In this document: positions 1 through 64,000 of the stretch, piece by piece
Layout: every line of letters starts with the position of its first letter
Position numbering within the stretch: the stretch's first letter is position 1
Origin: Saccharopolyspora sp. NFXS83
GTDB lineage: Bacteria > Actinomycetota > Actinomycetes > Mycobacteriales > Pseudonocardiaceae
Direction: 5' to 3'
DNA: 64,000 nucleotides
Assembly: GCF_026241095.1 (NCBI RefSeq)
Contig: NZ_JAPFGB010000008.1
Span: forward strand, 1 to 64,000
Translations under genes and position numbers: made by a program
The notes under the pieces: generated by a model
Seen by the model: only the letters and a program-made list of their open reading frames with translations
Database searches by the model: none
Told to the model about the DNA's origin: nothing

Positions 1-95
1 GCGAGGACGGCTTTTTCCCTCGTGGCGGAGCCACTCGGGAAAAAGATCCCGCAGCGAGAGACCGGCTGAGGTTCCGCCACCCGACCACCCCAGCA
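1..95. repeat. Dispersed intergenic repeat, copy A (truncated by window edge)
   Basis: This non-coding stretch is nearly identical to 48930-49030 and related to 40650-40770 and 50910-50985. It contains the hairpin core GTGGCGGAGCCAC at about 23-35 and ends with GCTGAGGTTCCGCCACCCG at about 65-83. Its left end lies outside the window. It sits just downstream of the yebC stop codon, as the other copies sit near gene ends. Confidence 0.75.
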
Positions 96-117
96 GAACG
101 ACCGCCGGAGCAAAGAC

Positions 118-870
118 TCAAGCGTCGAGTTCCGCCATGACCTCGTCCGAGGCGTCGAAGTTCGCGTAGACGTTCTGCACGTCGTCGCAGTCCTCCAGCG
201 CGTCGATCAGCTTGAAGACCTTGCGCGCGCCCTCGACGTCGAGCGGGACGTTGACCGAGGCCAGGAAGCTGAGCTCCGAGGAGTCGTACTCGATCTCGGC
301 CGCCTGCACCGCTTTGCGCACCTCGACCAGGTCGGTCGGCTCGCACAGCACCTCGAAGCTCTCGCCGAGGTCGTTGACCTCTTCGGCACCGGCTTCCAGC
401 ACCGCGCCGAGCACGTCGTCCTCGGTCAGGCCGTTCTTCGGCACGATCAGCACGCCGCGCCGGGAGAACATGTAGGACACCGAACCGGCGTCGGCCATCG
501 ATCCGCCGTTGCGGGTCATCGCGGTGCGGACTTCGCCTGCCGCGCGGTTCTTGTTGTCGGTCAGGCACTCGACCAGCACGGCGACGCCGTTCGGTCCGTA
601 ACCCTCGTACATCAGGGTCTGCCAGTCGGCGCCGCCCGCCTCTTCACCGCCGCCGCGCTTGCGGGCCCGCTCGATGTTGTCGACCGGCACCGAGTTCTTG
701 CGCGCCTTCTGCATGGCGTCGTAGAGCGTCGGGTTGCCGTCCGGGTCTCCCCCGCCGGTGCGCGCCGCGACCTCCACGTTCTTGATCAGCTTCGCGAAGA
801 GCTTGCCGCGCTTGGCGTCGACGGCGGCCTTCTTGTGCTTGGTGGTCGCCCACTTGGAGTGGCCGCTCAT
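118..870 (-). CDS. YebC/PmpR family (TACO1-like) protein
   Basis: The 250-residue product begins with the family signature [15 protein letters not shown] and has the normal family length. Members were first described as DNA-binding regulators; more recent work links YebC/TACO1 proteins to translation through difficult (for example proline-rich) stretches on the ribosome. The ATG at 870 follows a GGAGG box by a few bases. It is the counterpart of mycobacterial Rv2603c, which lies beside pdxT and upstream of ruvC, so ruvC would be expected left of the window. It lies on the same strand as pdxT, about 45 bp downstream, and is probably co-transcribed with it. Confidence 0.93.
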
Positions 871-914
871 CTTTCCTCCGTCTTTCCACGCCGCGCCAGA
901 CGAGACCGAGGCCT

Positions 915-1574
915 TCAGCCTGCGCGAACGGTGTGCACGAAATGCCGGTGCACGCGCTCGTCGCCGCGGACCAGCTCCGGGTGGAAGCTGGTGGCGAGCA
1001 CGCGCCCCTGCTGAACCGCGACGATCCTACCGGCGGCGGGCTCGTCGCCTGATCCGCGCGGGGTGACCTCGGCGAGGACCTGGACTCCCGGGCCGATCCG
1101 CTCCACCCAGGGGGCGCGGATGAACACCGCGTGCACGGGCCCTGCCACGCCGGTGAAGTCGAGGTCGGCCTCGAACGAGTCGACCTGCCTGCCGAAGGCG
1201 TTGCGCCGCACGGTCATGTCCAACGCGCCGAGCGGGGTCACGCCCGCTTCCGCACCGCCGGGCACGTCGTCGGCGAGCAGCACCATGCCCGCGCACGAGC
1301 CGTAGGCGGGCAGGCCGGCCGCGAGGCGTTCCCGCAGCGGCTCGAACAGCTCGAAGGAGTGCAGCAACCGGCTCATGGTCGTCGACTCCCCGCCCGGCAG
1401 CACCACGCCGTGCAGGCCCGCGAGCTCCTCGGGCCTGCGCACCGGTTTGGCGACCGCGCCGCTGCGGTCGAGCGCGGCGAGGTGCTCGGCGACGCCCCCT
1501 TGCAACGCGAGGACGCCGATCACGGGTGCTGCGGTGGACACCCCTCGATTGTCGTGCACTGCTGCTCCGTTCAT
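915..1574 (-). CDS. pdxT: Pyridoxal 5'-phosphate synthase glutaminase subunit PdxT
   Basis: PdxT hydrolyses glutamine and passes ammonia to PdxS for ribose-5-phosphate-dependent PLP synthesis. The class-I amidotransferase features are visible: [12 protein letters not shown] near the N-terminus, the GGES loop, the nucleophile in YGSCAGM, and the SFHPEL His-Glu pair near the C-terminus. The ATG at 1574 overlaps the azlD stop codon as ATGA, which implies translational coupling to azlCD and decides this start. A GTG at 1541 would remove an 11-residue extension and match the usual family N-terminus, so it is a real alternative. The partner pdxS is not adjacent; it lies 1.7 kb away. Confidence 0.93.
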
Positions 1575-1879
1575 CCCACTCCGGCCAGCCGAAGCGCCGC
1601 CGTGACGGCGGCGGCGACCAGCACCACCAGTACGAACGGCGCCCCGCGGAACGCGAGCACGCCTGCGATCACGACGCCGCCGACCCTGGCGACGCCGGCG
1701 AATCCGCCCGCTTCCACCGCGGCGCCGGTGGCGACGAACGCGGCCAGCAGCACGGTCGCGGCGATGCCCAGCAGCCGCTCCCAGCGCTGCGAGATCGTGA
1801 TCCGCCTGCGCAGCAGCGGGCCGGCCAGCCGCAGTGCGTAGGTCCCGGCCGCCAGCACCAGCACGACGGCCGGGTTCAC
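1571..1879 (-). CDS. azlD: AzlD-type branched-chain amino acid exporter subunit
   Basis: This 102-residue hydrophobic protein has about four membrane segments and the AzlD features [11 protein letters not shown] near the start and a C-terminal run [16 protein letters not shown]. AzlD is the small partner of AzlC in a two-component exporter of branched-chain amino acids and some analogues. The GTG start at 1879 overlaps the azlC stop (GTGA) and is preceded by AGGAGG. The downstream end overlaps the pdxT start, so azlC, azlD and pdxT appear to form one coupled operon. Confidence 0.88.
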
Positions 1880-2580
1880 GACGCGACCTCCTGCTCCGGC
1901 GAGCGCCGCACGGGCAGCGCGAGGGCCACGCCGAGCAGCGCGACCATCACCGGCATCCCGTCGGGCAGCACGGGCGTGGTCACGAGCGCGAGCACCGCCC
2001 CGGCCAGCACCGCGCGCAGCGTCGGCGCGTCCCGCAGCGCGGGCACGAGCAGCGCGAGGATCGCGGCGGGCAGCGCCGCGTCCAGGCCGAGCGCGTTCGG
2101 GTCGCCGACCACCTTCCCCAGCAGGCCCCCGAGCAGCACCGACGGCACCCAGGTGACGTACAGCGCGGCTCCGGTGATCCAGTAGGCGCGGCGCCGCCGG
2201 TCGGGAGCGGTCTCGGCGAGGGCGAACGCGACGGCTTCGTCGACCATCAGGTGGCTGCCCAGCAGCCGTCGCCATCCGGAGCCGAGCAGGTCGCCCACGG
2301 CCAGCCCGTACGGGAAGTGCCGGGAGTTGAGCAGCAGGCCGCCCACCACCGCGGTCGCCGGTGCCGCGCCGCCGGTGAGCAGGCCGACGAGCATGAACTC
2401 GGACCCGCCCGCGAACACCACGGCGGCGGTGAACGTGATCAGCCAGACCGGCACTCCCTTGGTCACCGCGATGGCGCCCAGCGAGATGGCGACCACGGCG
2501 AGCGCCGGGATCAGCGCCGCCAGGTCCCTGATCAGCTTGTCCTTCCACAACGAACGCATCGTTCGCCATAACGACCTCAT
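1876..2580 (-). CDS. azlC: AzlC family branched-chain amino acid exporter
   Basis: The 234-residue membrane protein has the AzlC arrangement: N-terminal helix with [18 protein letters not shown], the VFAGGSEF segment (the family has AG..QF here), [13 protein letters not shown], and [11 protein letters not shown]. It forms an exporter with AzlD in the cytoplasmic membrane. Two candidate ATG codons lie at 2580 and 2559 and both encode the same MRSLW beginning, a short duplication at the N-terminus. The gene is divergent from an XRE-cupin regulator, the usual arrangement for azlCD, with inverted repeats in between. Confidence 0.88.
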
Positions 2581-2628
2581 GGTCCGATATACTGAACACC
2601 AGCCCGAGCGTTCGTCAAATCGAACGCT
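2551..2628. promoter_or_regulatory. Paired inverted repeats between azlC and the XRE-cupin gene
   Basis: Two palindromes share the half-site CGAACG. The first is CGAACG-CAT-CGTTCG at 2551-2565, inside the azlC start region. The second is AGCGTTCG-TCAAAT-CGAACGCT at 2607-2628 with perfect 8-bp arms. A TATACT hexamer at about 2588-2593 could be a -10 box for the rightward gene. The position between divergent genes suggests operators for the XRE-cupin repressor; this is inference. Confidence 0.5.
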
Positions 2629-2653
2629 GCGACCGATATGACGAACGGCAGTC

Positions 2654-3202
2654 ATGACCTCACCGCTGGAGATCATCTCCGCCGCGCTGCGCCGCGAGCG
2701 CACCCGCGTCGGACTGACGCTGTCCGAACTGGCCAAACGCGCCGGCGTGGCGAAATCCACGCTCTCCCAACTCGAATCGGGCTCCGGCAACCCCAGCGTG
2801 GAGACGCTGTGGGCGCTCGGAGTGGCACTGGGCGTGCCGTTCAGCAGGCTCGTCGAGGAGCGCGCTCCGCAGATCCGCGTCGTGCGCGCCGGCGAGACGA
2901 TGCTGATCCGCTCCGAGCACTCCCCCTTCGCCGCCGCGATGATCTCGGCGTGCCCCAGCGGAGCCCGCCGCGACCTGCACCTGATCGAGGCGCAGCCCGG
3001 CAACGCCCGCCGCGCCGAAGGGCACCTGCCGGGCACCGTGGAGCACCTGCTGATCACCGCGGGCCGACTCCGAGCCGGCCCGGAGGAGGCGCAGGTCGAG
3101 CTAGCGCCCGGCGACTACGCCTCCTTCGCGGGCGACGTCCCGCACACCTACGAGGCCCTCGAACCCGGTACGACGGCGGTCCTGCTCATGGAGCACGTGT
3201 GA
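2654..3202 (+). CDS. XRE family regulator with C-terminal cupin domain
   Basis: The 182-residue protein has an HTH_XRE domain at residues about 6-60, with recognition region AGVAKSTLSQLESGSGNPS, and a cupin fold from about residue 95 to the end (motif LAPGDYASFAGDVPHTYEAL). Such two-domain regulators sense a small ligand through the cupin and often control a neighbouring transporter. It is divergent from azlCD with shared palindromes in the 73-bp gap, so it probably controls azlCD and its own gene. The effector cannot be read from sequence; a branched-chain amino acid or analogue is plausible. Confidence 0.88.
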   Translation: MTSPLEIISAALRRERTRVGLTLSELAKRAGVAKSTLSQLESGSGNPSVETLWALGVALGVPFSRLVEERAPQIRVVRAGETMLIRSEHSPFAAAMISACPSGARRDLHLIEAQPGNARRAEGHLPGTVEHLLITAGRLRAGPEEAQVELAPGDYASFAGDVPHTYEALEPGTTAVLLMEHV

Positions 3203-3235
3203 CCGCTCGCCGAGCGAACCCGTGATCGGACCACC

Positions 3236-4141
3236 TCACCAGCCGCGCTGGGCGTAGCGCTGGTCCGCCGGGAGCGATTCGACGTTGAGGCCGACCATGG
3301 CCTCGCCCAGACCGCGGGAGACCTTCGCGATGACGTCCGGGTCGTCGTAGAAGGTGGTGGCCTTCACGATCGCCTCGGCGCGCTTGGCGGGGTCGCCGGA
3401 CTTGAAGATGCCGGAGCCGACGAACACGCCCTCGGCGCCGAGCTGGCGCATCATCGCCGCGTCCGCCGGGGTGGCCAGGCCTCCCGCGGTGAACAGCACG
3501 ACCGGCAGCTTCCCCGCCGCCGCGACCTCCTGGACCAGCGAGACCGGGGCGCGGAGCTCCTTGGCCGCCGCGTACAGCTCCTCGCCGTCGAGCCCGCTGA
3601 GCCGCCGGATCTCGGCGCGGATGGCGCGCATGTGCCGGGTCGCCTCGACGACGTTGCCGGTGCCCGCCTCCCCCTTGGAGCGGATCATCGCGGCGCCTTC
3701 GGCGATGCGGCGCAGCGCCTCGCCGAGGTTGGTGGCGCCGCAGACGAACGGCGCGGTGAACGCCCACTTGTCGATGTGCAGCGCCTCGTCGGCGGGGGTG
3801 AGCACCTCGGATTCGTCGATGTAGTCGACGCCGAGCGATTGCAGCACCTGGGCTTCGACGAAGTGCCCGATGCGCGCCTTGGCCATCACGGGGATGGAGA
3901 CCGCGTCGACGATGCCGTCGATCATGTCCGGGTCGGACATGCGGGCGACGCCGCCCTGGACGCGGATGTCGGCGGGCACCCGTTCGAGGGCCATCACGGC
4001 GACCGCCCCGGCGGCTTCGGCGATCTTCGCCTGCTCCGGGGTCACGACGTCCATGATCACCCCGCCTTTGAGCATCTCGGCCATGCCCCGTTTCACTCCG
4101 TCGGTGCCGGTGGCCTGCGCGGTGGCTGCGGTGTCGGTCAA
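3236..4141 (-). CDS. pdxS: Pyridoxal 5'-phosphate synthase lyase subunit PdxS
   Basis: PdxS condenses ribose 5-phosphate, glyceraldehyde 3-phosphate and ammonia from PdxT to make PLP in a 12-mer (beta-alpha)8 barrel. The 301-residue product carries the catalytic lysines in VMAKARIGH and RSKGEAGTG and the aspartate in [11 protein letters not shown] place the start at the TTG at 4141 because GGGAAGG precedes it and family similarity starts just after. The upstream region contains three copies of a PdxR-like box, so it is probably regulated separately from pdxT. Confidence 0.95.
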
Positions 4142-4210
4142 CGTCTGCCTTCCCTCGGGTCCGGTGCGGCGGCGGTAGCGCCGCGCGCACCGTCGACGGT
4201 AGGCGCGAAC

Positions 4211-4258
4211 TGGACCACTTCCACGGTCCACTCATCCGGTTTCCCAGTAGTCCACTTC
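4211..4258 (-). promoter_or_regulatory. Three PdxR-like (MocR-type) direct-repeat boxes before pdxS
   Basis: Read on the minus strand, the pdxS upstream region has GAAGTGGACTA (4258-4248), GAGTGGACC (4233-4225) and GAAGTGGTCCA (4221-4211). These resemble the AAAGTGGW(T)CTA motif reported for PdxR of Corynebacterium glutamicum, a MocR-type activator of pdxST. Boxes in direct orientation are typical of MocR regulators. No pdxR gene is in the window, so the regulator must be encoded elsewhere. Confidence 0.6.
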
Positions 4259-4354
4259 GCGTTCCGCCGAACATCGTCGGTGGTGAACGGCATTGCACAC
4301 GCCGTCACTCGGGTGTGTGATCGGTGACACACGACACCGTCCGAGGGGGCAGCG

Positions 4355-6424
4355 ATGGGCAGCAAGCAGAGCGTTCCGGGAGTGCAGGCCGCGCCCGCTC
4401 CCACCGATCCGGCGACGATCCGCAACGTCGTCCTGGTCGGCCCGTCGGCCGCGGGCAAGACCACGTTGGTGGAGGCGCTGCTGACCGCGACCGGCACCAT
4501 CCCGCGCAACGGTTCGGTCGTGGAGGGCACCACGGTGTGCGACCACGACAGCGCCGCCATCGAGCAGCAGCGTTCGGTCGCGCTCTCGGTGGCCCCGATG
4601 CGGCACGACGACCACAAGATCAACCTCATCGACACGCCCGGCTACGCCGATTTCGTCGGTGAGCTGCGCGCCGGTCTGCGCGCGGCCGACGCGGCGCTGT
4701 TCGTGGTGGCCGCCGCCGAAGGCGTGGACGCGGCCACCCGCGCCCTCTGGCACGAGTGCGCCCAGGTCGAGATGCCGCGCGCCGTGGTGCTGTCCCGGCT
4801 GGACCAGCACCGGGCTGATCCGGACGCCGCGCTGGAGTCCTGCCGGGAAGCGTTCGGGGCCGGTGTGCTGCCGCTGCACCTGCCGCTGCGCGGGGCGGAC
4901 GGCACCGCCACCGGCCTGGTCGGAGTGCTCACGGGCACCACTTCGGGCACGGGCTCACCCCGCCAGTGCGAGCGGGAGCGCGCCGAGCTCATCGAGGCGA
5001 TCATCGCCGAGAGCGAGGACGAGTCCTTGATGGACCGCTACGTCGAAGGCGAGCACATCGAGGAGGCGGTGCTGATCCGCGACCTGGAGACCGCGGTCTC
5101 CCGCGGCGGCCTGCACCCGGTGCTGCCGGTGTGCGCCGCCACCGAACTGGGCTTGCCGGAACTCCTCGACGGCTTGATCCGCGGTTTCCCGTCGCCGCTG
5201 GAACATCCGGTTCCGGAGTTCACCGACCCGCGCGGCCGGGATCCGCGCAGGCTGGGCCCGGACCCGGCGGGCCCGCTGGCCGCCGAGGTCGTGCACACCT
5301 CCGTCGACTCCTACGTGGGCCGGGTTTCGCTGGCCAGGGTCTTCTCCGGCACGTTGCTACCGGAGCGGGCGGTGCACGTGTCCGGGCACGGCATGGCCGA
5401 GCGCGGGCATCCGGACCACGACGAGGACGAGCGGGTCGCGCACCTGTACTCCCCGTTGGGCTCGGGCCTGCGGGAGGTGTCGCGGTGCGTGGCGGGCGAT
5501 CTGTGCGCGCTGACGAAGCTCGGCTCGGCCGAAACGGGCGACACGTTGTCCGATCCGGCGGCTCCGCTGCTGCTGTCACCGTGGCCGATGCCGGAGCCGC
5601 TGCTGCCGATCGCCGTCATCGCGCACAACCGCAGCGACGAGGAGGGGTTGGCGCGCAACCTGAACCGGCTCATCGCCGCCGATCCGAGCCTGCGCATGGA
5701 GAAGGATTCCGAAACGCACCAGCTGGTGCTGTGGTGCATGGGCGAGGCGCACGCCGACGTCGTGCTGCAACGCCTGCGCGAGGGCGGCGCGGAGGTCGAC
5801 ACCGAGCCGGTGCGGGTGGCGCTGCGCCAGACGTTCGGGCAGGCCGCGAAGGGCCACGGCAAGCACGTGAAGCAGTCCGGCGGCCACGGCCAGTACGCGG
5901 TGTGCGACATCGAGGTGGAGCCCGCGCCGCGCGGCACCGGCGTCGAGTTCGCGGACCGCGTGGTGGGCGGCGCCATCCCGAAGCAGTTCATCACGAGCGT
6001 CGAGAAGGGAGTCCGGGCGCAGGTGGAACGCGGCCTGGAGGACGGCATCCCGCTGGTGGACCTGAAGGTCACGCTGGTCGACGGGAAGGCGCACAGCGTG
6101 GACTCGTCGGACGCCGCGTTCCAGACCGCCGGGGCGCTCGCGCTGCGCGCCGCCGCCGAGCAGGCCGGGCTGGTGACGTTGGAGCCGATGGACGCGGTGG
6201 CGGTGTTCATCCCGGACGAGCACCTGGGCGTGGTCCTGGGCGATCTGTCCAGCCGACGCGGCAAGGTCGTCGGCACCGAACCGGACGAGGCGGGCTGGAC
6301 CGTGGTCCGCGCGCACGTCCCCTCCAGCGAACTGGTCCGCTACTCGATCAACATCCGCTCGCTCAGCTCCGGCAGCGCCACCTTCACCCGCCACTTCGAA
6401 CGCTACGACCCGATGTCCACCTGA
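4355..6424 (+). CDS. Elongation factor G-like GTPase (EF-G2 type)
   Basis: The 689-residue protein has the EF-G domain order: G domain with P-loop GPSAAGKT (residues 29-36) and DTPGYADF switch II, beta barrel domain II, and domains III-V ending with the SLSSGSATF segment. The guanine-specificity motif is altered: where EF-G has NKMD it reads SRLDQ. This and its length place it with the actinobacterial EF-G-like (FusA2) group rather than the housekeeping fusA, which lies in the str operon. The cellular role of this group is not settled. It is divergent from pdxS with a 213-bp gap. Confidence 0.85.
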   Translation: MGSKQSVPGVQAAPAPTDPATIRNVVLVGPSAAGKTTLVEALLTATGTIPRNGSVVEGTTVCDHDSAAIEQQRSVALSVAPMRHDDHKINLIDTPGYADFVGELRAGLRAADAALFVVAAAEGVDAATRALWHECAQVEMPRAVVLSRLDQHRADPDAALESCREAFGAGVLPLHLPLRGADGTATGLVGVLTGTTSGTGSPRQCERERAELIEAIIAESEDESLMDRYVEGEHIEEAVLIRDLETAVSRGGLHPVLPVCAATELGLPELLDGLIRGFPSPLEHPVPEFTDPRGRDPRRLGPDPAGPLAAEVVHTSVDSYVGRVSLARVFSGTLLPERAVHVSGHGMAERGHPDHDEDERVAHLYSPLGSGLREVSRCVAGDLCALTKLGSAETGDTLSDPAAPLLLSPWPMPEPLLPIAVIAHNRSDEEGLARNLNRLIAADPSLRMEKDSETHQLVLWCMGEAHADVVLQRLREGGAEVDTEPVRVALRQTFGQAAKGHGKHVKQSGGHGQYAVCDIEVEPAPRGTGVEFADRVVGGAIPKQFITSVEKGVRAQVERGLEDGIPLVDLKVTLVDGKAHSVDSSDAAFQTAGALALRAAAEQAGLVTLEPMDAVAVFIPDEHLGVVLGDLSSRRGKVVGTEPDEAGWTVVRAHVPSSELVRYSINIRSLSSGSATFTRHFERYDPMST

Positions 6425-6512
6425 CCGGGTGATGCGAACCGAATCGGACGCGGCCGGGCCGGTATCTCGATCACCCTGACCGGACCCGTCGTTCCAGTCC
6501 GCCGAGGTGCCG

Positions 6513-6905
6513 ATGTCCGCGCTCGAAGAGGTGCTGCACGGCATCGACCGCTGCCTGCACCGGATCGGCGACGCCAAGTCCGCGCTGGCCCGCGCGTTGG
6601 TGGCGCTGGAGGAGGCAGGAGCTCCGGGTGGACTCGGCGTGCTGCTCGGCTCCCGGGACCCCGAGGCCTAGCACGCGCTCGCCTCCGCCACCCGCGCGGC
6701 CGAGGACGTCGTGCTGCTCCACCAGGTGCTCGTCCGGCTCGAAACCCGCATCCTCGCGGGCCGGGCGGCGATGGCGGGCGGGACGCCCGCTCCGACAGGA
6801 GGACCACGAGCATCGGAGGCGGCCTCAGCACCTCGCCGGTCACCGGTACGTGCACGGGACGACTCAGGCAGGACGACCTTTCACACACACTTACCGAGGA
6901 CGGGC
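6513..6905 (+). pseudogene. Interrupted small helical protein, possible toxin N-terminal remnant
   Basis: An ATG at 6513 with GAGGTG five bases upstream opens a frame beginning MSALEEVLHGIDRCLHRIGD. A TAG at 6669-6671 stops it after 52 residues, yet the same frame continues as a similar-looking helical stretch (HALASATRAAEDVVLLHQVL) until it runs into the Imm1 gene. Short alpha-helical N-terminal regions of this type, upstream of Imm1 genes, occur in actinobacterial polymorphic toxins such as DddA-like deaminases (family knowledge, moderate certainty). No toxin catalytic domain is present. I read this as a decayed partner gene; a genuine 52-residue protein is the alternative. Confidence 0.45.
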
Positions 6906-7316
6906 ATGAGCCTCTCGATGAACGAGTCGATGATCCACCAGCGGGAACTGCTCGATCTTGAGCTGGACGACGCGACTGAGCTGATCGCGCAGATCCGGGA
7001 TGCCGATCGCAGGCGCGAGAACCCCGACGCCGGTCTTGCTTGGTTCGTCCAGTTCGGCCCGGACGCGCACGAAGGCCTGGTCGTCGGCATTCGCGGAACC
7101 GCCGGTGCGGTGCAGTGGTACAGCGCAACCGAACTGCTGCAGCCCGCGCACGGGACCAATTCCGCACCGGTGGACTACTTCACTGGTCCGACCGGCGATC
7201 ACTACCCGATCTCGCCGGGCGGGGAGATTCCGATCGAGAACGCGTTCGAAGTCCTGCGCGAATTCGCCGCGACTCACCGGCTACCGGGCTGCGTCGAATG
7301 GCGGGCGGACCTCTGA
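6906..7316 (+). CDS. Imm1 family immunity protein
   Basis: The 136-residue product resembles Imm1 immunity proteins: an LVVGIRG strand, VQWYSA, the segment DYFTGPTGDHYPISPGGEIP, a helix AFEVLREFAAT and the terminal LPGCVEWRADL. Imm1 proteins neutralise deaminase and other toxins of contact-dependent or secreted polymorphic systems by direct binding in the cytoplasm. The ATG at 6906 follows GAGGACGGGC; the ATG at 6918 is an alternative. No intact toxin gene is next to it, only the interrupted frame at 6513, so it appears to be an orphan immunity gene. Confidence 0.75.
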   Translation: MSLSMNESMIHQRELLDLELDDATELIAQIRDADRRRENPDAGLAWFVQFGPDAHEGLVVGIRGTAGAVQWYSATELLQPAHGTNSAPVDYFTGPTGDHYPISPGGEIPIENAFEVLREFAATHRLPGCVEWRADL

Positions 7317-7332
7317 GCTCGGGCCACGCGGC

Positions 7333-7731
7333 TCAGTCTTCGGCGGTGTCCTGCTCGGGTTCGGTCTCGGGTTCGGCAGCGACGGGCAGGGGCGGGGCTG
7401 CCGGCTGGACGTTGAGCTGGGTCTGCGGGTTGCGGGTGTAGGCGCGGGCCTGGTCCGGGGTGAGGTGGTCGGCGATCAGGCCCCACGGGACCTTGCCCCC
7501 GGAGGACGGGTAGCGCATCCACACCGCGTACTCGTCGGCTTCGGTGACCGGGAAGGTGACCGGCGGGACCGCGTCGGCGGCGGCCTCGGATTCGGTGCTG
7601 TCGACGTCCCACAGCGCGGTCTTGCGGAAGATCTCCACGGTTTCGGCGGGGACCGCCGAAGCGAGCGGGAACCAGTCGAACTGCCCGCCGGCCCACGCCC
7701 GGATGCGAACGTCGTAGCCCGTCGAACCCAC
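7333..7731 (-). CDS. Hypothetical protein, 132 residues
   Basis: I do not recognise a named family. The start is set at the GTG at 7731, which follows AGGAGG at a good distance. The sequence is soluble, with aromatic clusters (AGGQFDWFPLAS, YAVWMRYPSSGG) and a segment WGLIADHLTPDQARAY. The last 25 residues are a Pro/Ala/Glu-rich acidic tail. It is convergent with the Imm1 gene, 16 bp away, and lies downstream of the XRE-DUF397 pair on the same strand. The accessory setting suggests a regulatory or defence-related role, but nothing in it shows a function. Confidence 0.7.
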   Translation of the reverse strand: MGSTGYDVRIRAWAGGQFDWFPLASAVPAETVEIFRKTALWDVDSTESEAAADAVPPVTFPVTEADEYAVWMRYPSSGGKVPWGLIADHLTPDQARAYTRNPQTQLNVQPAAPPLPVAAEPETEPEQDTAED

Positions 7732-7809
7732 TGGATCACCCTCCTCGCGACCGCACACCTACCGCGACCAGCCTATCCAGCGCGATCCGCGCCTTTCCGC
7801 CCGCTCCGG

Positions 7810-8016
7810 TCAGAGCGAGCGAACGAACGCCGACCAGACGGCACTGTCGAAGAGCAGCGCCGGGCCTGCGGGGTTCTTGGAGTCACGAACGCCGACAACG
7901 CCCAGCCCTGGGGCGACCTCGACGCACTGTCCACCGTTGGGACCGCTATGGCTGCTCTTGCGCCAAGTCACGCCGACCAGGGCTGTAGCGCTGCGAACGT
8001 GGTGCCCACACCTCAT
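7810..8016 (-). CDS. DUF397 domain protein
   Basis: The 68-residue product has the DUF397 signature: WRKSSHSGPNGGQCVEVA, VGVRDSKNP and the terminal WSAFVRSL. These small proteins are abundant in actinomycetes and are usually coded beside an XRE regulator with a DUF5753 domain; some such pairs affect development or secondary metabolism and have been proposed to act like toxin-antitoxin modules. The ATG at 8016 overlaps the regulator's stop codon (ATGA) and is preceded by AGGAG, so the two are translationally coupled. Confidence 0.9.
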   Translation of the reverse strand: MRCGHHVRSATALVGVTWRKSSHSGPNGGQCVEVAPGLGVVGVRDSKNPAGPALLFDSAVWSAFVRSL

Positions 8017-8888
8017 GCGGCATCTCCTGCCAGTTCGACCAGCAATGCCTTCGAATCGTCCGGTGCTAGCGCCTTCTCGCGCAAGCATTCGAAATCGTTC
8101 TGGAAGCTTTCGATCTCGTCGGGGTCCTCCAGGAACAACCCGCCCCGCTGGTTCTCGACGTAGACGACTCCGACATCGTCGACGCGAGGAAAACCCAACC
8201 AGCTGAACGAACCGAGTTGGCCTCGGTGTGGTCCTGCGCTCAACGGCATCACCTGCAACACCGCCTGCCGATGTTCGGCGCTCGCGACCAAGTGGCGGAG
8301 TTGGTCACGCATCACGTCGCCGTCCCCCACCGCACGGTGAAGAACGGATTCATCGACGATCGCGTGCAGCGATAGCGCGCCCGACCCCCGACCGAGCGCC
8401 CCTTGTCGTTGCAGCCGCGCATCAACTTGATCCGTCAGCCCGACGGCACCTGCGCGATCGCCCGATCGAAGCAAGCCTTCAGCGTAAGCACGGGTTTGCA
8501 GGATGCCCGGGATGAAGCCGAGGTCCCACTCGCGGATCTCGCTTGCTCCCCATTCGAGTCCGATGTAGAGCGAGAACCACTCCGGGATGGCCTGGTTCCC
8601 GTCCCACCAGCCCTTCTCCTTTGCCACGTCGGCGAGTTGCAGGTACCAGCCGACCCGCTCCGCGGGCACGCCGAGGAACGGGAGGACGACTTCCAAGTCG
8701 GGGCCGCTGATGGCGTTGCGCATCGTTTCCATGTGACCGACCTTCGCCGGATTGCACCGCAGGCGGCGGGCCACGTCGGCCTGCTTGAGCCCGGCCGCTT
8801 CGCGGAGTCGGCGGAGCTCCTGCGCGAGCCAGCGCCGGCCGACGGTCGGGCTGATCGTCGGCGGCTCGGTGGAGTCGAAGTCGGCCAT
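8013..8888 (-). CDS. XRE regulator with DUF5753 domain
   Basis: The 291-residue protein has an HTH_XRE domain at about residues 18-75 (LREAAGLKQADVARRL) followed by a DUF5753 domain over about 100-285, with typical landmarks YIGLEWGASEIREWDLGFIPG, LQTRAYAE and GSFSWLGFP. This is the WhiJ-like regulator class of actinomycetes, always paired with DUF397 proteins. It overlaps the DUF397 gene downstream and is divergent from a 103-residue hypothetical gene at 9066, completing a three-gene locus like the whiJ-type clusters of Streptomyces. Confidence 0.9.
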   Translation of the reverse strand: MADFDSTEPPTISPTVGRRWLAQELRRLREAAGLKQADVARRLRCNPAKVGHMETMRNAISGPDLEVVLPFLGVPAERVGWYLQLADVAKEKGWWDGNQAIPEWFSLYIGLEWGASEIREWDLGFIPGILQTRAYAEGLLRSGDRAGAVGLTDQVDARLQRQGALGRGSGALSLHAIVDESVLHRAVGDGDVMRDQLRHLVASAEHRQAVLQVMPLSAGPHRGQLGSFSWLGFPRVDDVGVVYVENQRGGLFLEDPDEIESFQNDFECLREKALAPDDSKALLVELAGDAA

Positions 8889-9065
8889 GGCGGCCCCTCT
8901 CAGCTCGGCCGGGTGGCCACTCGGACAAGTGACTTCCGACGGACAGACCCGAAGGTGGGATTGATCGCAGGCGCTACCAAGTAGATCCTACAAATACCTT
9001 CCGTATTCAGTTAATCGCTCACAGTACTGATCCGCCCCGGCAACCCGATCACCAGGAGGTACCCC

Positions 9066-9377
9066 ATGCGCTGCGGCATTGCGCTCTACGAGATTCGCCA
9101 GCCCGACTCGGTCGGCGCGTACGAGGAGCTGGTCTGCCTCGCCGAACTCCCCGGAGACGAGGAGCTCCAGGTCTGGGAGGAGTGCCTGACGGCGTGGGGA
9201 TTGGCCAAGCTGCGGGCGCACGAATGCCGGTTCGGGATGTACTTCGCCGCACTGGTGCCGCTCGACGAGCGGGGCGAGCCCGACGGGAAGGCGGCGGACG
9301 ACCTGCTGGAGCAGGACATGTTGCCGGTGGAGCGGCACTTCACGTGGTCCGGTTACGTGGAGTTGGTGCCTGCCTGA
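9066..9377 (+). CDS. Small hypothetical protein next to XRE-DUF397 pair
   Basis: The 103-residue acidic protein starts at an ATG preceded by a strong AGGAGGT. I see no named domain; it contains a helical, acid-rich centre (AYEELVCLAELPGDEELQVWEE) and an aromatic C-terminus. It is divergent from the XRE regulator, so it may be a target or third component of that system; whiJ-type loci often carry such a divergent small gene. Its 3' end overlaps the 3' end of pgsA by 25 bp on the other strand, which is unusual but tolerable for convergent genes. Confidence 0.72.
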   Translation: MRCGIALYEIRQPDSVGAYEELVCLAELPGDEELQVWEECLTAWGLAKLRAHECRFGMYFAALVPLDERGEPDGKAADDLLEQDMLPVERHFTWSGYVELVPA

Positions 9378-9973
9378 TCCGAGGACACCGAGGCGGCGTG
9401 CAGGCGTTGGACGACGGTGAACGCGGACAGCGCCGCCAGCACCCACACCGCGACGTCCAGCACGTACGGCACGCCGAGGCCGTGCAGGCCGGTGCCGACG
9501 AGGATCAGCACGAAGCGCTCGGCGCGCTCGGCCAGGCCGCCGTCCGCGTGGAGCCCGTTGGCTTCGGCGCGCGCCTTCACGTACGAGGTGACCTGCGCGC
9601 CCACGAGGCAGATCAGCAGCCCGAGGCCGAGCGGCCGGTCGTCGGCGACGACCAGCGCCCACCACAGCAGGGAGCCGAACAGGGCGCCGTCGGCGATGCG
9701 GTCGCAGCTCGCGTCGAGCACGCCGCCGAACTCCGAGGCGTTGCCGCCGGCCCGCGCCATCGCGCCGTCGAGGACGTCGAACAGCAGGAACACGGTGACC
9801 ACGACGGTGCCGACGAACAACTCGCCACGGGGGAAGAACCACAGCGCGGAGGCGACGCTGGCGACCGTGCCGATGATCGTCACCATGTTCGGGGTGAGGC
9901 CGACGCGGACCAGCGCGGCGCCGAGCGGGTGCGTCCAGCGGGAGATCGAAGCCCGCGCGAAGATGTTGAGCAT
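9353..9973 (-). CDS. pgsA: CDP-alcohol phosphatidyltransferase, probable phosphatidylinositol phosphate synthase
   Basis: The enzyme joins CDP-diacylglycerol to an alcohol phosphate in the membrane; in actinobacteria the homologue (Rv2612c, PgsA1) makes phosphatidylinositol phosphate. The family motif is complete: D66, D69-G70, A73-R74, G83/84, D87 and D91 in the 206-residue product, with about six membrane helices. Synteny with HIT and thrS supports this assignment. Unlike mycobacteria, the next genes are not the PIM acyltransferase and pimA. yceI on the opposite strand separates it from the HIT gene. Confidence 0.88.
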   Translation of the reverse strand: MLNIFARASISRWTHPLGAALVRVGLTPNMVTIIGTVASVASALWFFPRGELFVGTVVVTVFLLFDVLDGAMARAGGNASEFGGVLDASCDRIADGALFGSLLWWALVVADDRPLGLGLLICLVGAQVTSYVKARAEANGLHADGGLAERAERFVLILVGTGLHGLGVPYVLDVAVWVLAALSAFTVVQRLHAASVSSDQAGTNST

Positions 9974-10171
9974 CGCCTGTTCTGCCAGCCGCCTTGCGCA
10001 CCGAGTTCGTCGTGCCTGTTCCGTCGCAGAGTATCCGGAACCGCCGGGGTGGCCGGACGGCAGGCGACCCGCGGCAACGACGGTGAATCAGATCACACCC
10101 TGGAATGGTTGAAGGTTCAACACCGTTACCCGAAGCGGAAACCCCTCCGCATCTGCTTCAGGAGAACGTCT

Positions 10172-10714
10172 ATGAGCACCGCTACCACGATCCCCGGTTA
10201 CGTCGTCGGCACCTGGGACATCGACAGCGTGCACTCCGACATCGAGTTCACCCTGCGCCACCTCGGCGTCGGGCGTTCCCGTGGCCGCTTCGACGGCTTC
10301 AGCGGTGAGATCGTCACCGCCGAGAACCCGCTGGACTCCTCGGTGACCGCGAACATCGACCCCGCGACGATCAACACCGGCAACGGCGACCGCGACGCGC
10401 ACGTGCGCAACAGCGACTTCCTCGACGTCGAGAACTTCCCGAAGGCGGGCTTCCGCTCCACCGGCATCCGCCCGGACGGCAGCGACTACATCATCGATGG
10501 CGAGTTCACCCTGCACGGCGTGACCAAGCCGGTGTCCCTGGCGGCCGAGATCGGCGGCTTCGGCGACAACGGCCAGGGCGGCACGCTGGTCGGCATCTCC
10601 GCGTCCACCACGCTCAACCGCACCGACTTCGGCGTCGGTCCCGAGGGCGGCGCCATGCTGGGCGAGAAGGTGAAGATCACCCTGGAGATCGAGGCGAACC
10701 TCCGGGCCGAGTGA
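10172..10714 (+). CDS. YceI family protein
   Basis: The 180-residue product has the YceI lipocalin-like fold signatures: GTWDIDSVHSDIEFTLRHL at the N-terminus, HVRNSDFLDVENFPK, GEFTLHGVTKPV and NRTDFGV. The family binds amphiphilic molecules such as isoprenoid chains, and some members are linked to acid or oxidative stress. There is no signal peptide, so this one is cytoplasmic. CAGGAGA lies six bases before the ATG. It sits between pgsA and the HIT gene on the opposite strand and is closed by a strong hairpin terminator. Confidence 0.92.
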   Translation: MSTATTIPGYVVGTWDIDSVHSDIEFTLRHLGVGRSRGRFDGFSGEIVTAENPLDSSVTANIDPATINTGNGDRDAHVRNSDFLDVENFPKAGFRSTGIRPDGSDYIIDGEFTLHGVTKPVSLAAEIGGFGDNGQGGTLVGISASTTLNRTDFGVGPEGGAMLGEKVKITLEIEANLRAE

Positions 10715-10733
10715 GGCTCACCCGAACACGAGT

Positions 10734-10766
10734 AAGGCCGAGGACGCGGGGTGCGTCCTCGGCCTT
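10734..10766. terminator. Bidirectional hairpin between yceI and HIT gene
   Basis: A perfect 14-bp stem (10734-10747 with 10753-10766) surrounds a 5-base loop, 20 bases after the yceI stop and 24 bases from the HIT stop. There is no U-run, which is common in high-GC actinomycetes. Confidence 0.8.
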
Positions 10767-10789
10767 GCCCGTGCGGGCCACCCGCGGGC

Positions 10790-11368
10790 TCAGTCCCGCC
10801 AGGCCTCCGCTAGCAGGCGGCGGGTGTCGCCGAGCAGCTGTGGCAGGACCTTCGTGTGGCCGATGACCGGCATGAAGTTCGCGTCGCCGCCCCAGCGCGG
10901 CACCACGTGCTGATGCAGGTGCGCGGCGATGCCCGCGCCCGCCACCGGGCCCTGGTTGAGGCCGATGTTGAACCCGTGCGGCGCCGAGACCTCGCGGATC
11001 ACCCGCATCGCGCGCTTCGTGAACACCGCGACCGCCGTGGTCTCCGCCTCGGTGAGCTCGGTGTAGTCGGCGACATGCCGGTACGGCAGCACCATCAGGT
11101 GGCCGGGGTTGTACGGGTACAGGTTGAGGATCGCGAAGACCAGCTCGTCGCGGGCCACGATCAACGTGTCCTCGTCCGGCAGTCCCGACTCCAGCAGGCG
11201 GCAGAACGGGCAGCCCTCGCTGGCCTCGCCCTCCGGCTTGTTCTCGCCCTGGATGTAGGCCATCCGGTGCGGGGTCCACAACCGTTGCAGCGCGTCCGGC
11301 ACGCCGATGCCGCGCTGCTCCGAGAACTGGACCCCGCTGTCGTCGAAGGGGTTGTCGCCGGCCGTCAC
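10790..11368 (-). CDS. HIT family protein, probable Ap4A phosphorylase
   Basis: The 192-residue protein has the histidine triad HLHQHVVPR in the second half, a CPFC zinc-binding pair near residue 50 (GCPFCRLL), and the segment [17 protein letters not shown] at the N-terminus. The orthologue Rv2613c of M. tuberculosis is a diadenosine tetraphosphate phosphorylase, so it probably degrades Ap4A, a by-product of aminoacyl-tRNA synthetases. Its GTG start overlaps the thrS stop (GTGA), consistent with co-translation with the synthetase that can make Ap4A. Confidence 0.9.
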
Positions 11369-13446
11369 GCCGTCTCCGCCTCGCCCGCCAGTTCCGCCTG
11401 GAAGATCTCCGCGGTCGGCGAGGCGTTCTCCCGGCGCTCGACCCAGCGGCCCAGTGCGGCCACCGCGTCCGCCACCGGCACCCCGTTGATCTGGGTGCCG
11501 TCGCGGAAGCGGAAGGACACCGCGCCTGCCTCCACGTCCTTGCCTCCCGCCAGCAGCAGGAACGGCACCTTCTGCGTGGTGTGGGTGCGGATCTTCTTCT
11601 GCATCCGGTCGTCGCCGTGGTCCACCTCGGCACGGATCCCCTTGGCGCGCAACGCCTTCACCACGCCCTGCAGGTGCTCGGCGTGCTCGTCGGCGATCGG
11701 GATGCCCACCGCCTGCACCGGCGAGAGCCAAGCCGGGAACGCGCCCGCGTAGTGCTCGGTGAGCACGCCGAAGAACCGCTCGATGGACCCGAACAGCGCG
11801 CGGTGGATCTTGATGGGGCGCTGCTTGGAGCCGTCCGGTCCGGTGTACTCCAGGTCGAACCGATCCGGCAGGTGGTAGTCGACCTGGATGGTCGACATCT
11901 GCCAGCTGCGGCCCAGCGCGTCCTTGGCCTGCACCGAGATCTTCGGGCCGTAGAACGCCGCGCCGCCCGGGTCCGGGACCAGTTCCAAGCCGGAGGACTC
12001 GGCGGCTTCCCGCAGCGCCTCGGTGGCCACCCGCCAGCTCTCGTCGTCGCCGACGTACTTCTCCTCGTTGCGGGTGGACAGCTCCAGGTAGAAGTCCTCC
12101 AGCCCGTAGTCGCGCAGCAGGTCCAGCACGAACGACAGCAGCGACTTCAGCTCGTCCTGCAGCTGCTCCGGCATGCAGTAGATGTGCGCGTCGTCCTGCG
12201 TCATGCCGCGCACGCGGGTCAGGCCGTGCACCACACCGGACTTCTCGTAGCGGTACACCGAGCCGAACTCGAACATCCGCAGCGGCAGCTCCCGGTAGGA
12301 CCGGCCCCGCGAGCGGAAGATCAGGTTGTGGAACGGGCAGTTCATCGGCTTCAGGTAGTAGTCCTGGCCGGCCTTGCGCACCGCCCCGTTCTCGTCGAGC
12401 TCCTCGTCGAGGTGCATCGCCGGGAACATGCCGTCCTTGTACCAGTCCAGGTGCCCGGAGGTCTCGAACAGCGTGCTCTTGGTGATGTGCGGGGTGTTCA
12501 CGAACTCGTAGTCGGCGGCCTCGTGGCGGCGCCGCGAGTAGTCCTCCAGCTCGCGCCGGATGATGCCGCCCTTGGGGTGGAACACCGGCAGCCCGGAACC
12601 GACCTCCTCGGGGAACGAGAACAGGTCGAGCTCGGAGCCGAGCCTGCGGTGGTCGCGGCGCTCGGCCTCCGCCAGCCACTCCAGGTGCTCGGCCATCGCC
12701 TCCTTGGACTCCCACGCGGTGCCGTAGACGCGCTGGAGCTGCTGGTTGCTCTGGTCCCCGCGCCAGTAGGCGGCGGCGACGCGGGTGAGCTTGAAGGCGG
12801 GGATGAACTTGGTGTGCGGCACGTGCGGACCGCGGCACAGGTCGCCCCACACGACCTCGCCGTGGCGGTCGATGTTGTCGTAGACGGTGAGCTCGCCCGC
12901 GCCGACCTCCATGACCTCGCTGGTGTCGACGTCCTCGCTGCCGGACTTGAGGTCGACCAGCTCCAGCTTGTACGGCTCGGCGGCCAGCTCCTCGCGAGCG
13001 GCCTCGATGGAGTCCAAGCGCCGGCGGGCGAACTTCTGCCCGGACTTGATGAGCTGCTTCATGCGCTTCTCCAGCGCCTGCAGGTCCTCCGGGGTGAACG
13101 GGCGGTCCACGTCGAAGTCGTAGTAGAAGCCGTCCTTGACGGGCGGGCCGATGCCGAGCTTCGCGTCGGGGAACTGCTGCTGCACGGCCTGCGCCAGCAC
13201 GTGCGCCGCGGAGTGCCGGATGACGCTGCGACCGGCCTCGGTGTCGGCGGCGACCGGCTCGACCTCCACATCGGATTCGGGCGCCCACGCCAGGTCGCGC
13301 AGCTCGCCCTCCTCGTCGCGGACCACGACGATCGCCTGCGCGCCCTGCGCGGGCAGGCCCGCCTCGGCGACGGCGGCGGCAGCGGTTGTGCCCGCCGGAA
13401 CCTTCACCCTGGTGACCTGCTGGGCTTCGGACGGCTGAACGGACAC
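11365..13446 (-). CDS. thrS: Threonyl-tRNA synthetase
   Basis: ThrS charges tRNA-Thr. The 693-residue protein has an N-terminal TGS domain (residues 1-70), an editing domain with HSAAHV and CRGPHVPHT, a class II catalytic core with the zinc ligand in MNCPFH and motif 2 around [16 protein letters not shown], and a C-terminal anticodon-binding domain from about residue 570. The GTG start at 13446 follows GAGGAGAAATC. It is coupled to the HIT gene downstream. No T-box leader is evident in the 160 bp upstream. Confidence 0.97.
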
Positions 13447-13610
13447 GATTTCTCCTCGCGAAGGACGATCGCCGAGGGGCGACCGGCGAATGTAGGCGGC
13501 TTGCACTTGCCCCCTCGATGCTATCGGCCGACCGCCACCCCATTTCCGCCCCTTCCCGGCACGGACGGGTCCACGCGCCACCCGCCCGGCCGAGCGTCCG
13601 AGGGGGCGCC

Positions 13611-15728
13611 TCAGCCGAGGTCGCCGTCGGCGATCATCGCTTCGATCTCCATCGCGGAGGCGAGACCGCCCACGCACGGGCCGATCACGCCCTCCACGCC
13701 GAGGTGCCGCAGCCGCTTGGCCTGCTCGATGGTGCGCACCCCGTTGCCCACGACCAACAGCCCCAGCAGCTCCGCGGAACCGACCAGGCTGGACACGAGG
13801 TGCTCGTCGAGCGGGTCCGGTCCCTCCGGGTCGGCGAAGCTGTCCAGGTAGTCGCCGGTCAGCCGCACCGCGCGCAGCGGCAGGCCGCGCAACCGGGCCA
13901 CCTCCCGGTGGGCGTGGCCGAAGTCGTGCACCGCCAGCGTCAATCCCATCTCGGCGAAGATCTCCAGCGCGTCGATCGGATCGCCGCGCTGGTCGAACAG
14001 CGCGTTCTCCGGCACTCCGACGATCAGCTTGCCGGCGGGGAGCCCGGTGGAGCTCAGGATGCGGCGCATGTCGGCGACCAGTTCCGGGTCGCGCAGCTGC
14101 CGCGCGGAGAGCCCGACCGCGGCCACCGGGGCGCGATCGCCGAACCGCTCCTGCCAGTGCACCGCGTGCGCGCAGACCTGCTCCAGCATCCAGGTCCCGA
14201 GCCGGGTGATCAGGCCCGTCTCCTCCGCCAGCCCGAGGAAGTCCTCCGCGTCCAGCTCACCGAACTCCGGGTGGTCCCAGCGCAGGTGGGCCTGCACTCC
14301 GACGAGGGCGGCGTTGTCCAGCCACAGCACCGGCTCGTACTCCACGTACAGCTCGTGGTCGCGCAGCGCGCTCGGCATCGCCGAGGACAGCCGGAACCGC
14401 TCCTTCGCCTCCGCGTTGTGCGTCGGGTCGTACAGCGCCCACTGCGCCCGGCCCTCGCTCTTCGCCCGGTACAGCGTGATGTCGGCGTCCTGCAGCAACT
14501 CGTCGGGCCCGGTGTCGGCCACCGCGGTCTCCACGACGCCGACGCTGGCCGACGCCGTGAGCTGATGGCCTCGGACCGACACGGGGCGGGTGACCTCGGT
14601 GAGCATGTGCTCGACGATCTCGACGAGCCTGGCCGCGCCCTGCGAGTCGGGGACGAGCACCACGAACTCGTCGCCGCCCATCCGCGCCGCCAGCCCGGAT
14701 TCCATCGTGGCCAGCGCGTTGAGCCGCTGCGCCATCGCCCGCAGCAGCTCGTCGCCGACGGGGTGGCCGAGGCTGTCGTTGATGGCCTTGAACCCGTCGA
14801 GGTCGAAGTAGCACAACCCGACGCGGCGGCCCGGGTACGCGGGTTCCAGCGCCTCGTCCATGGTGGTCTTGAGCAGCGTCCGGTTCGCCAGGCCCGTCAG
14901 CGGATCGTGGGTGGCCTGCCTGCGGAACTGCTCCTGGAGCATGTGCCGGTCGGTGATGTCCTCGTAGAGCAGCACCTGGTAGTCGGGCCGCTCCTGCGAG
15001 TCGCGCACCAGGGACGCCGACACCTGCGTCCAGATGTGCGCGCCGTCCTCACCGCTGAGCCGCGTCTCGGACTGGAACCGGTCGACCTCGCCGACCGACA
15101 GCGCCTCGACGTTCTCCACCAGGTCGTCGACCCAGTCCACGTCGGCGAGGTCGAAGACGCTGCGCCCCACGAGGTCCTGACACACCGGCTCGAAGATGCC
15201 CTCCATCGGGGCGTTGACCTCTTCGATGGTGCCGTCGAGCGTGACGATGGCGATGCCCAGCGCGGACGAGGTGAACACCGCGCGGAACGACGCCTCGCTC
15301 GCGCGCAGCGCTTCCTCGGCGGCGTCCCTGGCCTGCAGCACGGCGCGCTTGATGACCTCTTGCTCGTCGAGGGTCTGCTCGCGCAGCTGCCCGGCGTAGC
15401 CGGCGGCGACCGAGCCGAGCACCACGACCGAAGCCTCGTGCTCGGTCTCGGCGGCCCGCAGCTCGGGCAGTTCCGCCCCGAGCATCCACAACGTCCGGTC
15501 GAGGGCGGCGGGACTGGTGAAGTGGATGCGCACCAGGCGCTCGCCGAGTTCGGCGGCGGCGTCGGCGAGCCGGTCGGCATCGTCGAACGCGTCGAGGATC
15601 GCATCGAGGTGGCCGCGCAGGAAGGACTCGATGTCGGCGCGGGCCATCGGGACGTAGCTGGTGCGGATGATCTCGCGGGTCCAGCGGCGGACGAAGTCCG
15701 CGCGCTCGGGTCGGTCGCCGTCGGTCAT
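13611..15728 (-). CDS. PAS-GGDEF-EAL cyclic-di-GMP protein with degenerate EAL
   Basis: The 705-residue protein has a helical N-terminal sensor region (1-150), a PAS domain (about 150-275), GGDEF (about 290-440) and EAL (about 445-700). The diguanylate cyclase motif RMGGDEF is intact, and no RxxD I-site is present before it. The EAL half has lost key residues: EAL itself reads VQA, DDFG reads HDFG, and the NLS motif reads GLS. I therefore predict an active cyclase with an EAL domain that cannot hydrolyse c-di-GMP and may only bind it. In actinomycetes such proteins feed BldD-controlled development. It is soluble; the ATG at 15728 has a weak ribosome site. Confidence 0.88.
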
Positions 15729-16174
15729 GACCCGGCACCGCCGGAACCGACCGTCCACGTCATCGCGCGGTTCGCGAGGATTCCGGAAGCACCGTCCCGC
15801 ATTCGGCATATTCCCGCCGGGCCCGTCGAATGCCGCGCGCCGCGAACCGGGACTCCCGGGACGCGGCGCGATACCCCCTCGACCTCCGGCTCCACCCGCG
15901 CCGCACGACGCCCGGCGGCGGCGGGTTCTTCGAGGTCCACACCATCAGGCAGCCGTTCCGGCCGCTGGTGCATCGTTGCCTCCTGAGTGCCGGCGTCCAC
16001 GGTGGCCTGACCGACTAAAGTCGGTACTCTACAAGATCTTTTTCGGGTAGGGCATCAACGCTGCCCGTGATCGTACTGTGACGGTCCGCGTCCGGTCATC
16101 AATCGAAAAACCGATCCCCTACCCGCCCGAGCGAACCGCGCTATGAGGCTTCTCACCGTCCGCATTTCGGGATT
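15729..16174. other. Intergenic region between the GGDEF gene and fprA
   Basis: About 450 bp without a supportable gene. The right half is less GC-rich, including the run AAGATCTTTTTCGGGTAGG near 16030, and probably holds the divergent promoters. I see no RNA gene. Confidence 0.5.
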
Positions 16175-16193
16175 TGCGGTAAGGGCAACCTAA
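16175..16193. promoter_or_regulatory. Iron-box-like site (IdeR/DmdR type) before fprA
   Basis: The 19-mer TGCGGTAAGGGCAACCTAA matches the actinobacterial iron-box consensus TWAGGTWAGSCTWACCTWA at 15 of 19 positions, with the right half complete apart from one base. It lies 135 bp upstream of the fprA start. IdeR/DmdR1 represses iron-uptake and some redox genes when iron is plentiful. The left half is weak, so binding is a hypothesis. Confidence 0.4.
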
Positions 16194-16327
16194 GCTAGGG
16201 GGATCGGATCGCACCGCGCGCGCCGGGGACCCGCTCAGGACTCCCCGGGAACCCGCCGCGGCGCGCCCCACCGGGCCCGGGGGCCGATTCCCCGGTGCCA
16301 CCCGTGAAGTCGAGCAGGAGGACACGC

Positions 16328-17680
16328 ATGACCCGCCCACTGCGAGTGGCGATCGTCGGGGCCGGCCCCGCCGGCGTGTACGCCGCGGACATCCTGACGA
16401 AATCCGAGACCCCAGTGGACATCGACCTGCTCGACCGGATGCCCGCTCCGTACGGGCTCATCCGCTACGGGGTCGCACCCGACCACCCCCGGATCAAAGG
16501 CATCGTCAACGCGTTGCGGCGGATCATGGAGAAGCCGGAGATCCGGTTCCTCGGTGGCGTCAACTACGGCGAGGACATCAAGCTCGACCAGCTGCAGCAC
16601 CACTACGACGCGGTGATCTTCTCCACCGGCGCCGACAAGGACCGGGCGCTGGACATCCCCGGCATCGACCTCGCGCAGAGCCACGGCGCCGCGGACTTCG
16701 TGTACTGGTACGACGGCTACCCCGAGGCGGCCCGCGACTGGACGCTGGACGCCAAGGAAGTCGCCGTGATCGGCGCGGGCAACGTGGCACTGGACGTGGC
16801 GCGGGTGCTCGCGAAGCAGGCCGACGACCTGCTGAGCACCGAGATCCCGGACAACGTCTACCAGGGCCTGAAGAACTCGCAGGTCACCGACGTGCACCTG
16901 TTCGCCCGCCGCGGTCCCGCGCAGGCCAAGTTCACGCCGCTGGAGCTGCGCGAGCTCGACCACCAGCCGGGCGTGGAGCTCATCGTGCACCCGGAGGGCT
17001 TCGAGCTCGACGAGGCCAGCGAAGAGGCCATCCGCGGCAGCAACCAGGTCAAGACCATCGTCAAGACCTTCCAGGATTGGGCGCTGCGGGACCCGAAGAA
17101 CGACACCCCGCGCCGGCTGCACTTCCACTTCCTGCGCGGCCCCGTCGAGGTCCTCGGCACCGACCGCGTCGAGGGACTGCGCACCGAGGTCATGGAACTC
17201 ACCGGCGACGGCAACGTGCGCGGCACCGGCGAGTTCGAGACCACCCCCGCGCAGGCCGTGTACCGCGCGGTCGGCTACCTGAGCTCCCCCGTGCCGGACA
17301 TCCCGTTCGACCACGGCACGGGCACCGTCCCGAACGAGGGCGGCCGGGTGCTCGACCTCGACGGCGACCACATCAGCGGCGTCTACACGACGGGCTGGAT
17401 CAAGCGCGGCCCCGTCGGCCTCATCGGCCACACCAAGGGCGACGCGCTGGAGACCATCAACAACCTGCTGTCCGACCTGGACTCGATGCCCTCCGCCGAG
17501 GAGCCCGACCGCGACAGCGTGCTGCGGCTGCTGGAGGACAACGGCGTCCGCTACACCACCTGGGACGGCTGGAACCTGCTCGACGCGCACGAGCAGGCCC
17601 TCGGCGAGGCCCAGGGACGCGAACGCATCAAGGTCGTCGAACGCGACGAGATGATCGAGATCTCCCGCAAGGACGGCTGA
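16328..17680 (+). CDS. fprA: FprA-type ferredoxin-NADP+ reductase
   Basis: The 450-residue flavoprotein resembles adrenodoxin reductase and M. tuberculosis FprA. It has the FAD-binding GAGPAGVYAA at residues about 11-20, APYGLIRYGVAPDHP, and the NADPH-binding GAGNVALDVAR, with HLFARRGPAQAKFT after it and GWIKRGPVGLIGHTKGDA near the C-terminus. It passes electrons from NADPH to ferredoxins that feed P450s and other cytoplasmic redox enzymes. AGGAGG precedes the ATG at 16328. It is single and closed by a perfect hairpin; an iron-box-like site upstream suggests iron control. Confidence 0.94.
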   Translation: MTRPLRVAIVGAGPAGVYAADILTKSETPVDIDLLDRMPAPYGLIRYGVAPDHPRIKGIVNALRRIMEKPEIRFLGGVNYGEDIKLDQLQHHYDAVIFSTGADKDRALDIPGIDLAQSHGAADFVYWYDGYPEAARDWTLDAKEVAVIGAGNVALDVARVLAKQADDLLSTEIPDNVYQGLKNSQVTDVHLFARRGPAQAKFTPLELRELDHQPGVELIVHPEGFELDEASEEAIRGSNQVKTIVKTFQDWALRDPKNDTPRRLHFHFLRGPVEVLGTDRVEGLRTEVMELTGDGNVRGTGEFETTPAQAVYRAVGYLSSPVPDIPFDHGTGTVPNEGGRVLDLDGDHISGVYTTGWIKRGPVGLIGHTKGDALETINNLLSDLDSMPSAEEPDRDSVLRLLEDNGVRYTTWDGWNLLDAHEQALGEAQGRERIKVVERDEMIEISRKDG

Positions 17681-17694
17681 GCCCCGCGCTCCCG

Positions 17695-17724
17695 AACGGC
17701 CCGCCGGTGCCCCGGCGGGCCGTT
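17695..17724. terminator. Terminator hairpin between fprA and the methyltransferase gene
   Basis: A perfect 13-bp stem (17695-17707 with 17712-17724) with a 4-base loop lies between two convergent genes and ends in CTTCGCGTTTC. Confidence 0.8.
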
Positions 17725-17744
17725 CTTCGCGTTTCAGGGGCGCG

Positions 17745-18575
17745 TCAACGGCGGCGGTGGACCGAAACGGTGACCGACGCCGTGATCGGGAAGGCGTCGG
17801 GCAGCGCCGCGATGCGTTCCGGGAGGGCGTCGGCCGAGTGCCAGGCGTTCGGGCCCATGCCGACGATCGTGGCGATCTCCGCGCGGTCCAAGCGCAGCGG
17901 GAACTCGCGGACCGATGACGCCACCGGCTCGAAGTGGCCCGCGAGCTGGTCGGCGAGGCGCTGGGGTTTGCGCTCGTCGACGCTGAGCAGGTCCAGCGCG
18001 GACACCAGTTCGGCCAGGTGCCCGGCGTTCGGGGTGATCACCACCAGGTGCCCGCCCGGTCGCAGCGCGCGATGCGTCTCGGCGGGGTTTCGCGGGGCGA
18101 ACACGTTCAGCACCGAGCCGATCGCCGCGTCGCGCACCGGCAGCGCCTGCCAGGCGTCGGCGAGCACCGCCGACGCGCGCGGGTGCGCCTTGGCCGCGCG
18201 GCGGGAGGCGTACTTGGAGACGTCCAGCGCGAGGCCCACCTCGCCCGGCAACCGCTCCAGCACGTGCGCCAGGTACTGCCCGGTGCCCGCGCCGAGGTCC
18301 AGCAGCGGCCCGCCGGGGTGCACGTCGGCGGTGTGCTCGGCGAGCGCGTCGGCGATCGGGGCGTAGTGCCCGGCGGTCAGGAAGTCCGCGCGGGCGGCGA
18401 CCATCGCGGCGGTGTCGCCCGGACCGGGTGCGCCGCGCCCGCCCAGCAGGCTCGCGTAGCCCTGCTTCGCCAGGTCGAACGCGTGGTTCGCGGGGCAGCG
18501 CAAGGTGCGATCGGCCGGTTCCAGCCCACCACCGCAGTGCGGGCACGCCAGCAGCCGCGCGACTTCGTCCAACAC
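17745..18575 (-). CDS. RlmA-family 23S rRNA (guanine-N1) methyltransferase
   Basis: The 276-residue protein begins with a zinc finger (C11, C14, C27, H31) followed by a SAM-binding fold with LLDLGAGTGQYLA and the segment APRNPAETHRALRPGG. This is the RlmA layout, in which RlmA(I) modifies G745 and RlmA(II)/TlrB modifies G748 of 23S rRNA; TlrB-type members contribute to macrolide resistance. Which base is modified cannot be decided here. The GTG at 18575 follows GGGAGGCGGG. It is divergent from the lipase-maturation-factor gene. Confidence 0.85.
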   Translation of the reverse strand: MLDEVARLLACPHCGGGLEPADRTLRCPANHAFDLAKQGYASLLGGRGAPGPGDTAAMVAARADFLTAGHYAPIADALAEHTADVHPGGPLLDLGAGTGQYLAHVLERLPGEVGLALDVSKYASRRAAKAHPRASAVLADAWQALPVRDAAIGSVLNVFAPRNPAETHRALRPGGHLVVITPNAGHLAELVSALDLLSVDERKPQRLADQLAGHFEPVASSVREFPLRLDRAEIATIVGMGPNAWHSADALPERIAALPDAFPITASVTVSVHRRR

Positions 18576-18696
18576 TCGTTCCCGCCTCCCGCGCCGAAGT
18601 CTAGGCGGCACCGCCGGTGCGCTGAGCAGCGCCGTGGCGGGCGCGTGCCGCCGCCGCCCGGTGGGCACACTGCGAGTGCGGGGAAGGAGGCGAGCG

Positions 18697-20112
18697 ATGG
18701 GCTCCTGGTTCTGGGCGCCGGAGTACCGGCAGGCACGGGCGGTCTGCGCGCACCTGGTCGCCGCCATCTACCTGCTCGGCTTCGTCAACGCCGTGCGCCA
18801 GTTCCGCCCGCTGGCCGGGGAGCACGGGCTCACCCCGGCGCCCCGGTTCCTGCGGGCGGTGGGTTTCCGCCGCAGCCCCAGCCTGTTCCACCTGCGCTAC
18901 TCGGACCGCTCGCTCGGCGCGGTGGCGTGGACGGGCGTGCTGCTGAGCTCCGCCGCGCTGCTCGGCGTGGTGAGCGCGCTACCGCTGTGGGCGTGGACGC
19001 TGGTGTGGCTGGTGATGTGGGTGCTGTACCTGTCGATCGTCAACATCGGCCAGATCTGGTACGGCTTCGGCTGGGAGTCGCTGCTGCTGGAGGCCGGGTT
19101 CCTGGTGGTGTTCCTGGGCCCCGCGCACACCACTCCCCCGGCGCCGGTGCTGTGGCTGCTCTGCTGGCTGCTGTTCCGCGTGGAGTTCGGCGCCGGGCTG
19201 ATCAAGCTGCGCGGCGACTCCTGCTGGCGAGATCTGACGGCGCTGCACCACCACCACGAGACGCAGCCGATGCCCGGCCCGCTCAGCCGCTTCTTCCACC
19301 GGTTGCCGGGTCCGCTGCACAAGGCCGAAGTGCTGGCGAACCACGGGACGCAGCTGGTGGTGCCGTTCGCGCTGTTCGCGCCGCAGCCGGTGGCGAACGT
19401 GGCGGCCGTGCTCATCGCGATCACCCAGTGCTGGCTGCTGCTCAGCGGCAACTTCGCGTGGCTGAACCTGATCACGATCGCGCTGGCCTTCTCAGCGATG
19501 GACGACCGGCTGCTGCGGTTCACCGTCCCCGAGACGCGGGATTCGCCGCTGTGGCACCAGGCCCTGGTGCTGGCGGTGACGGCGGGGATGGTGCTGATCG
19601 CCCACCACCCGGTGCGCAACATGCTCGGCAAGCACCAGGTGATGAACCGCAGCTTCAACGCGCTGCACCTCGGCGGCACCTACGGCGCGTTCGGCACCGT
19701 CACCCGCACCCGCTACGAAGTCGTCATCGAGGGAACTTCCGACCGCAGCGGGGAATCCGGCTGGCGAGAGTACGAATTCCCCGGCAAACCAGGAGATCCG
19801 AAGCGCAGACCGCCGCAGGTCGCGCCGTACCACCACCGGCTGGGCTGGCTGCTGTGGTTCGTCGCCATCGCCCCGAACTACGGCCGCTCATGGCTGCCCG
19901 CACTCCTGCGCGCACTGCTGCGCGGTGATCACCGGATCGGACGACTGCTGCGCCACGACCCCTTCCCCGACGAACCGCCCGCCCGAGTCCGCGTCCGGCT
20001 CTACCGCTACCGCTTCGCGGATCGGGACCAGCACCGGTCCGGGGCTTGGTGGATCCGCGAACCGGCCGGGGAACTGATCCCCGCGACGTCGGTGGCCGAC
20101 CTGCCCGGCTGA
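18697..20112 (+). CDS. Lipase maturation factor family membrane protein
   Basis: The 471-residue protein has several N-terminal membrane helices and the LMF hallmarks NIGQIWYGFGWESLLLEAGF, GAGLIKLRGDSCWRDL, HHHETQPMPGPLS and a C-terminal soluble part with YEFPGKPGD and APYHHRLGW. LMF1 in animals helps fold lipases in the ER; bacterial members are of unknown role but may assist secreted enzymes. AAGGAGG lies before the ATG at 18697. It is convergent with the caspase-like gene, four bases apart. Confidence 0.88.
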   Translation: MGSWFWAPEYRQARAVCAHLVAAIYLLGFVNAVRQFRPLAGEHGLTPAPRFLRAVGFRRSPSLFHLRYSDRSLGAVAWTGVLLSSAALLGVVSALPLWAWTLVWLVMWVLYLSIVNIGQIWYGFGWESLLLEAGFLVVFLGPAHTTPPAPVLWLLCWLLFRVEFGAGLIKLRGDSCWRDLTALHHHHETQPMPGPLSRFFHRLPGPLHKAEVLANHGTQLVVPFALFAPQPVANVAAVLIAITQCWLLLSGNFAWLNLITIALAFSAMDDRLLRFTVPETRDSPLWHQALVLAVTAGMVLIAHHPVRNMLGKHQVMNRSFNALHLGGTYGAFGTVTRTRYEVVIEGTSDRSGESGWREYEFPGKPGDPKRRPPQVAPYHHRLGWLLWFVAIAPNYGRSWLPALLRALLRGDHRIGRLLRHDPFPDEPPARVRVRLYRYRFADRDQHRSGAWWIREPAGELIPATSVADLPG

Positions 20113-20115
20113 GGG

Positions 20116-21957
20116 TCAGTCCTGAACGTCGACGCCGTTGATGACGACGGCGTCCGGGACGCCGGTGGTCAATTCGGCGATCTCGCGGCGCTTGCTCTCG
20201 AAGGTCTTCATCCCGTTCAGGGAGAGCGTGCCCAACACCGTGCTGGCAGAGGTCGGCTGACCGTTGGCGAAACGCAACGTCACGCTCGGGTACGAGGACT
20301 CCGGCATCGTCAGGTAGCCGCGGAGGTGGCGCGGCAGGGAGAAGGTCTCATCGGTCCAGCCGTCGCCCGATGCGTCGCCTCGCGGGCGGCACGACAAGAC
20401 CACGGCGTGCAGGTTGTTCCCGCAGCTGCTGCCGTTGTAGAAGCCTTGTTCTGCCAGGTGGACGAACTCGTTGACCGCGCACGGCGCCAGCGACCGGTCC
20501 AGGAGCACCTGGATGGCGCCCGTGTTGGTGCTGATGGTGGCCCGCACGAGGCCTTTCGCGGGAACCTGACCGCTGTCCGGGGCCGTCACCGTCCCGGTCG
20601 GCGTATCCCGATTCCCCCGGTACTCGCACGTGACCTTGTCGGGCAGCGGCTCCGGTCGCTTCGGAAGGGGCGCGAACGCCTCAAGAGCCGGCGCTTCCCC
20701 GGTCGTCGGCTCCGGTGGAGCGACATCGCCGCCGCCGGGCAAGTGCGAGATCACGAAGTAGGCGGCGAACGCAATCACACCGAGGCCGACCACCCGCCGC
20801 GCTCTGCGCCCCCGCTTTCGCGGTGGATTTCCGGCAACTCGGGCAGGTCCTCCCGGGTGGGAGCCGGAAGCGGCCGGGTGCGCGGGCCCTCCGATGGGCG
20901 GCCGGGCCTCGTGCCTCCGGGAAGTCCGTTCCGGTGCGGGGTCTTCGACGGCGATGTCGCTGCGCACGACGGTCTTCACGGTCGGCGACGCGCCGCTACC
21001 GACGCGTTCCAGCGCTGCTCGCGCAGCGGTCGCGACGAAGCCGACGTCGTCCGCGGCGAGCCCCCGCAGCGCCGTGCGGGCGGCTCCCGACGAGCCGGTG
21101 CCGTCCGCTCTCAGCAGCTCGGACAGCTCGCCCACGACCGCCAGCCGCACCGCCGGGAGCGTGCTGCGCAGGGCTTGGGCGAACTCCGGCGGGAGGTCGG
21201 TCGCCGCCGCGCTCGCGGCCACGATCAAGCGCCCCTGGAACTGGCTGTCCAGGCCCGGAGTCTGGGGTTTGCCCGCGGCTTCGACGTGTTCGTAGATGAA
21301 GTCGTAGAGCTCGTCCACGTCGATCAGGCCGTCGCCGTTGCGGTCCGCGCCACCGGTGCGCAGACCTTCGACCAGAGCTCCGGTGAACACCGACGGCCTG
21401 GCGGTCCCCAGGACCGTCGGGTCGGTCACGCCCGACTCGAACGAGTACTCCAGCGCCGACGAGGACGTCATGACCGCGCTGCCGCGCCCGCCCAGCTGCG
21501 AGAGGACGCCGACGCTCTCCCCCGCGCGATGAGTGGATCCGGGCGGGAACGCGCCCGCGAAGCAGCAGTCCAGGACGACCACCACCCGTCGGGACCTGGT
21601 GTTGTCCATCTGGTTGCGGACGAACTGGGCGCTGACCGCGGTCGCGTTGAGCCGGTCGTGGCGCGAGTTGGTCATCGCCAAGTGCAGCTGACCGAAGTCG
21701 TCCCTGATCCCGTGCCCGGAGACGTACAGCAGCACCAGGTCGTCCAGCCAGGCCGCCGCGAACAAGTCCTCGATCGCCAGGTTCGCCTCGTGCGCGGGCG
21801 GATCGTGCAGCGCCTCGACCTCGTAGCCGCCGACGGCCGGGTCGGCGAGCACCTCGGCAAGCGCCTCGGCGTCGGCACGCGGCGCCCGCAACTGCCGGAA
21901 GGTGGCGTCGGAATAGCCGTCGGTGGCGATGAGCAGCGCCCGGCCCTTCCCGGTCAT
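20116..21957 (-). CDS. Caspase-like protease fused to a membrane-anchored cyclophilin-like domain
   Basis: The 613-residue protein begins with a peptidase C14 (caspase/metacaspase) domain: catalytic His82 in LLYVSGHG and Cys132 in VLDCCFAG. Inside it is a canonical EF-hand loop at residues 205-216 (DRNGDGLIDVDE), suggesting calcium dependence. Residues about 250-325 look like HEAT-type helices. A Pro/Arg-rich linker leads to one transmembrane helix (about 388-406), so the protease should face the cytoplasm and the C-terminal part (about 470-613) the outside. That part resembles cyclophilin (VRATISTNTGAIQVLLD, EFVHLAEQGFYNG), but the FHR active-site motif reads LHA, so isomerase activity is doubtful. 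The ATG at 21957 is preferred over 21972 by its GGGGTGG site. Confidence 0.85.
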   Translation of the reverse strand: MTGKGRALLIATDGYSDATFRQLRAPRADAEALAEVLADPAVGGYEVEALHDPPAHEANLAIEDLFAAAWLDDLVLLYVSGHGIRDDFGQLHLAMTNSRHDRLNATAVSAQFVRNQMDNTRSRRVVVVLDCCFAGAFPPGSTHRAGESVGVLSQLGGRGSAVMTSSSALEYSFESGVTDPTVLGTARPSVFTGALVEGLRTGGADRNGDGLIDVDELYDFIYEHVEAAGKPQTPGLDSQFQGRLIVAASAAATDLPPEFAQALRSTLPAVRLAVVGELSELLRADGTGSSGAARTALRGLAADDVGFVATAARAALERVGSGASPTVKTVVRSDIAVEDPAPERTSRRHEARPPIGGPAHPAASGSHPGGPARVAGNPPRKRGRRARRVVGLGVIAFAAYFVISHLPGGGDVAPPEPTTGEAPALEAFAPLPKRPEPLPDKVTCEYRGNRDTPTGTVTAPDSGQVPAKGLVRATISTNTGAIQVLLDRSLAPCAVNEFVHLAEQGFYNGSSCGNNLHAVVLSCRPRGDASGDGWTDETFSLPRHLRGYLTMPESSYPSVTLRFANGQPTSASTVLGTLSLNGMKTFESKRREIAELTTGVPDAVVINGVDVQD

Positions 21958-22084
21958 GTCACCACCCCGCATTCAGTTCGCGTCAACGAGAGCCGCGATA
22001 GAGAGTAGCGAACTCGTCACGATGAGTGTCGATCTCGGGGTTCCGCACGGGCCGCGGCAAGAGCCGCTCCCGGCCGGGGCCGAA

Positions 22085-22129
22085 GTGCCGCGAGGTCGTC
22101 GGGCGCGCAGCACGACGACCTCGCGGCAC
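22085..22129. terminator. Terminator hairpin after the tmsB gene
   Basis: A 17-bp perfect stem (22085-22101 with 22113-22129) encloses an 11-base loop, eight bases past the stop codon of the leftward methyltransferase gene. Confidence 0.8.
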
Positions 22130-22137
22130 GTGCGGTC

Positions 22138-23370
22138 TCACCAGGACGGGCGCAGCGGCATCCCCGAGCGGCCCTCGTCCAGGCGCACCCCGAGCATCTG
22201 GTGCAGCTGGATGTTGTTGAGCTCGAAGCCCAGCCGCGACCCCGCCATGTAGAGCCGCCAGATCCGCGCCCGCGCCGGGCCGACCTCGTCCACCGCCTCG
22301 TCCCAGTGCGCCTCCAGGTTCGCGCACCAGTCCCGGAGGGTCAGGGCGTAGTGCTCGCGCAGGTCCTCGGTGTGGCGGACCTCGAAACCGTTGTCGTGCA
22401 TCGCCGACATCAGCGTCCCCGGCCCCTCCAGCTCGCCGTCGGGGAACACGTAGCGGCCGATGAACTTGCCGGGTTTGGAACCGCGAGTGCCGTCGGGCCG
22501 GGTGATGGAGTGGTTCAGCAACCGGCCGCCGGGGCGCAGCTTCTCGCGCAGCGACGAGAAGTACGCGGGCAGCTGTCCGAGTCCGATGTGCTCGGTCATG
22601 CCGATGGAGCTGATCGCGTCGAAGTCCGACTCCGGCACGTCCCGGTAGTCCAGGTGCCGCACCTCGGCCAGGTCGGCGAGGCCGCGGTCCACGATGGCCT
22701 TCTGCGCCCACTGCGCCTGCTGCAGCGACAGGGTCACGCCCAGCGCGCGCACTCCGTAGTGCTCCGCGGCGTGCATCACCATGCCGCCCCAGCCGCAGCC
22801 GACGTCGAGCAGCCGCATGCCTTCGCCGAGACCGAGCTTGCGCGCCACCAGGTCGTGCTTGGTGTACTGCGCCTCCTCCAGGCTGGAGCCCGCCTCCGGG
22901 TACACGGCGCAGGTGTAGGCCATCGACGGGCCCAGCACCCACTCGTAGAACCGGTTCGACACGTCGTAGTGGTACGAGACGGACTTGCTGTCGCGCAGCT
23001 TCGAATGCCGCAAGCCGCCGCGCGGCCGGTACTCCTCCGGCGGCGGGCCCACCGGCCACCACAGCCGTTGCGCGGCGAGCCGGGCGAGCAGGTCGATCTT
23101 CGTGCGGGTCGGCACCTCGCCGATCGCGATGTCCGGGAAGCGGGACAGCGCCTCGTGCATGTCGCCGTGCACTTCCAGCGCCCCGGTGACGTAGGCCCGG
23201 ACCAGGCCGAGCTCGTCCGGGGAGGCCGCCAGGTGCGACAGCGCCAGCGGAGACCGCAGCTCCAGCACGATGTCCGCTCCGGCCCGTCCCGCGCGGCTGC
23301 CGTCGTAGGCGCGGAACTCGACGTCGAGCCCGTCCCCCAGGATGCGCGGGAACACCTCTGCCCAACCCAT
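22138..23370 (-). CDS. tmsB: 10-methylene fatty acyl methyltransferase (TmsB type; Cfa family)
   Basis: The 410-residue protein is in the cyclopropane-fatty-acid synthase/mycolic acid methyltransferase family: SYHYDVSNRFYEWVLG, SAM motif LLDVGCGWGGM, TLSLQQAQWA and SIGMTEHIG. Because the gene directly upstream codes for an FAD-binding oxidoreductase of the TmsA/BfaA type, I assign it to the pair that converts oleoyl chains to 10-methylstearoyl (tuberculostearic) chains. In that pathway TmsB adds a SAM methylene and TmsA reduces it. A simple cyclopropane synthase is the alternative. It follows tmsA by 25 bp in one operon and ends in a strong terminator. Confidence 0.85.
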   Translation of the reverse strand: MGWAEVFPRILGDGLDVEFRAYDGSRAGRAGADIVLELRSPLALSHLAASPDELGLVRAYVTGALEVHGDMHEALSRFPDIAIGEVPTRTKIDLLARLAAQRLWWPVGPPPEEYRPRGGLRHSKLRDSKSVSYHYDVSNRFYEWVLGPSMAYTCAVYPEAGSSLEEAQYTKHDLVARKLGLGEGMRLLDVGCGWGGMVMHAAEHYGVRALGVTLSLQQAQWAQKAIVDRGLADLAEVRHLDYRDVPESDFDAISSIGMTEHIGLGQLPAYFSSLREKLRPGGRLLNHSITRPDGTRGSKPGKFIGRYVFPDGELEGPGTLMSAMHDNGFEVRHTEDLREHYALTLRDWCANLEAHWDEAVDEVGPARARIWRLYMAGSRLGFELNNIQLHQMLGVRLDEGRSGMPLRPSW

Positions 23371-23395
23371 GTTCGGTTCTCCTCCCTACCGACCC

Positions 23396-24781
23396 CTACC
23401 GCTTGCCGACGCACTTCTCGTACAGACCGGGAAGCCGGTCGCCGGGGTCGTATCGCTGCTTCAGCTTGTCGTAGGCGGGGCGGTTGTAGAGCCGCCAGAA
23501 CTCCTCCGGCTCGTAGAACGAGTCGGAGTACAGCGACTTGTGCCCGTCCAGTTCGCCGACGACGTCTTCGATGGCGCGGTTGTACTCGCCCGGCGCGTCC
23601 CCGGGCCTGGTGTCGACCGCGGACCAGAAGCCCACGTTGACGTAGAGCGTGTCCGGGTCCATCGGGTAGAGCGACCAGCCCTGCGGGTCGCGCAGCCGCA
23701 CCGGGCACAGCCAGATCGGTTCGATGCCGATCTCGCGGTGGAAGAACTCCAGGAACTCCGGCAGCCGCCGCACCGGGATCTCGACGTCCTGGATCACCGG
23801 TTCGCTGCCCGCCGCTCCCCTGCGGCGGGCGAGGCGGTCCGAGAGCCCGACCTTGCGGTCCCAGGCCACGATGCGGCGGTAGACGTCGGAACGCCGGTAC
23901 TTGCGCGGCCACACCGCGCGGACCGCGGGGTTCTGGACGCCGAACGCGCGGGAGCACCAGAACCAGTCGGTGTCCCAGCGCCACAGGTAGTCGTGGGTGC
24001 GCAGGTGATCGGTCTGGCGCTCGCGCAGCGAGCGGTAGTAGATCCGCTGTCCGGTGTAGTCGCTGGTCTCGGGCGCCTCGGCGACGTAGGTGCCGACGGT
24101 GAGGTACTGCTCGTCCGCGGCGAACACCGTGCCGTCGATGAAGTCCACGCGGTGGCCTTCGAAGGCGCGGTCCCGGCAGATCTCCTCGATGGCCGCGGCG
24201 CACTCCTCGGCGGTGGAGAACCGGACGTGGCGCAGCCGCACGTAGGGCTCGGTGCGTTCGACCTCGACTTCGAGGCGCAGCGCGTAGCCGAGGGTGCCGT
24301 AGGAGTTCGGGAAGCCGCGGAACAGGTCGGCGTGCTCGTTGTCCGGCCGGGCCAGCACGACCTCGCCGGAGCCGGTGAGGATCTCCATCTCGCGCACCGA
24401 TTCGTGCGGCAGACCGCTGCGGAACGAGCCGGCCTCGATGCCGAGCCCGGCGACGGCGCCGCCGAGGGTGATCGTCTTGAGCTGCGGGATGACCAGCGGC
24501 ATGTGCCCGGTGGGCAGGTGCGCGTCGACGACGGTCTCGTAGGTGGCCATGCCCTGCACCTGCGCGGTGCGGGTGCCCGGGTCCACTGAGAGCACCCGGT
24601 TGAGCCTGCCGACGTCGAGACCGGTGGTGGCGGAGTCGCGGAACCGGAACAGGTTGGAGGTGGGCTTGGCCAGCCGCACCTGCTGTCCGGGCGGGATTTT
24701 CGCGTATTCGTCGACCAGGGCGGCGACCTCGTCGGAGTGGTCGGCTGGCACTGCTCCCGAGATTCCCGGATCGACTCCCAT
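23396..24781 (-). CDS. tmsA: FAD-dependent reductase of 10-methyl fatty acid synthesis (TmsA type)
   Basis: The 461-residue flavoprotein has a FAD-binding type 4 (PCMH) domain with RLNRVLSVDPGTRTAQVQG, PQLKTITLGGAVAGLGIEAG and the tail segment LYNRPAYDKLKQRYDPGDRL, as in DHCR24-like oxidoreductases. Together with the Cfa-type methyltransferase downstream it matches the tmsAB/bfaAB module of actinomycetes, where it reduces the 10-methylene group with NADPH. The ATG at 24781 has a poor ribosome site; 24793 is also in frame. A 17-bp palindrome lies 134 bp upstream. Confidence 0.85.
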   Translation of the reverse strand: MGVDPGISGAVPADHSDEVAALVDEYAKIPPGQQVRLAKPTSNLFRFRDSATTGLDVGRLNRVLSVDPGTRTAQVQGMATYETVVDAHLPTGHMPLVIPQLKTITLGGAVAGLGIEAGSFRSGLPHESVREMEILTGSGEVVLARPDNEHADLFRGFPNSYGTLGYALRLEVEVERTEPYVRLRHVRFSTAEECAAAIEEICRDRAFEGHRVDFIDGTVFAADEQYLTVGTYVAEAPETSDYTGQRIYYRSLRERQTDHLRTHDYLWRWDTDWFWCSRAFGVQNPAVRAVWPRKYRRSDVYRRIVAWDRKVGLSDRLARRRGAAGSEPVIQDVEIPVRRLPEFLEFFHREIGIEPIWLCPVRLRDPQGWSLYPMDPDTLYVNVGFWSAVDTRPGDAPGEYNRAIEDVVGELDGHKSLYSDSFYEPEEFWRLYNRPAYDKLKQRYDPGDRLPGLYEKCVGKR

Positions 24782-25152
24782 GCGTCCGACCATATGGCGC
24801 CGACGGGGTCGCGGCATCCCACTTCCGGGAGCTCGCGGCGCTGCAACCGCCCGAACGGCCGGTCAAACCACCCAAAACACGAGCGGCTCACCCACGCCCC
24901 GCACAACGGCAACAAGTTGCGTCACGCAACTGATTTCGCAGGTCATCCGCCCCGGCGATCACCGGCCGGAACGGCCTCGCCAAGGCCTTGCGCGAGCCGC
25001 GGACCAGCCCGGTTGCTCCGTTCGAGCGATATTGATCACAACGGCCGCCGGGGCCGCCCGATCGGCCCAGCCCGTAAGCACCCGGCCACGCAGCGTCGAT
25101 GCCGGCGGAGCCGTGGGCGGGCCCCGAACGCCCGCCCACGAACCGCCGGTCG
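24782..25152. other. Intergenic region upstream of tmsA
   Basis: About 370 bp with no supportable gene. It holds the tmsA promoter region and one clear palindrome, listed separately, at 24915-24931. The left-hand 100 bp have no recognisable motif. Confidence 0.5.
24915..24931. promoter_or_regulatory. Palindrome AGTTGCGT-C-ACGCAACT upstream of tmsA
   Basis: Perfect 8-bp arms flank one central base. The core TGCGT-N-ACGCA recurs at 28375-28385 beside the uspA start, and a half-site lies at 28429-28438, suggesting one dimeric regulator acting on both promoters. The regulator is unknown. Confidence 0.45.
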
Positions 25153-26671
25153 TCACCGCTTCGGGACGACACCCGAGCAGGTCAGGAAGTCGGTGATGCC
25201 GAACTCCTGGCCGACGCCACCGACGGTCGGCTCCCACCTCGGGAACACCGACAGGTAGGACGCCGGGTCGGACTGCAGCATCCCGATCAGCGTCTCGGCG
25301 ACGATCCGCCCGCCGACCGGGCCCAGCCGCCTGCCCGCGTGCAGGACCTCGGCCTCCTTGAGCACGCAGAGGTAGATCGGCCCCTCGCTGTCCAACTCCT
25401 CGTCGGTCAGCGGGATCTCGCCGATCTTGCGCGCCACGTCCTGCCCCGACGGCAGCTGCTGGGTCTCGCTGCGCAGCAGGTTGCGCACCACCAGCGAGCC
25501 GAGCTGCGAGGCAGCGCACCCTCCACCGCGCCCGGCACCGCCCGCCCCGGCAGGTCCAGCGACCTGCGGTTGAGCTTCGCCTCCAGGCGCTTCGCCCGCG
25601 CCGCCTTGATCTCCGGGTCCAGCTGGAAGAAGTACCGCCAGTCCACGGCGTGCTCCGGCCGCACCGGACCGCCCCGCAGGTCCGTGCGCGGCTCCTCCGC
25701 GGCCTCCGGGTCGAGCGGGAACAGGTCCGCGACGAAGTGCTCGTTGACCCGGTACCGCGAGCGGATCGTGGAGTGGCCGAACCGGTAGGCCGCGACCGCG
25801 AACTCCACGGGGATGAACGGCCGTTGCACGTCGTAGAAGCGCAGGCCGTTCTCGTCGATGTCCTCGATCAGCTGCTCACCGACCACCAGCGGCAGGAACT
25901 CGTGGTGCAGGATCCACTGGTAGTGCCAGCGGGTGATCTGCTGGCAGATCGCCGTAGTAGTCGCCCAGGTCGAGCAGGTCCTCCAGCCGCGCGCCCGCCA
26001 CGTCGTCCGGCGGCGGCGCCGGCTGGGCCGGGAAGCCGGTGCCGAACACGTCGGTGATCTGGCCGGAGCGCAGATCATCCACGACGCGGTCGTGGAACTT
26101 GATGAACGCCAAGTGCATTTGCGCCAGGAGCAGGCTCTCGTCGCTGCGCGGATCACCGATCAGCGCGATGTCCTCCTTGGTCCGGGCGAAATCATGGCCA
26201 CCGGGATCCGAGGCGAGTTTCGTACCGCTGGATTCGGGATCGTAGAGATATTCGTTGACCACCGGACCACCGCCGTAGCGGGTGTCCAGGTCAAGCCGCG
26301 GCGGCCGGAAACCGCGCAGCGCGTTCGGGTCGACCTCCTGCCCGAGCATGCTCGTCGGGTCGAAGGTGACGTTGTGGTCCACGAACTGGCCGAAATAGGC
26401 GAACTCCGAGTCGAGCACGGTGCTCTGCTGCTCGTCGAGGGTCTCCCCGCCGTCGACCTTCCCACCGGGCCAGGCCGAATTCCTCGGCCATCGGCAATCC
26501 GGTGGGTTCTCGCGGCGGAACCGTCGGGAACAGCGGGCCGAAACGCCCGCCCGCCGATTCGTTCCCGGGTGCCACGTACTGACCGCGTCCCCGCTGACCG
26601 TGTGATGCCGTGAGCCGAACCCCCGTTGCGTGAATGCGCCCCCGGCTCCGGGCACGGCTCGCCCAGGACAT
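25153..26671 (-). pseudogene. Animal-type heme peroxidase, broken by at least three frameshifts
   Basis: Read on the minus strand, a single peroxidase can be followed across frames: GRFGPLFPTVPPREPTGLP, then GETLDEQQSTVLDSEFAYFGQFVDHNVTF (split here: AYFGQFVDHN carries the distal His), then ITRWHYQWILHHEFLPLVV and AAYRFGHSTIRSRYRVNE, then EFGITDFLTCSGVVPKR at the C-terminus. Frame changes occur near 26460-26490, 25945 and 25510-25520. Homologues of this bacterial peroxidase group have an undefined oxidative role. Three shifts make decay likely, though assembly errors at GC-rich runs cannot be excluded. The start is uncertain; no ATG with a ribosome site is clear. Confidence 0.8.
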
Positions 26672-26924
26672 TCGCGCACGATTCGACGGAACCGATCACG
26701 AGAAACCGGCCGGAATCGGTCGGTGCGATCAGCAGAAGCGCCGTCGAGCGGGGTGGACGATTCCTCCCCAGATGTCCGCCGGTGCCGGTGACCCCGTTTC
26801 CCCCACGGGTTCGGCGAGATCGTCGACCTCGCCGAACCCGAAGCTAGAGGTGCCGCGAGAACGTCGGCAACCGAACCCGCTCGGGACCGCTCGAACAGAG
26901 CAGCCACTCCGGCACTGACTCCGC

Positions 26925-27932
26925 TCAGCGAGCGCGACGCAAGGCGTAGGCGCGCAATCCGCGGAAGCTCTGCACCTTCGTAGGTCCGATCGAGGTCAAG
27001 GAATAAGCGGGGTGTGAGCGCAGCGAGGTGGCGAGCTCCCGATCCACCAAGGCCGACGCCGGCCGCGCCACCGAGGTGAGCCTGCTGGCGATGTTCACCG
27101 TCGAGCCGTACACGTCGCCGAACCTCGCCAGCACCGACCCCTGCGCCAGGCCGATCCGCAGCGGCGGCAGCTTGCCCGCGCCGGTGATCCGCTCGTTGAG
27201 CGTCAACGCGATCTCCGCCGCGTCGGCCGCCGCATCCGTCACGAACAGGACCTCGTCGCCGACCGTCTTCACGATGCGCCCGCGGTTCTCCGCGACGACG
27301 CTGGTCGCCGACTCCTCGAACTCGTCGATCAGACCGGCCAGCTCGACCTCGCTGAAGTCGCGGATCAAGCGCGTGTACCCCACCAGGTCGGCGAAGCCGA
27401 TCACCTGCACGTGCTCGTCGGCGGCACCGCCGCGCTCGGCGAGCTCCCGGGACGCCGTCGCCGCGAGGTGCCGGCGCCACACGTAGCCCTGCAACTCCTC
27501 CATCACCGGGGTGATCGCCTCGGCGAACTGCGCGGTGACGTCCAAGTCCTGGGCGAACCGGTCGCCGAGCACCGCCCGGAAGATCCCGACCTGCCACTCG
27601 GCGAGCCGCGACATCGTCTGCGCGAGAGTCCGCGCGACCGCGGTCTCCACCTCGCTGGTGATCACCTCGGCGGAGACCAGCTGCACGAGCGTCCGCACCG
27701 CCCGCACGTCCGCGTCGGTGAACAGCACCTCGTCGTCATCGACGTGGGCGAAGCCCATCGCCTGCCAGAGCCGTTCCGCGCGTGCGAGATCGATCTCCGC
27801 CTTCGCCGCCACCTCCGCCTTCGTGTAGCGGAACTCGCCGCCTAGCAGCGCCTTCTCCACCTCGGGGCCGAGCGGGTGCACCGCAGGGCCGCGAGGCGCG
27901 TCCTCATCGTGAGGTCCGGACAACGAGCACAT
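26925..27932 (-). CDS. Class III adenylate cyclase with N-terminal regulatory domain (Rv1264-like)
   Basis: The 335-residue soluble protein has an N-terminal helical domain (about 20-160) like the pH-sensing autoinhibitory domain of mycobacterial Rv1264, followed by a class III cyclase domain (about 175-325). The metal-binding aspartates are visible in IGFADLVGYT and KTVGDEVLFV, and the GDVYGSTVNIASRL segment carries the conserved Asn and Arg. It should make cAMP in the cytoplasm. The ATG at 27932 overlaps the 3' end of the universal stress gene by 29 bp; a GTG at 27881 is an alternative start just inside. Confidence 0.88.
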   Translation of the reverse strand: MCSLSGPHDEDAPRGPAVHPLGPEVEKALLGGEFRYTKAEVAAKAEIDLARAERLWQAMGFAHVDDDEVLFTDADVRAVRTLVQLVSAEVITSEVETAVARTLAQTMSRLAEWQVGIFRAVLGDRFAQDLDVTAQFAEAITPVMEELQGYVWRRHLAATASRELAERGGAADEHVQVIGFADLVGYTRLIRDFSEVELAGLIDEFEESATSVVAENRGRIVKTVGDEVLFVTDAAADAAEIALTLNERITGAGKLPPLRIGLAQGSVLARFGDVYGSTVNIASRLTSVARPASALVDRELATSLRSHPAYSLTSIGPTKVQSFRGLRAYALRRAR

Positions 27933-28356
27933 CGCAATCCGCCCGGCGGGAGACCTCGGAAGGCACCGACCCGAGCAATCGGCCTTTGAGCGTGTTCAGG
28001 CCCCTGCTACCCACGACCAGCAGATCCGCGTCGGCCTTCTCGGCCGCCTCGACCAGCGACGTCACCGGAGCGCCCACCAGCGCCACGGTCTCCACTTCGG
28101 GAGCACCGGCCTGCCTGGCGTGGTCCGCCGCCTCCAGCAGCGTCTGCTCCGCGGGCGCTGAGCCGATCACCTGGAATGCCTCGCCACCCAGCTCGTCCTG
28201 GGCGTGCTCGACCTCCCGGTCGCTGCTCGGGTAGTAGGCGCACACGATGACCAGTTTGGCCGACGTGTCCGCCGCGACCGCCGCCGCCTTCGACACGGCC
28301 CGCAGCGAAGGGGGCGACCCGTCGGTTCCGACAACGACACTGCGGTAGCTCGACAT
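27904..28356 (-). CDS. Universal stress protein (UspA family)
   Basis: The 150-residue single-domain Usp has the ATP-binding pattern G-x2-G-x9-G-S in VGSRGLNTLKGRLLGSV and begins MSSYRSVVVGTDGS. ATP-binding Usps in actinobacteria act in dormancy and hypoxia or as cAMP-binding proteins. The ATG at 28356 is chosen because homology starts there and GGAGG lies upstream. The overlap with the downstream cyclase gene implies one operon, so stress sensing and cAMP production may be linked. Confidence 0.9.
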   Translation of the reverse strand: MSSYRSVVVGTDGSPPSLRAVSKAAAVAADTSAKLVIVCAYYPSSDREVEHAQDELGGEAFQVIGSAPAEQTLLEAADHARQAGAPEVETVALVGAPVTSLVEAAEKADADLLVVGSRGLNTLKGRLLGSVPSEVSRRADCDVLVVRTSR

Positions 28357-28374
28357 CTGCAGATCACCCTCCGT

Positions 28375-28385
28375 TGCGTGACGCA
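28375..28385. promoter_or_regulatory. Palindrome TGCGT-G-ACGCA just upstream of uspA
   Basis: The same core as the palindrome upstream of tmsA, with the half-site CGTCACGCAA at 28429-28438. Its place about 20 bp before the uspA start would suit repression of the uspA-cyclase operon. Confidence 0.35.
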
Positions 28386-28608
28386 CGCATCCGCGCGGAC
28401 GTGAACACTAACGACCGTCCGGCCTACTCGTCACGCAATTCGGACGAGGACTGCGGAAGGTTCAAGTCGCATCCCGAATCGTGATCTCGATCGATCATCG
28501 TGCGGGTCGACAATGGACGACCGGAAACATCGTCGTGCCCCACAAACCTGCGGGGTTGATCAAGAGCGTACGTTTCGCCGCAACCTACGGCCCCGCTAGG
28601 AGGACGCG

Positions 28609-30060
28609 ATGGCAGTACCTGGGCTCAGCCCTGGAAGAGGAATGCTGCGGCGCAAGCCCATCGACTCGATCACCACGGACGACGGCGAATCGGGCACCGG
28701 GCTGCAACGCACGCTGGGCCTGTGGCAGCTCACGGCCATCGGCGTCGGCGGCATCATCGGGGCGGGGGTCTTCTCGCTGGCGGGGGCCGTCGCACACGGC
28801 AAAGCCGGTCCCGCGGTGCTGATCTCATTCCTGATCGCCGGCATCGCCAGTGCCGCGGCGGCGTTCTCCTACGCGGAATTCGCCGGAATGATCCCGAAAG
28901 CCGGATCCGCCTACACCTACGGCTACGCGGTGCTCGGCGAGATCGTCGGCTGGTTGATCGGCTGGGACCTGCTGTTGGAGTACACCGCCATCGCGTCCGT
29001 CGTCGCGATCGGCATCTCCGGCTACTTCAACGAACTGCTCGGATTCCTGCACATCGACCTGCCGCTGTGGATGGTCGGCGCCCCCGGCACCGAAGGCGGC
29101 GACGCTCCACCCGGCAGCTACAAGGTCAACCTGTTCGCGATGCTGCTGTGCCTGCTGATCGCGTTCGTGCTCAACCAGGGGATGAAGAGCGCGGCCAAGT
29201 TCGAGACCGCGCTGGTCTACCTCAAGGTCGGCGTCGTGCTGCTCGTGGTGATCGTCGGCGCGTTCCACATCAACGCGGGCAACTACACGCCGTTCTTCCC
29301 GTTCGGCATCGGAGGCGCCGTCACGGGCGCGGCCACCGTGTTCTTCGCGGTCTTCGGCTACGACGCGATGAGCACCGCCGCCGAGGAGTCCAAGGACTCC
29401 CAGAAGCACATGCCCAAGGCGATCCTGTACTCGCTGATCATCTCGATGGTGCTGTACGTGCTGGCCTGCCTGGTGCTCACCGGCATGATCCCGTACCAAC
29501 AGATCAGCGAGGAGAGCGCGTTCGCCACCGCCTTCGCCGACGTCGGCCTGCCCGTGGTGGGTGCGATCATCGCCGTGGGCGCGATCCTGGGCATCCTGAC
29601 CGTGCTGTTCACCTTCATGCTCGGCGCCACCCGCGTCGGCTTCGCCATGTCCCGCGACGGGCTGCTGCCGAAGTGGTTCTCCCGGACCCACCCGGTGCGC
29701 AAGGTGCCGTCCCGGTTCACCTGGCTGATCGGCATCGTCTCCGCCGTGTTCGCCGGGCTGCTGCCCATCGAGGAGGCCGCCGAGCTGACCAACATCGGCA
29801 TCCTGCTGGCGTTCGTCGTGGTCTGCGCCGCGGTGATCGTGCTGCGCTACAAGCGGCCCGACCTTCCGCGCGGCTTCCGCACGCCGGGCATGCCGGTCGT
29901 GCCGCTGGTCGGCATCGTGTTCTCGCTGTGGCTGGTGACCTTCCTGGCGCCGGAGACCTGGCTGCGGTTCGGCCTCTGGTTCGTGATCGGCCTGATCGTG
30001 TACGCGGCGTACGGCTACCGCCACTCCCGGATGAACCAGCGGTCCGACGACGCGTCATGA
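28609..30060 (+). CDS. APC superfamily amino acid permease
   Basis: The 483-residue protein has about 12 membrane helices and the APC signature in helix 1 (IGVGGIIGAGVFSLAG), SYAEFAGMIPKAGSAYTYGY, and FFAVFGYDAMSTAAEES in helix 6, typical of the cationic amino acid transporter (CAT) branch. It is a cytoplasmic-membrane importer; lysine, arginine or ornithine are plausible substrates. TAGGAGG lies six bases before the ATG. It is a single gene with a hairpin downstream. Confidence 0.9.
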   Translation: MAVPGLSPGRGMLRRKPIDSITTDDGESGTGLQRTLGLWQLTAIGVGGIIGAGVFSLAGAVAHGKAGPAVLISFLIAGIASAAAAFSYAEFAGMIPKAGSAYTYGYAVLGEIVGWLIGWDLLLEYTAIASVVAIGISGYFNELLGFLHIDLPLWMVGAPGTEGGDAPPGSYKVNLFAMLLCLLIAFVLNQGMKSAAKFETALVYLKVGVVLLVVIVGAFHINAGNYTPFFPFGIGGAVTGAATVFFAVFGYDAMSTAAEESKDSQKHMPKAILYSLIISMVLYVLACLVLTGMIPYQQISEESAFATAFADVGLPVVGAIIAVGAILGILTVLFTFMLGATRVGFAMSRDGLLPKWFSRTHPVRKVPSRFTWLIGIVSAVFAGLLPIEEAAELTNIGILLAFVVVCAAVIVLRYKRPDLPRGFRTPGMPVVPLVGIVFSLWLVTFLAPETWLRFGLWFVIGLIVYAAYGYRHSRMNQRSDDAS

Positions 30061-30136
30061 GTCGACGATCACCTGATCAGTGCCGGTGACGGTGCACTGC
30101 GTCACAGCGTGCGCGGGTACCCGAGATCTAGGGTTG

Positions 30137-30164
30137 CCGGTGCCGCCGGGTCGGGCGGCACCGG
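30137..30164. terminator. Hairpin between the permease and coaA
   Basis: An 11-bp perfect stem (30137-30147 with 30154-30164) encloses a 6-base loop, 76 bp after the permease stop and 60 bp before the coaA start. It could terminate the permease transcript or act in the coaA leader. Confidence 0.6.
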
Positions 30165-30223
30165 TGCGGACCGGCCGAGAGCGCTCTGGCCGGGCCGGTC
30201 CTCAACGTCGAGGGGTGTGCGCT

Positions 30224-31150
30224 GTGACGCGTGTCCGCGAACTGAGCCCGTACGTCGAATTGCACCGCAAGCAGTGGCGAGAGCTCAGCGACTCGCTCCC
30301 GCTTCCCCTGTCGCATTCCGAGCTCGCGGCGCTGCGCGGTCTCGGCGAACCCGTCGACCTCGACGAGGTCGCCGACGTGTACCTGCCGCTGTCGCGGCTG
30401 ATCAACCTCCAGGTGGCGGCGCGGCAGCGGCTGCACGACAGCACCACCACGTTCCTCGGGGAGACGGCGCCGAAGGTGCCGTTCGTGATCGGCCTCGCCG
30501 GCAGCGTCGCCGTCGGCAAGTCGACCACCGCGCGCATCCTGCGCACGCTGCTGGCCCGCTGGCCGGACCACCCGCAGGTCGACCTGGTCACCACCGACGG
30601 GTTCCTGCACTCCAAGGCCGAACTGGTGCGGCGCGGCATCATGCACCGCAAGGGCTTCCCGGAGAGCTACGACCGGCGGGCGCTGCTGCGGTTCGTCACC
30701 GCGGTCAAGTCCGGCGCCGAAGCCGTGAGCGCTCCCGTGTACTCGCACCTGGCCTACGACATCCTGCCCGGCGAGGAGCAGGTGGTGCGGCAGCCGGACA
30801 TCCTCATCGTCGAGGGCCTCAACGTGCTCCAGCCCGGCCCGAGCCTCGCCGTGTCGGACCTGTTCGACTTCTCGATCTACGTGGACGCCCACACCGACCA
30901 CATCGAACGCTGGTACACCGATCGGTTCCTGGCGCTGCGCGGCACCGCCTTCGCCGACCCCGATTCGCACTTCCACCACTTCGCCGACCTCTCCGACGAG
31001 GACGCCCGCACCGAGGCCAGCCACCTGTGGCACACCATCAACCGGCCGAACCTGGTGGACAACATCCTGCCGACCCGCCCCCGTGCCACGCTGGTCCTGC
31101 GCAAGGACTCCGACCACACCATCAACCGCGTCCGGCTCCGCAAGCTCTGA
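30224..31150 (+). CDS. coaA: Type I pantothenate kinase
   Basis: CoaA phosphorylates pantothenate with ATP, the first step of coenzyme A synthesis. The 308-residue protein has the P-loop GSVAVGKST near residue 95, [18 protein letters not shown] and [13 protein letters not shown], all typical of prokaryotic type I enzymes that are feedback-inhibited by CoA. The GTG at 30224 follows GAGGGG by eight bases. It is a single gene, ending in a hairpin. Confidence 0.96.
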
Positions 31151-31152
31151 GT

Positions 31153-31184
31153 GGTTCCGCGCGACGAGCGCCAGCAGCGGAACC
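31153..31184. terminator. Hairpin after coaA
   Basis: GGTTCCGC (31153-31160) pairs with GCGGAACC (31177-31184) around a 16-base loop, directly after the coaA stop. The GCGGAACCTCAGC segment also resembles the inverted end of the dispersed repeat family. Confidence 0.5.
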
Positions 31185-31351
31185 TCAGCGCCCGTCTGCG
31201 ATCTTGTCCTGTTCTGCGTCTTGTCAGCGGCGCCAGCCGCTGAGCGACCGGCAACGCAGACCGAGTTCACGGACAGGCTCTCGGCGGCTCCGTGCGGATC
31301 GGTCCGCGGCCTTCCCGCGAGGGCGGTCGTGCCGTGGGGCGATACCGGGTC

Positions 31352-31942
31352 TCAGCGCGGCGCACCGAGACGGCGCGCGGCCTCGACGACTCCCGCACGC
31401 CGCCGGGCGAGCTCGTCCGGGTCGTCCGGATCGGCGCCGGTGAGCATGCGCGCCAGCTGCGGCACCGAGTACCACCACGCGGCGAGCGCGATGAGCAGGA
31501 ACACCAGGTGCGCCGGGTCGAGTCCGCCGTCGAGCGCGCCGTCGCGCTGCGCGACGGCGAACGCCCGCACCTTGCGCCGGTAGTGCTCGGCGCGGTTCTG
31601 CTCGTCCGCCGCGGGGCCGCCGGCCAAGCCCTCCCACTGCAGCAGCCGGGCCAGTTCCGGGTGCGCGGCGTAGTAGTCGAAGGTCCGGCCGGCGAACTCA
31701 CCGATGTCGGACAGGTCGTCGTCACCGCGGGCGACCTCCGCGGCGAGCTCGTCGAGCTCGTCGGCGAGCACCGTCTCGAACAGCGCCTGCTTGTCGCCGA
31801 AGTACTTGTAGAGGCGTTCCTTGTTGATGCCCGCGCGGGCCGCGATGCGCGCCATCGTGGTGCCGTCCGGGCCGCGTTCGGCGAACTCGGCGGTCGCCGC
31901 CTCCTTGAGCCGACGCCGGGTGCCCTCGGTGTCCCAGGCCAT
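31352..31942 (-). CDS. TetR family regulator (divergent from SDR gene)
   Basis: The 196-residue protein has a TetR_N HTH at residues about 5-50 (FAERGPDGTTMARIAARAGINKERLYKYFGDK) split as an HTH with recognition part INKERLYKYF, and a helical ligand domain after it. The ATG at 31942 is the start of homology. It is divergent from an SDR gene, and a perfect inverted repeat lies in the 145-bp gap, so it probably represses the SDR gene and itself in response to the SDR substrate or a related small molecule. Confidence 0.88.
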   Translation of the reverse strand: MAWDTEGTRRRLKEAATAEFAERGPDGTTMARIAARAGINKERLYKYFGDKQALFETVLADELDELAAEVARGDDDLSDIGEFAGRTFDYYAAHPELARLLQWEGLAGGPAADEQNRAEHYRRKVRAFAVAQRDGALDGGLDPAHLVFLLIALAAWWYSVPQLARMLTGADPDDPDELARRRAGVVEAARRLGAPR

Positions 31943-32041
31943 GATCCGCAGCTTAATCGCTGGTCCGGCGGCGGCCCGCTGACACCCGGGCGACTCCGGC
32001 CGCAGCGTTGCGGCTCTCCCGGCCCGAGCGCTACGCTCAAT

Positions 32042-32059
32042 TCCAACTGCAACGTTGGA
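32042..32059. promoter_or_regulatory. Inverted repeat TCCAAC-N6-GTTGGA, likely TetR operator
   Basis: Perfect 6-bp arms separated by six bases lie 29 bp before the SDR start and between the divergent TetR and SDR genes. Confidence 0.5.
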
Positions 32060-32087
32060 GTTGTGGATGGCTTCCGAGGAGATCGAG

Positions 32088-32846
32088 ATGAACGTCGACA
32101 TAGCGGACAAGGCGATCGCGGTGACCGGGGCCGCCGGAGGGATCGGCCGCGCCCTCGCGCTCGGCCTCGCCGCCGACGGCGCGCGGGTGGCCGTGCTCGC
32201 CCGGGACCGGCAACGGGCCCAGCACGTCGTCGACGAGATCGCGCGGCTGCCGCACGCGCCCGCGGCGCTCGCCGTCGAGGCCGACGTCAGCGACGAGACC
32301 GCGGTCCGGGAGGCCGCCGCCACGCTCGACCGGGCGTGGGGCCGACTCGACGCACTGATCAACAACGCCGGGTGGATGCACCCCGCGAGCACGATCCTCG
32401 ACCTCGACGTCGCGACGCTGCGGCGAGCGCTGGACTCGAACCTCGTCAGCGCGTACCTGACCACCAAGCACTTCGCGCCCCTGATGATCCGCGGTGGCGG
32501 AGGCCGCATCCTCTACCTCTCCAGCGCGGCCGGGGTGCAGTGCGGTCCGGGGATGAGCCCGTACGGCAGCGCCAAAGCCGGCGTGAACGTCCTGGCCAAC
32601 GTCGCGCACCAGGAACTCGCCGACGACGGCATCCGCACCACCGCGCTCGCCCCGGGACTGACCTACAGCCCCGGCATGCGCGAGATCGTCGGCGACGAGC
32701 ACCTGGGACGCGTCGCCGCGCAGTACCCCGGCGGCCGGATCGGCGAACCGGAGGACCTGGTGGGGCTGGCCGCCTTCCTGTGCAGCGATGCCGCCCGGCA
32801 CCTCTCGGGCAGCACGATGTTCGTGCGACCGCCCGTCAACGGCTGA
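32088..32846 (+). CDS. SDR family oxidoreductase
   Basis: The 252-residue protein is a classical short-chain dehydrogenase: cofactor loop TGAAGGIG (13-20), NNAG, catalytic YGSAK and PG motif. Substrate unknown. I use the ATG at 32088, which has GAGGAG at an ideal distance, rather than the upstream ATG at 32067. It overlaps the convergent pruC-like gene by 11 bp. Control by the divergent TetR regulator is likely. Confidence 0.87.
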   Translation: MNVDIADKAIAVTGAAGGIGRALALGLAADGARVAVLARDRQRAQHVVDEIARLPHAPAALAVEADVSDETAVREAAATLDRAWGRLDALINNAGWMHPASTILDLDVATLRRALDSNLVSAYLTTKHFAPLMIRGGGGRILYLSSAAGVQCGPGMSPYGSAKAGVNVLANVAHQELADDGIRTTALAPGLTYSPGMREIVGDEHLGRVAAQYPGGRIGEPEDLVGLAAFLCSDAARHLSGSTMFVRPPVNG

Positions 32847-34476
32847 GGCGGCGGTGCAGGAGCAGGTGGAGTTGGACCGCCAGGCGCTCGGCGGGATCGG
32901 AGAGGTCCAGTCCGGTGATCTCGGCGGCCCGGCGCACCCGGTGCCGCAGCGTGTTCGGGTGCACGTGCAGCGCGGAGCTCGCGGCCCGCACGTCGCCGAA
33001 GTGCTCCAGGTACGCCAGCACCGACCGGGCCAGCGCGCCGGAGTGCTCGGCGTCGTGCTCGAACAACGCGTCCAGCCGCGGATCGCGGAACCGCTCGTTG
33101 CCGCCGAGCACGGTGAGCAGCTCGCTGAGCACCACGCGGGAGCGCACGTCGGCGATGGTGGCGACCTGGGTGTCCAGGTCGTGGCCCATCGCGTCCAGCA
33201 CGCGGTCGGCCTCCGCGCGCGAGTGCGCCACCTCGTCCAGCGCCGCTACCACCGAGCCCACCCCGGCCTGCACCGCCGCCCGCAGGTGCTTCCCGGCGGC
33301 GGCCACGATCTCCCTGGTCATGCCCAGCACTCCGGGCATCGCGTGCGACGGGAGGTCCGGCAGCAGCACGTACACCCGCGAACTCAGCGTGGTCACCAGG
33401 GCGCTGCGCCGGTAGGCCGCGGCGTGCACCGAGATCAACCCGGTCATCTCGGTGCGCTCCAGCTCCAGCTCCGGCCGGTCCGACACACCGGCCCGACCGC
33501 GCAACGTGAACACCACGACCACCGCGGGCCGGGCCGCGTCGGCGCCGATGTCGCCCGCCACGCTCGCCGCGTCGACCTTGCCGTCGAGCAGCCCGATCAG
33601 CAGGTTCTCCCGCAGGCGGGGCGCGGCGCTGGCCTCCGCGCGCTGCCGGATCAGCTGCACCGCGGCCACCCGCGCCGCGCCGAGCAACGCCCGCCTGGAG
33701 CGCTCTTCGAGCGGAGCAGCGCCTTCCTGCACCCAGATCGTGCCCAGCGGTTGCGCGCCAGCGTGGATGCCGACCGCCATCCGGCGCCGGATGCCCAGGT
33801 CGGGGCGTTCGTCGACGCGCACGACCTCCTCGCCGGAGCGCAGCCGCTCGTACACGCCCCACTCGCGCAGCATCGCCAGGTACGGCTCGGGGCCGCGGCG
33901 GCCGAGGATGGACAGCCTGCGCAGCTCGTCCACGTCGTCGTCCGAGCGGGAGTAGGCGAGCACCCTGCTGGCGGTGTCCTCGATGCTCACGATGCCGTCG
34001 GTCATCGCCGCGACGGTCTGGGCCAGCGAGAACAGGTCGCCGAGGGACTCCCCGGCGTCGGCTTCGACGGTCAGCCGCGCGTTGTCGACGACCGAGCGCA
34101 CCAGGGACTCCAACTGCTCCCAGCGCACCTCCGGCCACACCCCGAACAGCGCGATCCCGGCGTCGCGCGCGGCGTCGCGCAGGGCTCGCGCGTCCTGCTC
34201 GGTCTGCGTCTTGACGGCCACCGCCGTCGCGCCGTCCCGGCCCGCGGCCCGCACTTGGCGCAGCGCGGAACGGCCGCGGACGCCGATCACCAGCACCAGG
34301 TCACCGGGGTGCGTGGTGGAGTCCTCCTCCGGTTCCACGATCACCACGTCGCGCACGTCGGCGTCGAGTCCCGCCGGGGCGGCGAGCAGGTCGATCAGCG
34401 GCTCCCCGACGGCGACGAGCAGCTGCCGCAACGGTGCTCCCGGGCTCGCCGCCGGACCGCGCGGATCCTTGTTCAA
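32836..34476 (-). CDS. PucR family activator of proline use (PruC-like)
   Basis: The 546-residue protein has the PucR layout: an N-terminal domain (about 15-130), a GGDEF-like central region, and a C-terminal HTH_30 at about 485-540 (VRAASSALHVHPNTLRHRVRR). It is divergent from pruA-pruB, the arrangement of M. tuberculosis Rv1186c (PruC), a PucR-type activator of proline catabolism. I therefore infer that proline or its product pyrroline-5-carboxylate induces pruAB through it. The start appears to be TTG at 34476 with a distant GAGGGGAG, so the N-terminus is uncertain. Confidence 0.85.
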   Translation of the reverse strand: MNKDPRGPAASPGAPLRQLLVAVGEPLIDLLAAPAGLDADVRDVVIVEPEEDSTTHPGDLVLVIGVRGRSALRQVRAAGRDGATAVAVKTQTEQDARALRDAARDAGIALFGVWPEVRWEQLESLVRSVVDNARLTVEADAGESLGDLFSLAQTVAAMTDGIVSIEDTASRVLAYSRSDDDVDELRRLSILGRRGPEPYLAMLREWGVYERLRSGEEVVRVDERPDLGIRRRMAVGIHAGAQPLGTIWVQEGAAPLEERSRRALLGAARVAAVQLIRQRAEASAAPRLRENLLIGLLDGKVDAASVAGDIGADAARPAVVVVFTLRGRAGVSDRPELELERTEMTGLISVHAAAYRRSALVTTLSSRVYVLLPDLPSHAMPGVLGMTREIVAAAGKHLRAAVQAGVGSVVAALDEVAHSRAEADRVLDAMGHDLDTQVATIADVRSRVVLSELLTVLGGNERFRDPRLDALFEHDAEHSGALARSVLAYLEHFGDVRAASSALHVHPNTLRHRVRRAAEITGLDLSDPAERLAVQLHLLLHRRLSR

Positions 34477-34589
34477 CCGAACAACACGCTCCCCTCAAAG
34501 ATGGCTGATCGTACAGCCGCACATCGCCGTCGCGCTCCTAGTGTTCTGGGTAACCAGGAGCCATCGACGCGCAAGGAGGCGACAAGGCC

Positions 34590-36218
34590 ATGGATGCCAT
34601 CACCACCGTTCCGGCCCCCAGCAACGAACCGGTCAAGTCGTACGCCCCCGGATCGGCCGAGCGGGAGACGCTGCACAAGCGCATCGCCGAACTCGAATCC
34701 GAGCGCTTCGAGCTCACCTCCACCATCGCCGGCGTGCAGCGCATGGCGGGCGGTGACCGCTTCGACGTGGTGCAACCGCACCGGCACGCGCACGTGCTGG
34801 GCACCTCGGCCCAGGCCACCCGCGAGGACGTGGCCGACGCGGTGCGGGCCGCGAAGGAGGCCGCGCCGGGCTGGGCCGCGACCTCCTTCGACGAGCGCGC
34901 CGCGGTGCTGCTGCGCGCCGCGGACCTGCTGGCCGGGCCGTGGCGGGACACCATCAACGGCGCCACCGTGCTCGGGCAGTCGAAGTCGGTGCAGCAGGCC
35001 GAGATCGACGCGGCCTGCGAGTTCATCGACTTCCTGCGGTTCAACGTGCACTACGCGCGGCGCATCCTGGCCGAGCAGCCGAGCTCCGTGGCGGGCGAGT
35101 GGAACCGGATGGAGTACCGGCCGCTGGACGGCTTCGTCACCGCCATCACCCCGTTCAACTTCACCGCCATCGCGGGGAACCTGCCGACCGCTCCGGCGCT
35201 GATGGGCAACACGGTGGTGTGGAAGCCGACGCCGTCGCAGCAGCTCTCGGCGCACTTCACGATGCGCATGCTGGAGGCCGCGGGGCTGCCTCCGGGCGTG
35301 ATCAACCTGGTCACCGGGGACGGGCAGGCCGTCAGCGAGGTCGCGCTGGGCGACGCGGACTTCGCCGGGCTGCACTTCACCGGGTCCACGGCCACGTTCA
35401 AGAAGCTGTGGCGCACCGTGTCCGACAACCTCGACTCCTACCGCAGCTACCCGCGCATCGTCGGGGAGACCGGCGGCAAGGACTTCATCGTCGTGCACCC
35501 CTCGGCCGATCCGGCACCGCTGGCGACGGCGTTCGCGCGCGGCGCGTTCGAGTACCAGGGGCAGAAGTGCTCGGCGGCCTCGCGCGCCTACGTGCCGCGG
35601 TCGATCTGGGAGTCGGGGCTGCGCGACGAACTCGCCGACCTCACCCGATCGATCAGCTTCGGCGACGTCACCGAATTCGGGAACTTCGGCGGCGCGGTGA
35701 TCGACGCGCGCGCGTTCGCCAAGCACGAGGCCGCGCTGCAGCGGGCGCGCGGCACCGCCTCGGTGGAGGTCCTCGCGGGCGGCGGGTGCGACGACTCCGT
35801 CGGCTACTTCGTGGAGCCGACGGTGCTGGTCTGCTCGGACCCGGCCGACGAGGTGTTCACCACCGAGTACTTCGGGCCGATCATCGCGGTGCACGTCTAC
35901 GACGACGCGCGGTACTCGGAGATCTTGGACGTCGTCGACTCCTCCAGCCAGTACGCGCTGACCGGGGCGGTGTTCTCCACCGACCGCGCCGCCATCGAAC
36001 TGGCGCACCGGAAGTTGCGGCACGCGGCGGGGAACTTCTACGTCAACGACAAGCCCACCGGGTCGATCGTGTCGCGCCAGCCGTTCGGCGGGAGCCGGGC
36101 TTCCGGCACCAACGACAAGGCGGGCTCGATGTTCAACATCCAGCGGTGGACCAGCCCGCGGGCGATCAAGGAGACCTTCGTCGCGCCGACGCGGCTCGGC
36201 TACCCGCACATGGACTGA
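34590..36218 (+). CDS. pruA: L-glutamate gamma-semialdehyde (P5C) dehydrogenase
   Basis: The 542-residue aldehyde dehydrogenase oxidises pyrroline-5-carboxylate/glutamate semialdehyde to glutamate with NAD+. It has FTGSTATFKKLW in the cofactor region, GETGGKDFIVV with the general base Glu, and the nucleophile in EYQGQKCSAASRAYVP; the tail PFGGSRASGTNDKAGS is typical of P5C dehydrogenases. CAAGGAGG precedes the ATG. It is followed by proline dehydrogenase 30 bp later, completing the proline-to-glutamate path. Confidence 0.95.
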   Translation: MDAITTVPAPSNEPVKSYAPGSAERETLHKRIAELESERFELTSTIAGVQRMAGGDRFDVVQPHRHAHVLGTSAQATREDVADAVRAAKEAAPGWAATSFDERAAVLLRAADLLAGPWRDTINGATVLGQSKSVQQAEIDAACEFIDFLRFNVHYARRILAEQPSSVAGEWNRMEYRPLDGFVTAITPFNFTAIAGNLPTAPALMGNTVVWKPTPSQQLSAHFTMRMLEAAGLPPGVINLVTGDGQAVSEVALGDADFAGLHFTGSTATFKKLWRTVSDNLDSYRSYPRIVGETGGKDFIVVHPSADPAPLATAFARGAFEYQGQKCSAASRAYVPRSIWESGLRDELADLTRSISFGDVTEFGNFGGAVIDARAFAKHEAALQRARGTASVEVLAGGGCDDSVGYFVEPTVLVCSDPADEVFTTEYFGPIIAVHVYDDARYSEILDVVDSSSQYALTGAVFSTDRAAIELAHRKLRHAAGNFYVNDKPTGSIVSRQPFGGSRASGTNDKAGSMFNIQRWTSPRAIKETFVAPTRLGYPHMD

Positions 36219-36248
36219 TCCGCTCCCCCACGCATTCGAGGAGATCCG

Positions 36249-37178
36249 ATGCTGCGCTCGGCATTGCTGGCTGCGGCGGGTTCGGCGAACGTGCGCCGGC
36301 TCGTGGAGGCCAATCCGCTGACGGGTCCGGTCGTGGACCGCTACGTCGCCGGGACGACCGCTCAGGACGCGGTCGAGGTGACCCGCACGCTCGCGGCGCG
36401 CGGACTGCACGTGAGCCTGGACCACTTGGGCGAGGACACCCGCGATTCCGGGCAGGCGGCCGACACCGTGAACGCGTACCGGGCGGTCCTCGGCTCGCTC
36501 AGCGACGAGGGGATTGCGGAACGGGCCGAGGTGTCGGTGAAGTTGTCCGCAGTGGGGCAGTTCCTGCCCAAGGACGGCGAGAAGATCGCGCTGGAGAACG
36601 CGCAGCTGATCTGCGAGGCCGCCGCGGCGGCGGGCACCACGGTCACCCTCGACATGGAGGACCACACCACCACGGATTCCACTTTGGACATCCTGCGGAA
36701 CCTGCGGGTGGACTTCCCGTCGACGGGTGCGGTGTTGCAGGCGTACTTGCGGCGCACCGAGCAGGACTGCCGGGAGCTGGCCACCGCGGGCTCCCGGGTG
36801 CGGCTGTGCAAGGGCGCCTACGCCGAACCCACGTCGGTGGCGTTCCAGGAACGAGCCGAAGTGGACCGGTCCTACGTGCGGTGCCTGCGCATCCTGATGC
36901 GGGGCGCGGGTTATCCGATGGTGGCGACGCACGATCCGCGGATGGTGGCGATCGCGACCGACCTGGCCGCCCGCGCCCGGCGGGAGCCGGAGAGCTTCGA
37001 GTTCCAGATGCTCTACGGCATCCGCCCCGCCGAGCAGGTGCGGCTGGCCGACGACGGTCACCGGCTGCGGGTGTACGTGGCCTACGGCGACGAGTGGTAC
37101 GGGTACTTCATGCGGCGGCTGGCCGAGCGTCCGGCGAACCTGGCGTTCTTCGCCCGCTCGCTGCTCGGCCGGGGCTGA
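36249..37178 (+). CDS. pruB: Proline dehydrogenase (monofunctional)
   Basis: The 309-residue flavoenzyme oxidises proline to P5C and hands electrons to the respiratory chain. The short, monofunctional PRODH barrel is recognisable by VSLDHLGEDT, KLSAVGQFL, DMEDHTTTDSTLD, RLCKGAYAEP, MVATHDPRM and the YVAYGDEWYGYFMRRLAER tail, which carries the substrate-binding arginines. GAGGAG precedes the ATG. It is co-transcribed with pruA and closed by a 20-bp perfect hairpin. Confidence 0.95.
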   Translation: MLRSALLAAAGSANVRRLVEANPLTGPVVDRYVAGTTAQDAVEVTRTLAARGLHVSLDHLGEDTRDSGQAADTVNAYRAVLGSLSDEGIAERAEVSVKLSAVGQFLPKDGEKIALENAQLICEAAAAAGTTVTLDMEDHTTTDSTLDILRNLRVDFPSTGAVLQAYLRRTEQDCRELATAGSRVRLCKGAYAEPTSVAFQERAEVDRSYVRCLRILMRGAGYPMVATHDPRMVAIATDLAARARREPESFEFQMLYGIRPAEQVRLADDGHRLRVYVAYGDEWYGYFMRRLAERPANLAFFARSLLGRG

Positions 37179-37192
37179 CCGGCAGCACCACC

Positions 37193-37235
37193 GAAGCGGG
37201 GCCGACCGGGCGATTCGCCCGGTCGGCCCCGCTTC
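37193..37235. terminator. Strong terminator after pruAB
   Basis: A perfect 20-bp stem (37193-37212 with 37216-37235) with a 3-base loop begins 15 bases after the stop codon. Confidence 0.9.
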
Positions 37236-37262
37236 GTCTCCGCCTCCGCTCAGCCTTTCGGA

Positions 37263-37457
37263 CTACTCCGATGGCGCAATAGCCGAGACCAGCTGCCGCA
37301 AAACCAGCTCCGGCGGCCACCGCCACTCCCACTTCGACGTCCGGGCGACCAAGAAATCACCAATCAATTCATCAAGCCCCGAATCAATCATTTTGGCGTT
37401 TCGAAACCACTCGCCATCGATTCCATAATCGCAATACGCATCGCAACACGGCCACAA
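37263..37457 (-). CDS. Small Trp-rich hypothetical protein in AT-rich DNA
   Basis: A 64-residue frame from a TTG at 37457, without a clear ribosome site, codes for an aromatic-rich peptide with segments GLDELIGDFLVARTSKWEW and PPELVLRQLVSAI. It has AT-rich codons unlike the flanking genes, suggesting recent acquisition or a remnant of a longer gene. I do not recognise a family. Confidence 0.35.
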   Translation of the reverse strand: MWPCCDAYCDYGIDGEWFRNAKMIDSGLDELIGDFLVARTSKWEWRWPPELVLRQLVSAIAPSE

Positions 37458-37877
37458 TTGTCCGAATTACACAGAACATCAGATGGAGTAGCGCGAAGTT
37501 TCAGCGCTAGGCCGATTGTGCCGGCTTACCACACCGCCTCCGACTCGCCGGAGCACGGACGGCGGCCGTCGCTGAGGCGAACGGCAGACACCCGTCCCGG
37601 CGTTGAGCCGATGCCACCGTCGCACCTCCCGGAGCCCCTCCGAGTGATCAACCTCTCGGCAACCGCGGGGGCCTCCGACGGCCGAGGATCGGCGTGCTGA
37701 CCACCACGTGGGCACCACGCTCGACTTTGGGGTGAGGAGGGGTCGTTACGACCTGGTATCGCGGTCTGCCAAACGGGTGATCATATTCGGGCCGCGGAAC
37801 ACGCCGAACAGCCCTCCGCCTTGCCGCCGGTTGCCGCACGCCCCGGAAAACCGGCTGCACAAGGGACCGCCGGTACG
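37458..37877. other. Non-coding, lower-GC stretch before the prenyltransferase operon
   Basis: About 420 bp without a supportable gene; frames here lack the GC-rich third positions seen in real genes of the window. It probably holds the promoter of the prenyltransferase-lyase operon. Confidence 0.45.
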
Positions 37878-37985
37878 GTGAGTAACTATTTCCTGATCAA
37901 CTACTCACGCCTGTCTTACCACCTCGGCAAGGTTTTTGGAATCTCCAAAAGGTGGACTTCGCCGGGTAACCTGACTCCCAAGTAA
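37878..37985 (+). CDS. Possible 35-residue leader peptide with a single Trp
   Basis: A GTG at 37878 opens a frame of 35 codons ending TAA at 37983-37985, 26 bases before the prenyltransferase start. Third positions are G/C in 24 of 35 codons although the local DNA is only about half GC, which hints at translation. The peptide has one tryptophan in GISKRWTSPGNLTPK. TnaC, the leader of the E. coli tryptophanase operon, also depends on a single critical Trp. A nested hairpin (37919-37955) lies inside the frame. The ribosome site is weak, so this may be chance. Confidence 0.35.
   Translation: MSNYFLINYSRLSYHLGKVFGISKRWTSPGNLTPK
37919..37955 (+). promoter_or_regulatory. Nested leader hairpin before the prenyltransferase gene
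   Basis: Outer arms CCACCT (37919-37924) and AGGTGG (37950-37955) enclose a 7-bp inner stem TTTTGGA-ATC-TCCAAAA. It overlaps the small frame at 37878-37985 and could serve in attenuation. Confidence 0.35.
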
Positions 37986-38011
37986 TTCTTAGCCCCACGA
38001 TCGGAGGCGCT

Positions 38012-39085
38012 GTGGGCGCGGCCGGTGCAACACTCGGCGAGTACACCAAAAAACAATTATCGAATCTATGCGATTCGGTCGGGATCGCAGATTCAACCCC
38101 TCTCGCCATGCTGGCAAAACTACTCGGAAAATCAGATTCGAGACCACTGTCCATGGTCCCAGCGTGGCCGTCGGACGTCGCCGACGACCACACTCCTGCC
38201 GAATTCTCACTGGCCGTCGACAACAGCGGACGATGCCGCATCCGCATGCTCGGCGAGACACCTCCGGACGGCGGGTCGAGCCTCGACCCCGGTGCCGCGG
38301 TCGCCCTGCTCGAAGAGCTCGCGGAGACCTACGGGCTTCCGCTGGACCGGTTCAACGCCGTCCGGGACCTGTTCCTCCCGGAGAACCCGTCCGGCCTGTT
38401 CACCCTGTGGTTCTCCTTCATCTTCGCCCCCGACGGCCCACCGGCGATCAAGGTGTACTTGAACCCGCTGGTGAGCGGCCGGGAGCGCGCGGGCGAACTC
38501 GTCGCCGAAGGCCTCGACAGGCTGGGCCTGACCGGCGCCTACGACACGATCCGGGAGAACGCGCTGCTGCGCGGCGAACTCGACCAGTTCACGTTCTTCG
38601 CCGTGGACATCTCCGACAGCCCGCAAGCCCGCGTGAAGGTGTACTTGAGCCACCACGCGGCGACCGCGGAGGCGGCGGCGCGGGCCGCCAAGGCCGTGCC
38701 GGACGTCGACCCGCAGCAGGTGATCGACTTCTGCCGGGACACCGGTGGCAACGCGGACTACTTCGAGGGCCGGCCGCTGATCTCCAGCTACGCGTTCTCC
38801 GGCGACGACACCGCGATCCCCAGCAACTACAGCATCTACGTCCCCATCCGCAGCTACGTGCCGGACGACGAAGTCGCGCGGGACCGGGTGTGGCGGGCGC
38901 TGCGGCGCCAAGGGGTGGACACCGGCATCTTCGAACAGGCGCTGTCGGCGGTCGCCCCTCGACCGCTGGCCGACGGGGCGGGGCTGCTGGCCCACACCTC
39001 GTTGCGGATCGGCGGCTCCCACTCGGGGGTCACGCTGTACCTCTCCTCGGAGGCCTACCAGAGCCCGTCGTACCCGCCGCGGTAA
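38012..39085 (+). CDS. ABBA-type aromatic (indole/tryptophan) prenyltransferase
   Basis: The 357-residue protein matches bacterial DMATS-like ABBA prenyltransferases: EFSLAVDNSGRCRIRMLGE (general-base Glu region), IKVYLNP, ARVKVYLSHH, YFEGRPLISSY, NYSIYVPIRSYVPDD and GVTLYLSSE. It transfers a dimethylallyl group to an indole ring without needing DDxxD. The GTG start follows GGAGG. The next gene is a tryptophanase-type lyase, an association seen in Streptomyces indole prenylation loci (IptA type), so free indole or tryptophan is the likely acceptor. The first 60 codons are AT-rich, unlike the rest. Confidence 0.88.
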   Translation: MGAAGATLGEYTKKQLSNLCDSVGIADSTPLAMLAKLLGKSDSRPLSMVPAWPSDVADDHTPAEFSLAVDNSGRCRIRMLGETPPDGGSSLDPGAAVALLEELAETYGLPLDRFNAVRDLFLPENPSGLFTLWFSFIFAPDGPPAIKVYLNPLVSGRERAGELVAEGLDRLGLTGAYDTIRENALLRGELDQFTFFAVDISDSPQARVKVYLSHHAATAEAAARAAKAVPDVDPQQVIDFCRDTGGNADYFEGRPLISSYAFSGDDTAIPSNYSIYVPIRSYVPDDEVARDRVWRALRRQGVDTGIFEQALSAVAPRPLADGAGLLAHTSLRIGGSHSGVTLYLSSEAYQSPSYPPR

Positions 39086-39154
39086 CACCCCTCCCCCGCA
39101 CCGCTCTCCCGAGCCCTGCACCCCAGTGCCGCGCCCCTGCCTTGAGGAGTCACC

Positions 39155-40531
39155 ATGCTGGACTTCCCGACCACTTTGTCCGCCGTCGTCAAACCCGCCC
39201 CCGCGCTGTCCCGCGAGGAGCGGGAACGCGAGATCGAACGAGCGGGGTACAACCCGTTCAAGATCGACGCCCGCACCGTGAGCGTCGACTTCCTCTCCGA
39301 CTCCGGCACCGGCGCCCTGTCCACCGCGCAGCGCGCCGCCGCCGAGCAGGCCGATGAGAGCTACGCCTGCTCGTCGAGCTGGTACAGATTCGAGGAATCG
39401 GTACGCGATCTGGTTCCGTACCAGCACGTCTTCCCCGTGCACCAAGGCCGCGCCGCCGAACGCGTCCTGTTCTCCTCGCTGCTCTCGCCGGGCCAGATCA
39501 GCATCAGCAACACCCACTTCGACACCACGCGCGCCAACGTGGAGATCGCCGGTGGCCGCGCGCTGGACCTCCCGTGCCCCGCCTCGTCGGACCTGGACTC
39601 GGACTTCCCGTTCAAGGGCGACATCGACCTGAGCGCGCTGGAGCGGACGCTGTCCGGGCCGGAGGGCTCGAAGGTCGGCATCGTGCTGATGACGATCACG
39701 AACAACGGGCTGGGCGGGCAGCCGGTCTCGCTGGCGAACATGACGGCGGCGGCCGAGATCGCCCGCCGCCACGGCGTGCCGTTCTGGCTGGACGCGGCGC
39801 GCTTCGCGGAGAACGCGTGGCTGATCACCCGCCGGGAACCGGGTTACTCGCACTGGGATCCGCGCGACGTGGCGCGCCGCGAGTTCGCCCTCGCCGACGG
39901 CTGCATGATCAGCTTGAAGAAGGACGGCCTCGGTCACGCCGGTGGCCTGCTGGCCATGCGCGACGACGCCTTGGCCGAGCGGTGCAAGGCGCTGGTGATC
40001 GCGGGCGAAGGGTTCGTCACCTACGGCGGGATCTCCGGGCGGGACCTGGAGGTCGTGGCGCAGGGCCTGCGGGAAGTGACCGACCCGCAGCACCTGGCGG
40101 GCCGGGAGAGCGCCGCGGCGCTGCTGGCGGAGCTGTCGCACCAGGCCGGGGTGAGCACGGTGCGCCCGTCCGGGATGCACGCGATCTACCTGAACGCGGG
40201 GCGACTGCTCACCCACCTGACGCCCGCCGAGTTCCCCGGCCACGCCTTGGCCTGCGAGCTCTACCGGCGGGGCGGAATCCGGGCGGCGGAGCTCGGTTCG
40301 CTCTACCTCGGCGAGCTCGACGACGACCTCCGGCTGCGCGAACCGGCTCCGTTCGAACTGGTGCGCTTGGCCATCCCGCGGCGCTCCTACGACGAGACGC
40401 ACCTGCGCTTCGTCGGCTCCGTGCTGGACTCCATCGCGAAGGACCCGGAACAGGTGCCGGGCTACCGCCTCACCGAGGCCCCGCCTCTGCTCCGCCACTT
40501 CGACTGCAGGCTGAAACCCCTGCGCAACTGA
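39155..40531 (+). CDS. Tryptophanase / tyrosine phenol-lyase family PLP enzyme
   Basis: The 458-residue protein is a beta-eliminating lyase: YACSSSWYRFEESV, PVHQGRAAERVL (PLP phosphate site), TITNNGLGGQPVSLANM, FWLDAARFAENAW with the PLP-ring Asp, and the Schiff-base lysine in MISLKKDG. Tryptophanase releases indole, pyruvate and ammonia from tryptophan; tyrosine phenol-lyase is the close alternative. Pairing with an indole prenyltransferase 69 bp upstream favours tryptophanase, the indole then being prenylated. GAGGAG precedes the ATG. Confidence 0.88.
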   Translation: MLDFPTTLSAVVKPAPALSREEREREIERAGYNPFKIDARTVSVDFLSDSGTGALSTAQRAAAEQADESYACSSSWYRFEESVRDLVPYQHVFPVHQGRAAERVLFSSLLSPGQISISNTHFDTTRANVEIAGGRALDLPCPASSDLDSDFPFKGDIDLSALERTLSGPEGSKVGIVLMTITNNGLGGQPVSLANMTAAAEIARRHGVPFWLDAARFAENAWLITRREPGYSHWDPRDVARREFALADGCMISLKKDGLGHAGGLLAMRDDALAERCKALVIAGEGFVTYGGISGRDLEVVAQGLREVTDPQHLAGRESAAALLAELSHQAGVSTVRPSGMHAIYLNAGRLLTHLTPAEFPGHALACELYRRGGIRAAELGSLYLGELDDDLRLREPAPFELVRLAIPRRSYDETHLRFVGSVLDSIAKDPEQVPGYRLTEAPPLLRHFDCRLKPLRN

Positions 40532-40584
40532 AACCCCAGGTCGGCCGCCCGCTCCTCGACGCACCCGTAGGGCGGGCGCAGCCG

Positions 40585-40775
40585 GGCTCGCCCCGCGGCG
40601 AAGCCGCGCCTGCGTGCGCGTCTGCGCACGGCCCACGTCGAGAACTCGACCACCCACGGGTTCCCGACGGGGTCCTCTCGAGGACAGCGCTTGCGCGCGT
40701 GGCGGAGCCACTCGACGAAGTGATCGCGCAGCGAGGACGCCGCTGAGGCTCCGCCACCCGAACACCCGCGCCGGA
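40585..40775. repeat. Dispersed intergenic repeat, copy B
   Basis: Non-coding DNA with the family order: GCGGCGAAGCCGCGCCTG, a GCGCACGGCCCACGTCGA block, CTCGACCACCCACGGGTTC, GAGGACAGCG, GTGGCGGAGCCACTCG and GCTGAGGCTCCGCCACCCG. Open frames on the minus strand here are by-products of the repeat. It lies between the lyase gene and the conservon terminator. Confidence 0.75.
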
Positions 40776-40795
40776 CCGAGCCGTGGAACAACAAG

Positions 40796-40828
40796 AAGGG
40801 GTGGGACGCGAACCGCGTCCCACCCCTT
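40796..40828. terminator. Terminator at the end of the conservon
   Basis: A perfect 15-bp stem (40796-40810 with 40814-40828) with loop AAC lies 16 bases past the cvnD stop and ends in a T-rich tail when read rightward. Confidence 0.85.
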
Positions 40829-40843
40829 TCTCACGTCAGCACG

Positions 40844-41407
40844 TCACCCGCCCGCGACGGCGAGGTCCCGCTGCTGCAGCGCGTGCTTCACGAGGGTGAC
40901 GAGCACCTTCTTGCTCGATTCCCGGTCCCGCGCGTCGCAGAACATGATGGGGGTGTCGGGGCCCATCGCCGATGCGGCGCGGACCTCTTCTTCGGTGTAG
41001 CTGAACTGCGTGTCGTCGAAGCAGTTGACGGCGACGACGAACGGAATCCCGCGCCGTTCGAAGAAGTCGATGGACGGGAAGCCCATCGCCAGTCGACGGG
41101 TGTCCAGCAGCACCACCGCGCCGATGGCGCCGGTGGACAGCTCCGTCCACAGCGAACCGAAACGGGCCTGGCCAGGGGTGCCGAACAGGTACAGCACGAT
41201 CTCCTGCGAGATCGTGATGCGCCCGAAGTCCAGCGCCACCGTGGTGGTCCGCTTCATCTCCATACCGGTGAGGTCGTCGACGCCGACGCTCGCCTCGGTC
41301 ATTTCCTCTTCGGTGCTCAGCGGCGTGATCTCGCTGACCGATCCGATGAAGGTCGTCTTGCCCACGGCGAACCCGCCCGCGACGACCAGCTTCACCGAAT
41401 CGGGCAT
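40844..41407 (-). CDS. cvnD: Conservon small GTPase CvnD
   Basis: The 187-residue Ras-like protein has the P-loop GGFAVGKTT, LFGTPGQARFGSLW as switch II, and NCFDD in the NKxD position. CvnD proteins of actinomycete conservons interact with the sensor CvnA, roadblock CvnB and DUF742 CvnC in a membrane-associated complex likened to eukaryotic G-protein systems. It follows cvnC by 16 bp. A cvnE-type P450 gene often completes such operons but is absent here; the next feature is a terminator. Confidence 0.92.
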   Translation of the reverse strand: MPDSVKLVVAGGFAVGKTTFIGSVSEITPLSTEEEMTEASVGVDDLTGMEMKRTTTVALDFGRITISQEIVLYLFGTPGQARFGSLWTELSTGAIGAVVLLDTRRLAMGFPSIDFFERRGIPFVVAVNCFDDTQFSYTEEEVRAASAMGPDTPIMFCDARDRESSKKVLVTLVKHALQQRDLAVAGG

Positions 41408-41423
41408 CACGGGTGGTGCGCCG

Positions 41424-41792
41424 TCAGAGCCTGTTGAGTCCGGCAAGCACTGCCTCCAAAATGTCTCGATCGCGCGGTTGCACCATGCGGGAACGCGCAA
41501 GTGATCCGTGTTCGAGCAGGTCGGAACAGAGCACTCGGATGACTCCCAGGGGGAGCTTCAACGAGGCGGACAGTTCCGCGATGGATTGCGGCGCCCCGCA
41601 CCGTTGCAGGATCGCCTCGTGCTCGGGCGTCTCCGCTGCTCCGTGACCGGAGTCGGCGAGCGTCGCGACGACCTGGGTCGCCCGGTCAAGGTTGAGGGCC
41701 GCGTCCGGGGTACGGCCGCCGGTCAGCGCGTACGAGCGCACCATCCGGCCGGCGTCGTCGTCGTACCACGCGTCGGAGTCGGGCGCGGTCAA
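41424..41792 (-). CDS. cvnC: Conservon DUF742 protein CvnC
   Basis: The 122-residue protein has the DUF742 pattern: AGRMVRSYALTGGRT near the N-terminus, EHEAILQRCGAPQSIAELSA, and LKLPLGVIRVLCSDLLEHG as a winged-helix-like segment. It is a cytoplasmic member of the conservon complex. Its start overlaps the cvnB stop by four bases (ATGA), indicating coupled translation. Confidence 0.92.
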   Translation of the reverse strand: MTAPDSDAWYDDDAGRMVRSYALTGGRTPDAALNLDRATQVVATLADSGHGAAETPEHEAILQRCGAPQSIAELSASLKLPLGVIRVLCSDLLEHGSLARSRMVQPRDRDILEAVLAGLNRL

Positions 41793-42217
41793 TGCTTCTC
41801 CGCACCGACCGGGTTGCGCGCGCCCTTGCCGAGCCGCTCACCCACGTTCTTGATCAGCCGCCGCATCTCGTACTGCAGCTGCTCGGCGTCGACGCTGCGG
41901 CCCGCGACGACCAGCACGGAGTTGCGCGGGTCCACGGCCAGCACGTACATGGACTGGCTCTCGGTGGCGAGCAGGTTCATGTCGATGTCCCCGCCCTCCA
42001 GCTCGTGGCTGAGCGCCTTGCTCGTGGCGCGCAGCGTGCCGCAGGCGGCCGAGATCTTGTCGGCCCGGTCCTGGTCGAGGTTCTTCGAGAACGCGGCGGG
42101 CAGACCATCGTGGGTCAGAACCAGGGCGTGCAACGTGTCGGGCACGTTGTCCAGCATCTGGTCGAGAAGCCAGGCCAGGTCGAGCTCCGGCTTCCGGGAG
42201 TTCATCACGTCGTTCAC
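41789..42217 (-). CDS. cvnB: Conservon roadblock/LC7 protein CvnB
   Basis: The 142-residue protein has a roadblock/LC7 fold: LAWLLDQMLDNVPDTLHALV, LTHDGLPAAFSKNLDQDRAD, and NSVLVVAGRSVD. Roadblock proteins act as scaffolds or regulators of small GTPases such as CvnD. It starts 7 bp after the cvnA stop and overlaps cvnC. Confidence 0.93.
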   Translation of the reverse strand: MNDVMNSRKPELDLAWLLDQMLDNVPDTLHALVLTHDGLPAAFSKNLDQDRADKISAACGTLRATSKALSHELEGGDIDMNLLATESQSMYVLAVDPRNSVLVVAGRSVDAEQLQYEMRRLIKNVGERLGKGARNPVGAEKH

Positions 42218-42224
42218 GCTTTCC

Positions 42225-44564
42225 TCACTGCATGTCGTCGTCGGAATTGGGCTTGTCGCCGCTGTCGTCGCGCGACTTCCTGTCGGCGTTGAAGAAAGTC
42301 ATCAATCCCGGCGCGAACTCCGGCGCACTCTGCCGATCGGTCGGCTCGTCCTCGCCGAACCCGGCCGGAAGATCGGCGTAGGGAACCCGCTGCGGAAGCG
42401 GAGGTCGGTCCATGTCCTTCCCTTCCGCGCCCGCGCGCGGCGCTGCGTCGGCCTTCGGCTCCTCGCGCACGACCGGTTCCGCCACCGCGGTGCTGCTGGA
42501 GGCCGAGGGCACCCTGGTCGGCAGCGGCTGCGCGGGTGCGGCGGCCTTCGACACCGGGACGTCGCCGCTCCACGAGTCGCGGCGCTCCTCGTCCTCCTCG
42601 GTGACCAGGTGCGACTGCGGGATGAAGATCTCGGCCCGCACGCCCTGGTAGATCGAGGTGCCGAACTCGACGACCCACTCGTTGCGCTCCGCCAGCTGGG
42701 CGACGGTGAACAGGCCGAGCTGCTCGCCCCGGTCACCGAGCCGCACCAGCGCGGCGAACCCGGGCGGGCTCTTCATCGTCTCGTTGGCGCCGTTGCGCGC
42801 TTCCGGGGTCATGCCGACGCCGCGGTCGGAGATCTGCACGACCAGCCCGCTGCCCACGGACACGGCCTCCACGTGCACGTCCGTGCCGGGCGGCGAGAAC
42901 GAGGCGGCGTTGGCGAACAGCTCCGCGAACATGCGCAGCATGTCGCCGATCACCGACGGCGTCACGCCCACGCTGGGCACGTGGCCCAGCCGCAGCCGGT
43001 CGTGGTGCTTGGTCTCGGCGGCGGAGGCGCGCAGGATCTCGGTGAGGTCGCGCGGCCTGCTCCAGCGGCGGCCGGGGGCGGCGCCGCAGAGCACGAGCTG
43101 GTTCTCCACGACGTGCCGCGCCTGGGTCACCGACTCGTCGAGCGCGAACAGGGCGCCGAGGCGGTCCGGGTCCTCTTCGTTCTGCAGCAGCGCGTCGAGT
43201 CGCTGCGGCAGCGGACCGAGCGCGGACTGCACGCGGCGGGTCTGTCCGATGTAGAAGGTGAGGGCGCCCTGCTGGGTGTCGGCCTCGTTGATCGCCGCCT
43301 GCAGCGCTTCCTGCTGGAACGCGCGGAACGCGTCGGCGACCTGGCCGATCTCGTCACCGCCGTAGCCCTGCAGCGCGGTGGAGTCGACCTCGACCCGGTC
43401 ACCGGCCCGCACCCTGGTCATCATCGACGGCAGGGTCTTCTCGGCGAGTTCGCGGGCCTCCGCGCTGAGTCGCTGCAGACGGGGCAGCAGCGAGCCGTCG
43501 ATGACCGAGCGGTACCGGCGGCGCGTCCAGAAGAAGAAGCCCAGCGCGAACAGACCGGCCGCGATCGCACCGGCGACGGCGGTGGTGATGGCGTTGTCGC
43601 CGTTGGCCACGGCCTCGGTGGAGACCTGGTCGGCCTGGTCCCGGGTGAGCGCGGTGAGTTCGCCGCCGACTGCGTCGGTGAGGCGCCGCCACTCCGCCAG
43701 CGGCACTCCGGCTTCCGCCGGGTCCGTCCACTCGCCCTGCTGCAGCAGCTTGTTCTCCGCGACGACCAGCTGCGCCCACTCGGGGGAGGTCACCATCCGC
43801 TCGTAGCGCGCGCGCACCGCGGGCTTCAGGTAGGAGACGTTCTTCACCAGCTCGGTGTGGTACGACCCGTTGAGCTGGATCAGCTGGAGGTGCTGGTCCG
43901 CGGAGAGCTGACCGGTGGTGAGCGCCGTGGAGATCAGCGCCGATTCCCGCGACATCAAGTCGGTGGAGCGGAACAGCGCGGTCGCGGCGATACCGCCCTG
44001 CGAGGCGTCGGTGTCCGGCACGATGCGGGACTGGACGTCGAACAGCTCGGTCGCGATCGTGAAGACGTTGTTGTAGTAGTCGGTGAGCTCGGGGGACGAG
44101 ATCTGCCCGGCGGCCAGCCGGGAGCGGATCTGCGGCAGCTTGCCGAGTTCGGTGGTCAGCTGTTCGACCGGCAGGGCGATCTCGGCGGGCGCGGAGCTCA
44201 GCGCCGACTCGATCGTCTGGTTCAGGTCGTCGACCGCGGCGTCGGTCCGGCCCTGCTGCTGTTGCAGCGCGGTCGAGTCACCATCGGTGCCGTTGGCGAG
44301 CAGCTCCTGGCTGAGCTGGCGCTCGGTCTGGACCGCGTCGAGCGCCGTGACGGCGGGCAGCGAGACCTGCCGCACTCCGGATGCGATCAGCCGCGTGTAG
44401 ACACCGTCGGTGATGAACGACGCACACCAGACGAGCCACAGCACCAGCACGACGATCCAGGGGATCGTGACCGCCAGGGTCAGGCTGGATCGGATGGATC
44501 TTTCCGACGTGCTCTGAAGTTCACCAGGTGGCTTGGTGATGTTGTCGGGATCTGTTGTGCTCAC
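42225..44564 (-). CDS. cvnA: Conservon sensor histidine kinase-like protein CvnA
   Basis: The 779-residue membrane protein has an N-terminal helix (about 27-50), an extracytoplasmic nitrate/sulphonate-sensing-type (NIT) domain, a second helix (about 323-343), HAMP-like linker, a dimerisation region and an ATPase domain (about 545-660: ELFANAASFSPPG N-box, SDRGVGM G-box), then a Pro/Glu-rich tail. The usual phosphoacceptor position (LDHLATRM in related CvnA proteins) reads LDESVTQA, so the histidine appears replaced by Glu. Signalling may rely on ATP binding rather than phosphotransfer. GTG start. Confidence 0.92.
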   Translation of the reverse strand: MSTTDPDNITKPPGELQSTSERSIRSSLTLAVTIPWIVVLVLWLVWCASFITDGVYTRLIASGVRQVSLPAVTALDAVQTERQLSQELLANGTDGDSTALQQQQGRTDAAVDDLNQTIESALSSAPAEIALPVEQLTTELGKLPQIRSRLAAGQISSPELTDYYNNVFTIATELFDVQSRIVPDTDASQGGIAATALFRSTDLMSRESALISTALTTGQLSADQHLQLIQLNGSYHTELVKNVSYLKPAVRARYERMVTSPEWAQLVVAENKLLQQGEWTDPAEAGVPLAEWRRLTDAVGGELTALTRDQADQVSTEAVANGDNAITTAVAGAIAAGLFALGFFFWTRRRYRSVIDGSLLPRLQRLSAEARELAEKTLPSMMTRVRAGDRVEVDSTALQGYGGDEIGQVADAFRAFQQEALQAAINEADTQQGALTFYIGQTRRVQSALGPLPQRLDALLQNEEDPDRLGALFALDESVTQARHVVENQLVLCGAAPGRRWSRPRDLTEILRASAAETKHHDRLRLGHVPSVGVTPSVIGDMLRMFAELFANAASFSPPGTDVHVEAVSVGSGLVVQISDRGVGMTPEARNGANETMKSPPGFAALVRLGDRGEQLGLFTVAQLAERNEWVVEFGTSIYQGVRAEIFIPQSHLVTEEDEERRDSWSGDVPVSKAAAPAQPLPTRVPSASSSTAVAEPVVREEPKADAAPRAGAEGKDMDRPPLPQRVPYADLPAGFGEDEPTDRQSAPEFAPGLMTFFNADRKSRDDSGDKPNSDDDMQ

Positions 44565-45126
44565 AGCGCTCCACGTTGTCGGTCATCTGACGTGGTGTGT
44601 TGAGGAGGCGTGCGTGTCCCTGCGGGCGCGGCCTGCGGCGCCGAACTCTTCCAGCCGACTGGAATCAGGCAGGAGGTCTCGCCGATGGATGGCCTGTACA
44701 GGCGTCTTCCCGGGGACACGGCTCCTTCCGCACACCGTCGTCTTCCGCTCGTGCCGAGCATGAGCGGAAGTGCATTCCCCCCTGCGCGAGGCACTTTATC
44801 GGAAGATGATCAGGGTGTCGGCGTTCGGCCCCGGAGTCGTTCCCCACTTCCGCAACAGCGCATGTCACAGTGCTTTTTCACTTGCGGGGGAAGCGAAAAC
44901 GGCGTGATCGCCACAAGCCGAGTCACGGGCCGCGAGCGAGTGGACCCGAGACCACCAGGACCAGCGGGACCACGTTGTCGCGATCCGTGACCGATGAACA
45001 CGGACAGCGGTGGTCCGAAAGGCCCAGCAAATCCACCGAAAAGCGCTACGCAGATCCTCGACCACCTGCGCGGTTCTTTTCCACCTCCCGCCGAGGGGAA
45101 TGCGACGCGGTTTTCGGACCACTCGA
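44565..45126. other. Intergenic region upstream of cvnA
   Basis: About 560 bp between the conservon start and the end of the FAD monooxygenase gene. No frame here has convincing coding character. It should contain the cvn promoter; I find no clear operator or RNA gene. Confidence 0.45.
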
Positions 45127-46734
45127 TCAGCCGACCGCGGGGCGCTCCCGAACGGGGGTCAGCCAGCCCCGCAACCACCCTGCGAGACGCTCCGGACCGG
45201 TACCGCGCGCCGCCGCCGCGAGGTAGCCGTCGGGGCGCACCAGCAGCAGCCCCGGCCGCGCCGCGAGATCGCGGACGATCGCTGAATCGGTTCCGCGCAA
45301 CGCGGGCTGGTCGGCGGGAACCGCGACCTGCCGCACGATGAGCACCTCGCTCCACGGCCGGAACCGCTCGGCCAGCGCGGCAGGGTCGGCGGCCGGGTCG
45401 CAGACCACGAGCGTGAACCGGCCGAGGTCGAGCAGTTCGTGCAGCCGCTCCGATTCCCGCCCGGCCACCCCACCGGAGACCGGCAGCACGTCGGCGTCGG
45501 GCACCCGGTCTCCGGCGCGCAGCCGTCCGATGCCGCCGCCACCGGCCGCGATCGGGCTGTCGCGGTAGCTCGCGGCGACCTCGCCCAGCACCGCGGCGGC
45601 CTTGTCCTGCACCGCGGTGGTGCCGAGCGCGATCGGCGCGATGCGCGAGAACGCCTGGTGCAGCACTGGATTCGTGGAGTTGAGGATCCTGGTGGCGGTC
45701 TCGGTGGATCGGACGAGCGCGCGGATCACCGGCAGCCGGTCGGTCTGGTAGGTGTCGAGCAGCTCTGGAGCGGCCTGCCCGCGGCGCACCATCGCCAGCT
45801 TCCACGCGAGGTTGATCATGTCCTGGATGCCGGTGTTCATGCCCTGCCCACCGGCCGGGCTGTGCACGTGCGCGGCATCCCCGCCGAAGAAGATCGCGCC
45901 GCTGCGCAAGGTGGCCAGGTGCCTGCTGTTGATCCGGAACCGGGAGCTCCAGCGCGCGTCGCGCAGCCGCACGGGCGTCGGCAGCACGTGGTCGCAGATG
46001 CCTTGCAGCTCGGCCAAGCCGGGCGTGGCGCGATCGGCGGCGTGCGGCCGGGGGTCGGTCGCCATGAGGCGGAAGCGGCCACCGGACAGGGGGAAGACAG
46101 CCACGAACCCGTCCGCGGCGAGGAACACCGAGAGCTGGTCCGACGGGAGGTCCCCGTCGACGTGCAGGTCGGAGAGCAGGTAGCGCTGCGGCAACGACGC
46201 ACCGTCGAACGGCAGGCCCAGCGCGTGCCGCACGCCACTGTGCGCGCCGTCGGCCGCGATGAGCTGCCCCGCCCGCACGGTTTCGGCGGCACCGCCGGGT
46301 TTGCGCAGCACCGCTCGCACTCCGCCGTCGCTCTGCTCGCAGGACAGCAGCTCCACTCCGCGCTCGACGCGCACGCCCTGGCGGTGCAGCAGTTCGCGCA
46401 GCAGGCGTTCCGTTTCGGACTGCGGGAGCAGCAGGACGTGGTTGAAGCGGCTGGGCATCCGGTGCAGCTCGACGGTGGCGAGCTTCCGGCCGCGCGCGTG
46501 CAGCGCGGTGGAGCGGGCCTTGTTCCCGAGCCGCAGCATCTCGGCGCCGGCGCCGCGCGGGTGCAGCAGTTCGAGGGTGCGGGCCTGCACCGCCAGCGCC
46601 CGCGAGGTGGTCGCGGGTTGGGCGGCCCGGTCGATGATCCGGACCGGCACCCCGAGCCGGGAGAGCTCGACGGCCGCGGTCAGCCCGGTCGGTCCTGCTC
46701 CGACGATCAGCACGGGGCTGGCGCCATCGGTCAT
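45127..46734 (-). CDS. FAD-dependent aromatic monooxygenase
   Basis: The 535-residue protein has the class A flavin monooxygenase signatures: VGAGPTGLTAAVELSRLG at the N-terminus, the ADGAHSGVR motif near residue 160, and GGDAAHVHSPAGGQGMN near 290, followed by a thioredoxin-like C-terminal domain. Such enzymes hydroxylate phenolic rings using NAD(P)H. The ATG at 46734 follows GGAGCC. It is divergent from a TetR gene with two palindromic operators between them, suggesting inducible detoxification or a single biosynthetic step. Confidence 0.9.
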   Translation of the reverse strand: MTDGASPVLIVGAGPTGLTAAVELSRLGVPVRIIDRAAQPATTSRALAVQARTLELLHPRGAGAEMLRLGNKARSTALHARGRKLATVELHRMPSRFNHVLLLPQSETERLLRELLHRQGVRVERGVELLSCEQSDGGVRAVLRKPGGAAETVRAGQLIAADGAHSGVRHALGLPFDGASLPQRYLLSDLHVDGDLPSDQLSVFLAADGFVAVFPLSGGRFRLMATDPRPHAADRATPGLAELQGICDHVLPTPVRLRDARWSSRFRINSRHLATLRSGAIFFGGDAAHVHSPAGGQGMNTGIQDMINLAWKLAMVRRGQAAPELLDTYQTDRLPVIRALVRSTETATRILNSTNPVLHQAFSRIAPIALGTTAVQDKAAAVLGEVAASYRDSPIAAGGGGIGRLRAGDRVPDADVLPVSGGVAGRESERLHELLDLGRFTLVVCDPAADPAALAERFRPWSEVLIVRQVAVPADQPALRGTDSAIVRDLAARPGLLLVRPDGYLAAAARGTGPERLAGWLRGWLTPVRERPAVG

Positions 46735-46753
46735 GGTCGGCTCCTCACACCAT

Positions 46754-46773
46754 AAGTCAACACTTGTTGACTT
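46754..46773. promoter_or_regulatory. TetR operator 1: AAGTCAACA-CT-TGTTGACTT
   Basis: Perfect 9-bp arms around a 2-base centre, 20 bp long, lying 20 bp before the monooxygenase start. Confidence 0.7.
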
Positions 46774-46798
46774 CAACGGTAGTCGGACCCTCGACGAC

Positions 46799-46818
46799 AA
46801 GTCAACGCACGGTGACTT
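46799..46818. promoter_or_regulatory. TetR operator 2: AAGTCA-N8-TGACTT
   Basis: Same length and outer half-site as operator 1, centred 45 bp away and 12 bp before the TetR start, so it could mediate autorepression. Confidence 0.6.
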
Positions 46819-46829
46819 AGCCTGGGAAC

Positions 46830-47393
46830 ATGACCGCACCGCGTTCGCGCAACGCCGGGGAGACCCGTGCCGAGCTGCTCGCCGCCGCCCGCTCCCGCTT
46901 CGCCGCGGACGGCTACGAGCGCACGACGCTGCGCGCCGTCGCCGCCGACGTGGGCATCGATCCCGCCCTGGTGATCCGGTACTTCGGCAACAAGCAGGAG
47001 CTGTTCGCCGCAGCCGCCGACTTCACGCTCGACCTGCCCGACCTCACCGGCGTCGACCCCGCCGAGCTGGCCGGCGCGCTGCTCCCCCGGTTCTTCGCGG
47101 TGTGGGAGCGCGATGGCACCTTCCTCGCCCTGCTGCGCGCCGCCATGACCAGTCCGGCCGCCGCCGAGAAGATGCGCGAGGTCTTCGCCGCGCAGGTCAC
47201 CCCGGCGCTGACCGCGATCACCCCGGACCACCCGCGGGAGCGCGCGGGCCTGCTCGGCGCCTTCATCATCGGCCTGGCCACCACCCGCTACGTGCTCGCC
47301 AATCCCGCGGTCGCCGAGCTCGGCCACGCCGAACTCACCGCGTGGGCCGCCCCGGTCGTCCGCGACATCCTGGCCGGACCGCACCCGGCGTGA
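46830..47393 (+). CDS. TetR family regulator (divergent from FAD monooxygenase)
   Basis: The 187-residue protein has a TetR_N domain (residues 10-57: FAADGYERTTLRAVAADVG and the recognition end IDPALVIRYFGNKQEL) and a C-terminal domain typical of the TetR_C_17-like group. Its position beside two AAGTCA-type palindromes in a 95-bp divergent promoter strongly suggests it represses the monooxygenase gene and itself. Confidence 0.9.
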   Translation: MTAPRSRNAGETRAELLAAARSRFAADGYERTTLRAVAADVGIDPALVIRYFGNKQELFAAAADFTLDLPDLTGVDPAELAGALLPRFFAVWERDGTFLALLRAAMTSPAAAEKMREVFAAQVTPALTAITPDHPRERAGLLGAFIIGLATTRYVLANPAVAELGHAELTAWAAPVVRDILAGPHPA

Positions 47394-47408
47394 GCCGAGC
47401 GGAGCGGC

Positions 47409-48422
47409 TCACCCGCGGCGCAGCGGAAGGATCCGCCACCAGGTGGCGCAGCGCCACGCCCACTCCAACGGTCCCTGCCGGAAGTGCGCGAGCCACAGCC
47501 TGCTCCACAGCACCTGCACCGCCAGGATCCCGACTGCCAACACCAGCATCGCGCCGTACTCGCTGGAGTCGCGCAGCCCGAGCAGCCATCCCAGCGGGAA
47601 CACCAGCAAGGTGGCGATGACGTAGTTCGTCAGCGCCATCCGGCCGAGCGGTTCCAGCACGCCGCCCAGCACCGGGCGCAGCGGAGTGCGCAGCAGCAAG
47701 AGCAGCCCGGTGACGTACGCGGCGGCCAAGCACAGCCCGGCGACCCCGGAACTGGTGCTGAACCCGGCCATCAGCGGCTGCTGGTCCTGCACGATCAGCG
47801 CGGGGACCGCGCAGGCCAGCGCCAGCGCGAACACCGCCGCGATCGCCCGCCCGAGCCGGGGCAGCAGCACCGGCACGCCGAATTGGGCGAGCGCGAATCC
47901 GAACACGAGCAACCCCGGGATGATCGGCAGGCCGCCGCCGAAGTACGCCGTGGTGCCGCCGAGCAGGCCCGCACCGATCACCAGGTTCACCCAGCGGTTC
48001 GCCCAGCTCAGCGGCAGCAGGAACACCAGCCCGAGCACCGCGTACGGGGTCAGCGCCTCACCGGGGTGCAGGAAGGCGTGCGGCAGCCCGATCACGAGCA
48101 GCGCCAGCAACCGGCGGGCCAGCAGCAGCCGCGGGCGGGCGGAGCGCTTCCCGGCGCTCGCGAGGAAGAGCCCGAACCCCACGCCGAACAGCAGCGAGAA
48201 GATGGGGAAGAACCGCTGCTGGACGAACAGGTCCAGCAAGTGCGGGACCGGGAGCTTCCGGTGGTCGACGGTCCCGGTCATCATCAGCAGCGGCGGGATG
48301 TTGACGAAGAGGATCCCGCACAGCGCCATGCCGCGCACCGCGTCGAGTTCGCCGATCCGCGGCGCGGGACGTGCGTCGTCCGGTGGCGTGCGGTGGAGTC
48401 GGACGGTCTCGGCTTCGGGCAT
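47409..48422 (-). CDS. DUF418 domain membrane protein
   Basis: The 337-residue protein has about eight to nine membrane helices. It starts with the family segment RIGELDAVRGMALCGILFVN and carries FFPIFSLLFGVGFGLFL, and the C-terminal DUF418 region with GRMALTNYVIATLLVFPLGWL and QVLWSRLWLAHFRQGPLEW. Function of the family is unknown; it resembles acyltransferase-3-like membrane proteins. It is convergent with the TetR gene. Confidence 0.9.
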   Translation of the reverse strand: MPEAETVRLHRTPPDDARPAPRIGELDAVRGMALCGILFVNIPPLLMMTGTVDHRKLPVPHLLDLFVQQRFFPIFSLLFGVGFGLFLASAGKRSARPRLLLARRLLALLVIGLPHAFLHPGEALTPYAVLGLVFLLPLSWANRWVNLVIGAGLLGGTTAYFGGGLPIIPGLLVFGFALAQFGVPVLLPRLGRAIAAVFALALACAVPALIVQDQQPLMAGFSTSSGVAGLCLAAAYVTGLLLLLRTPLRPVLGGVLEPLGRMALTNYVIATLLVFPLGWLLGLRDSSEYGAMLVLAVGILAVQVLWSRLWLAHFRQGPLEWAWRCATWWRILPLRRG

Positions 48423-48549
48423 GGGTTCGCCTTCGCGGGGAGGGGCTGATCGCCGGGCGCGTCCCCGGCTCGGCATCCATCGTCGGGGGCCGAGGCCCGC
48501 CGGGGATCGGCCATCAGGCCGGGCCCACCGGCCGTTGGGCCGAAGTCGC

Positions 48550-48753
48550 TCAGTCCTGTTCGGACTTCGGCGGACGCCCGCGCTTGGCCGGCCCGCCCGC
48601 GTCCGAGGGCAGCCGGCCGGCGTCGGCCAGCGCTCGCCGCAGCACGAACTCGATCTGCGCGTTGGTGCTGCGCAACTCGTCCTGCGCCCACCGGGCCAGC
48701 GCATCGTGGATCGCCGGGTCCAACCGGAGGAGAAAACCCTTCCGTGCGGCCAT
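48550..48753 (-). CDS. Small ribbon-helix-helix (Arc-like) protein
   Basis: The 67-residue protein starts MAARKGFLLRLDPAIHDAL, a beta strand followed by two helices (WAQDELRSTNAQIEFVLRRAL) as in Arc/MetJ-type DNA-binding proteins, and ends in a basic GRPPKSEQD tail. GAGGCGGG precedes the ATG. It lies on the same strand as the SPFH gene 305 bp upstream, an order I recall for related actinomycete genes. Here a dispersed repeat separates the two. Confidence 0.8.
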   Translation of the reverse strand: MAARKGFLLRLDPAIHDALARWAQDELRSTNAQIEFVLRRALADAGRLPSDAGGPAKRGRPPKSEQD

Positions 48754-48814
48754 GTCCCGCCTCAGTGATCGTTCCAGCAGAGCACTACAACCTCGATCTT
48801 CCCCCGCACAACGG

Positions 48815-49030
48815 CTCCTTGCGGCGAAGCCGTGCTTTGCGGCGAAGCCACGCCTGCCTTGCGGCGAAGCCGTGCCTGGATGCGCGCCAGCGCATAGCCC
48901 ACGTCGAAAAGCCGACCACCCGCGGGTTCTCAGCCGGTCTCGCGAGGACGGCTTTTTCCCTCGTGGCGGAGCCACGAGGGAAAAGGATCCCGCAGCGAGA
49001 GACCGGCTGAGGTTCCGCCACCCGACCACC
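48815..49030. repeat. Dispersed intergenic repeat, copy C (longest)
   Basis: It begins with three direct copies of TTGCGGCGAAGCC at 48819, 48837 and 48859, then the block CACGTCGA...CGACCACCCGCGGGTTCTC, then GAGGACGG, a perfect 14-bp hairpin TTTTCCCTCGTGGC-GGA-GCCACGAGGGAAAA at about 48952-48982, and GCTGAGGTTCCGCCACCCG. GTGGCGGA can alternatively pair with the downstream TCCGCCAC. The right half is almost identical to copy A. Confidence 0.8.
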
Positions 49031-49057
49031 AAGGCACAACGAGCCGCGAAACCACCA

Positions 49058-49975
49058 TCAGTGGTACAGCGACCCGGTGTTCACCACCGGCTGGGTATCG
49101 CCGCAGAGGACGACGAGCAGGTTGCTGACCATCGCCGCCTTGCGCTCCTCGTCGAGTTCGACGACCTCCCGTTCGGAGAGCCGCTGCAGGGCCAGGTCGA
49201 CCATGCCGACGGCCCCTTCGACGATCCGCTGCCGCGCCGCGACCACGGCTCCGGCCTGCTGGCGTTGCAGCATGGCCTGGGCGATCTCCGGGGCGTAGGC
49301 GAGGTGGGTCAGCCTGGATTCGACCACGTCGACACCGGCGGCCTCCACGCGTGCCGCGATCTCGGCGGAGAGCTTGCCGGTGATCTCCTCGGCGTTCTCC
49401 CGCAGCGAGAACGGGTGCTCGCCCTCGCCGTCGTAGGGGTAGCTGGTGGCGATGTGCCGCACCGCCGTCTCGGTCTGGGTTTCCACGAACTCCACGAAGC
49501 TGTCCACCGCGAAGGAGGCCTGCGCGGTGTCGGCGACCTGCCAGACGACGACGGCCGCGATCTCGATCGGGTTGCCGTCGGAGTCGTTGACCTTCATGAC
49601 GGCGGTCTCGTGGTTGCGGATCCTGGTGGAGACCTTCGTCTTGTTGCTGAACGGGTTCACCCAGTGCAGCCCGGCCGGGCGCACGGTTCCGGTGTAGTTG
49701 CCGAGGAACTGCAGCACGCGCGCCTCACCGGGCGCGACGGCGGTGAGCCCGCCGAGCAGCACCAGTCCGATGAGCCCGAGCACGCCTCCGGCGACCAGCG
49801 GCGCGGCGGACTCCGTGACGAGCCCGGGGAACATCACCCCTCCCCCGGCGAGGACGAGGAGCACCGAGAACCCGGCCATGGCCATGCCCGGCAGCCGGAA
49901 TCCCTGCCGTTCCACCACCGGCGATTCCGGCATCTGGATCTTTCCGCGTTCCCGCGTTTCCACCTGAGCGGTCAT
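49058..49975 (-). CDS. SPFH/band 7 domain membrane protein
   Basis: The 305-residue protein has two N-terminal membrane helices (about 30-50 and 60-80) and an SPFH domain (about 80-280) with [38 protein letters not shown], and [25 protein letters not shown] proteins oligomerise and organise membrane microdomains, often with proteases or secretion systems. It is divergent from a TetR gene with palindromes between, and upstream of the RHH gene. Confidence 0.9.
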
Positions 49976-50015
49976 GGGGCCCCCTGCACGTAGTGATCTT
50001 CAACTCGCACGACGG

Positions 50016-50033
50016 TATCATAGTGATATCACT
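50016..50033. promoter_or_regulatory. Overlapping palindromes between SPFH and TetR genes
   Basis: TATCA-TAG-TGATA (50016-50028) overlaps AGTGAT-ATCACT (50022-50033), both perfect. They lie in the divergent gap in relatively AT-rich DNA and probably form the operator of the adjacent TetR regulator. Confidence 0.55.
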
Positions 50034-50148
50034 TTTCGTCCAGGTCGTTCGAGGACTCCAGGTCAGCCGCGCGACGGCACGGAATATGATCGGGCCGACG
50101 AGAGCCGCCACCAGGGCGGCGCGGGAGTACCGGCGCGAGGTGGTGACG

Positions 50149-50814
50149 GTGAGCGAGAGAACGGCACGGACCGAACGGGCCGAGGCGACCAAGGAGCAGA
50201 TCCTCAGCACCGCCGAGCGCCTGTTCGCCGAGCACGGCCTGTTCGCCGTCTCCAACCGGCAGGTGAGCGAAGCGGCCGGCCAGGGCAACAACGCCGCCGT
50301 GGGCTACCACTTCGGCACCAAGACCGACCTGGTTCGGGCGATCGTGCGCAAGCACACCGAGGACGTCGAGCGGCTGCGGGTGCGGCTGGTCGAGCAGACC
50401 GGCGATTCCACGGACGTGCGGGACTGGATCGCGTGCTTCGTCCACCCGTTCACCCGGCACCTCGACGAACTCGGCGCCCCGACCTGGTTCGCCAGGTTCG
50501 CCGCCCAGGTCATGACCGACCCCGGCTTCCGCCCGATCATGGCAGAGGAGGCGCTGACCTCCCCCGCGCTGCACGAGGTGCTGGCCGGGATGGACCGCTG
50601 CCTGCCCGAGCTGCCCGCCGAGGTGCGCGCCGAGCGCTACGACATGGTCCGCCAGCTGATCATGCACATGTGCGCCGAACGCGAACGCGCCCTCGCCGAA
50701 GCGACCCCGACTCCCCGCTCGGGCTGGCACGAAGCGGCCTGCGGCCTGATCGACGCGATCACCGGCATGTGGCTCGCCCCGGCCACCCCGCCCGCCGACG
50801 ACGCCAGGGCCTGA
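50149..50814 (+). CDS. TetR family regulator (divergent from SPFH gene)
   Basis: The 221-residue protein has a TetR_N HTH at about residues 12-60 (ILSTAERLFAEHGLFAVSNR, QVSEAAGQGNNAAVGYHFG) and a C-terminal helical domain with FVHPFTRHLDELGAPTWFARFAAQ. The GTG at 50149 is preferred since GAGG lies eight bases upstream; GTG at 50143 is possible. Likely target: its own gene and the SPFH gene. Confidence 0.87.
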   Translation: MSERTARTERAEATKEQILSTAERLFAEHGLFAVSNRQVSEAAGQGNNAAVGYHFGTKTDLVRAIVRKHTEDVERLRVRLVEQTGDSTDVRDWIACFVHPFTRHLDELGAPTWFARFAAQVMTDPGFRPIMAEEALTSPALHEVLAGMDRCLPELPAEVRAERYDMVRQLIMHMCAERERALAEATPTPRSGWHEAACGLIDAITGMWLAPATPPADDARA

Positions 50815-50887
50815 GCCGCCCCGCACCGGCCGCGCGGAACCGTGCTTCGGCGGCTGCGCAGCCGCCGCGCGGCGACCACCTCAGCGG

Positions 50888-50985
50888 GCCGACCACCCGC
50901 GGGTTCTCCTTCTGGCGAGGACAGCGATCCTCGGGAGATTGATCCCGCGGCGAGGAGGCAGCCGAGGTTCCGCCACCTGCCCCGC
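50888..50985. repeat. Dispersed intergenic repeat, copy D
   Basis: Contains GCCGACCACCCGCGGGTTCTC (as copy C), GCGAGGACAGCG (as copy B), GATCCCGC and GCCGAGGTTCCGCCACC, in the family order but with a changed central hairpin. It lies between convergent TetR genes. Confidence 0.7.
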
Positions 50986-51011
50986 TGCGCAGACCGCCCT
51001 GGAGAAGGCCC

Positions 51012-51632
51012 CTAGGACAGCTGTTCCTTCGCCCCCACGAACAACACCTTGCAAGCCGCGAGGAGCTCGGCGGGACGCTGCGGGGTGCCGGTGTGGAGCC
51101 AGTCGACGAGCAGGTAGTTCACGCCGCCGACGAGGCCCATCGCCGTCGTCCGGTGCAGCGCGGTGGCCTCCCCCGAGGCGAGCCACATCTCGGCGACCAG
51201 GGCGGCGAACTCGGTCAGCACCGCGTGGCGGCGGACCTCCAGTTCCGGTGAGACGCCGACGACCTCGATGAGCACGATCTTGGCGCGCCGCTCGTCGGCG
51301 GTGAGGAAGTCGATGAAGGCGGCCAGCCCGCGGTCGGCGAACTCGGACCGCGGCACTCCGGCGATCGAGTTCAGCGTGGCCGAGCGCAGGCCGTCGACGA
51401 GGTGGTCGTACACGGCGACGAGCGCGGCTTCCCGGCCGCGGAAGGATTCGTAGAAGTACCGCTCGGTCAGACCGGCCCGGGTGCACACCTGCTTGACCGA
51501 GGTCGCGCGGTACCCCTGGGTGCCGAAGAGGTCTTCGGCGGCGTCGAGCAGGGCCGTTCGACGCTGCCGCGCCCGTTGCGCCGGGGCCAGCCCCGCGTAC
51601 CGGCGCCCGCCGCCGACGTTCTCCCGCGCCAT
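51012..51632 (-). CDS. TetR family regulator of the SDR/MBL-like operon
   Basis: The 206-residue protein has a TetR_N domain at residues about 20-75 (ALLDAAEDLFGTQGYRATS, VCTRAGLTERYFYESFRGRE) and a helical ligand domain. It is divergent from an SDR gene; a 22-bp perfect palindrome lies in the 93-bp gap, at the position expected for the operator of both promoters. The inducer is unknown, perhaps the SDR substrate such as a ketone or steroid-like compound. Confidence 0.9.
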   Translation of the reverse strand: MARENVGGGRRYAGLAPAQRARQRRTALLDAAEDLFGTQGYRATSVKQVCTRAGLTERYFYESFRGREAALVAVYDHLVDGLRSATLNSIAGVPRSEFADRGLAAFIDFLTADERRAKIVLIEVVGVSPELEVRRHAVLTEFAALVAEMWLASGEATALHRTTAMGLVGGVNYLLVDWLHTGTPQRPAELLAACKVLFVGAKEQLS

Positions 51633-51677
51633 CTCGCCCCTTCCGCCACCGATCGGGCTCGGCTAGCCTACCCACCA

Positions 51678-51699
51678 TCTGACACGACGTCGTGTCAGA
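51678..51699. promoter_or_regulatory. 22-bp perfect palindrome, TetR operator
   Basis: Each 11-base arm reads TCTGACACGAC from the outside in, with no spacer. It lies 27 bp before the SDR start and 46 bp before the TetR start. Confidence 0.8.
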
Positions 51700-51725
51700 A
51701 TGAGCTCCGACGACCGGGAGGAACC

Positions 51726-52571
51726 GTGCAACCGACACCGACCGGGCTGGTCATCGCCGTGACCGGCGCCGCCAGGGGGATCGGGCGCGAGATCGCCCGC
51801 GAACTGGCCGCGGCGGGCGCCCGCGTCGCACTCGGCGACCGCGACCTCGACGCCGCCCGCGACACCGCGCGCGCACTGCCCGGTGACGTCGCCGCGTTCC
51901 CCGTCGACGTCACCGACACCCCCTCGTTCACCGCGTTCCTGGACGCGGTCGAGCAGCGCTGGGGCCCCGTGGACGTGCTGGTCAACAACGCGGGCGTGAT
52001 GTGGGTCGGCCCGTTCGACGAGGAGCCCGAGGACGCCGCCCGGCGCCAAGTGGACGTCAACCTGCTCGGAGTGATCCGCGGGGTCCGGCTCGCCGCGCCC
52101 GCCATGCGGGCGCGCGGTCGCGGCCAGATCGTCACCATCGCCTCCGGGGCCGCGAAGCTCGCCCCCGCTGGCGAAGCCACCTACGCGGCCACCAAGCACG
52201 CGGTCTACGGCTACCTCAACGCCGTGCGCACCGAGCTGCACGGCAGCGGCGTCCGGCTCTCCGTGGTGCTGCCCGGAGTCGTGGAGACCGAACTCGCCGC
52301 CGGGACCGCCACCGGACCGGTGCGCAGGCTGACCCCCGCCGAGGTCGCGCGCGCCGTGCTCGCCGTCATCCGGCGACCGCGCTTCGAAGTGTCCCTGCCG
52401 CGGCGCATGGGACTCGCCGCGCGGCTCGCGGCGGTGCTGCCGGACCCGGCCCGCTTCCGCCTGCTGCGCACCGCGGTGCCGAACCAGGTCCTGGCCGTCA
52501 CCGACAAGACGGCCCGGCACACCTACGAGAACCGTGCCGTCACCGATCCCGATGGGAGCTCCGAACGATGA
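51726..52571 (+). CDS. SDR family oxidoreductase
   Basis: The 281-residue protein is a classical SDR: TGAARGIG (13-20), NNAG, YAATK catalytic pair and PGVVETE. The C-terminal extension (about residues 235-281) resembles that of SDRs acting on hydrophobic alcohols or ketones. GGGAGGAACC precedes the GTG start. The stop codon overlaps the start of the next gene (ATGA), so both proteins are produced together under the divergent TetR. Confidence 0.89.
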   Translation: MQPTPTGLVIAVTGAARGIGREIARELAAAGARVALGDRDLDAARDTARALPGDVAAFPVDVTDTPSFTAFLDAVEQRWGPVDVLVNNAGVMWVGPFDEEPEDAARRQVDVNLLGVIRGVRLAAPAMRARGRGQIVTIASGAAKLAPAGEATYAATKHAVYGYLNAVRTELHGSGVRLSVVLPGVVETELAAGTATGPVRRLTPAEVARAVLAVIRRPRFEVSLPRRMGLAARLAAVLPDPARFRLLRTAVPNQVLAVTDKTARHTYENRAVTDPDGSSER

Positions 52572-53668
52572 CCGCCAACGTCACCCCGCAGACGGCCCGC
52601 CCGATCCCCGAATTCGACGGCGTGCACGACATCTGGCCGCGCGGCAAGCGCCTGGAAGCGGTGCGCTCGGCGGCCGAGTCCTACCGCGAGCGGTTCATCC
52701 GGCAGGGCATCGTCCAGGGCATCCGCAGCGTCGACATCGCCGCCGCGCCCTACCCCTCCCGGTACGCCTTCCAGGGCTACAACCTCTCGATCAACCCGAT
52801 GATCTCGATCATCAACCGGATGTTCGTGATCCAGTTCGAGGGCTTCGACGGCGAGCTCAAGACGCTCGTGTGGGAGCCGACGGTCGCCGCGGGCTCCGCC
52901 GAAGCCCCGTTCTACGGCAAGCTCCAGCGGATGGCGGGCGACTTCCTCTCCGACAAGGTCTTCGCCAAGTACTACAACGACCCGGACACCGTGCTGCCCC
53001 GCCTGGGCCTGCACAACGACGACGTCGACTACGTGAGCTTCGACCACCTGCACGTCCAGGACGTCCGGATGATCATGGGCAGCGATCAGGTCATCCCCGG
53101 CGAGCGAGAGCCGCGCGAACCGCTGTTCCCGAACGGCAAGCTCCTGGTGCACCGCAAGGAACTCGGCACCTTCGAGGCGCCGCACCCGATGCAGTGGGCC
53201 TGGTACGTCGACGGCGGCATGGACGGCGTGCCCGCCGAACGGCTCGAAGTCATCGACGGCGACGTCGAGCTGGGCGTCGGCGTCAGCCTGCTGTGGACAC
53301 CCGGCCACACCGACGGCAACCACTCCCTGGTGGTGAACACCCCCGACGGCGTGTGGGTCTCCTCGGAGAACGGCATGGCGGCCGACAGCTGGCAGCCCGA
53401 GCTGTCCAAGATCCCCGGCGTGAAGCAGCAGGCGCGGTTCTTCAACCGGGAAGTGGTGCTCAACGCCAACACCCTGGAGGACTCGCTCGACCAGTACGAC
53501 TCGATGGTCAAGGAGAAGGCCATGGCGTCGCGCTCGCCGAAGGACTCCCGCTGGCTGCAGATCATCCCGTCCTCGGAGTGCGCCGCCTGGAAGCGCCAGT
53601 GGCCGGTCGTCCCGACCTTCACCCACGGCGGCCTCAACTACGGCAGCATCACCAAGCCGGGCCGCTGA
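52568..53668 (+). CDS. Metallo-beta-lactamase-like protein with altered metal motif
   Basis: The 366-residue protein looks like an MBL-fold enzyme: DYVSFDHLHVQDVRMI in the position of the HxHxDH motif and LLWTPGHTDGNHSLVVNT for the next metal His. The first motif reads HLHVQD, so the Asp-His pair is changed to Gln-Asp; metal binding may differ or be lost. Homologues are found beside SDR and TetR genes in actinomycetes, but I know no assigned reaction. It is translationally coupled to the SDR. Confidence 0.75.
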   Translation: MTANVTPQTARPIPEFDGVHDIWPRGKRLEAVRSAAESYRERFIRQGIVQGIRSVDIAAAPYPSRYAFQGYNLSINPMISIINRMFVIQFEGFDGELKTLVWEPTVAAGSAEAPFYGKLQRMAGDFLSDKVFAKYYNDPDTVLPRLGLHNDDVDYVSFDHLHVQDVRMIMGSDQVIPGEREPREPLFPNGKLLVHRKELGTFEAPHPMQWAWYVDGGMDGVPAERLEVIDGDVELGVGVSLLWTPGHTDGNHSLVVNTPDGVWVSSENGMAADSWQPELSKIPGVKQQARFFNREVVLNANTLEDSLDQYDSMVKEKAMASRSPKDSRWLQIIPSSECAAWKRQWPVVPTFTHGGLNYGSITKPGR

Positions 53669-53694
53669 CGAGCTCGCCGCTCCTCGACCTCACG

Positions 53695-53790
53695 GGTCGG
53701 CTCAGAGCCTGCCTTCGAACTCGGTCCTCGCAGGTGTCCGGGTAGCGGAACCTCAGCGGCTCCGCCGCTGACAAGACACAGAACAACAAC
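53695..53790. repeat. Degenerate inverted trace of the dispersed repeat
   Basis: GGGTAGCGGAACCTCAGC at 53740-53757 is close to the reverse complement of the family end GCTGAGGTTCCGCCACCC, and GTCCTCGC upstream matches the inverted GCGAGGAC block. Similar weak traces lie at 31170-31240. Confidence 0.45.
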
Positions 53791-53828
53791 GCTGCTCACC
53801 TGGGGACGACGACTTCACCGGCGGGCTC

Positions 53829-55001
53829 TCAGGCTCCGAGCGCCTTCTCGAAACCGGAGGGGACGACGACGTCGGAGCGGTCCAGCTCGTGGATCGAGGA
53901 GCGGCCCAGGCCGAGCAGGGCGGAGTCGATGCCGCCGCGCAGGACGTCGAGGACGTTCTCCACCCCTGCCTGACCGTTCGCGGCCAGACCCCACAGGTAG
54001 GCGCGGCCGATCATGACCGCCTTCGCGCCGAGCGCGAGCGCCTTGACGACGTCGCTGCCCCGCCGCACCCCACCGTCGAGCAGCACCTCCACCTGACCGC
54101 CCACCGCGTCGGCGATGGCGGGCAGCACCCGGATGCTCGCCGGGGTGCCGTCCAGGTTGTTGCCGCCGTGGTTGGACACCGAGATCGCCGTGACCCCGGC
54201 GTCGACGGCGCGCTTGGCGTCGTCGACCCGGCACACGCCCTTGAGCAGGAACGGCCCGTCCCACTGCTCGCGCATCCAGGCGATGTCGTCCCAGCTCGGC
54301 GGCGGCGTCTGCATCCACTGCCCGTAGGCGCCGAAGAACGTCGGGCCCTGCTCACCGCGCCCGCCCACGTTGGGCACCCGCAGGTCCGGGATCGTGCGGT
54401 GCTTGACGAACTCGGCCAACCAGCGCGGATGCCGCAGCGCCTCGGGCGCGTAGCGCAGCATGGTGGCCAGGTTCATGCTCTCCGGGATCGAGGGGCTGCC
54501 CCAGTCCCTGCCGTGCGAGAACGACCAGTCCGTCGTCGCGATCATCCCGACCGCACCGGCCTCCTTCGCCCGCTGCGCCCGCCGGGCGACCTCGTCGCGA
54601 CCGCCCACCCAGTAGGTCTGGAAGAACGTCTGCGGATTCGCCGCCACCACGTCCTCGATGGGCTTGCTCGCGAAACCGCTGAGCCCCATCGCCGTCCCGC
54701 GCGCCGCAGCCGCGCGGGCCACCGCCACCTCACCGTCCGGGTGCACCGCCTGCACGCCCGTCGGGGAGATGACCACCGGCATCGAGATCGGCTGCCCCAG
54801 CACGGTCGTGGCCAGGTCCCGCTCCGCAGCCAGGCCGGCGACGTGCGGGGCGAATCCCAGCTCGCCGAACGCCGCCTGGTTGTCGGCCAGCGTCGTGCCC
54901 TTCTCCGACCCCGCGATCAACGCCCCGTAGACCGACCACGGCAGGCGCTTGCGCGCCCGTCGCTGGGCTTCGGCGACGCTCTCGAACCAACCGTTGCTCA
55001 T
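53829..55001 (-). CDS. MftD-like FMN-dependent alpha-hydroxy acid oxidase (pre-mycofactocin synthase type)
   Basis: The 390-residue protein is a glycolate-oxidase-fold flavoenzyme: WFESVAEAQRRARKRLPWSV, SPTGVQAVHPDGEVAVARA, LKGVCRVDDAKRAVDAG, and the catalytic SNHGGNNLDG. It looks closest to MftD (Rv0694 group), which converts the AHDP intermediate in mycofactocin synthesis, but L-lactate-type oxidases are similar. No mftA, mftB, mftC, mftE or mftF gene lies near it, so it may be a paralogue. The ATG at 55001 starts the homology. Confidence 0.86.
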   Translation of the reverse strand: MSNGWFESVAEAQRRARKRLPWSVYGALIAGSEKGTTLADNQAAFGELGFAPHVAGLAAERDLATTVLGQPISMPVVISPTGVQAVHPDGEVAVARAAAARGTAMGLSGFASKPIEDVVAANPQTFFQTYWVGGRDEVARRAQRAKEAGAVGMIATTDWSFSHGRDWGSPSIPESMNLATMLRYAPEALRHPRWLAEFVKHRTIPDLRVPNVGGRGEQGPTFFGAYGQWMQTPPPSWDDIAWMREQWDGPFLLKGVCRVDDAKRAVDAGVTAISVSNHGGNNLDGTPASIRVLPAIADAVGGQVEVLLDGGVRRGSDVVKALALGAKAVMIGRAYLWGLAANGQAGVENVLDVLRGGIDSALLGLGRSSIHELDRSDVVVPSGFEKALGA

Positions 55002-55327
55002 CGCGGATCGCCCCTCGGGTCGCGGGTGTGACGGCAGCCACGACAATAATGACATCCGGTGCCAAAATAAACCCCCGCTACATCATCGCCCGCACACCAA
55101 CCGATCAGAGCAGCCGACGACCGCGCCTCGTCCCGCGCGGACCGCCACCAGCCGGGAGTCGCGTTCGGACCCACCGCTTCGCGACCGGATTCACCCGTCG
55201 TGACAACACAACCCCGCCGGTGAATCACCGACGGGGTTCGTGATGCCGGAAGCACAAGAACATGGCGGCGGTGAACCGCGCGGCGCCCCGCCGTCCACCG
55301 CCGCCGTGGCGTGAACCCGTGCCCGGG
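55002..55327. other. Intergenic region between iorA and the MftD-like gene
   Basis: About 325 bp with no supportable gene. It includes the AT-richer MftD promoter side near 55040-55075 and the iorAB terminator at 55210-55238. Confidence 0.5.
55210..55238. terminator. Terminator after iorBA
   Basis: AACCCCG and CGGGGTT arms plus a 5-bp inner stem, with one mismatch and loop AAT, lie about 90 bp past the iorA stop. Confidence 0.65.
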
Positions 55328-55804
55328 TCACATCTTCTCGGCGCCCGATTTGATCGCCTGGCGGATGCGGAAGTAGGTGCCGCACCGGCAGACGTTGCGG
55401 ATCTCGTCGAGCAGCGCGTCGTCGATCTCACGGCCTTCGTCGCGCGCCTGGTTCACCTTGGCGACGGCGGCCATGATTTGGCCGGGCTGGCAGTAGCCGC
55501 ACTGCGCGACATCATGTTCCAGCCATGCCTCCTGCATCGGGTGCAGGTCCTTGCCCACGGTGTCCGGCAGTCCTTCGATCGTGGTCACCTCGTCGGTCGG
55601 TTCGAGGTCGCCGACGGGTACCGCACAAGGGTTGAACGCCTTGCCGTTGATGTGCGAGGTACACGCCTTGCAGACGTTGATCCCGCAGCCGTACTTCGGT
55701 CCGCGGATACCGAGCACGTCGCGCAGCACCCAGAGCATGCGCTCCTTGTCGTCGACGTCGACGGTCACCGACTCGCCATTGACGGTGAAGGTGTGTATGG
55801 GCAT
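55328..55804 (-). CDS. (2Fe-2S) subunit of an IorAB-type molybdenum hydroxylase
   Basis: The 158-residue protein has two [2Fe-2S] clusters: the plant-type site CGINVCKACTSHINGK plus a fourth Cys in NPCAVP, and the helical site CGYCQPGQIM with NVCRCGTY. It transfers electrons from the molybdenum subunit in two-subunit xanthine-oxidase-family enzymes such as isoquinoline 1-oxidoreductase. It follows the large subunit by 17 bp. Confidence 0.9.
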   Translation of the reverse strand: MPIHTFTVNGESVTVDVDDKERMLWVLRDVLGIRGPKYGCGINVCKACTSHINGKAFNPCAVPVGDLEPTDEVTTIEGLPDTVGKDLHPMQEAWLEHDVAQCGYCQPGQIMAAVAKVNQARDEGREIDDALLDEIRNVCRCGTYFRIRQAIKSGAEKM

Positions 55805-55821
55805 CAGTGGGCTCCCTCGAA

Positions 55822-58155
55822 TCAGAAGGTGCGGGCGAGGCCGTCGGTCGGGGACTCCGGGACCGGCGGGATGAAGGACTTCGGTTCGAAGTGGAGCGGT
55901 TCCTTGTGATTGATCGGGAAGTAGGTCGGCATCTCGCCGACCGCGCGGCCGTAGGCGCACGCCGTCGCGGCGAAGGTCGCCGCGACACCGGCTTCGCCCG
56001 CGCCGCCCGGCGGGTGCTCGGACGGCATGACGAACACCTGGATGTCGCGCGGGGTGTTCCACTGCCTCGTGTAAGCCGAGTTGTCCCAACTGGCTTCCAG
56101 GAAGTGGCCGTCGGCGAGATGGCTGGAGTTGGTCAGGGCCAACGCGATCCCGTCCGAGACGCCGCCCTGCATCTGCGCTTCGACACCCGTGGGGTTGATG
56201 GCCAGGCCCGGGTCGACGGCGAACGTCACCTTGGTGACCAATGGGCCCGTCCGCGCGTCGCGAATCTGTCGGTTCACGGTCTCCGGCCGGCAGTCGATCT
56301 CCACCAAGCAGGCCGTCGCACCCTTGTACTCCTCGTGGATCGCGATGCCCTGGGCGCAGTGCTCCGGCATCCGCTTGCCCCATTCGCCTTCCGCGGCGAC
56401 CTTCTCCAGCACTCGCCGCACCCGTTCCTTGCGCAGGAAGCCCATCCGGAACTCGTAGGGGTCCTTGCCCATGCGCTCGGCGAGCCGGTCGACCACCAGC
56501 TCGTTGGCGGCACGCACATCCGGGGAGTAGACGTTGCGCACGGCGCTGGTCGGGAACCGGTCGTAGGCACCGGTCTCCAAGAGCAGCTGATCAACGACGC
56601 CGAAGTTGTACGGCAGGTACTGGGTCGTCGCGAAGATCGTCTCGGCGAAGGTGAGGTTGCCTGCGACCGGCAGCGTCGCGGCTCCGGCGGTGATCGCCTC
56701 ACCGAGGCCGTGCGTCAGGTCGACGGCCACGCCGGTGTGCCGATGTTCGTAGGTCAGCACCTGATCGGTGAGCCGGGTGACCCGGATGCGCGAGGTGGTG
56801 ATCGGGTGCGAGCGGCCCTGACGGGGTTCGTCGGCGCGGTGCCACATCAGCCGCACGGGCGCCTGGCACGCCTTCGACACGTGCGCGGCTTCCAGCGCGC
56901 CGTCGAAGAACAGCTTCCGGCCGAAGGAACCGCCACCCTCGACCACGTTGAACACGAGCTTGTCGACGGGCAATCCCACGGCGGCGGCGATTTCCTCCCG
57001 CGCCGCGATCGGTGACTTCGCGGAGGCCCAGACGGTTCCACCGTCCGCTCGGATATCGGCGACCGCGCAGTTGGGTTCGAGTGGCGAGCCACTACGCGTG
57101 TAGAACTCGAAGTTGTAGTCCAGCGTCTCGGTCAGCACCGGAACCTGCGGCACCACCATCGGCAGTTCCGCCCCGTGGACTTCGGCCAGGATCGACTCGT
57201 CGGACTCGCCCTCGGCCGTGCCGGGGTTCCAATCGACCTGCAGCGCCCGGACGGCGTCGATGCACTGGCCGAAGGTCTGCGCCCGGACGGCGACACCGGT
57301 CGGAACCATTTCGACGTGCGTGACACCGTTCATGGCCTTGACCTCAGGGGCGTTGCGCACCGCCTCGGGGGTGCCGTGGATCGTCGGCGGACGGCAGATC
57401 ATCGCAGGCAGCGCGCCGTCGATCGTGAGGTCCATCGCGAACTGCTTCTGCCCGGTGATCGCCGCGCGGGCGTCCTTGCGCGGCTGCGGAGTGCCGACCA
57501 CGTTGTACTCGGCGACCGGCTTGAGCACGGCCTCCCGCGGCGTCGTCTCCGGCACCGCGGCCTTCGACACCAGTTCACCGTAGGTGACGCTCTTGCCGCC
57601 GACGCCGATGATCTCGCCCGCCTTCGCCTGCAGCGCCTCGACGGTGTCGCCGAGCAGGTTCGATGCGGCTTCCAGCAATGCTCCCTTGGCGATGGCCGCC
57701 GCGACCCGGACGGGGGTGTACATCGCGAAGATGGTGTTCGACCCACCGGTGAGCTGGTTGAACAGCAACTCCGGGCGGGCCGGGGCCAACGATACGTCGA
57801 TCTTGTCCAGCGGCAGTTCGAGTTCTTCGGCGACGATCATCGCGATCGAGGTGGTGATGCCCTGGCCGACCTCGGCCCGCGGTAACTCGAACGACGCGGT
57901 GCCGTCCTCGTGCACTTCGACGGTGATCAGTTGTGAGGTGGGCAGCGCGGCTGCGCTGAGTACATCGTTGAGGTCCGCGAGATCCGCGGGAACGGGTGGA
58001 GTGGGTACCGCTGCCGCTGCCTCCTGCGGCGAACTCAGCAGACCTACGTTGGCCGCGGCGACAAGACCGGAGCCTCCGATCAGGTATCCGAGGAACTTCC
58101 GCCTGGCCATGCCTGTTTCCAGCGCGCGGTGCCGTTCTGTTGCCCGCTCTGACAT
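55822..58155 (-). CDS. Molybdopterin-binding subunit of an IorAB-type hydroxylase, Tat-exported
   Basis: The 777-residue protein begins with a twin-arginine signal (RRKFLGYLIGGSGLVAAAN at about residues 18-36), so the holoenzyme works outside the membrane. It has the MoCo motif VEGGGSFGRKLF and the catalytic Glu in GGAGEAGVAAT. Members hydroxylate N-heterocycles or oxidise aldehydes; the substrate is not evident. The small subunit is coded next and probably co-exported. Twin palindromes 130-170 bp upstream and a divergent bEBP-like gene suggest inducible expression. Confidence 0.9.
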   Translation of the reverse strand: MSERATERHRALETGMARRKFLGYLIGGSGLVAAANVGLLSSPQEAAAAVPTPPVPADLADLNDVLSAAALPTSQLITVEVHEDGTASFELPRAEVGQGITTSIAMIVAEELELPLDKIDVSLAPARPELLFNQLTGGSNTIFAMYTPVRVAAAIAKGALLEAASNLLGDTVEALQAKAGEIIGVGGKSVTYGELVSKAAVPETTPREAVLKPVAEYNVVGTPQPRKDARAAITGQKQFAMDLTIDGALPAMICRPPTIHGTPEAVRNAPEVKAMNGVTHVEMVPTGVAVRAQTFGQCIDAVRALQVDWNPGTAEGESDESILAEVHGAELPMVVPQVPVLTETLDYNFEFYTRSGSPLEPNCAVADIRADGGTVWASAKSPIAAREEIAAAVGLPVDKLVFNVVEGGGSFGRKLFFDGALEAAHVSKACQAPVRLMWHRADEPRQGRSHPITTSRIRVTRLTDQVLTYEHRHTGVAVDLTHGLGEAITAGAATLPVAGNLTFAETIFATTQYLPYNFGVVDQLLLETGAYDRFPTSAVRNVYSPDVRAANELVVDRLAERMGKDPYEFRMGFLRKERVRRVLEKVAAEGEWGKRMPEHCAQGIAIHEEYKGATACLVEIDCRPETVNRQIRDARTGPLVTKVTFAVDPGLAINPTGVEAQMQGGVSDGIALALTNSSHLADGHFLEASWDNSAYTRQWNTPRDIQVFVMPSEHPPGGAGEAGVAATFAATACAYGRAVGEMPTYFPINHKEPLHFEPKSFIPPVPESPTDGLARTF

Positions 58156-58842
58156 TCCGCCTCCCGTCGTGCGCCACGTCACACCGTTGGCGTGGCACCC
58201 GGGAGTATTGGGGGTGGATCACCCGTGCGGGTGTTCAAGTTTTGTACAGCGGACAGCGCGTTTCGCGGCCCATCGAACGACTTCCGCAGATGCGGAGCAC
58301 AGTGGATCAGCACACCGCAAATGCGGATAACTGGAAATCGGTCCAGCGCCGCGCTTCCTAATCGACCCCCGCCCGCCATGGGGCGTCCCCGTCAGCGAGA
58401 GCGGTCAACCGGCGACCGCGGCAGGTCGGGCACGGGGAGTCGTTCACTGCCCCGCGGCCCTCCGGACGCGAGGCCACAGTGGCCGGTGGACGAGGATCCT
58501 CAGCCGCCGGCGATCGCGGGGACGTTCGGTGCTGCACACTCCGCCATCCGCACGGCAACGCTAGACGCGGTCGTCCGCCACGAGCCGATTGAGCATTCGG
58601 GGCACGTCCAGGACCGCGCCGGCGGAAGCCCGGGCCGCCCCGGACGCCGGGCCAGCTTCCCGGGCTCGCGGACGACTGCGGCGATGGCCCTCACAACACC
58701 CCTCCGATTGTGATCGGAACCACATATCCCCAGGGGTGCAAGGGGAACTCCGTTCAAAGTCTGGACAGGCCGAGTTCATGGCGGTTATTACCTTATGTGA
58801 CTACGAGCACACCGATGCCGCTGTGTGGAGGGACCCGACCAG
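58156..58842. other. Divergent regulatory region of iorBA and the GAF activator
   Basis: A 690-bp gap with no supportable gene. Frames over 58430-58760 lack a start with a ribosome site. It holds the twin palindromes at 58283-58326, listed separately, and presumably both promoters. Confidence 0.5.
58283..58326. promoter_or_regulatory. Twin palindromes CCGCA-NN-TGCGG, 31 bp apart
   Basis: CCGCAGATGCGG (58284-58295, with one more matched pair outside) and CCGCAAATGCGG (58315-58326) are centred 31 bp apart, three helical turns, 130-170 bp before iorB. They fit enhancer-like sites for the adjacent Fis-HTH activator. Confidence 0.65.
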
Positions 58843-60489
58843 ATGGACCCACGTTGGTGCGTTGGACCTGCGGGAACGCGAGTTCGCCAGGACATAGCGA
58901 TGTCCTGGCGGCGAGTGACGATGGCCGGGCTCGACCCGTCGGCGGAATTCAAGACGGTCGCCCACGAGATCGACCCACGCAGTTCACTGCTGGTCGGCGC
59001 GGCCCCGGTCCTGGAAGAGCTGGAGCAGAGCCTGCGGGGGAGCAACTACTCGACCCTGTTGGTGGATCGAGATTGCCGCGTCGTCCGCCGGTGGTTCGAT
59101 GATCCACGTGTCGAGAGCGGCCTGGACTCGCTCGCCCTCATTCCGGGAGCCAGTCTCCTCGAGGAGACGATCGGCACCAACGCACTGGGTACCGCGATGG
59201 TCATCCGGCAGGCCATCAGCATCAACGGACGCGAGCACTTCGCGAAGTCCCTGCAAGGTTTCAGCTGCTACGGCCATCCGATCAGGCATCCGCTGACCAA
59301 GCGCATCGAAGGAGTCCTGGACATCACGGCGATCACCGAGCAGGCCAGTCCCTTGCTGCCGCCGTTGATCTCCCGCGCGGCCCACGACATCGAGCAGCGC
59401 TTGCTGGACGGAAGCCGGACATCGGAGAAGGACCTGCTGCAGGCGTTCCAGGGCGCGGCGGGCTTACGGCGGCGGGCGATCGTCGCCATCGGCGAGGACA
59501 TCGTGCTGTCGAACCAGGCGGCCAATGATCTGCTCAGCCCTAGCGATGTCGCGCTGCTGCGCGCCCTCATGGAAGAGGTACAGCGCGAAGAGCAGACCTT
59601 CGAGCTCACGCTCGAAGCAGGCGCCCCCGTCAGCATCGAGATCTCCCGAGTGGGCAACGCCCGCCGCGGCGCACTGGTGCGGGTGGACCGGGTCAGCGGT
59701 GATCGGGCACGGGCCGTGCAGCGTCGGACCCGGACGCTGCTGAAAGAGATCGACGCTCCCCGCCTCATCACCGGGGTCCCGGGAACGGGCCGTTCGACCC
59801 GAGCGCGTGAGTTGGCCGCCGAGCAGCCCCCGTTGAAGGTCATGCGGCCAGGTGCGGCCTTGCTGGAAGGTGACGCCGAATGGGCCGCCGAGTTCGAGAG
59901 GGCGATGCGCCGTCCGAATGGAACGGTGTGCGTGGACGGCATCGACCTGCTTCCCGACGAATTGCTCGACCTCGTCGTCAATTGGGTCGATCATGACGGC
60001 CGACCGGATCTGATATTCACGGCGGGACCGGTTTCGGGACTCACCGGCCGAGCGGCGGCGTTGGCGGGTACGGCAATGATCCGCGAGGAACTCGTGCCGC
60101 TTTCCGCCCGGCGCAAGGACATTCCCAACCTGGCCGCGACGATGATGAGTGAGATCGCCCCCAACCGGGCATTGCACATGACCCCGAGCCTCATCGGAAC
60201 ACTCGCCGCCCAGTCGTGGCCGGGGAATCTCCGCGAGCTCCGGGCCGTGATCCATCACCTGACGCAGCAACGGTCCGTTGGCGCGCTCACGGTGGCCGAT
60301 CTTCCCGAGCAATACCGAGCGACCTCGCCGGAACACCCGTTGACGGCGTTGGATCAGGCGAAGCGGGACGTGATCGTCACGGCTCTCAAGACCACGGACG
60401 GCAACAAGGTTCGGGCGGCCGAGCAACTGGGCATGTCGCGCACGACTCTCTACGCGCGAATGAAATCGCTGCGCATCACAACGTACTGA
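58843..60489 (+). CDS. AcoR/NtrC-like activator lacking the sigma-54 loop
   Basis: The 548-residue protein has a GAF sensor (about 50-185), a middle region, an AAA+-like domain whose Walker A reads GVPGTGRST and which lacks GAFTGA, and a C-terminal Fis HTH (NKVRAAEQLGMSRTTLYARM). Actinobacteria lack sigma-54, and their bEBP-like regulators lost the contact loop. It probably binds the CCGCANNTGCGG sites and activates iorBA in response to an aromatic or aldehyde ligand. The ATG at 58843 has GGAGGG upstream. Confidence 0.87.
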   Translation: MDPRWCVGPAGTRVRQDIAMSWRRVTMAGLDPSAEFKTVAHEIDPRSSLLVGAAPVLEELEQSLRGSNYSTLLVDRDCRVVRRWFDDPRVESGLDSLALIPGASLLEETIGTNALGTAMVIRQAISINGREHFAKSLQGFSCYGHPIRHPLTKRIEGVLDITAITEQASPLLPPLISRAAHDIEQRLLDGSRTSEKDLLQAFQGAAGLRRRAIVAIGEDIVLSNQAANDLLSPSDVALLRALMEEVQREEQTFELTLEAGAPVSIEISRVGNARRGALVRVDRVSGDRARAVQRRTRTLLKEIDAPRLITGVPGTGRSTRARELAAEQPPLKVMRPGAALLEGDAEWAAEFERAMRRPNGTVCVDGIDLLPDELLDLVVNWVDHDGRPDLIFTAGPVSGLTGRAAALAGTAMIREELVPLSARRKDIPNLAATMMSEIAPNRALHMTPSLIGTLAAQSWPGNLRELRAVIHHLTQQRSVGALTVADLPEQYRATSPEHPLTALDQAKRDVIVTALKTTDGNKVRAAEQLGMSRTTLYARMKSLRITTY

Positions 60490-60750
60490 TCGAGTACTCG
60501 GGAGGTCGTGGACTGCCCGGTGGCCGAACGACGCCGTGCTGCGACTCGCCCGGCACTTCACCGGCCCGCTGGCCGGCAAGCGGGCCGTCAACATCGCTCG
60601 CGCCACGTGGCCACGAACGCTATGCCGAGCCCGCTTCCTCAGCCGGACTCGGTGCCCGTGACTGCGCCGTTCGCCCCGGAACGACGCGGGCCGCTACGAA
60701 CCGCGGATCCGCCAGCCGATCACAATCAGGTCGGCCCCGGACACGACAGA
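60490..60750. other. Intergenic region left of the tRNA remnant
   Basis: About 260 bp without a supportable gene between the activator gene and the tRNA terminator. Frames here have no ribosome sites or family resemblance. Confidence 0.4.
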
Positions 60751-60775
60751 ACCCCTCCGGAGTCACCGGAGGGGT
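60751..60775. terminator. Terminator of the tRNA-Val locus
   Basis: A perfect 10-bp stem ACCCCTCCGG/CCGGAGGGGT with a 5-base loop, 14 bases past the CCA end of the tRNA remnant, reading leftward. Confidence 0.75.
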
Positions 60776-60788
60776 CCTGAAAATCTAC

Positions 60789-60838
60789 TGGTGCGCGATA
60801 CTGGGATCGAACCAGTGACCTCTACCGTGTCAAGGTAG
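60789..60838 (-). other. 3' half of tRNA-Val(GAC): probable attachment site
   Basis: Read leftward: anticodon arm CTACC-TTGACAC-GGTAG with anticodon GAC, variable bases, T-arm ACTGG-TTCGATC-CCAGT, acceptor strand ATCGCGC, A and an encoded CCA. The acceptor 5' strand GCGCGAT, the D-arm and the rest of the 5' half are absent upstream. Integrases of actinomycete integrative elements recombine within tRNA 3' halves, leaving one intact copy and one 3' remnant. The retained terminator shows this is the original chromosomal 3' end, so the inserted DNA should lie to the right. Confidence 0.8.
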
Positions 60839-61282
60839 CCGCCGCCATCCTTCTGACCTGCAAAAATGGAGATTCCGCAGGTGGGCGGGCTGTCGTTCAG
60901 CGTGGCCGGTCGCCGTTCGATGCGGTTCAGCGCAGGTCGATCCTCCCAAAATTCTCCCAATTTACGCCTCCCACCGGCGCCCACGGGTTCCGTGTGCGTT
61001 CGAATCTCTGGGGCGGTTCGAACAGCATCCGCACGAAACCATCGTCGCGGCGAGCTGCAGGTTCTGGCGACTGTGAGGGTCGTCCGGCGCTGTCGGTAGG
61101 TTCGTATCTTGTTGGGCACCCCCAACGAGCCAGCATACGAACCTAAACCTGCTGGTCAGCGGCATACCAGTGTCCGTGAAACCCACTCACGCGAAGATCC
61201 GGCGCAAGGGAGGCGGGCTCGATGCCGGCAGCGGAGGGCAGCGTCCACTGCCGGGGGATTGCTGAGGTGGCGGTCAGGGTGG
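60839..61282. other. Non-coding left end of the putative integrated element
   Basis: About 440 bp without a supportable gene. It includes AT-richer DNA near 60945-60965 and the large inverted repeat at 61097-61145. No integrase gene is visible here. Confidence 0.4.
61097..61145. repeat. Inverted repeat TAGGTTCGTAT...ATACGAACCTA
   Basis: Perfect 11-bp arms (61097-61107 and 61135-61145) enclose an inner 6-bp stem GTTGGG-CACC-CCCAAC (61111-61126). The symmetry could be a protein-binding or recombination site of the element, or a terminator for a lost gene. Confidence 0.6.
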
Positions 61283-62197
61283 TCAGTCATCCGGTGGGTG
61301 GCGTCGGTGTTGCAGGGGTGTCCTGCCAAAGGCGCGTTTGAAGGCTGCGATGAAGGCGCTTTCGGAGGTGTAGCCGAGTTGTGAAGACAACTCGCCTACA
61401 GCTGTGTCGTAGTGGGTGAGCTCGTATGCGGCGATCCGCATGCGCCACTCGGTCAGGTAGGCGAGTGGCGGGACCCCGGCGACGGCGCGGAATCGCGAGG
61501 CGAAACCGGTGCGGGACATGGCGGCGAGGCGAGCGAGTTCGTCGAGCTGCCACGGGCGTGCCGGGTTCTCGTGCAGTGCCTGCGCGGCCGGGGCCAGGCG
61601 TGGGTCGGCGAGGACGCGCAACCGGCCTGCGGGCAGGGCGTTCGGCTGCGCCAGGTACGCACGCAGTACCTGGACGAGCAGCAGCTGCGCCAGCTGGTCA
61701 CGCGCGAAACCGTGACCGGGCCGGTCGCGGCCCATTTCCGTTTCCAGTTCCGGCAGCAGCCAGCCGAAGGCCGACGCCTGCGGGTTCGCCGCCGAAATGT
61801 GCAGCAGCGGCGGCAAAGTCCGCACCAGCAGGGCCTCGCCACCCGGTTCGACCGTCACTTCGCCGCCTACACCCGAGAATTCGTCCGCCGCCCCGATGCG
61901 ATGGTCGGGCACGGTCATCGTCGCGGCATCGACCGGCAGCACGTCGGGATCGGTGTGCAGGACAAAGGGATGGGCCCCGTTCACCACGATCGCCTCGCCA
62001 GACCGCACTTCGCCGGACCGCCCACCGGAGACGAAGGTGCATCTCCCGCGCCGCACGGCGATGATCTTGAGCCGACCGCGGGCCGGGAAGCGCAGCGCCC
62101 ACTGACCGCCCGCCGCCAGCTTCCCGGTGAGGTGGCAGCGAGCCCCGGCGAGGGCGAGCACCTGGGACAGCGGGTCGGGATGGCGGTCAGCGAGCAA
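61283..62197 (-). CDS. AraC family regulator with cupin sensor
   Basis: The 304-residue protein has an N-terminal AraC-type cupin (residues 1-180; RRGRCTFVSGG, GEAIVVNGAHPFVLH) and two C-terminal HTH motifs (ARLAAMSRTGFASRFRAVAG and SSQLGYTSESAFIAAFKRAF). It is divergent from an aldo/keto reductase gene, the usual layout for such pairs, and probably controls it in response to a reactive carbonyl or related compound. The start appears to be TTG at 62197 and is uncertain. Confidence 0.88.
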   Translation of the reverse strand: MLADRHPDPLSQVLALAGARCHLTGKLAAGGQWALRFPARGRLKIIAVRRGRCTFVSGGRSGEVRSGEAIVVNGAHPFVLHTDPDVLPVDAATMTVPDHRIGAADEFSGVGGEVTVEPGGEALLVRTLPPLLHISAANPQASAFGWLLPELETEMGRDRPGHGFARDQLAQLLLVQVLRAYLAQPNALPAGRLRVLADPRLAPAAQALHENPARPWQLDELARLAAMSRTGFASRFRAVAGVPPLAYLTEWRMRIAAYELTHYDTAVGELSSQLGYTSESAFIAAFKRAFGRTPLQHRRHPPDD

Positions 62198-62270
62198 GTC
62201 TGTACTTTCGCGGGAAAAATCTGGATGCGGTGCTATTCACCGTACACTTTCTCGGGCGCACGCTGGAGGT

Positions 62271-63335
62271 ATGAACCTCGCTTCATACCGCACCCTCGGC
62301 CGGACCGGCCTCCGGATCAGCCCGCTGGTCCTCGGCACACTGACCTTCGACGACCCCAGCTGGGGTTCCGACCAGGACACCGCGCTGCACCTGCTGCACC
62401 GCTACGTCGGCGCCGGGGGAAACACGCTCGATACGGCCAACGGCTACGCGGACGGCCGCGCCGAACAGACCATCGCGAAGTTCCTCCGGCAAAACCCGTC
62501 GCTGCGGGACGGGCTGGTGCTCGCCACGAAGTTCGCCGGCAACCTGCACCCCGGCGACCCCAACGGCGGCGGCACCGGCCGCAAGGCGATCCTGCGGCAG
62601 CTCGACGCGTCACTCACCCGGCTGGGCACCGATCACGTGGACCTGTACTGGCAGCACTACTTCGACCAGCACACCCCGATCGAGGAGACGATCGGCACCC
62701 TGCAGGACCTGATCACCGCGGGCAAAATCCGCTACTACGGCCTGTCCGACACCCCCGCGTGGGCCGTCACGCGCGCGGCGAGCCTCGCCGAATCCCGCGG
62801 CTGGGCACCAGTCGCGGCGATCCAGGTGGAGTACTCACTGCTGCAGCGGACCGTCGAGGGCGAACTGTTCGCCGCGGCACGGGCCCTGGGAATCGGAGTG
62901 ACGCCCTGGGGTCCGCTCGCCGGCGGAGTGCTGTCCGGGAAGTACACCCGCACGAACGCCGCCAAATCAGGTCGCGCGGACTGGGCCAGCACACGCGCAC
63001 GGCTCACTGAGCACACCTTCGCCCTGCTCGACGCACTGCACGAGATCGCTACCGCACAACGGGTTCCGGTTCCCGCCGTCGCTCTCGCCTGGGTCAACCA
63101 CCGCCCGGAAGTAACCGCGACGATCATCGGCTGCCGGACGCTCGACCAACTGGAGAACAACCTGGCATCCCTCACAGTGACACTGTCCGCCGAGCAGCTT
63201 GCCACGCTGGACACCTTGACCGCCCCGTCATTGCCCTTCCCCTTCGCCTTTCTCAAACGCAGCGCGACCGACCTCGCCCAGGGCGGTACGACGATCAACG
63301 GAGTCCCGTCCCGGGCCTGGCAACCGTCCCGTTGA
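62271..63335 (+). CDS. Aldo/keto reductase
   Basis: The 354-residue NADPH-dependent oxidoreductase has the AKR tetrad Asp54, Tyr59, Lys87 and His129 (TLDTANGYADG, LATKFAG, LYWQHYF) and the cofactor segment PWGPLAGGVLSGKYTR. It reduces aldehydes or ketones in the cytoplasm; substrate unknown. The ATG at 62271 has GGAGGT almost touching it, an unusually short spacing, but homology begins here. Confidence 0.9.
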   Translation: MNLASYRTLGRTGLRISPLVLGTLTFDDPSWGSDQDTALHLLHRYVGAGGNTLDTANGYADGRAEQTIAKFLRQNPSLRDGLVLATKFAGNLHPGDPNGGGTGRKAILRQLDASLTRLGTDHVDLYWQHYFDQHTPIEETIGTLQDLITAGKIRYYGLSDTPAWAVTRAASLAESRGWAPVAAIQVEYSLLQRTVEGELFAAARALGIGVTPWGPLAGGVLSGKYTRTNAAKSGRADWASTRARLTEHTFALLDALHEIATAQRVPVPAVALAWVNHRPEVTATIIGCRTLDQLENNLASLTVTLSAEQLATLDTLTAPSLPFPFAFLKRSATDLAQGGTTINGVPSRAWQPSR

Positions 63336-63479
63336 CGCCACAACCAGGCCAACCGCTGATCACGTGACCGACGAGCACGGCCCCTGAGCTTCCCCCGGTT
63401 GGCAAAGCGAACAGTCGCAGGATGACGGCTCCCGTGGCAATCGAGGATGAGCAAGTTCGCGAGGTCGTTGAGCGGCTCT

Positions 63480-63735
63480 GGCCGGGGCGCGTCTTGAGGA
63501 GTCTGGTTTCGTGGCCGACACGTGGCGAGGCCAAGCGGTCGACGCAAAAGCCGTGACTCCGTGCGTGTCGCGTCTGGGACTGGAGGACGCCACGGCGATT
63601 GGCCGACGGGCCTTGGGTATCGCGCATCTCGGCACCCGCCGCGAGCGGACGATTCTTGACTGTCCCAAGCCGAGTAGCCGAGCGCAACGCCGATCCGTTC
63701 GAGCGAGTCTCCGGCGTGTAGCGGTTGCGCATCGC
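63480..63735 (-). pseudogene. Relic of a recombinase-associated HTH gene
   Basis: On the minus strand, broken frames read LHAGDSLERIGVALGYSAW and, after a shift, GTVKNRPLAAGAEMRDTQG. This resembles the HTH pattern 'L..AG.SL..IG..LG....TV...L..AGV.MRDTQG' found in actinobacterial resolvase-like and related small HTH proteins. No intact frame covers it. It fits the decayed-element character of the region right of the tRNA remnant. Confidence 0.4.
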
Positions 63736-63944
63736 TGCGACGACTACGTTGGTAGGGGACGGGTGGCAGGGCTGGACGCCGCACTACGAAGAAGTCTCAC
63801 CAGGCGTGGCCGCCGCGTGCCAGATTTCAGCACTGACCGTGGTGACCATGGCCAGTAGAGAACGAACTGGCCATCTGACACAGCACGATGGAAGGCTTCT
63901 TCGGGCAAGATCAACTGCTCCCGGTCGCGCTCCCAAACACGATA

Positions 63945-63980
63945 AAACGCCCACCGGCGATGATCGCCTGGTGGGCGTTT
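63945..63980. terminator. Terminator hairpin near the window end
   Basis: AAACGCCCACC/GGTGGGCGTTT (11 bp) plus GGCGA/TCGCC (5 bp) with one bulged T and loop TGA. It has flanking A/T runs and could serve a gene just beyond the window. Confidence 0.7.
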
Positions 63981-64000
63981 GACTTGCGAGAACTGATGGT

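Follow-up and report, generated by a model that had tools for sequence, protein, structure and literature searches.

Genes and features of the tRNA-Val(GAC) locus

The right end of the window, i.e. the whole stretch of 64,000 nucleotides analyzed here, contains the 3' part of a tRNA-Val(GAC) gene from the anticodon arm to CCA (Table 1), as reported in the preliminary description. This remnant is 51 bp long including CCA, and its anticodon is GAC. No tRNA was called in the 64-kb window by ARAGORN or by Rfam at the gathering threshold; thus, the remnant is not a gene. The intact tRNA-Val(GAC), which had been expected to the right of the window within about 100 kb, was found by ARAGORN at C69:63997-64071 (minus strand; L005 8998-9072), only 3.2 kb from the remnant; its last four bases lie inside the window. 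Directly after it come tRNA-Cys and tRNA-Gly, and then an ORF taken here to be ssgB. The 51-bp match has an E value of 1.2e-18 and is therefore not due to chance. The sole mismatch is at 60808 in the T-loop, where the remnant has G and all six ssgB-linked intact tRNA-Val genes (6/6) have A. Identity stops exactly at both 51-bp edges, the 5' half of the remnant being replaced by other DNA. An intact tRNA-Val at one end and its 3' part at the other, in the same orientation, constitute the attachment signature of tRNA-targeting integrated elements, in agreement with the earlier proposal.

Table 1. Features at the right end of the window (positions in the window)
Feature	Position	Strand	Basis
Hairpin 3' of the remnant, likely the former terminator of the tRNA	60740-60788	-	Fold; weak likeness to DNA downstream of other tRNA-Val copies
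attR core, tRNA-Val(GAC) 3' part (anticodon arm to CCA)	60789-60839	-	50/51 identical to C69:63997-64047
Element-side att arm with inverted repeat at 60856-60882	60840-60990	-	Arm likeness in G004, G002, and G001; MAFFT alignment
Three-box arm TGGGAG-N8-TGGGAG-N4-TTGGGAG, probable integrase arm-type sites	60943-60973	-	Pattern count in family genomes
Dispersed small-ORF fragment with strong hairpin (~61097-61145)	61095-61260	+	Family-genome matches; DNA fold
AraC-family regulator, Cupin_6 domain, 304 aa	61283-62197	-	Cupin_6 5e-32, HTH_18 7e-17
Aldo-keto reductase (AKR), 354 aa	62271-63335	+	Aldo_ket_red 5e-70
Non-coding or decayed DNA	63336-63900		Stop-free pieces without confident domain
Element-side DNA past the intact tRNA: terminator hairpin and TTGGGAG-N7-GGGAG boxes (63918-63936)	63906-63996	-	Likeness to the integrase-tRNA gap of G004
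Intact tRNA-Val(GAC) 3' end	63997-64000	-	Gene continues to contig position 64071; ARAGORN

The terminator described earlier in the tRNA direction is represented by a hairpin (arms 60747-60760 and 60766-60779, -29.2 kcal/mol), but this hairpin is absent from the list of the terminator scan, its short T tail being the probable reason. The region around it (60740-60788) shows a weak likeness (z 4-7 at best) to what lies downstream of other tRNA-Val copies. No promoter was called by the promoter scan, and the terminator scan found no more than in shuffles.

The AraC and AKR genes, lying within 60840-63996 as cargo of the element, as proposed previously, are the only recognized genes. The reductase, searched as 62274-63335 (leaving out the ATG at 62271), has 8hwn DepB as its best PDB match. 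Against three of the five relatives, dN/dS was 0.23-0.26 for the regulator and 0.16-0.23 for the reductase; judged from these ratios, the divergent pair is under purifying selection. The regulator probably controls the reductase. The cassette occurs at 86-89% identity in 5 of the 390 family genomes, with no tRNA gene within the fetched flanks of these copies, and had no comparable DNA match in five congeners. Left of the pair, the query 60990-61282 matched 22 other family genomes, 19 of them over the small-ORF part, and the hairpin there has a DNA fold z of -4.5. The "HTH relic" of the preliminary description, to the right of the pair, found no Pfam support, and its only PHROG matches, none better than E 0.17, were to entries of unknown function.

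Attachment cores and arms

The remnant and intact tRNA copies differ immediately outside the 51-bp core, and the element is therefore confined to 60840-63996; with its end at 63996, it lies almost wholly within the window. Both attL and attR are kept, with the core at each end (one mismatch) and adjoining arms. With the core left out, the left arm shares 69% identity over 124 bp with arms of G004, G002, and G001 (E 1e-6 to 2e-5), where arms of this kind also precede tRNA-Val remnants. The three boxes within it, which probably serve as integrase arm-type sites, occur in 32 exact copies (including that of the window) in 23 of 390 family genomes, and the reversed-pattern control gave 0 copies in the same 390 genomes. 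This count with its control serves as the test, the chance figure for the TTGGGAG boxes (3e-7 under random placement) being post hoc. The strict tRNA-Val core starts 140-153 bp past the arm start in 16 of the 30 fetched arm loci, again including the window; it is absent at the other 14, some of which carry a variant core and at least two none. A phage or plasmid source of the arm was rejected, as the matches in phage and plasmid records spanned the tRNA core only; in viral contigs, the pattern of the arm was matched 0 times. At the opposite end, 63906-63996 is 75% identical over 83 bp to the gap between integrase and tRNA at G004:706459-706540 (E 2.5e-8). This end alone is not diagnostic because the DNA downstream of the second tRNA-Val locus is also alike (z 10-12).

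These features bear on a reading without any integrated element, in which ordinary recombination or an insertion-sequence event copied the tRNA 3' part, with the 3.2 kb as mere filler unrelated to it. The AraC/AKR copies whose fetched flanks lack a tRNA gene, and another rearrangement in the neighborhood of G003, would suit such an event. Nothing is duplicated past the 51 bp, however, and the arm of conserved spacing at the remnant is placed as at other tRNA-Val element ends, which makes this reading very unlikely.

Related loci and integrase searches

The tRNA-Val(GAC) core was found in 22 copies at up to 2 mismatches in six genomes of the genus, 12 of them in full-length genes and 10 partial; tRNA-Val(GAC) genes are hot spots in the genus. 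Integrase-like genes adjoin the ssgB-linked tRNA-Val in three of six species (G001, G002, and G004). At the second tRNA-Val of G004, the integrase of the element (L079:6537-7799, Phage_integrase 4e-10) comes right after the tRNA, and the arms are of the same kind as in the window, the middle box being changed at one base. The ends of the window's island resemble those of the integrase-bearing G004 element, but there is no internal homology. An integrase fragment beside the att site in the second island of G004 represents decay.

The closest relative, G003, has no remnant; it was rejected as a clean empty site because a different 3.5 kb is present between its tRNA and the shared left flank, and one gene of that segment had no match in the window's genome. 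In both G003 and G005, the tRNA-Val stands without a partial copy beside it, with other DNA there in G003 and without the left flank in G005. Neither an excised circle nor a clean empty site was seen, and the segment adjoining the remnant on its left (60502-60788) had no match in the genus.

The integrase predicted to the right was found neither immediately beyond the tRNA nor in the interval from tRNA to remnant: no integrase or relic was detected in the element by Pfam or PHROG on the tested pieces, nor in C69:55000-74999. PF00589 had no match on contig C69. This profile also overlooks the integrase-like gene at the ssgB-linked tRNA of G004, so more weight is given to tblastn, in which four congener integrases matched 60840-63996 only at E 0.79 or worse. 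The genes of ten congener loci had no match to 60490-64000 at E 1e-3. A G004-type integrase in the window's genome was rejected as well (a single match, 26% identity, E 7.8e-7).

At the same ssgB-linked tRNA-Val in G064, which belongs to another genus, at least five att-bounded units stand in tandem. Over the interval 32-66 kb of the G064 contig, the four congener integrases gave no tblastn match at E 0.01, and an internal att site had no plasmid match. Integrase fragments lie beside the intact tRNA (C20:71069-71179) and just past the outermost remnant (C20:31298-31673). An integrase related to that of G004 (47% over 396 aa) is intact and lies 3 kb from the array's tRNA-Val, beside tRNA-Val(CAC). 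A segment comprising one unit and the beginning of its neighbor (5,198 bp, 98.9%) was found again in G070, a genome given as 9% contaminated; the match breaks within the core, with the tRNA 3' half on one side and the non-tRNA att half on the other.

The tandem units, the intact integrase nearby, the recurrence in G070, and the lack of a detected relic in the window's element would suit a non-autonomous cassette, lacking an integrase from the outset and dependent for its movement on integrases of this att family acting in trans, like integron cassettes, with similar units forming arrays at the same tRNA. We consider this unlikely: movement in trans was not seen, the window's cargo did not turn up between att sites elsewhere, the recurrence involves a genome given as contaminated, and integrase fragments in the group (second island of G004 and both ends of the G064 array) show decay. 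Likewise unlikely, and made more so by the fragments at both ends of the G064 array, is a wider reading in which integrases in trans exchange integrase-less islands as cassettes and stack them in tandem. These islands would share an att site (three TGGGAG boxes, inverted repeat, and TTGACAC core), and the tRNA-Val(GAC)-Cys-Gly locus by ssgB would be their docking site across genera of the family. The window would then hold a single unit and G064 at least five, and units without the tRNA 3' half would dock only behind a tRNA-restoring unit. If true, this would provide a tRNA-anchored counterpart of integron arrays. The remnant may instead mark the outer end of what was once a longer array, all other units having disappeared, with the AraC/AKR stretch as the last of the chain; tandem remnants at the tRNA-Val loci of G004 and G002 and the G064 array accord with such a history, but the single remnant between left flank and tRNA leaves it improbable.

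Proposed origin and relation to known systems

On the best explanation, 60789-64071 is very probably a CIME-type genomic island, bounded by att sites, at tRNA-Val(GAC). The locus displays direct-repeat att cores, a conserved att arm, and an intact tRNA; the island kept both att ends, no integrase was found in it, and no transfer genes are evident. A tyrosine integrase would have joined a circular element, with an attP bearing a tRNA 3' half, to the tRNA gene by a crossover within the part comprising the anticodon arm and variable loop. The element's own 3' half would have restored the tRNA (63997-64071), and the displaced half would have been left as the remnant. We infer the direction of this crossover, the integrase that acted, and the deletion of integrase and transfer genes; origin by loss is inferred only, since no integrase relic ties the island to a full element. 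One simple crossover with the gene as it now stands would not predict the T-loop G of the remnant versus A in the intact genes. The island might still move via the integrase of another element or via accretion of one alongside.

The island is a small, well-bounded addition to a known kind of genomic leftover, and one tRNA locus appears as a repeated docking site, both in this genus and in at least one further genus within the family. The three-box arm offers a sequence handle for integrase-less islands overlooked by integrase-based searches. The elements of G001, G002, and G004 share the tRNA-Val(GAC) target, and the arm architecture is common to the window's island and the element at the second tRNA-Val of G004, among others. 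In contrast to the island, these elements carry integrase or integrase-like genes, and the arms of those at the ssgB-linked tRNA are of another type, with TGGCGAT boxes. The inner G064 units, bounded by a shared site and without a detected integrase, may by analogy recall integron gene cassettes; unlike these, they are tRNA-anchored and kilobase-long.

CIMEs are cis-mobilizable elements, as defined in a review (PMC5704250). Like them, the window's island keeps attL and attR, no integration gene was found by Pfam, PHROG, tblastn with four congener integrases, or PF00589, and it sits where related integrase-bearing elements insert; it differs in being very small (3.2 kb). The combination of integrase, replicase, and TraB that marks an AICE was not seen, the integrase not being found and no further gene being recognized. 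The decayed AICEs described for Streptomyces, from another actinomycete family than the Pseudonocardiaceae of the window, keep partial integrases, whereas none was found in the window's island (PMC9513070). The same source describes an AICE in tRNA-Val, one of the targets, with 46-nt direct repeats, comparable to the 51 bp of the window, and accretion and decay of AICEs to cargo between repeats, which the window's island resembles.

A partial tRNA-Val(GAC) and its intact counterpart

The source genome (6.9 Mb, 70 contigs, 97.5% complete) contributes positions 1-64000 of contig C69 as the window, in which no complete tRNA gene was found. The preliminary description expected an intact tRNA-Val(GAC) to the right, and this gene indeed lies there, followed by tRNA-Cys, tRNA-Gly, and one ORF, which we take to be SsgB. 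The 51-bp remnant differs from the intact gene at a single position (60808 versus 64016), and the likeness stops immediately outside both ends. One further intact tRNA-Val(GAC) of this genome is located on contig C3.

Coordinates of features in the source genome (C69) and in related genomes
Feature	Location	Strand	Remarks
Left flank	C69:58700-60786		
tRNA-Val(GAC) 3' part (remnant)	C69:60789-60839	minus	anticodon arm, variable loop, T arm, acceptor 3' strand, CCA
Island	C69:60840-63996		between the tRNA copies
Decayed small ORF	C69:61095-61260		
Long hairpin	C69:61097-61145		within the small-ORF fragment
AraC/AKR stretch	C69:61297-63336		
Island end	C69:63906-63996		
Intact tRNA-Val(GAC)	C69:63997-64071	as remnant	
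G003 replacement DNA	L071:9525-13076		
G003 arm copy	G003:C1:3928336-3928498		L066
G004 three-arm stretch	G004:C1:2042417-2092618		L218, L219
A. rubida tyrosine integrase gene	L112:357-1772		
G352 tyrosine integrase gene	L124:9532-10602		
G070 unit	G070:C59:20515-25712		L216
G064 tandem array	G064:C20:31838-71382		L214, L215, L220
G064 ssgB-linked tRNA-Val	C20:71308-71382		
G064 att sites	59767, 53197, 45493, 35559		one orientation throughout
G064 tRNA remnant	31838		same orientation
G064 integrase fragment	71069-71179		37 aa
G064 fragmented integrase end	31298-31673		
G064 intact integrase	74555-75733		

Site-specific integration at tRNA-Val(GAC) by a tyrosine integrase is the best account of the island. 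The enzyme would join the element to the tRNA gene site-specifically, the gene would be restored by the element's own 3' half, and the old half would stay behind as the remnant. When the flanks were joined in silico by a script, an intact tRNA-Val(GAC) followed by a hairpin was obtained. The T-loop base is A in the intact gene and in all six ssgB-linked intact genes, and G in the remnant. A single crossover from the present state does not account for this difference, which could stem from an earlier occupation of the site or from conversion by the second tRNA-Val.

Two family members outside the genus bear on the exchange itself. A 5,198-bp unit of G070 is 98.9% identical to DNA of G064, and the match breaks within the core, 18 bases past the start of TTGACAC, with tRNA sequence on one side and a different att half opposite. 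This break bounds the place where strands were exchanged in a relative, with the caveat that G070 is given as 9% contaminated. If that contamination is not the cause, the G070 unit would be a natural record of site-specific exchange.

Among the five congeners (G001-G005), G003 is 95% identical to the source genome right of the tRNA and 94% identical left of it as far as 60501. At the place of the island, G003 has neither the remnant nor the AraC/AKR pair; other DNA of 3.5 kb is present instead, and therefore the pre-insertion state is not directly seen. By eye, this DNA holds three genes (acyl-CoA dehydrogenase, PIG-L/methyltransferase, and glycosyltransferase). One gene of the 3.5 kb had no match in the source genome at E 1e-10 and has an 81% relative elsewhere in G004. 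In G002, G004, and G005 the left flank found no counterpart, and G001 shares just 139 bp of it, at 69%.

Content of the island

The 3,157 bp between the tRNA copies (GC 67.1% versus 70.0% for the window) carry two recognised genes: one for an AraC-type regulator that contains a Cupin_6 domain, and one for a divergent aldo-keto reductase (AKR), whose top solved-structure match is DepB (8hwn). The regulator was not filed as RclR because its score with the NCBIfam RclR model (100) is below the cut-off (400). The dN/dS values of 0.16-0.26, measured against three of the five relatives described below, indicate that both are working genes.

DNA 86-89% identical to the AraC/AKR stretch occurs in five of the 390 Pseudonocardiaceae genomes, in neighbourhoods that differ among them (G135, taken as Amycolatopsis rubida, G374, taken as Sciscionella marina, G352, G305, and G111; the two named species are both Pseudonocardiaceae). 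The congeners gave short or distant DNA-level matches only, for example 258 bp at 68% and 547 bp at 64%. ARAGORN detected no tRNA near the pair in the fetched flanks of all five family genomes. A tyrosine integrase gene is near the pair in two of them, about 7 kb away in A. rubida and about 0.5 kb away in G352, which belongs to another genus.

An integrase, which the preliminary description had placed probably to the right of the window, was not found in the island. Pfam searches of ten chosen stop-free island pieces yielded nothing better than E 0.11, PHROG searches of seven such pieces nothing better than E 0.056, and tblastn with four congener integrases no match better than E 0.79. The genome has 18 Phage_integrase matches, none of them on C69.

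The island also holds a decayed copy of a small ORF, whose conserved part reads like PTSQYTNLNLLVSGLPVSVK. Nineteen other family genomes gave a match over 61095-61260, several of them with two copies on one contig, and one copy sits near primase-like genes (by eye). No Pfam family was found for the window piece. The long hairpin lies within this fragment, and the DNA fold z-score is -4.5 for 61090-61180.

Attachment sites and tandem units in relatives

The element side of the remnant shows a three-box arm (TGGGAG-N8-TGGGAG-N4-TTGGGAG) plus an inverted repeat, and arms of equal build and spacing precede tRNA-Val remnants in G004, G002, and G001. The exact pattern occurs in 32 copies, the window's included, in 23 of the 390 family genomes (reversed control, 0). 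A strict tRNA-Val core follows the arm in 16 of 30 loci, again including the window's (30 of the 32 copies were examined); several others have a variant core and then tRNA or other DNA, and no core was seen in at least L198 and L205. The G003 arm copy is followed by 23 bp of tRNA-Val core and then unrelated DNA, a possible insertion at a secondary site. A different arm type with TGGCGAT boxes is found in the ssgB-linked tRNA elements of G002 and G004, and beside a G001 remnant on another contig. The right end of the island shares 75% identity, across 83 bp, with the tRNA-integrase gap of the element at G004's second tRNA-Val; it also resembles DNA downstream of the second tRNA-Val locus in the source genome and G003, and was therefore not used to carry the case. 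The island ends belong to an att-site family.

The G004 stretch contains the three-box arm three times. A tRNA-Val remnant and an integrase-domain gene come after one of these copies, and what look by eye like type I restriction-modification genes lie between the arms. ARAGORN found no tRNA in two fetched 20-kb pieces of it.

In G064, at the same ssgB-linked tRNA-Val(GAC), at least five tandem units are bounded by att sites of about 275 bp, and by eye their cargo resembles genes of type I restriction-modification systems, NTPases, and transposases. Four of the five sites share one non-tRNA right half. An integrase fragment lies beside the intact tRNA (tblastn, E 2e-5) and a fragmented integrase end right past the outermost remnant; decay is therefore visible at the chain ends, and the chain probably continues past 31838. 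An intact integrase, 47% identical to that of G004, lies 3 kb off beside tRNA-Val(CAC). The middle units gave no tblastn match to the four congener integrases (E 0.01, C20:26000-85999); they may be decayed elements stacked by accretion, or may be cassettes moved in trans.

The tRNA-Val locus as a hot spot and known elements

The tRNA-Val locus is a hot spot: at two or fewer mismatches, the core has 22 copies in six genomes of the genus, 12 in full-length genes and 10 partial (one in the source genome, two in G001, three in G002, none in G003, three in G004, and one in G005); G003 and G004 have additional shorter or altered copies outside the 22. An integrase-like gene, so named because it resembles the G004 integrase (E 1e-18 to 1e-25), adjoins the ssgB-linked tRNA in three of the six genomes (G001, G002, and G004). 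The two of these genes that were run against Pfam gave only a sub-threshold Phage_int_SAM_5 match, and the PF00589 profile misses the one in G004. Farther along, G001 and G002 carry PrgI-family genes. The second locus of G004 holds two tandem elements: the integrase of the first adjoins the tRNA, and the second has no more than a fragment of an integrase domain, next to its att site.

Among the open-licence papers searched, none was found that brings ssgB together with tRNA-Val and an integrative and conjugative element, or tRNA-Val with Pseudonocardia, Amycolatopsis, genomic island, and integrase; one paper combines these last four but does not include tRNA-Val. PMC9513070 describes a Streptomyces tRNA-Val as a host of AICEs with 46-nt repeats, accretion, and decayed elements of which cargo and partial integrases persist between the repeats. 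The window island fits this description.
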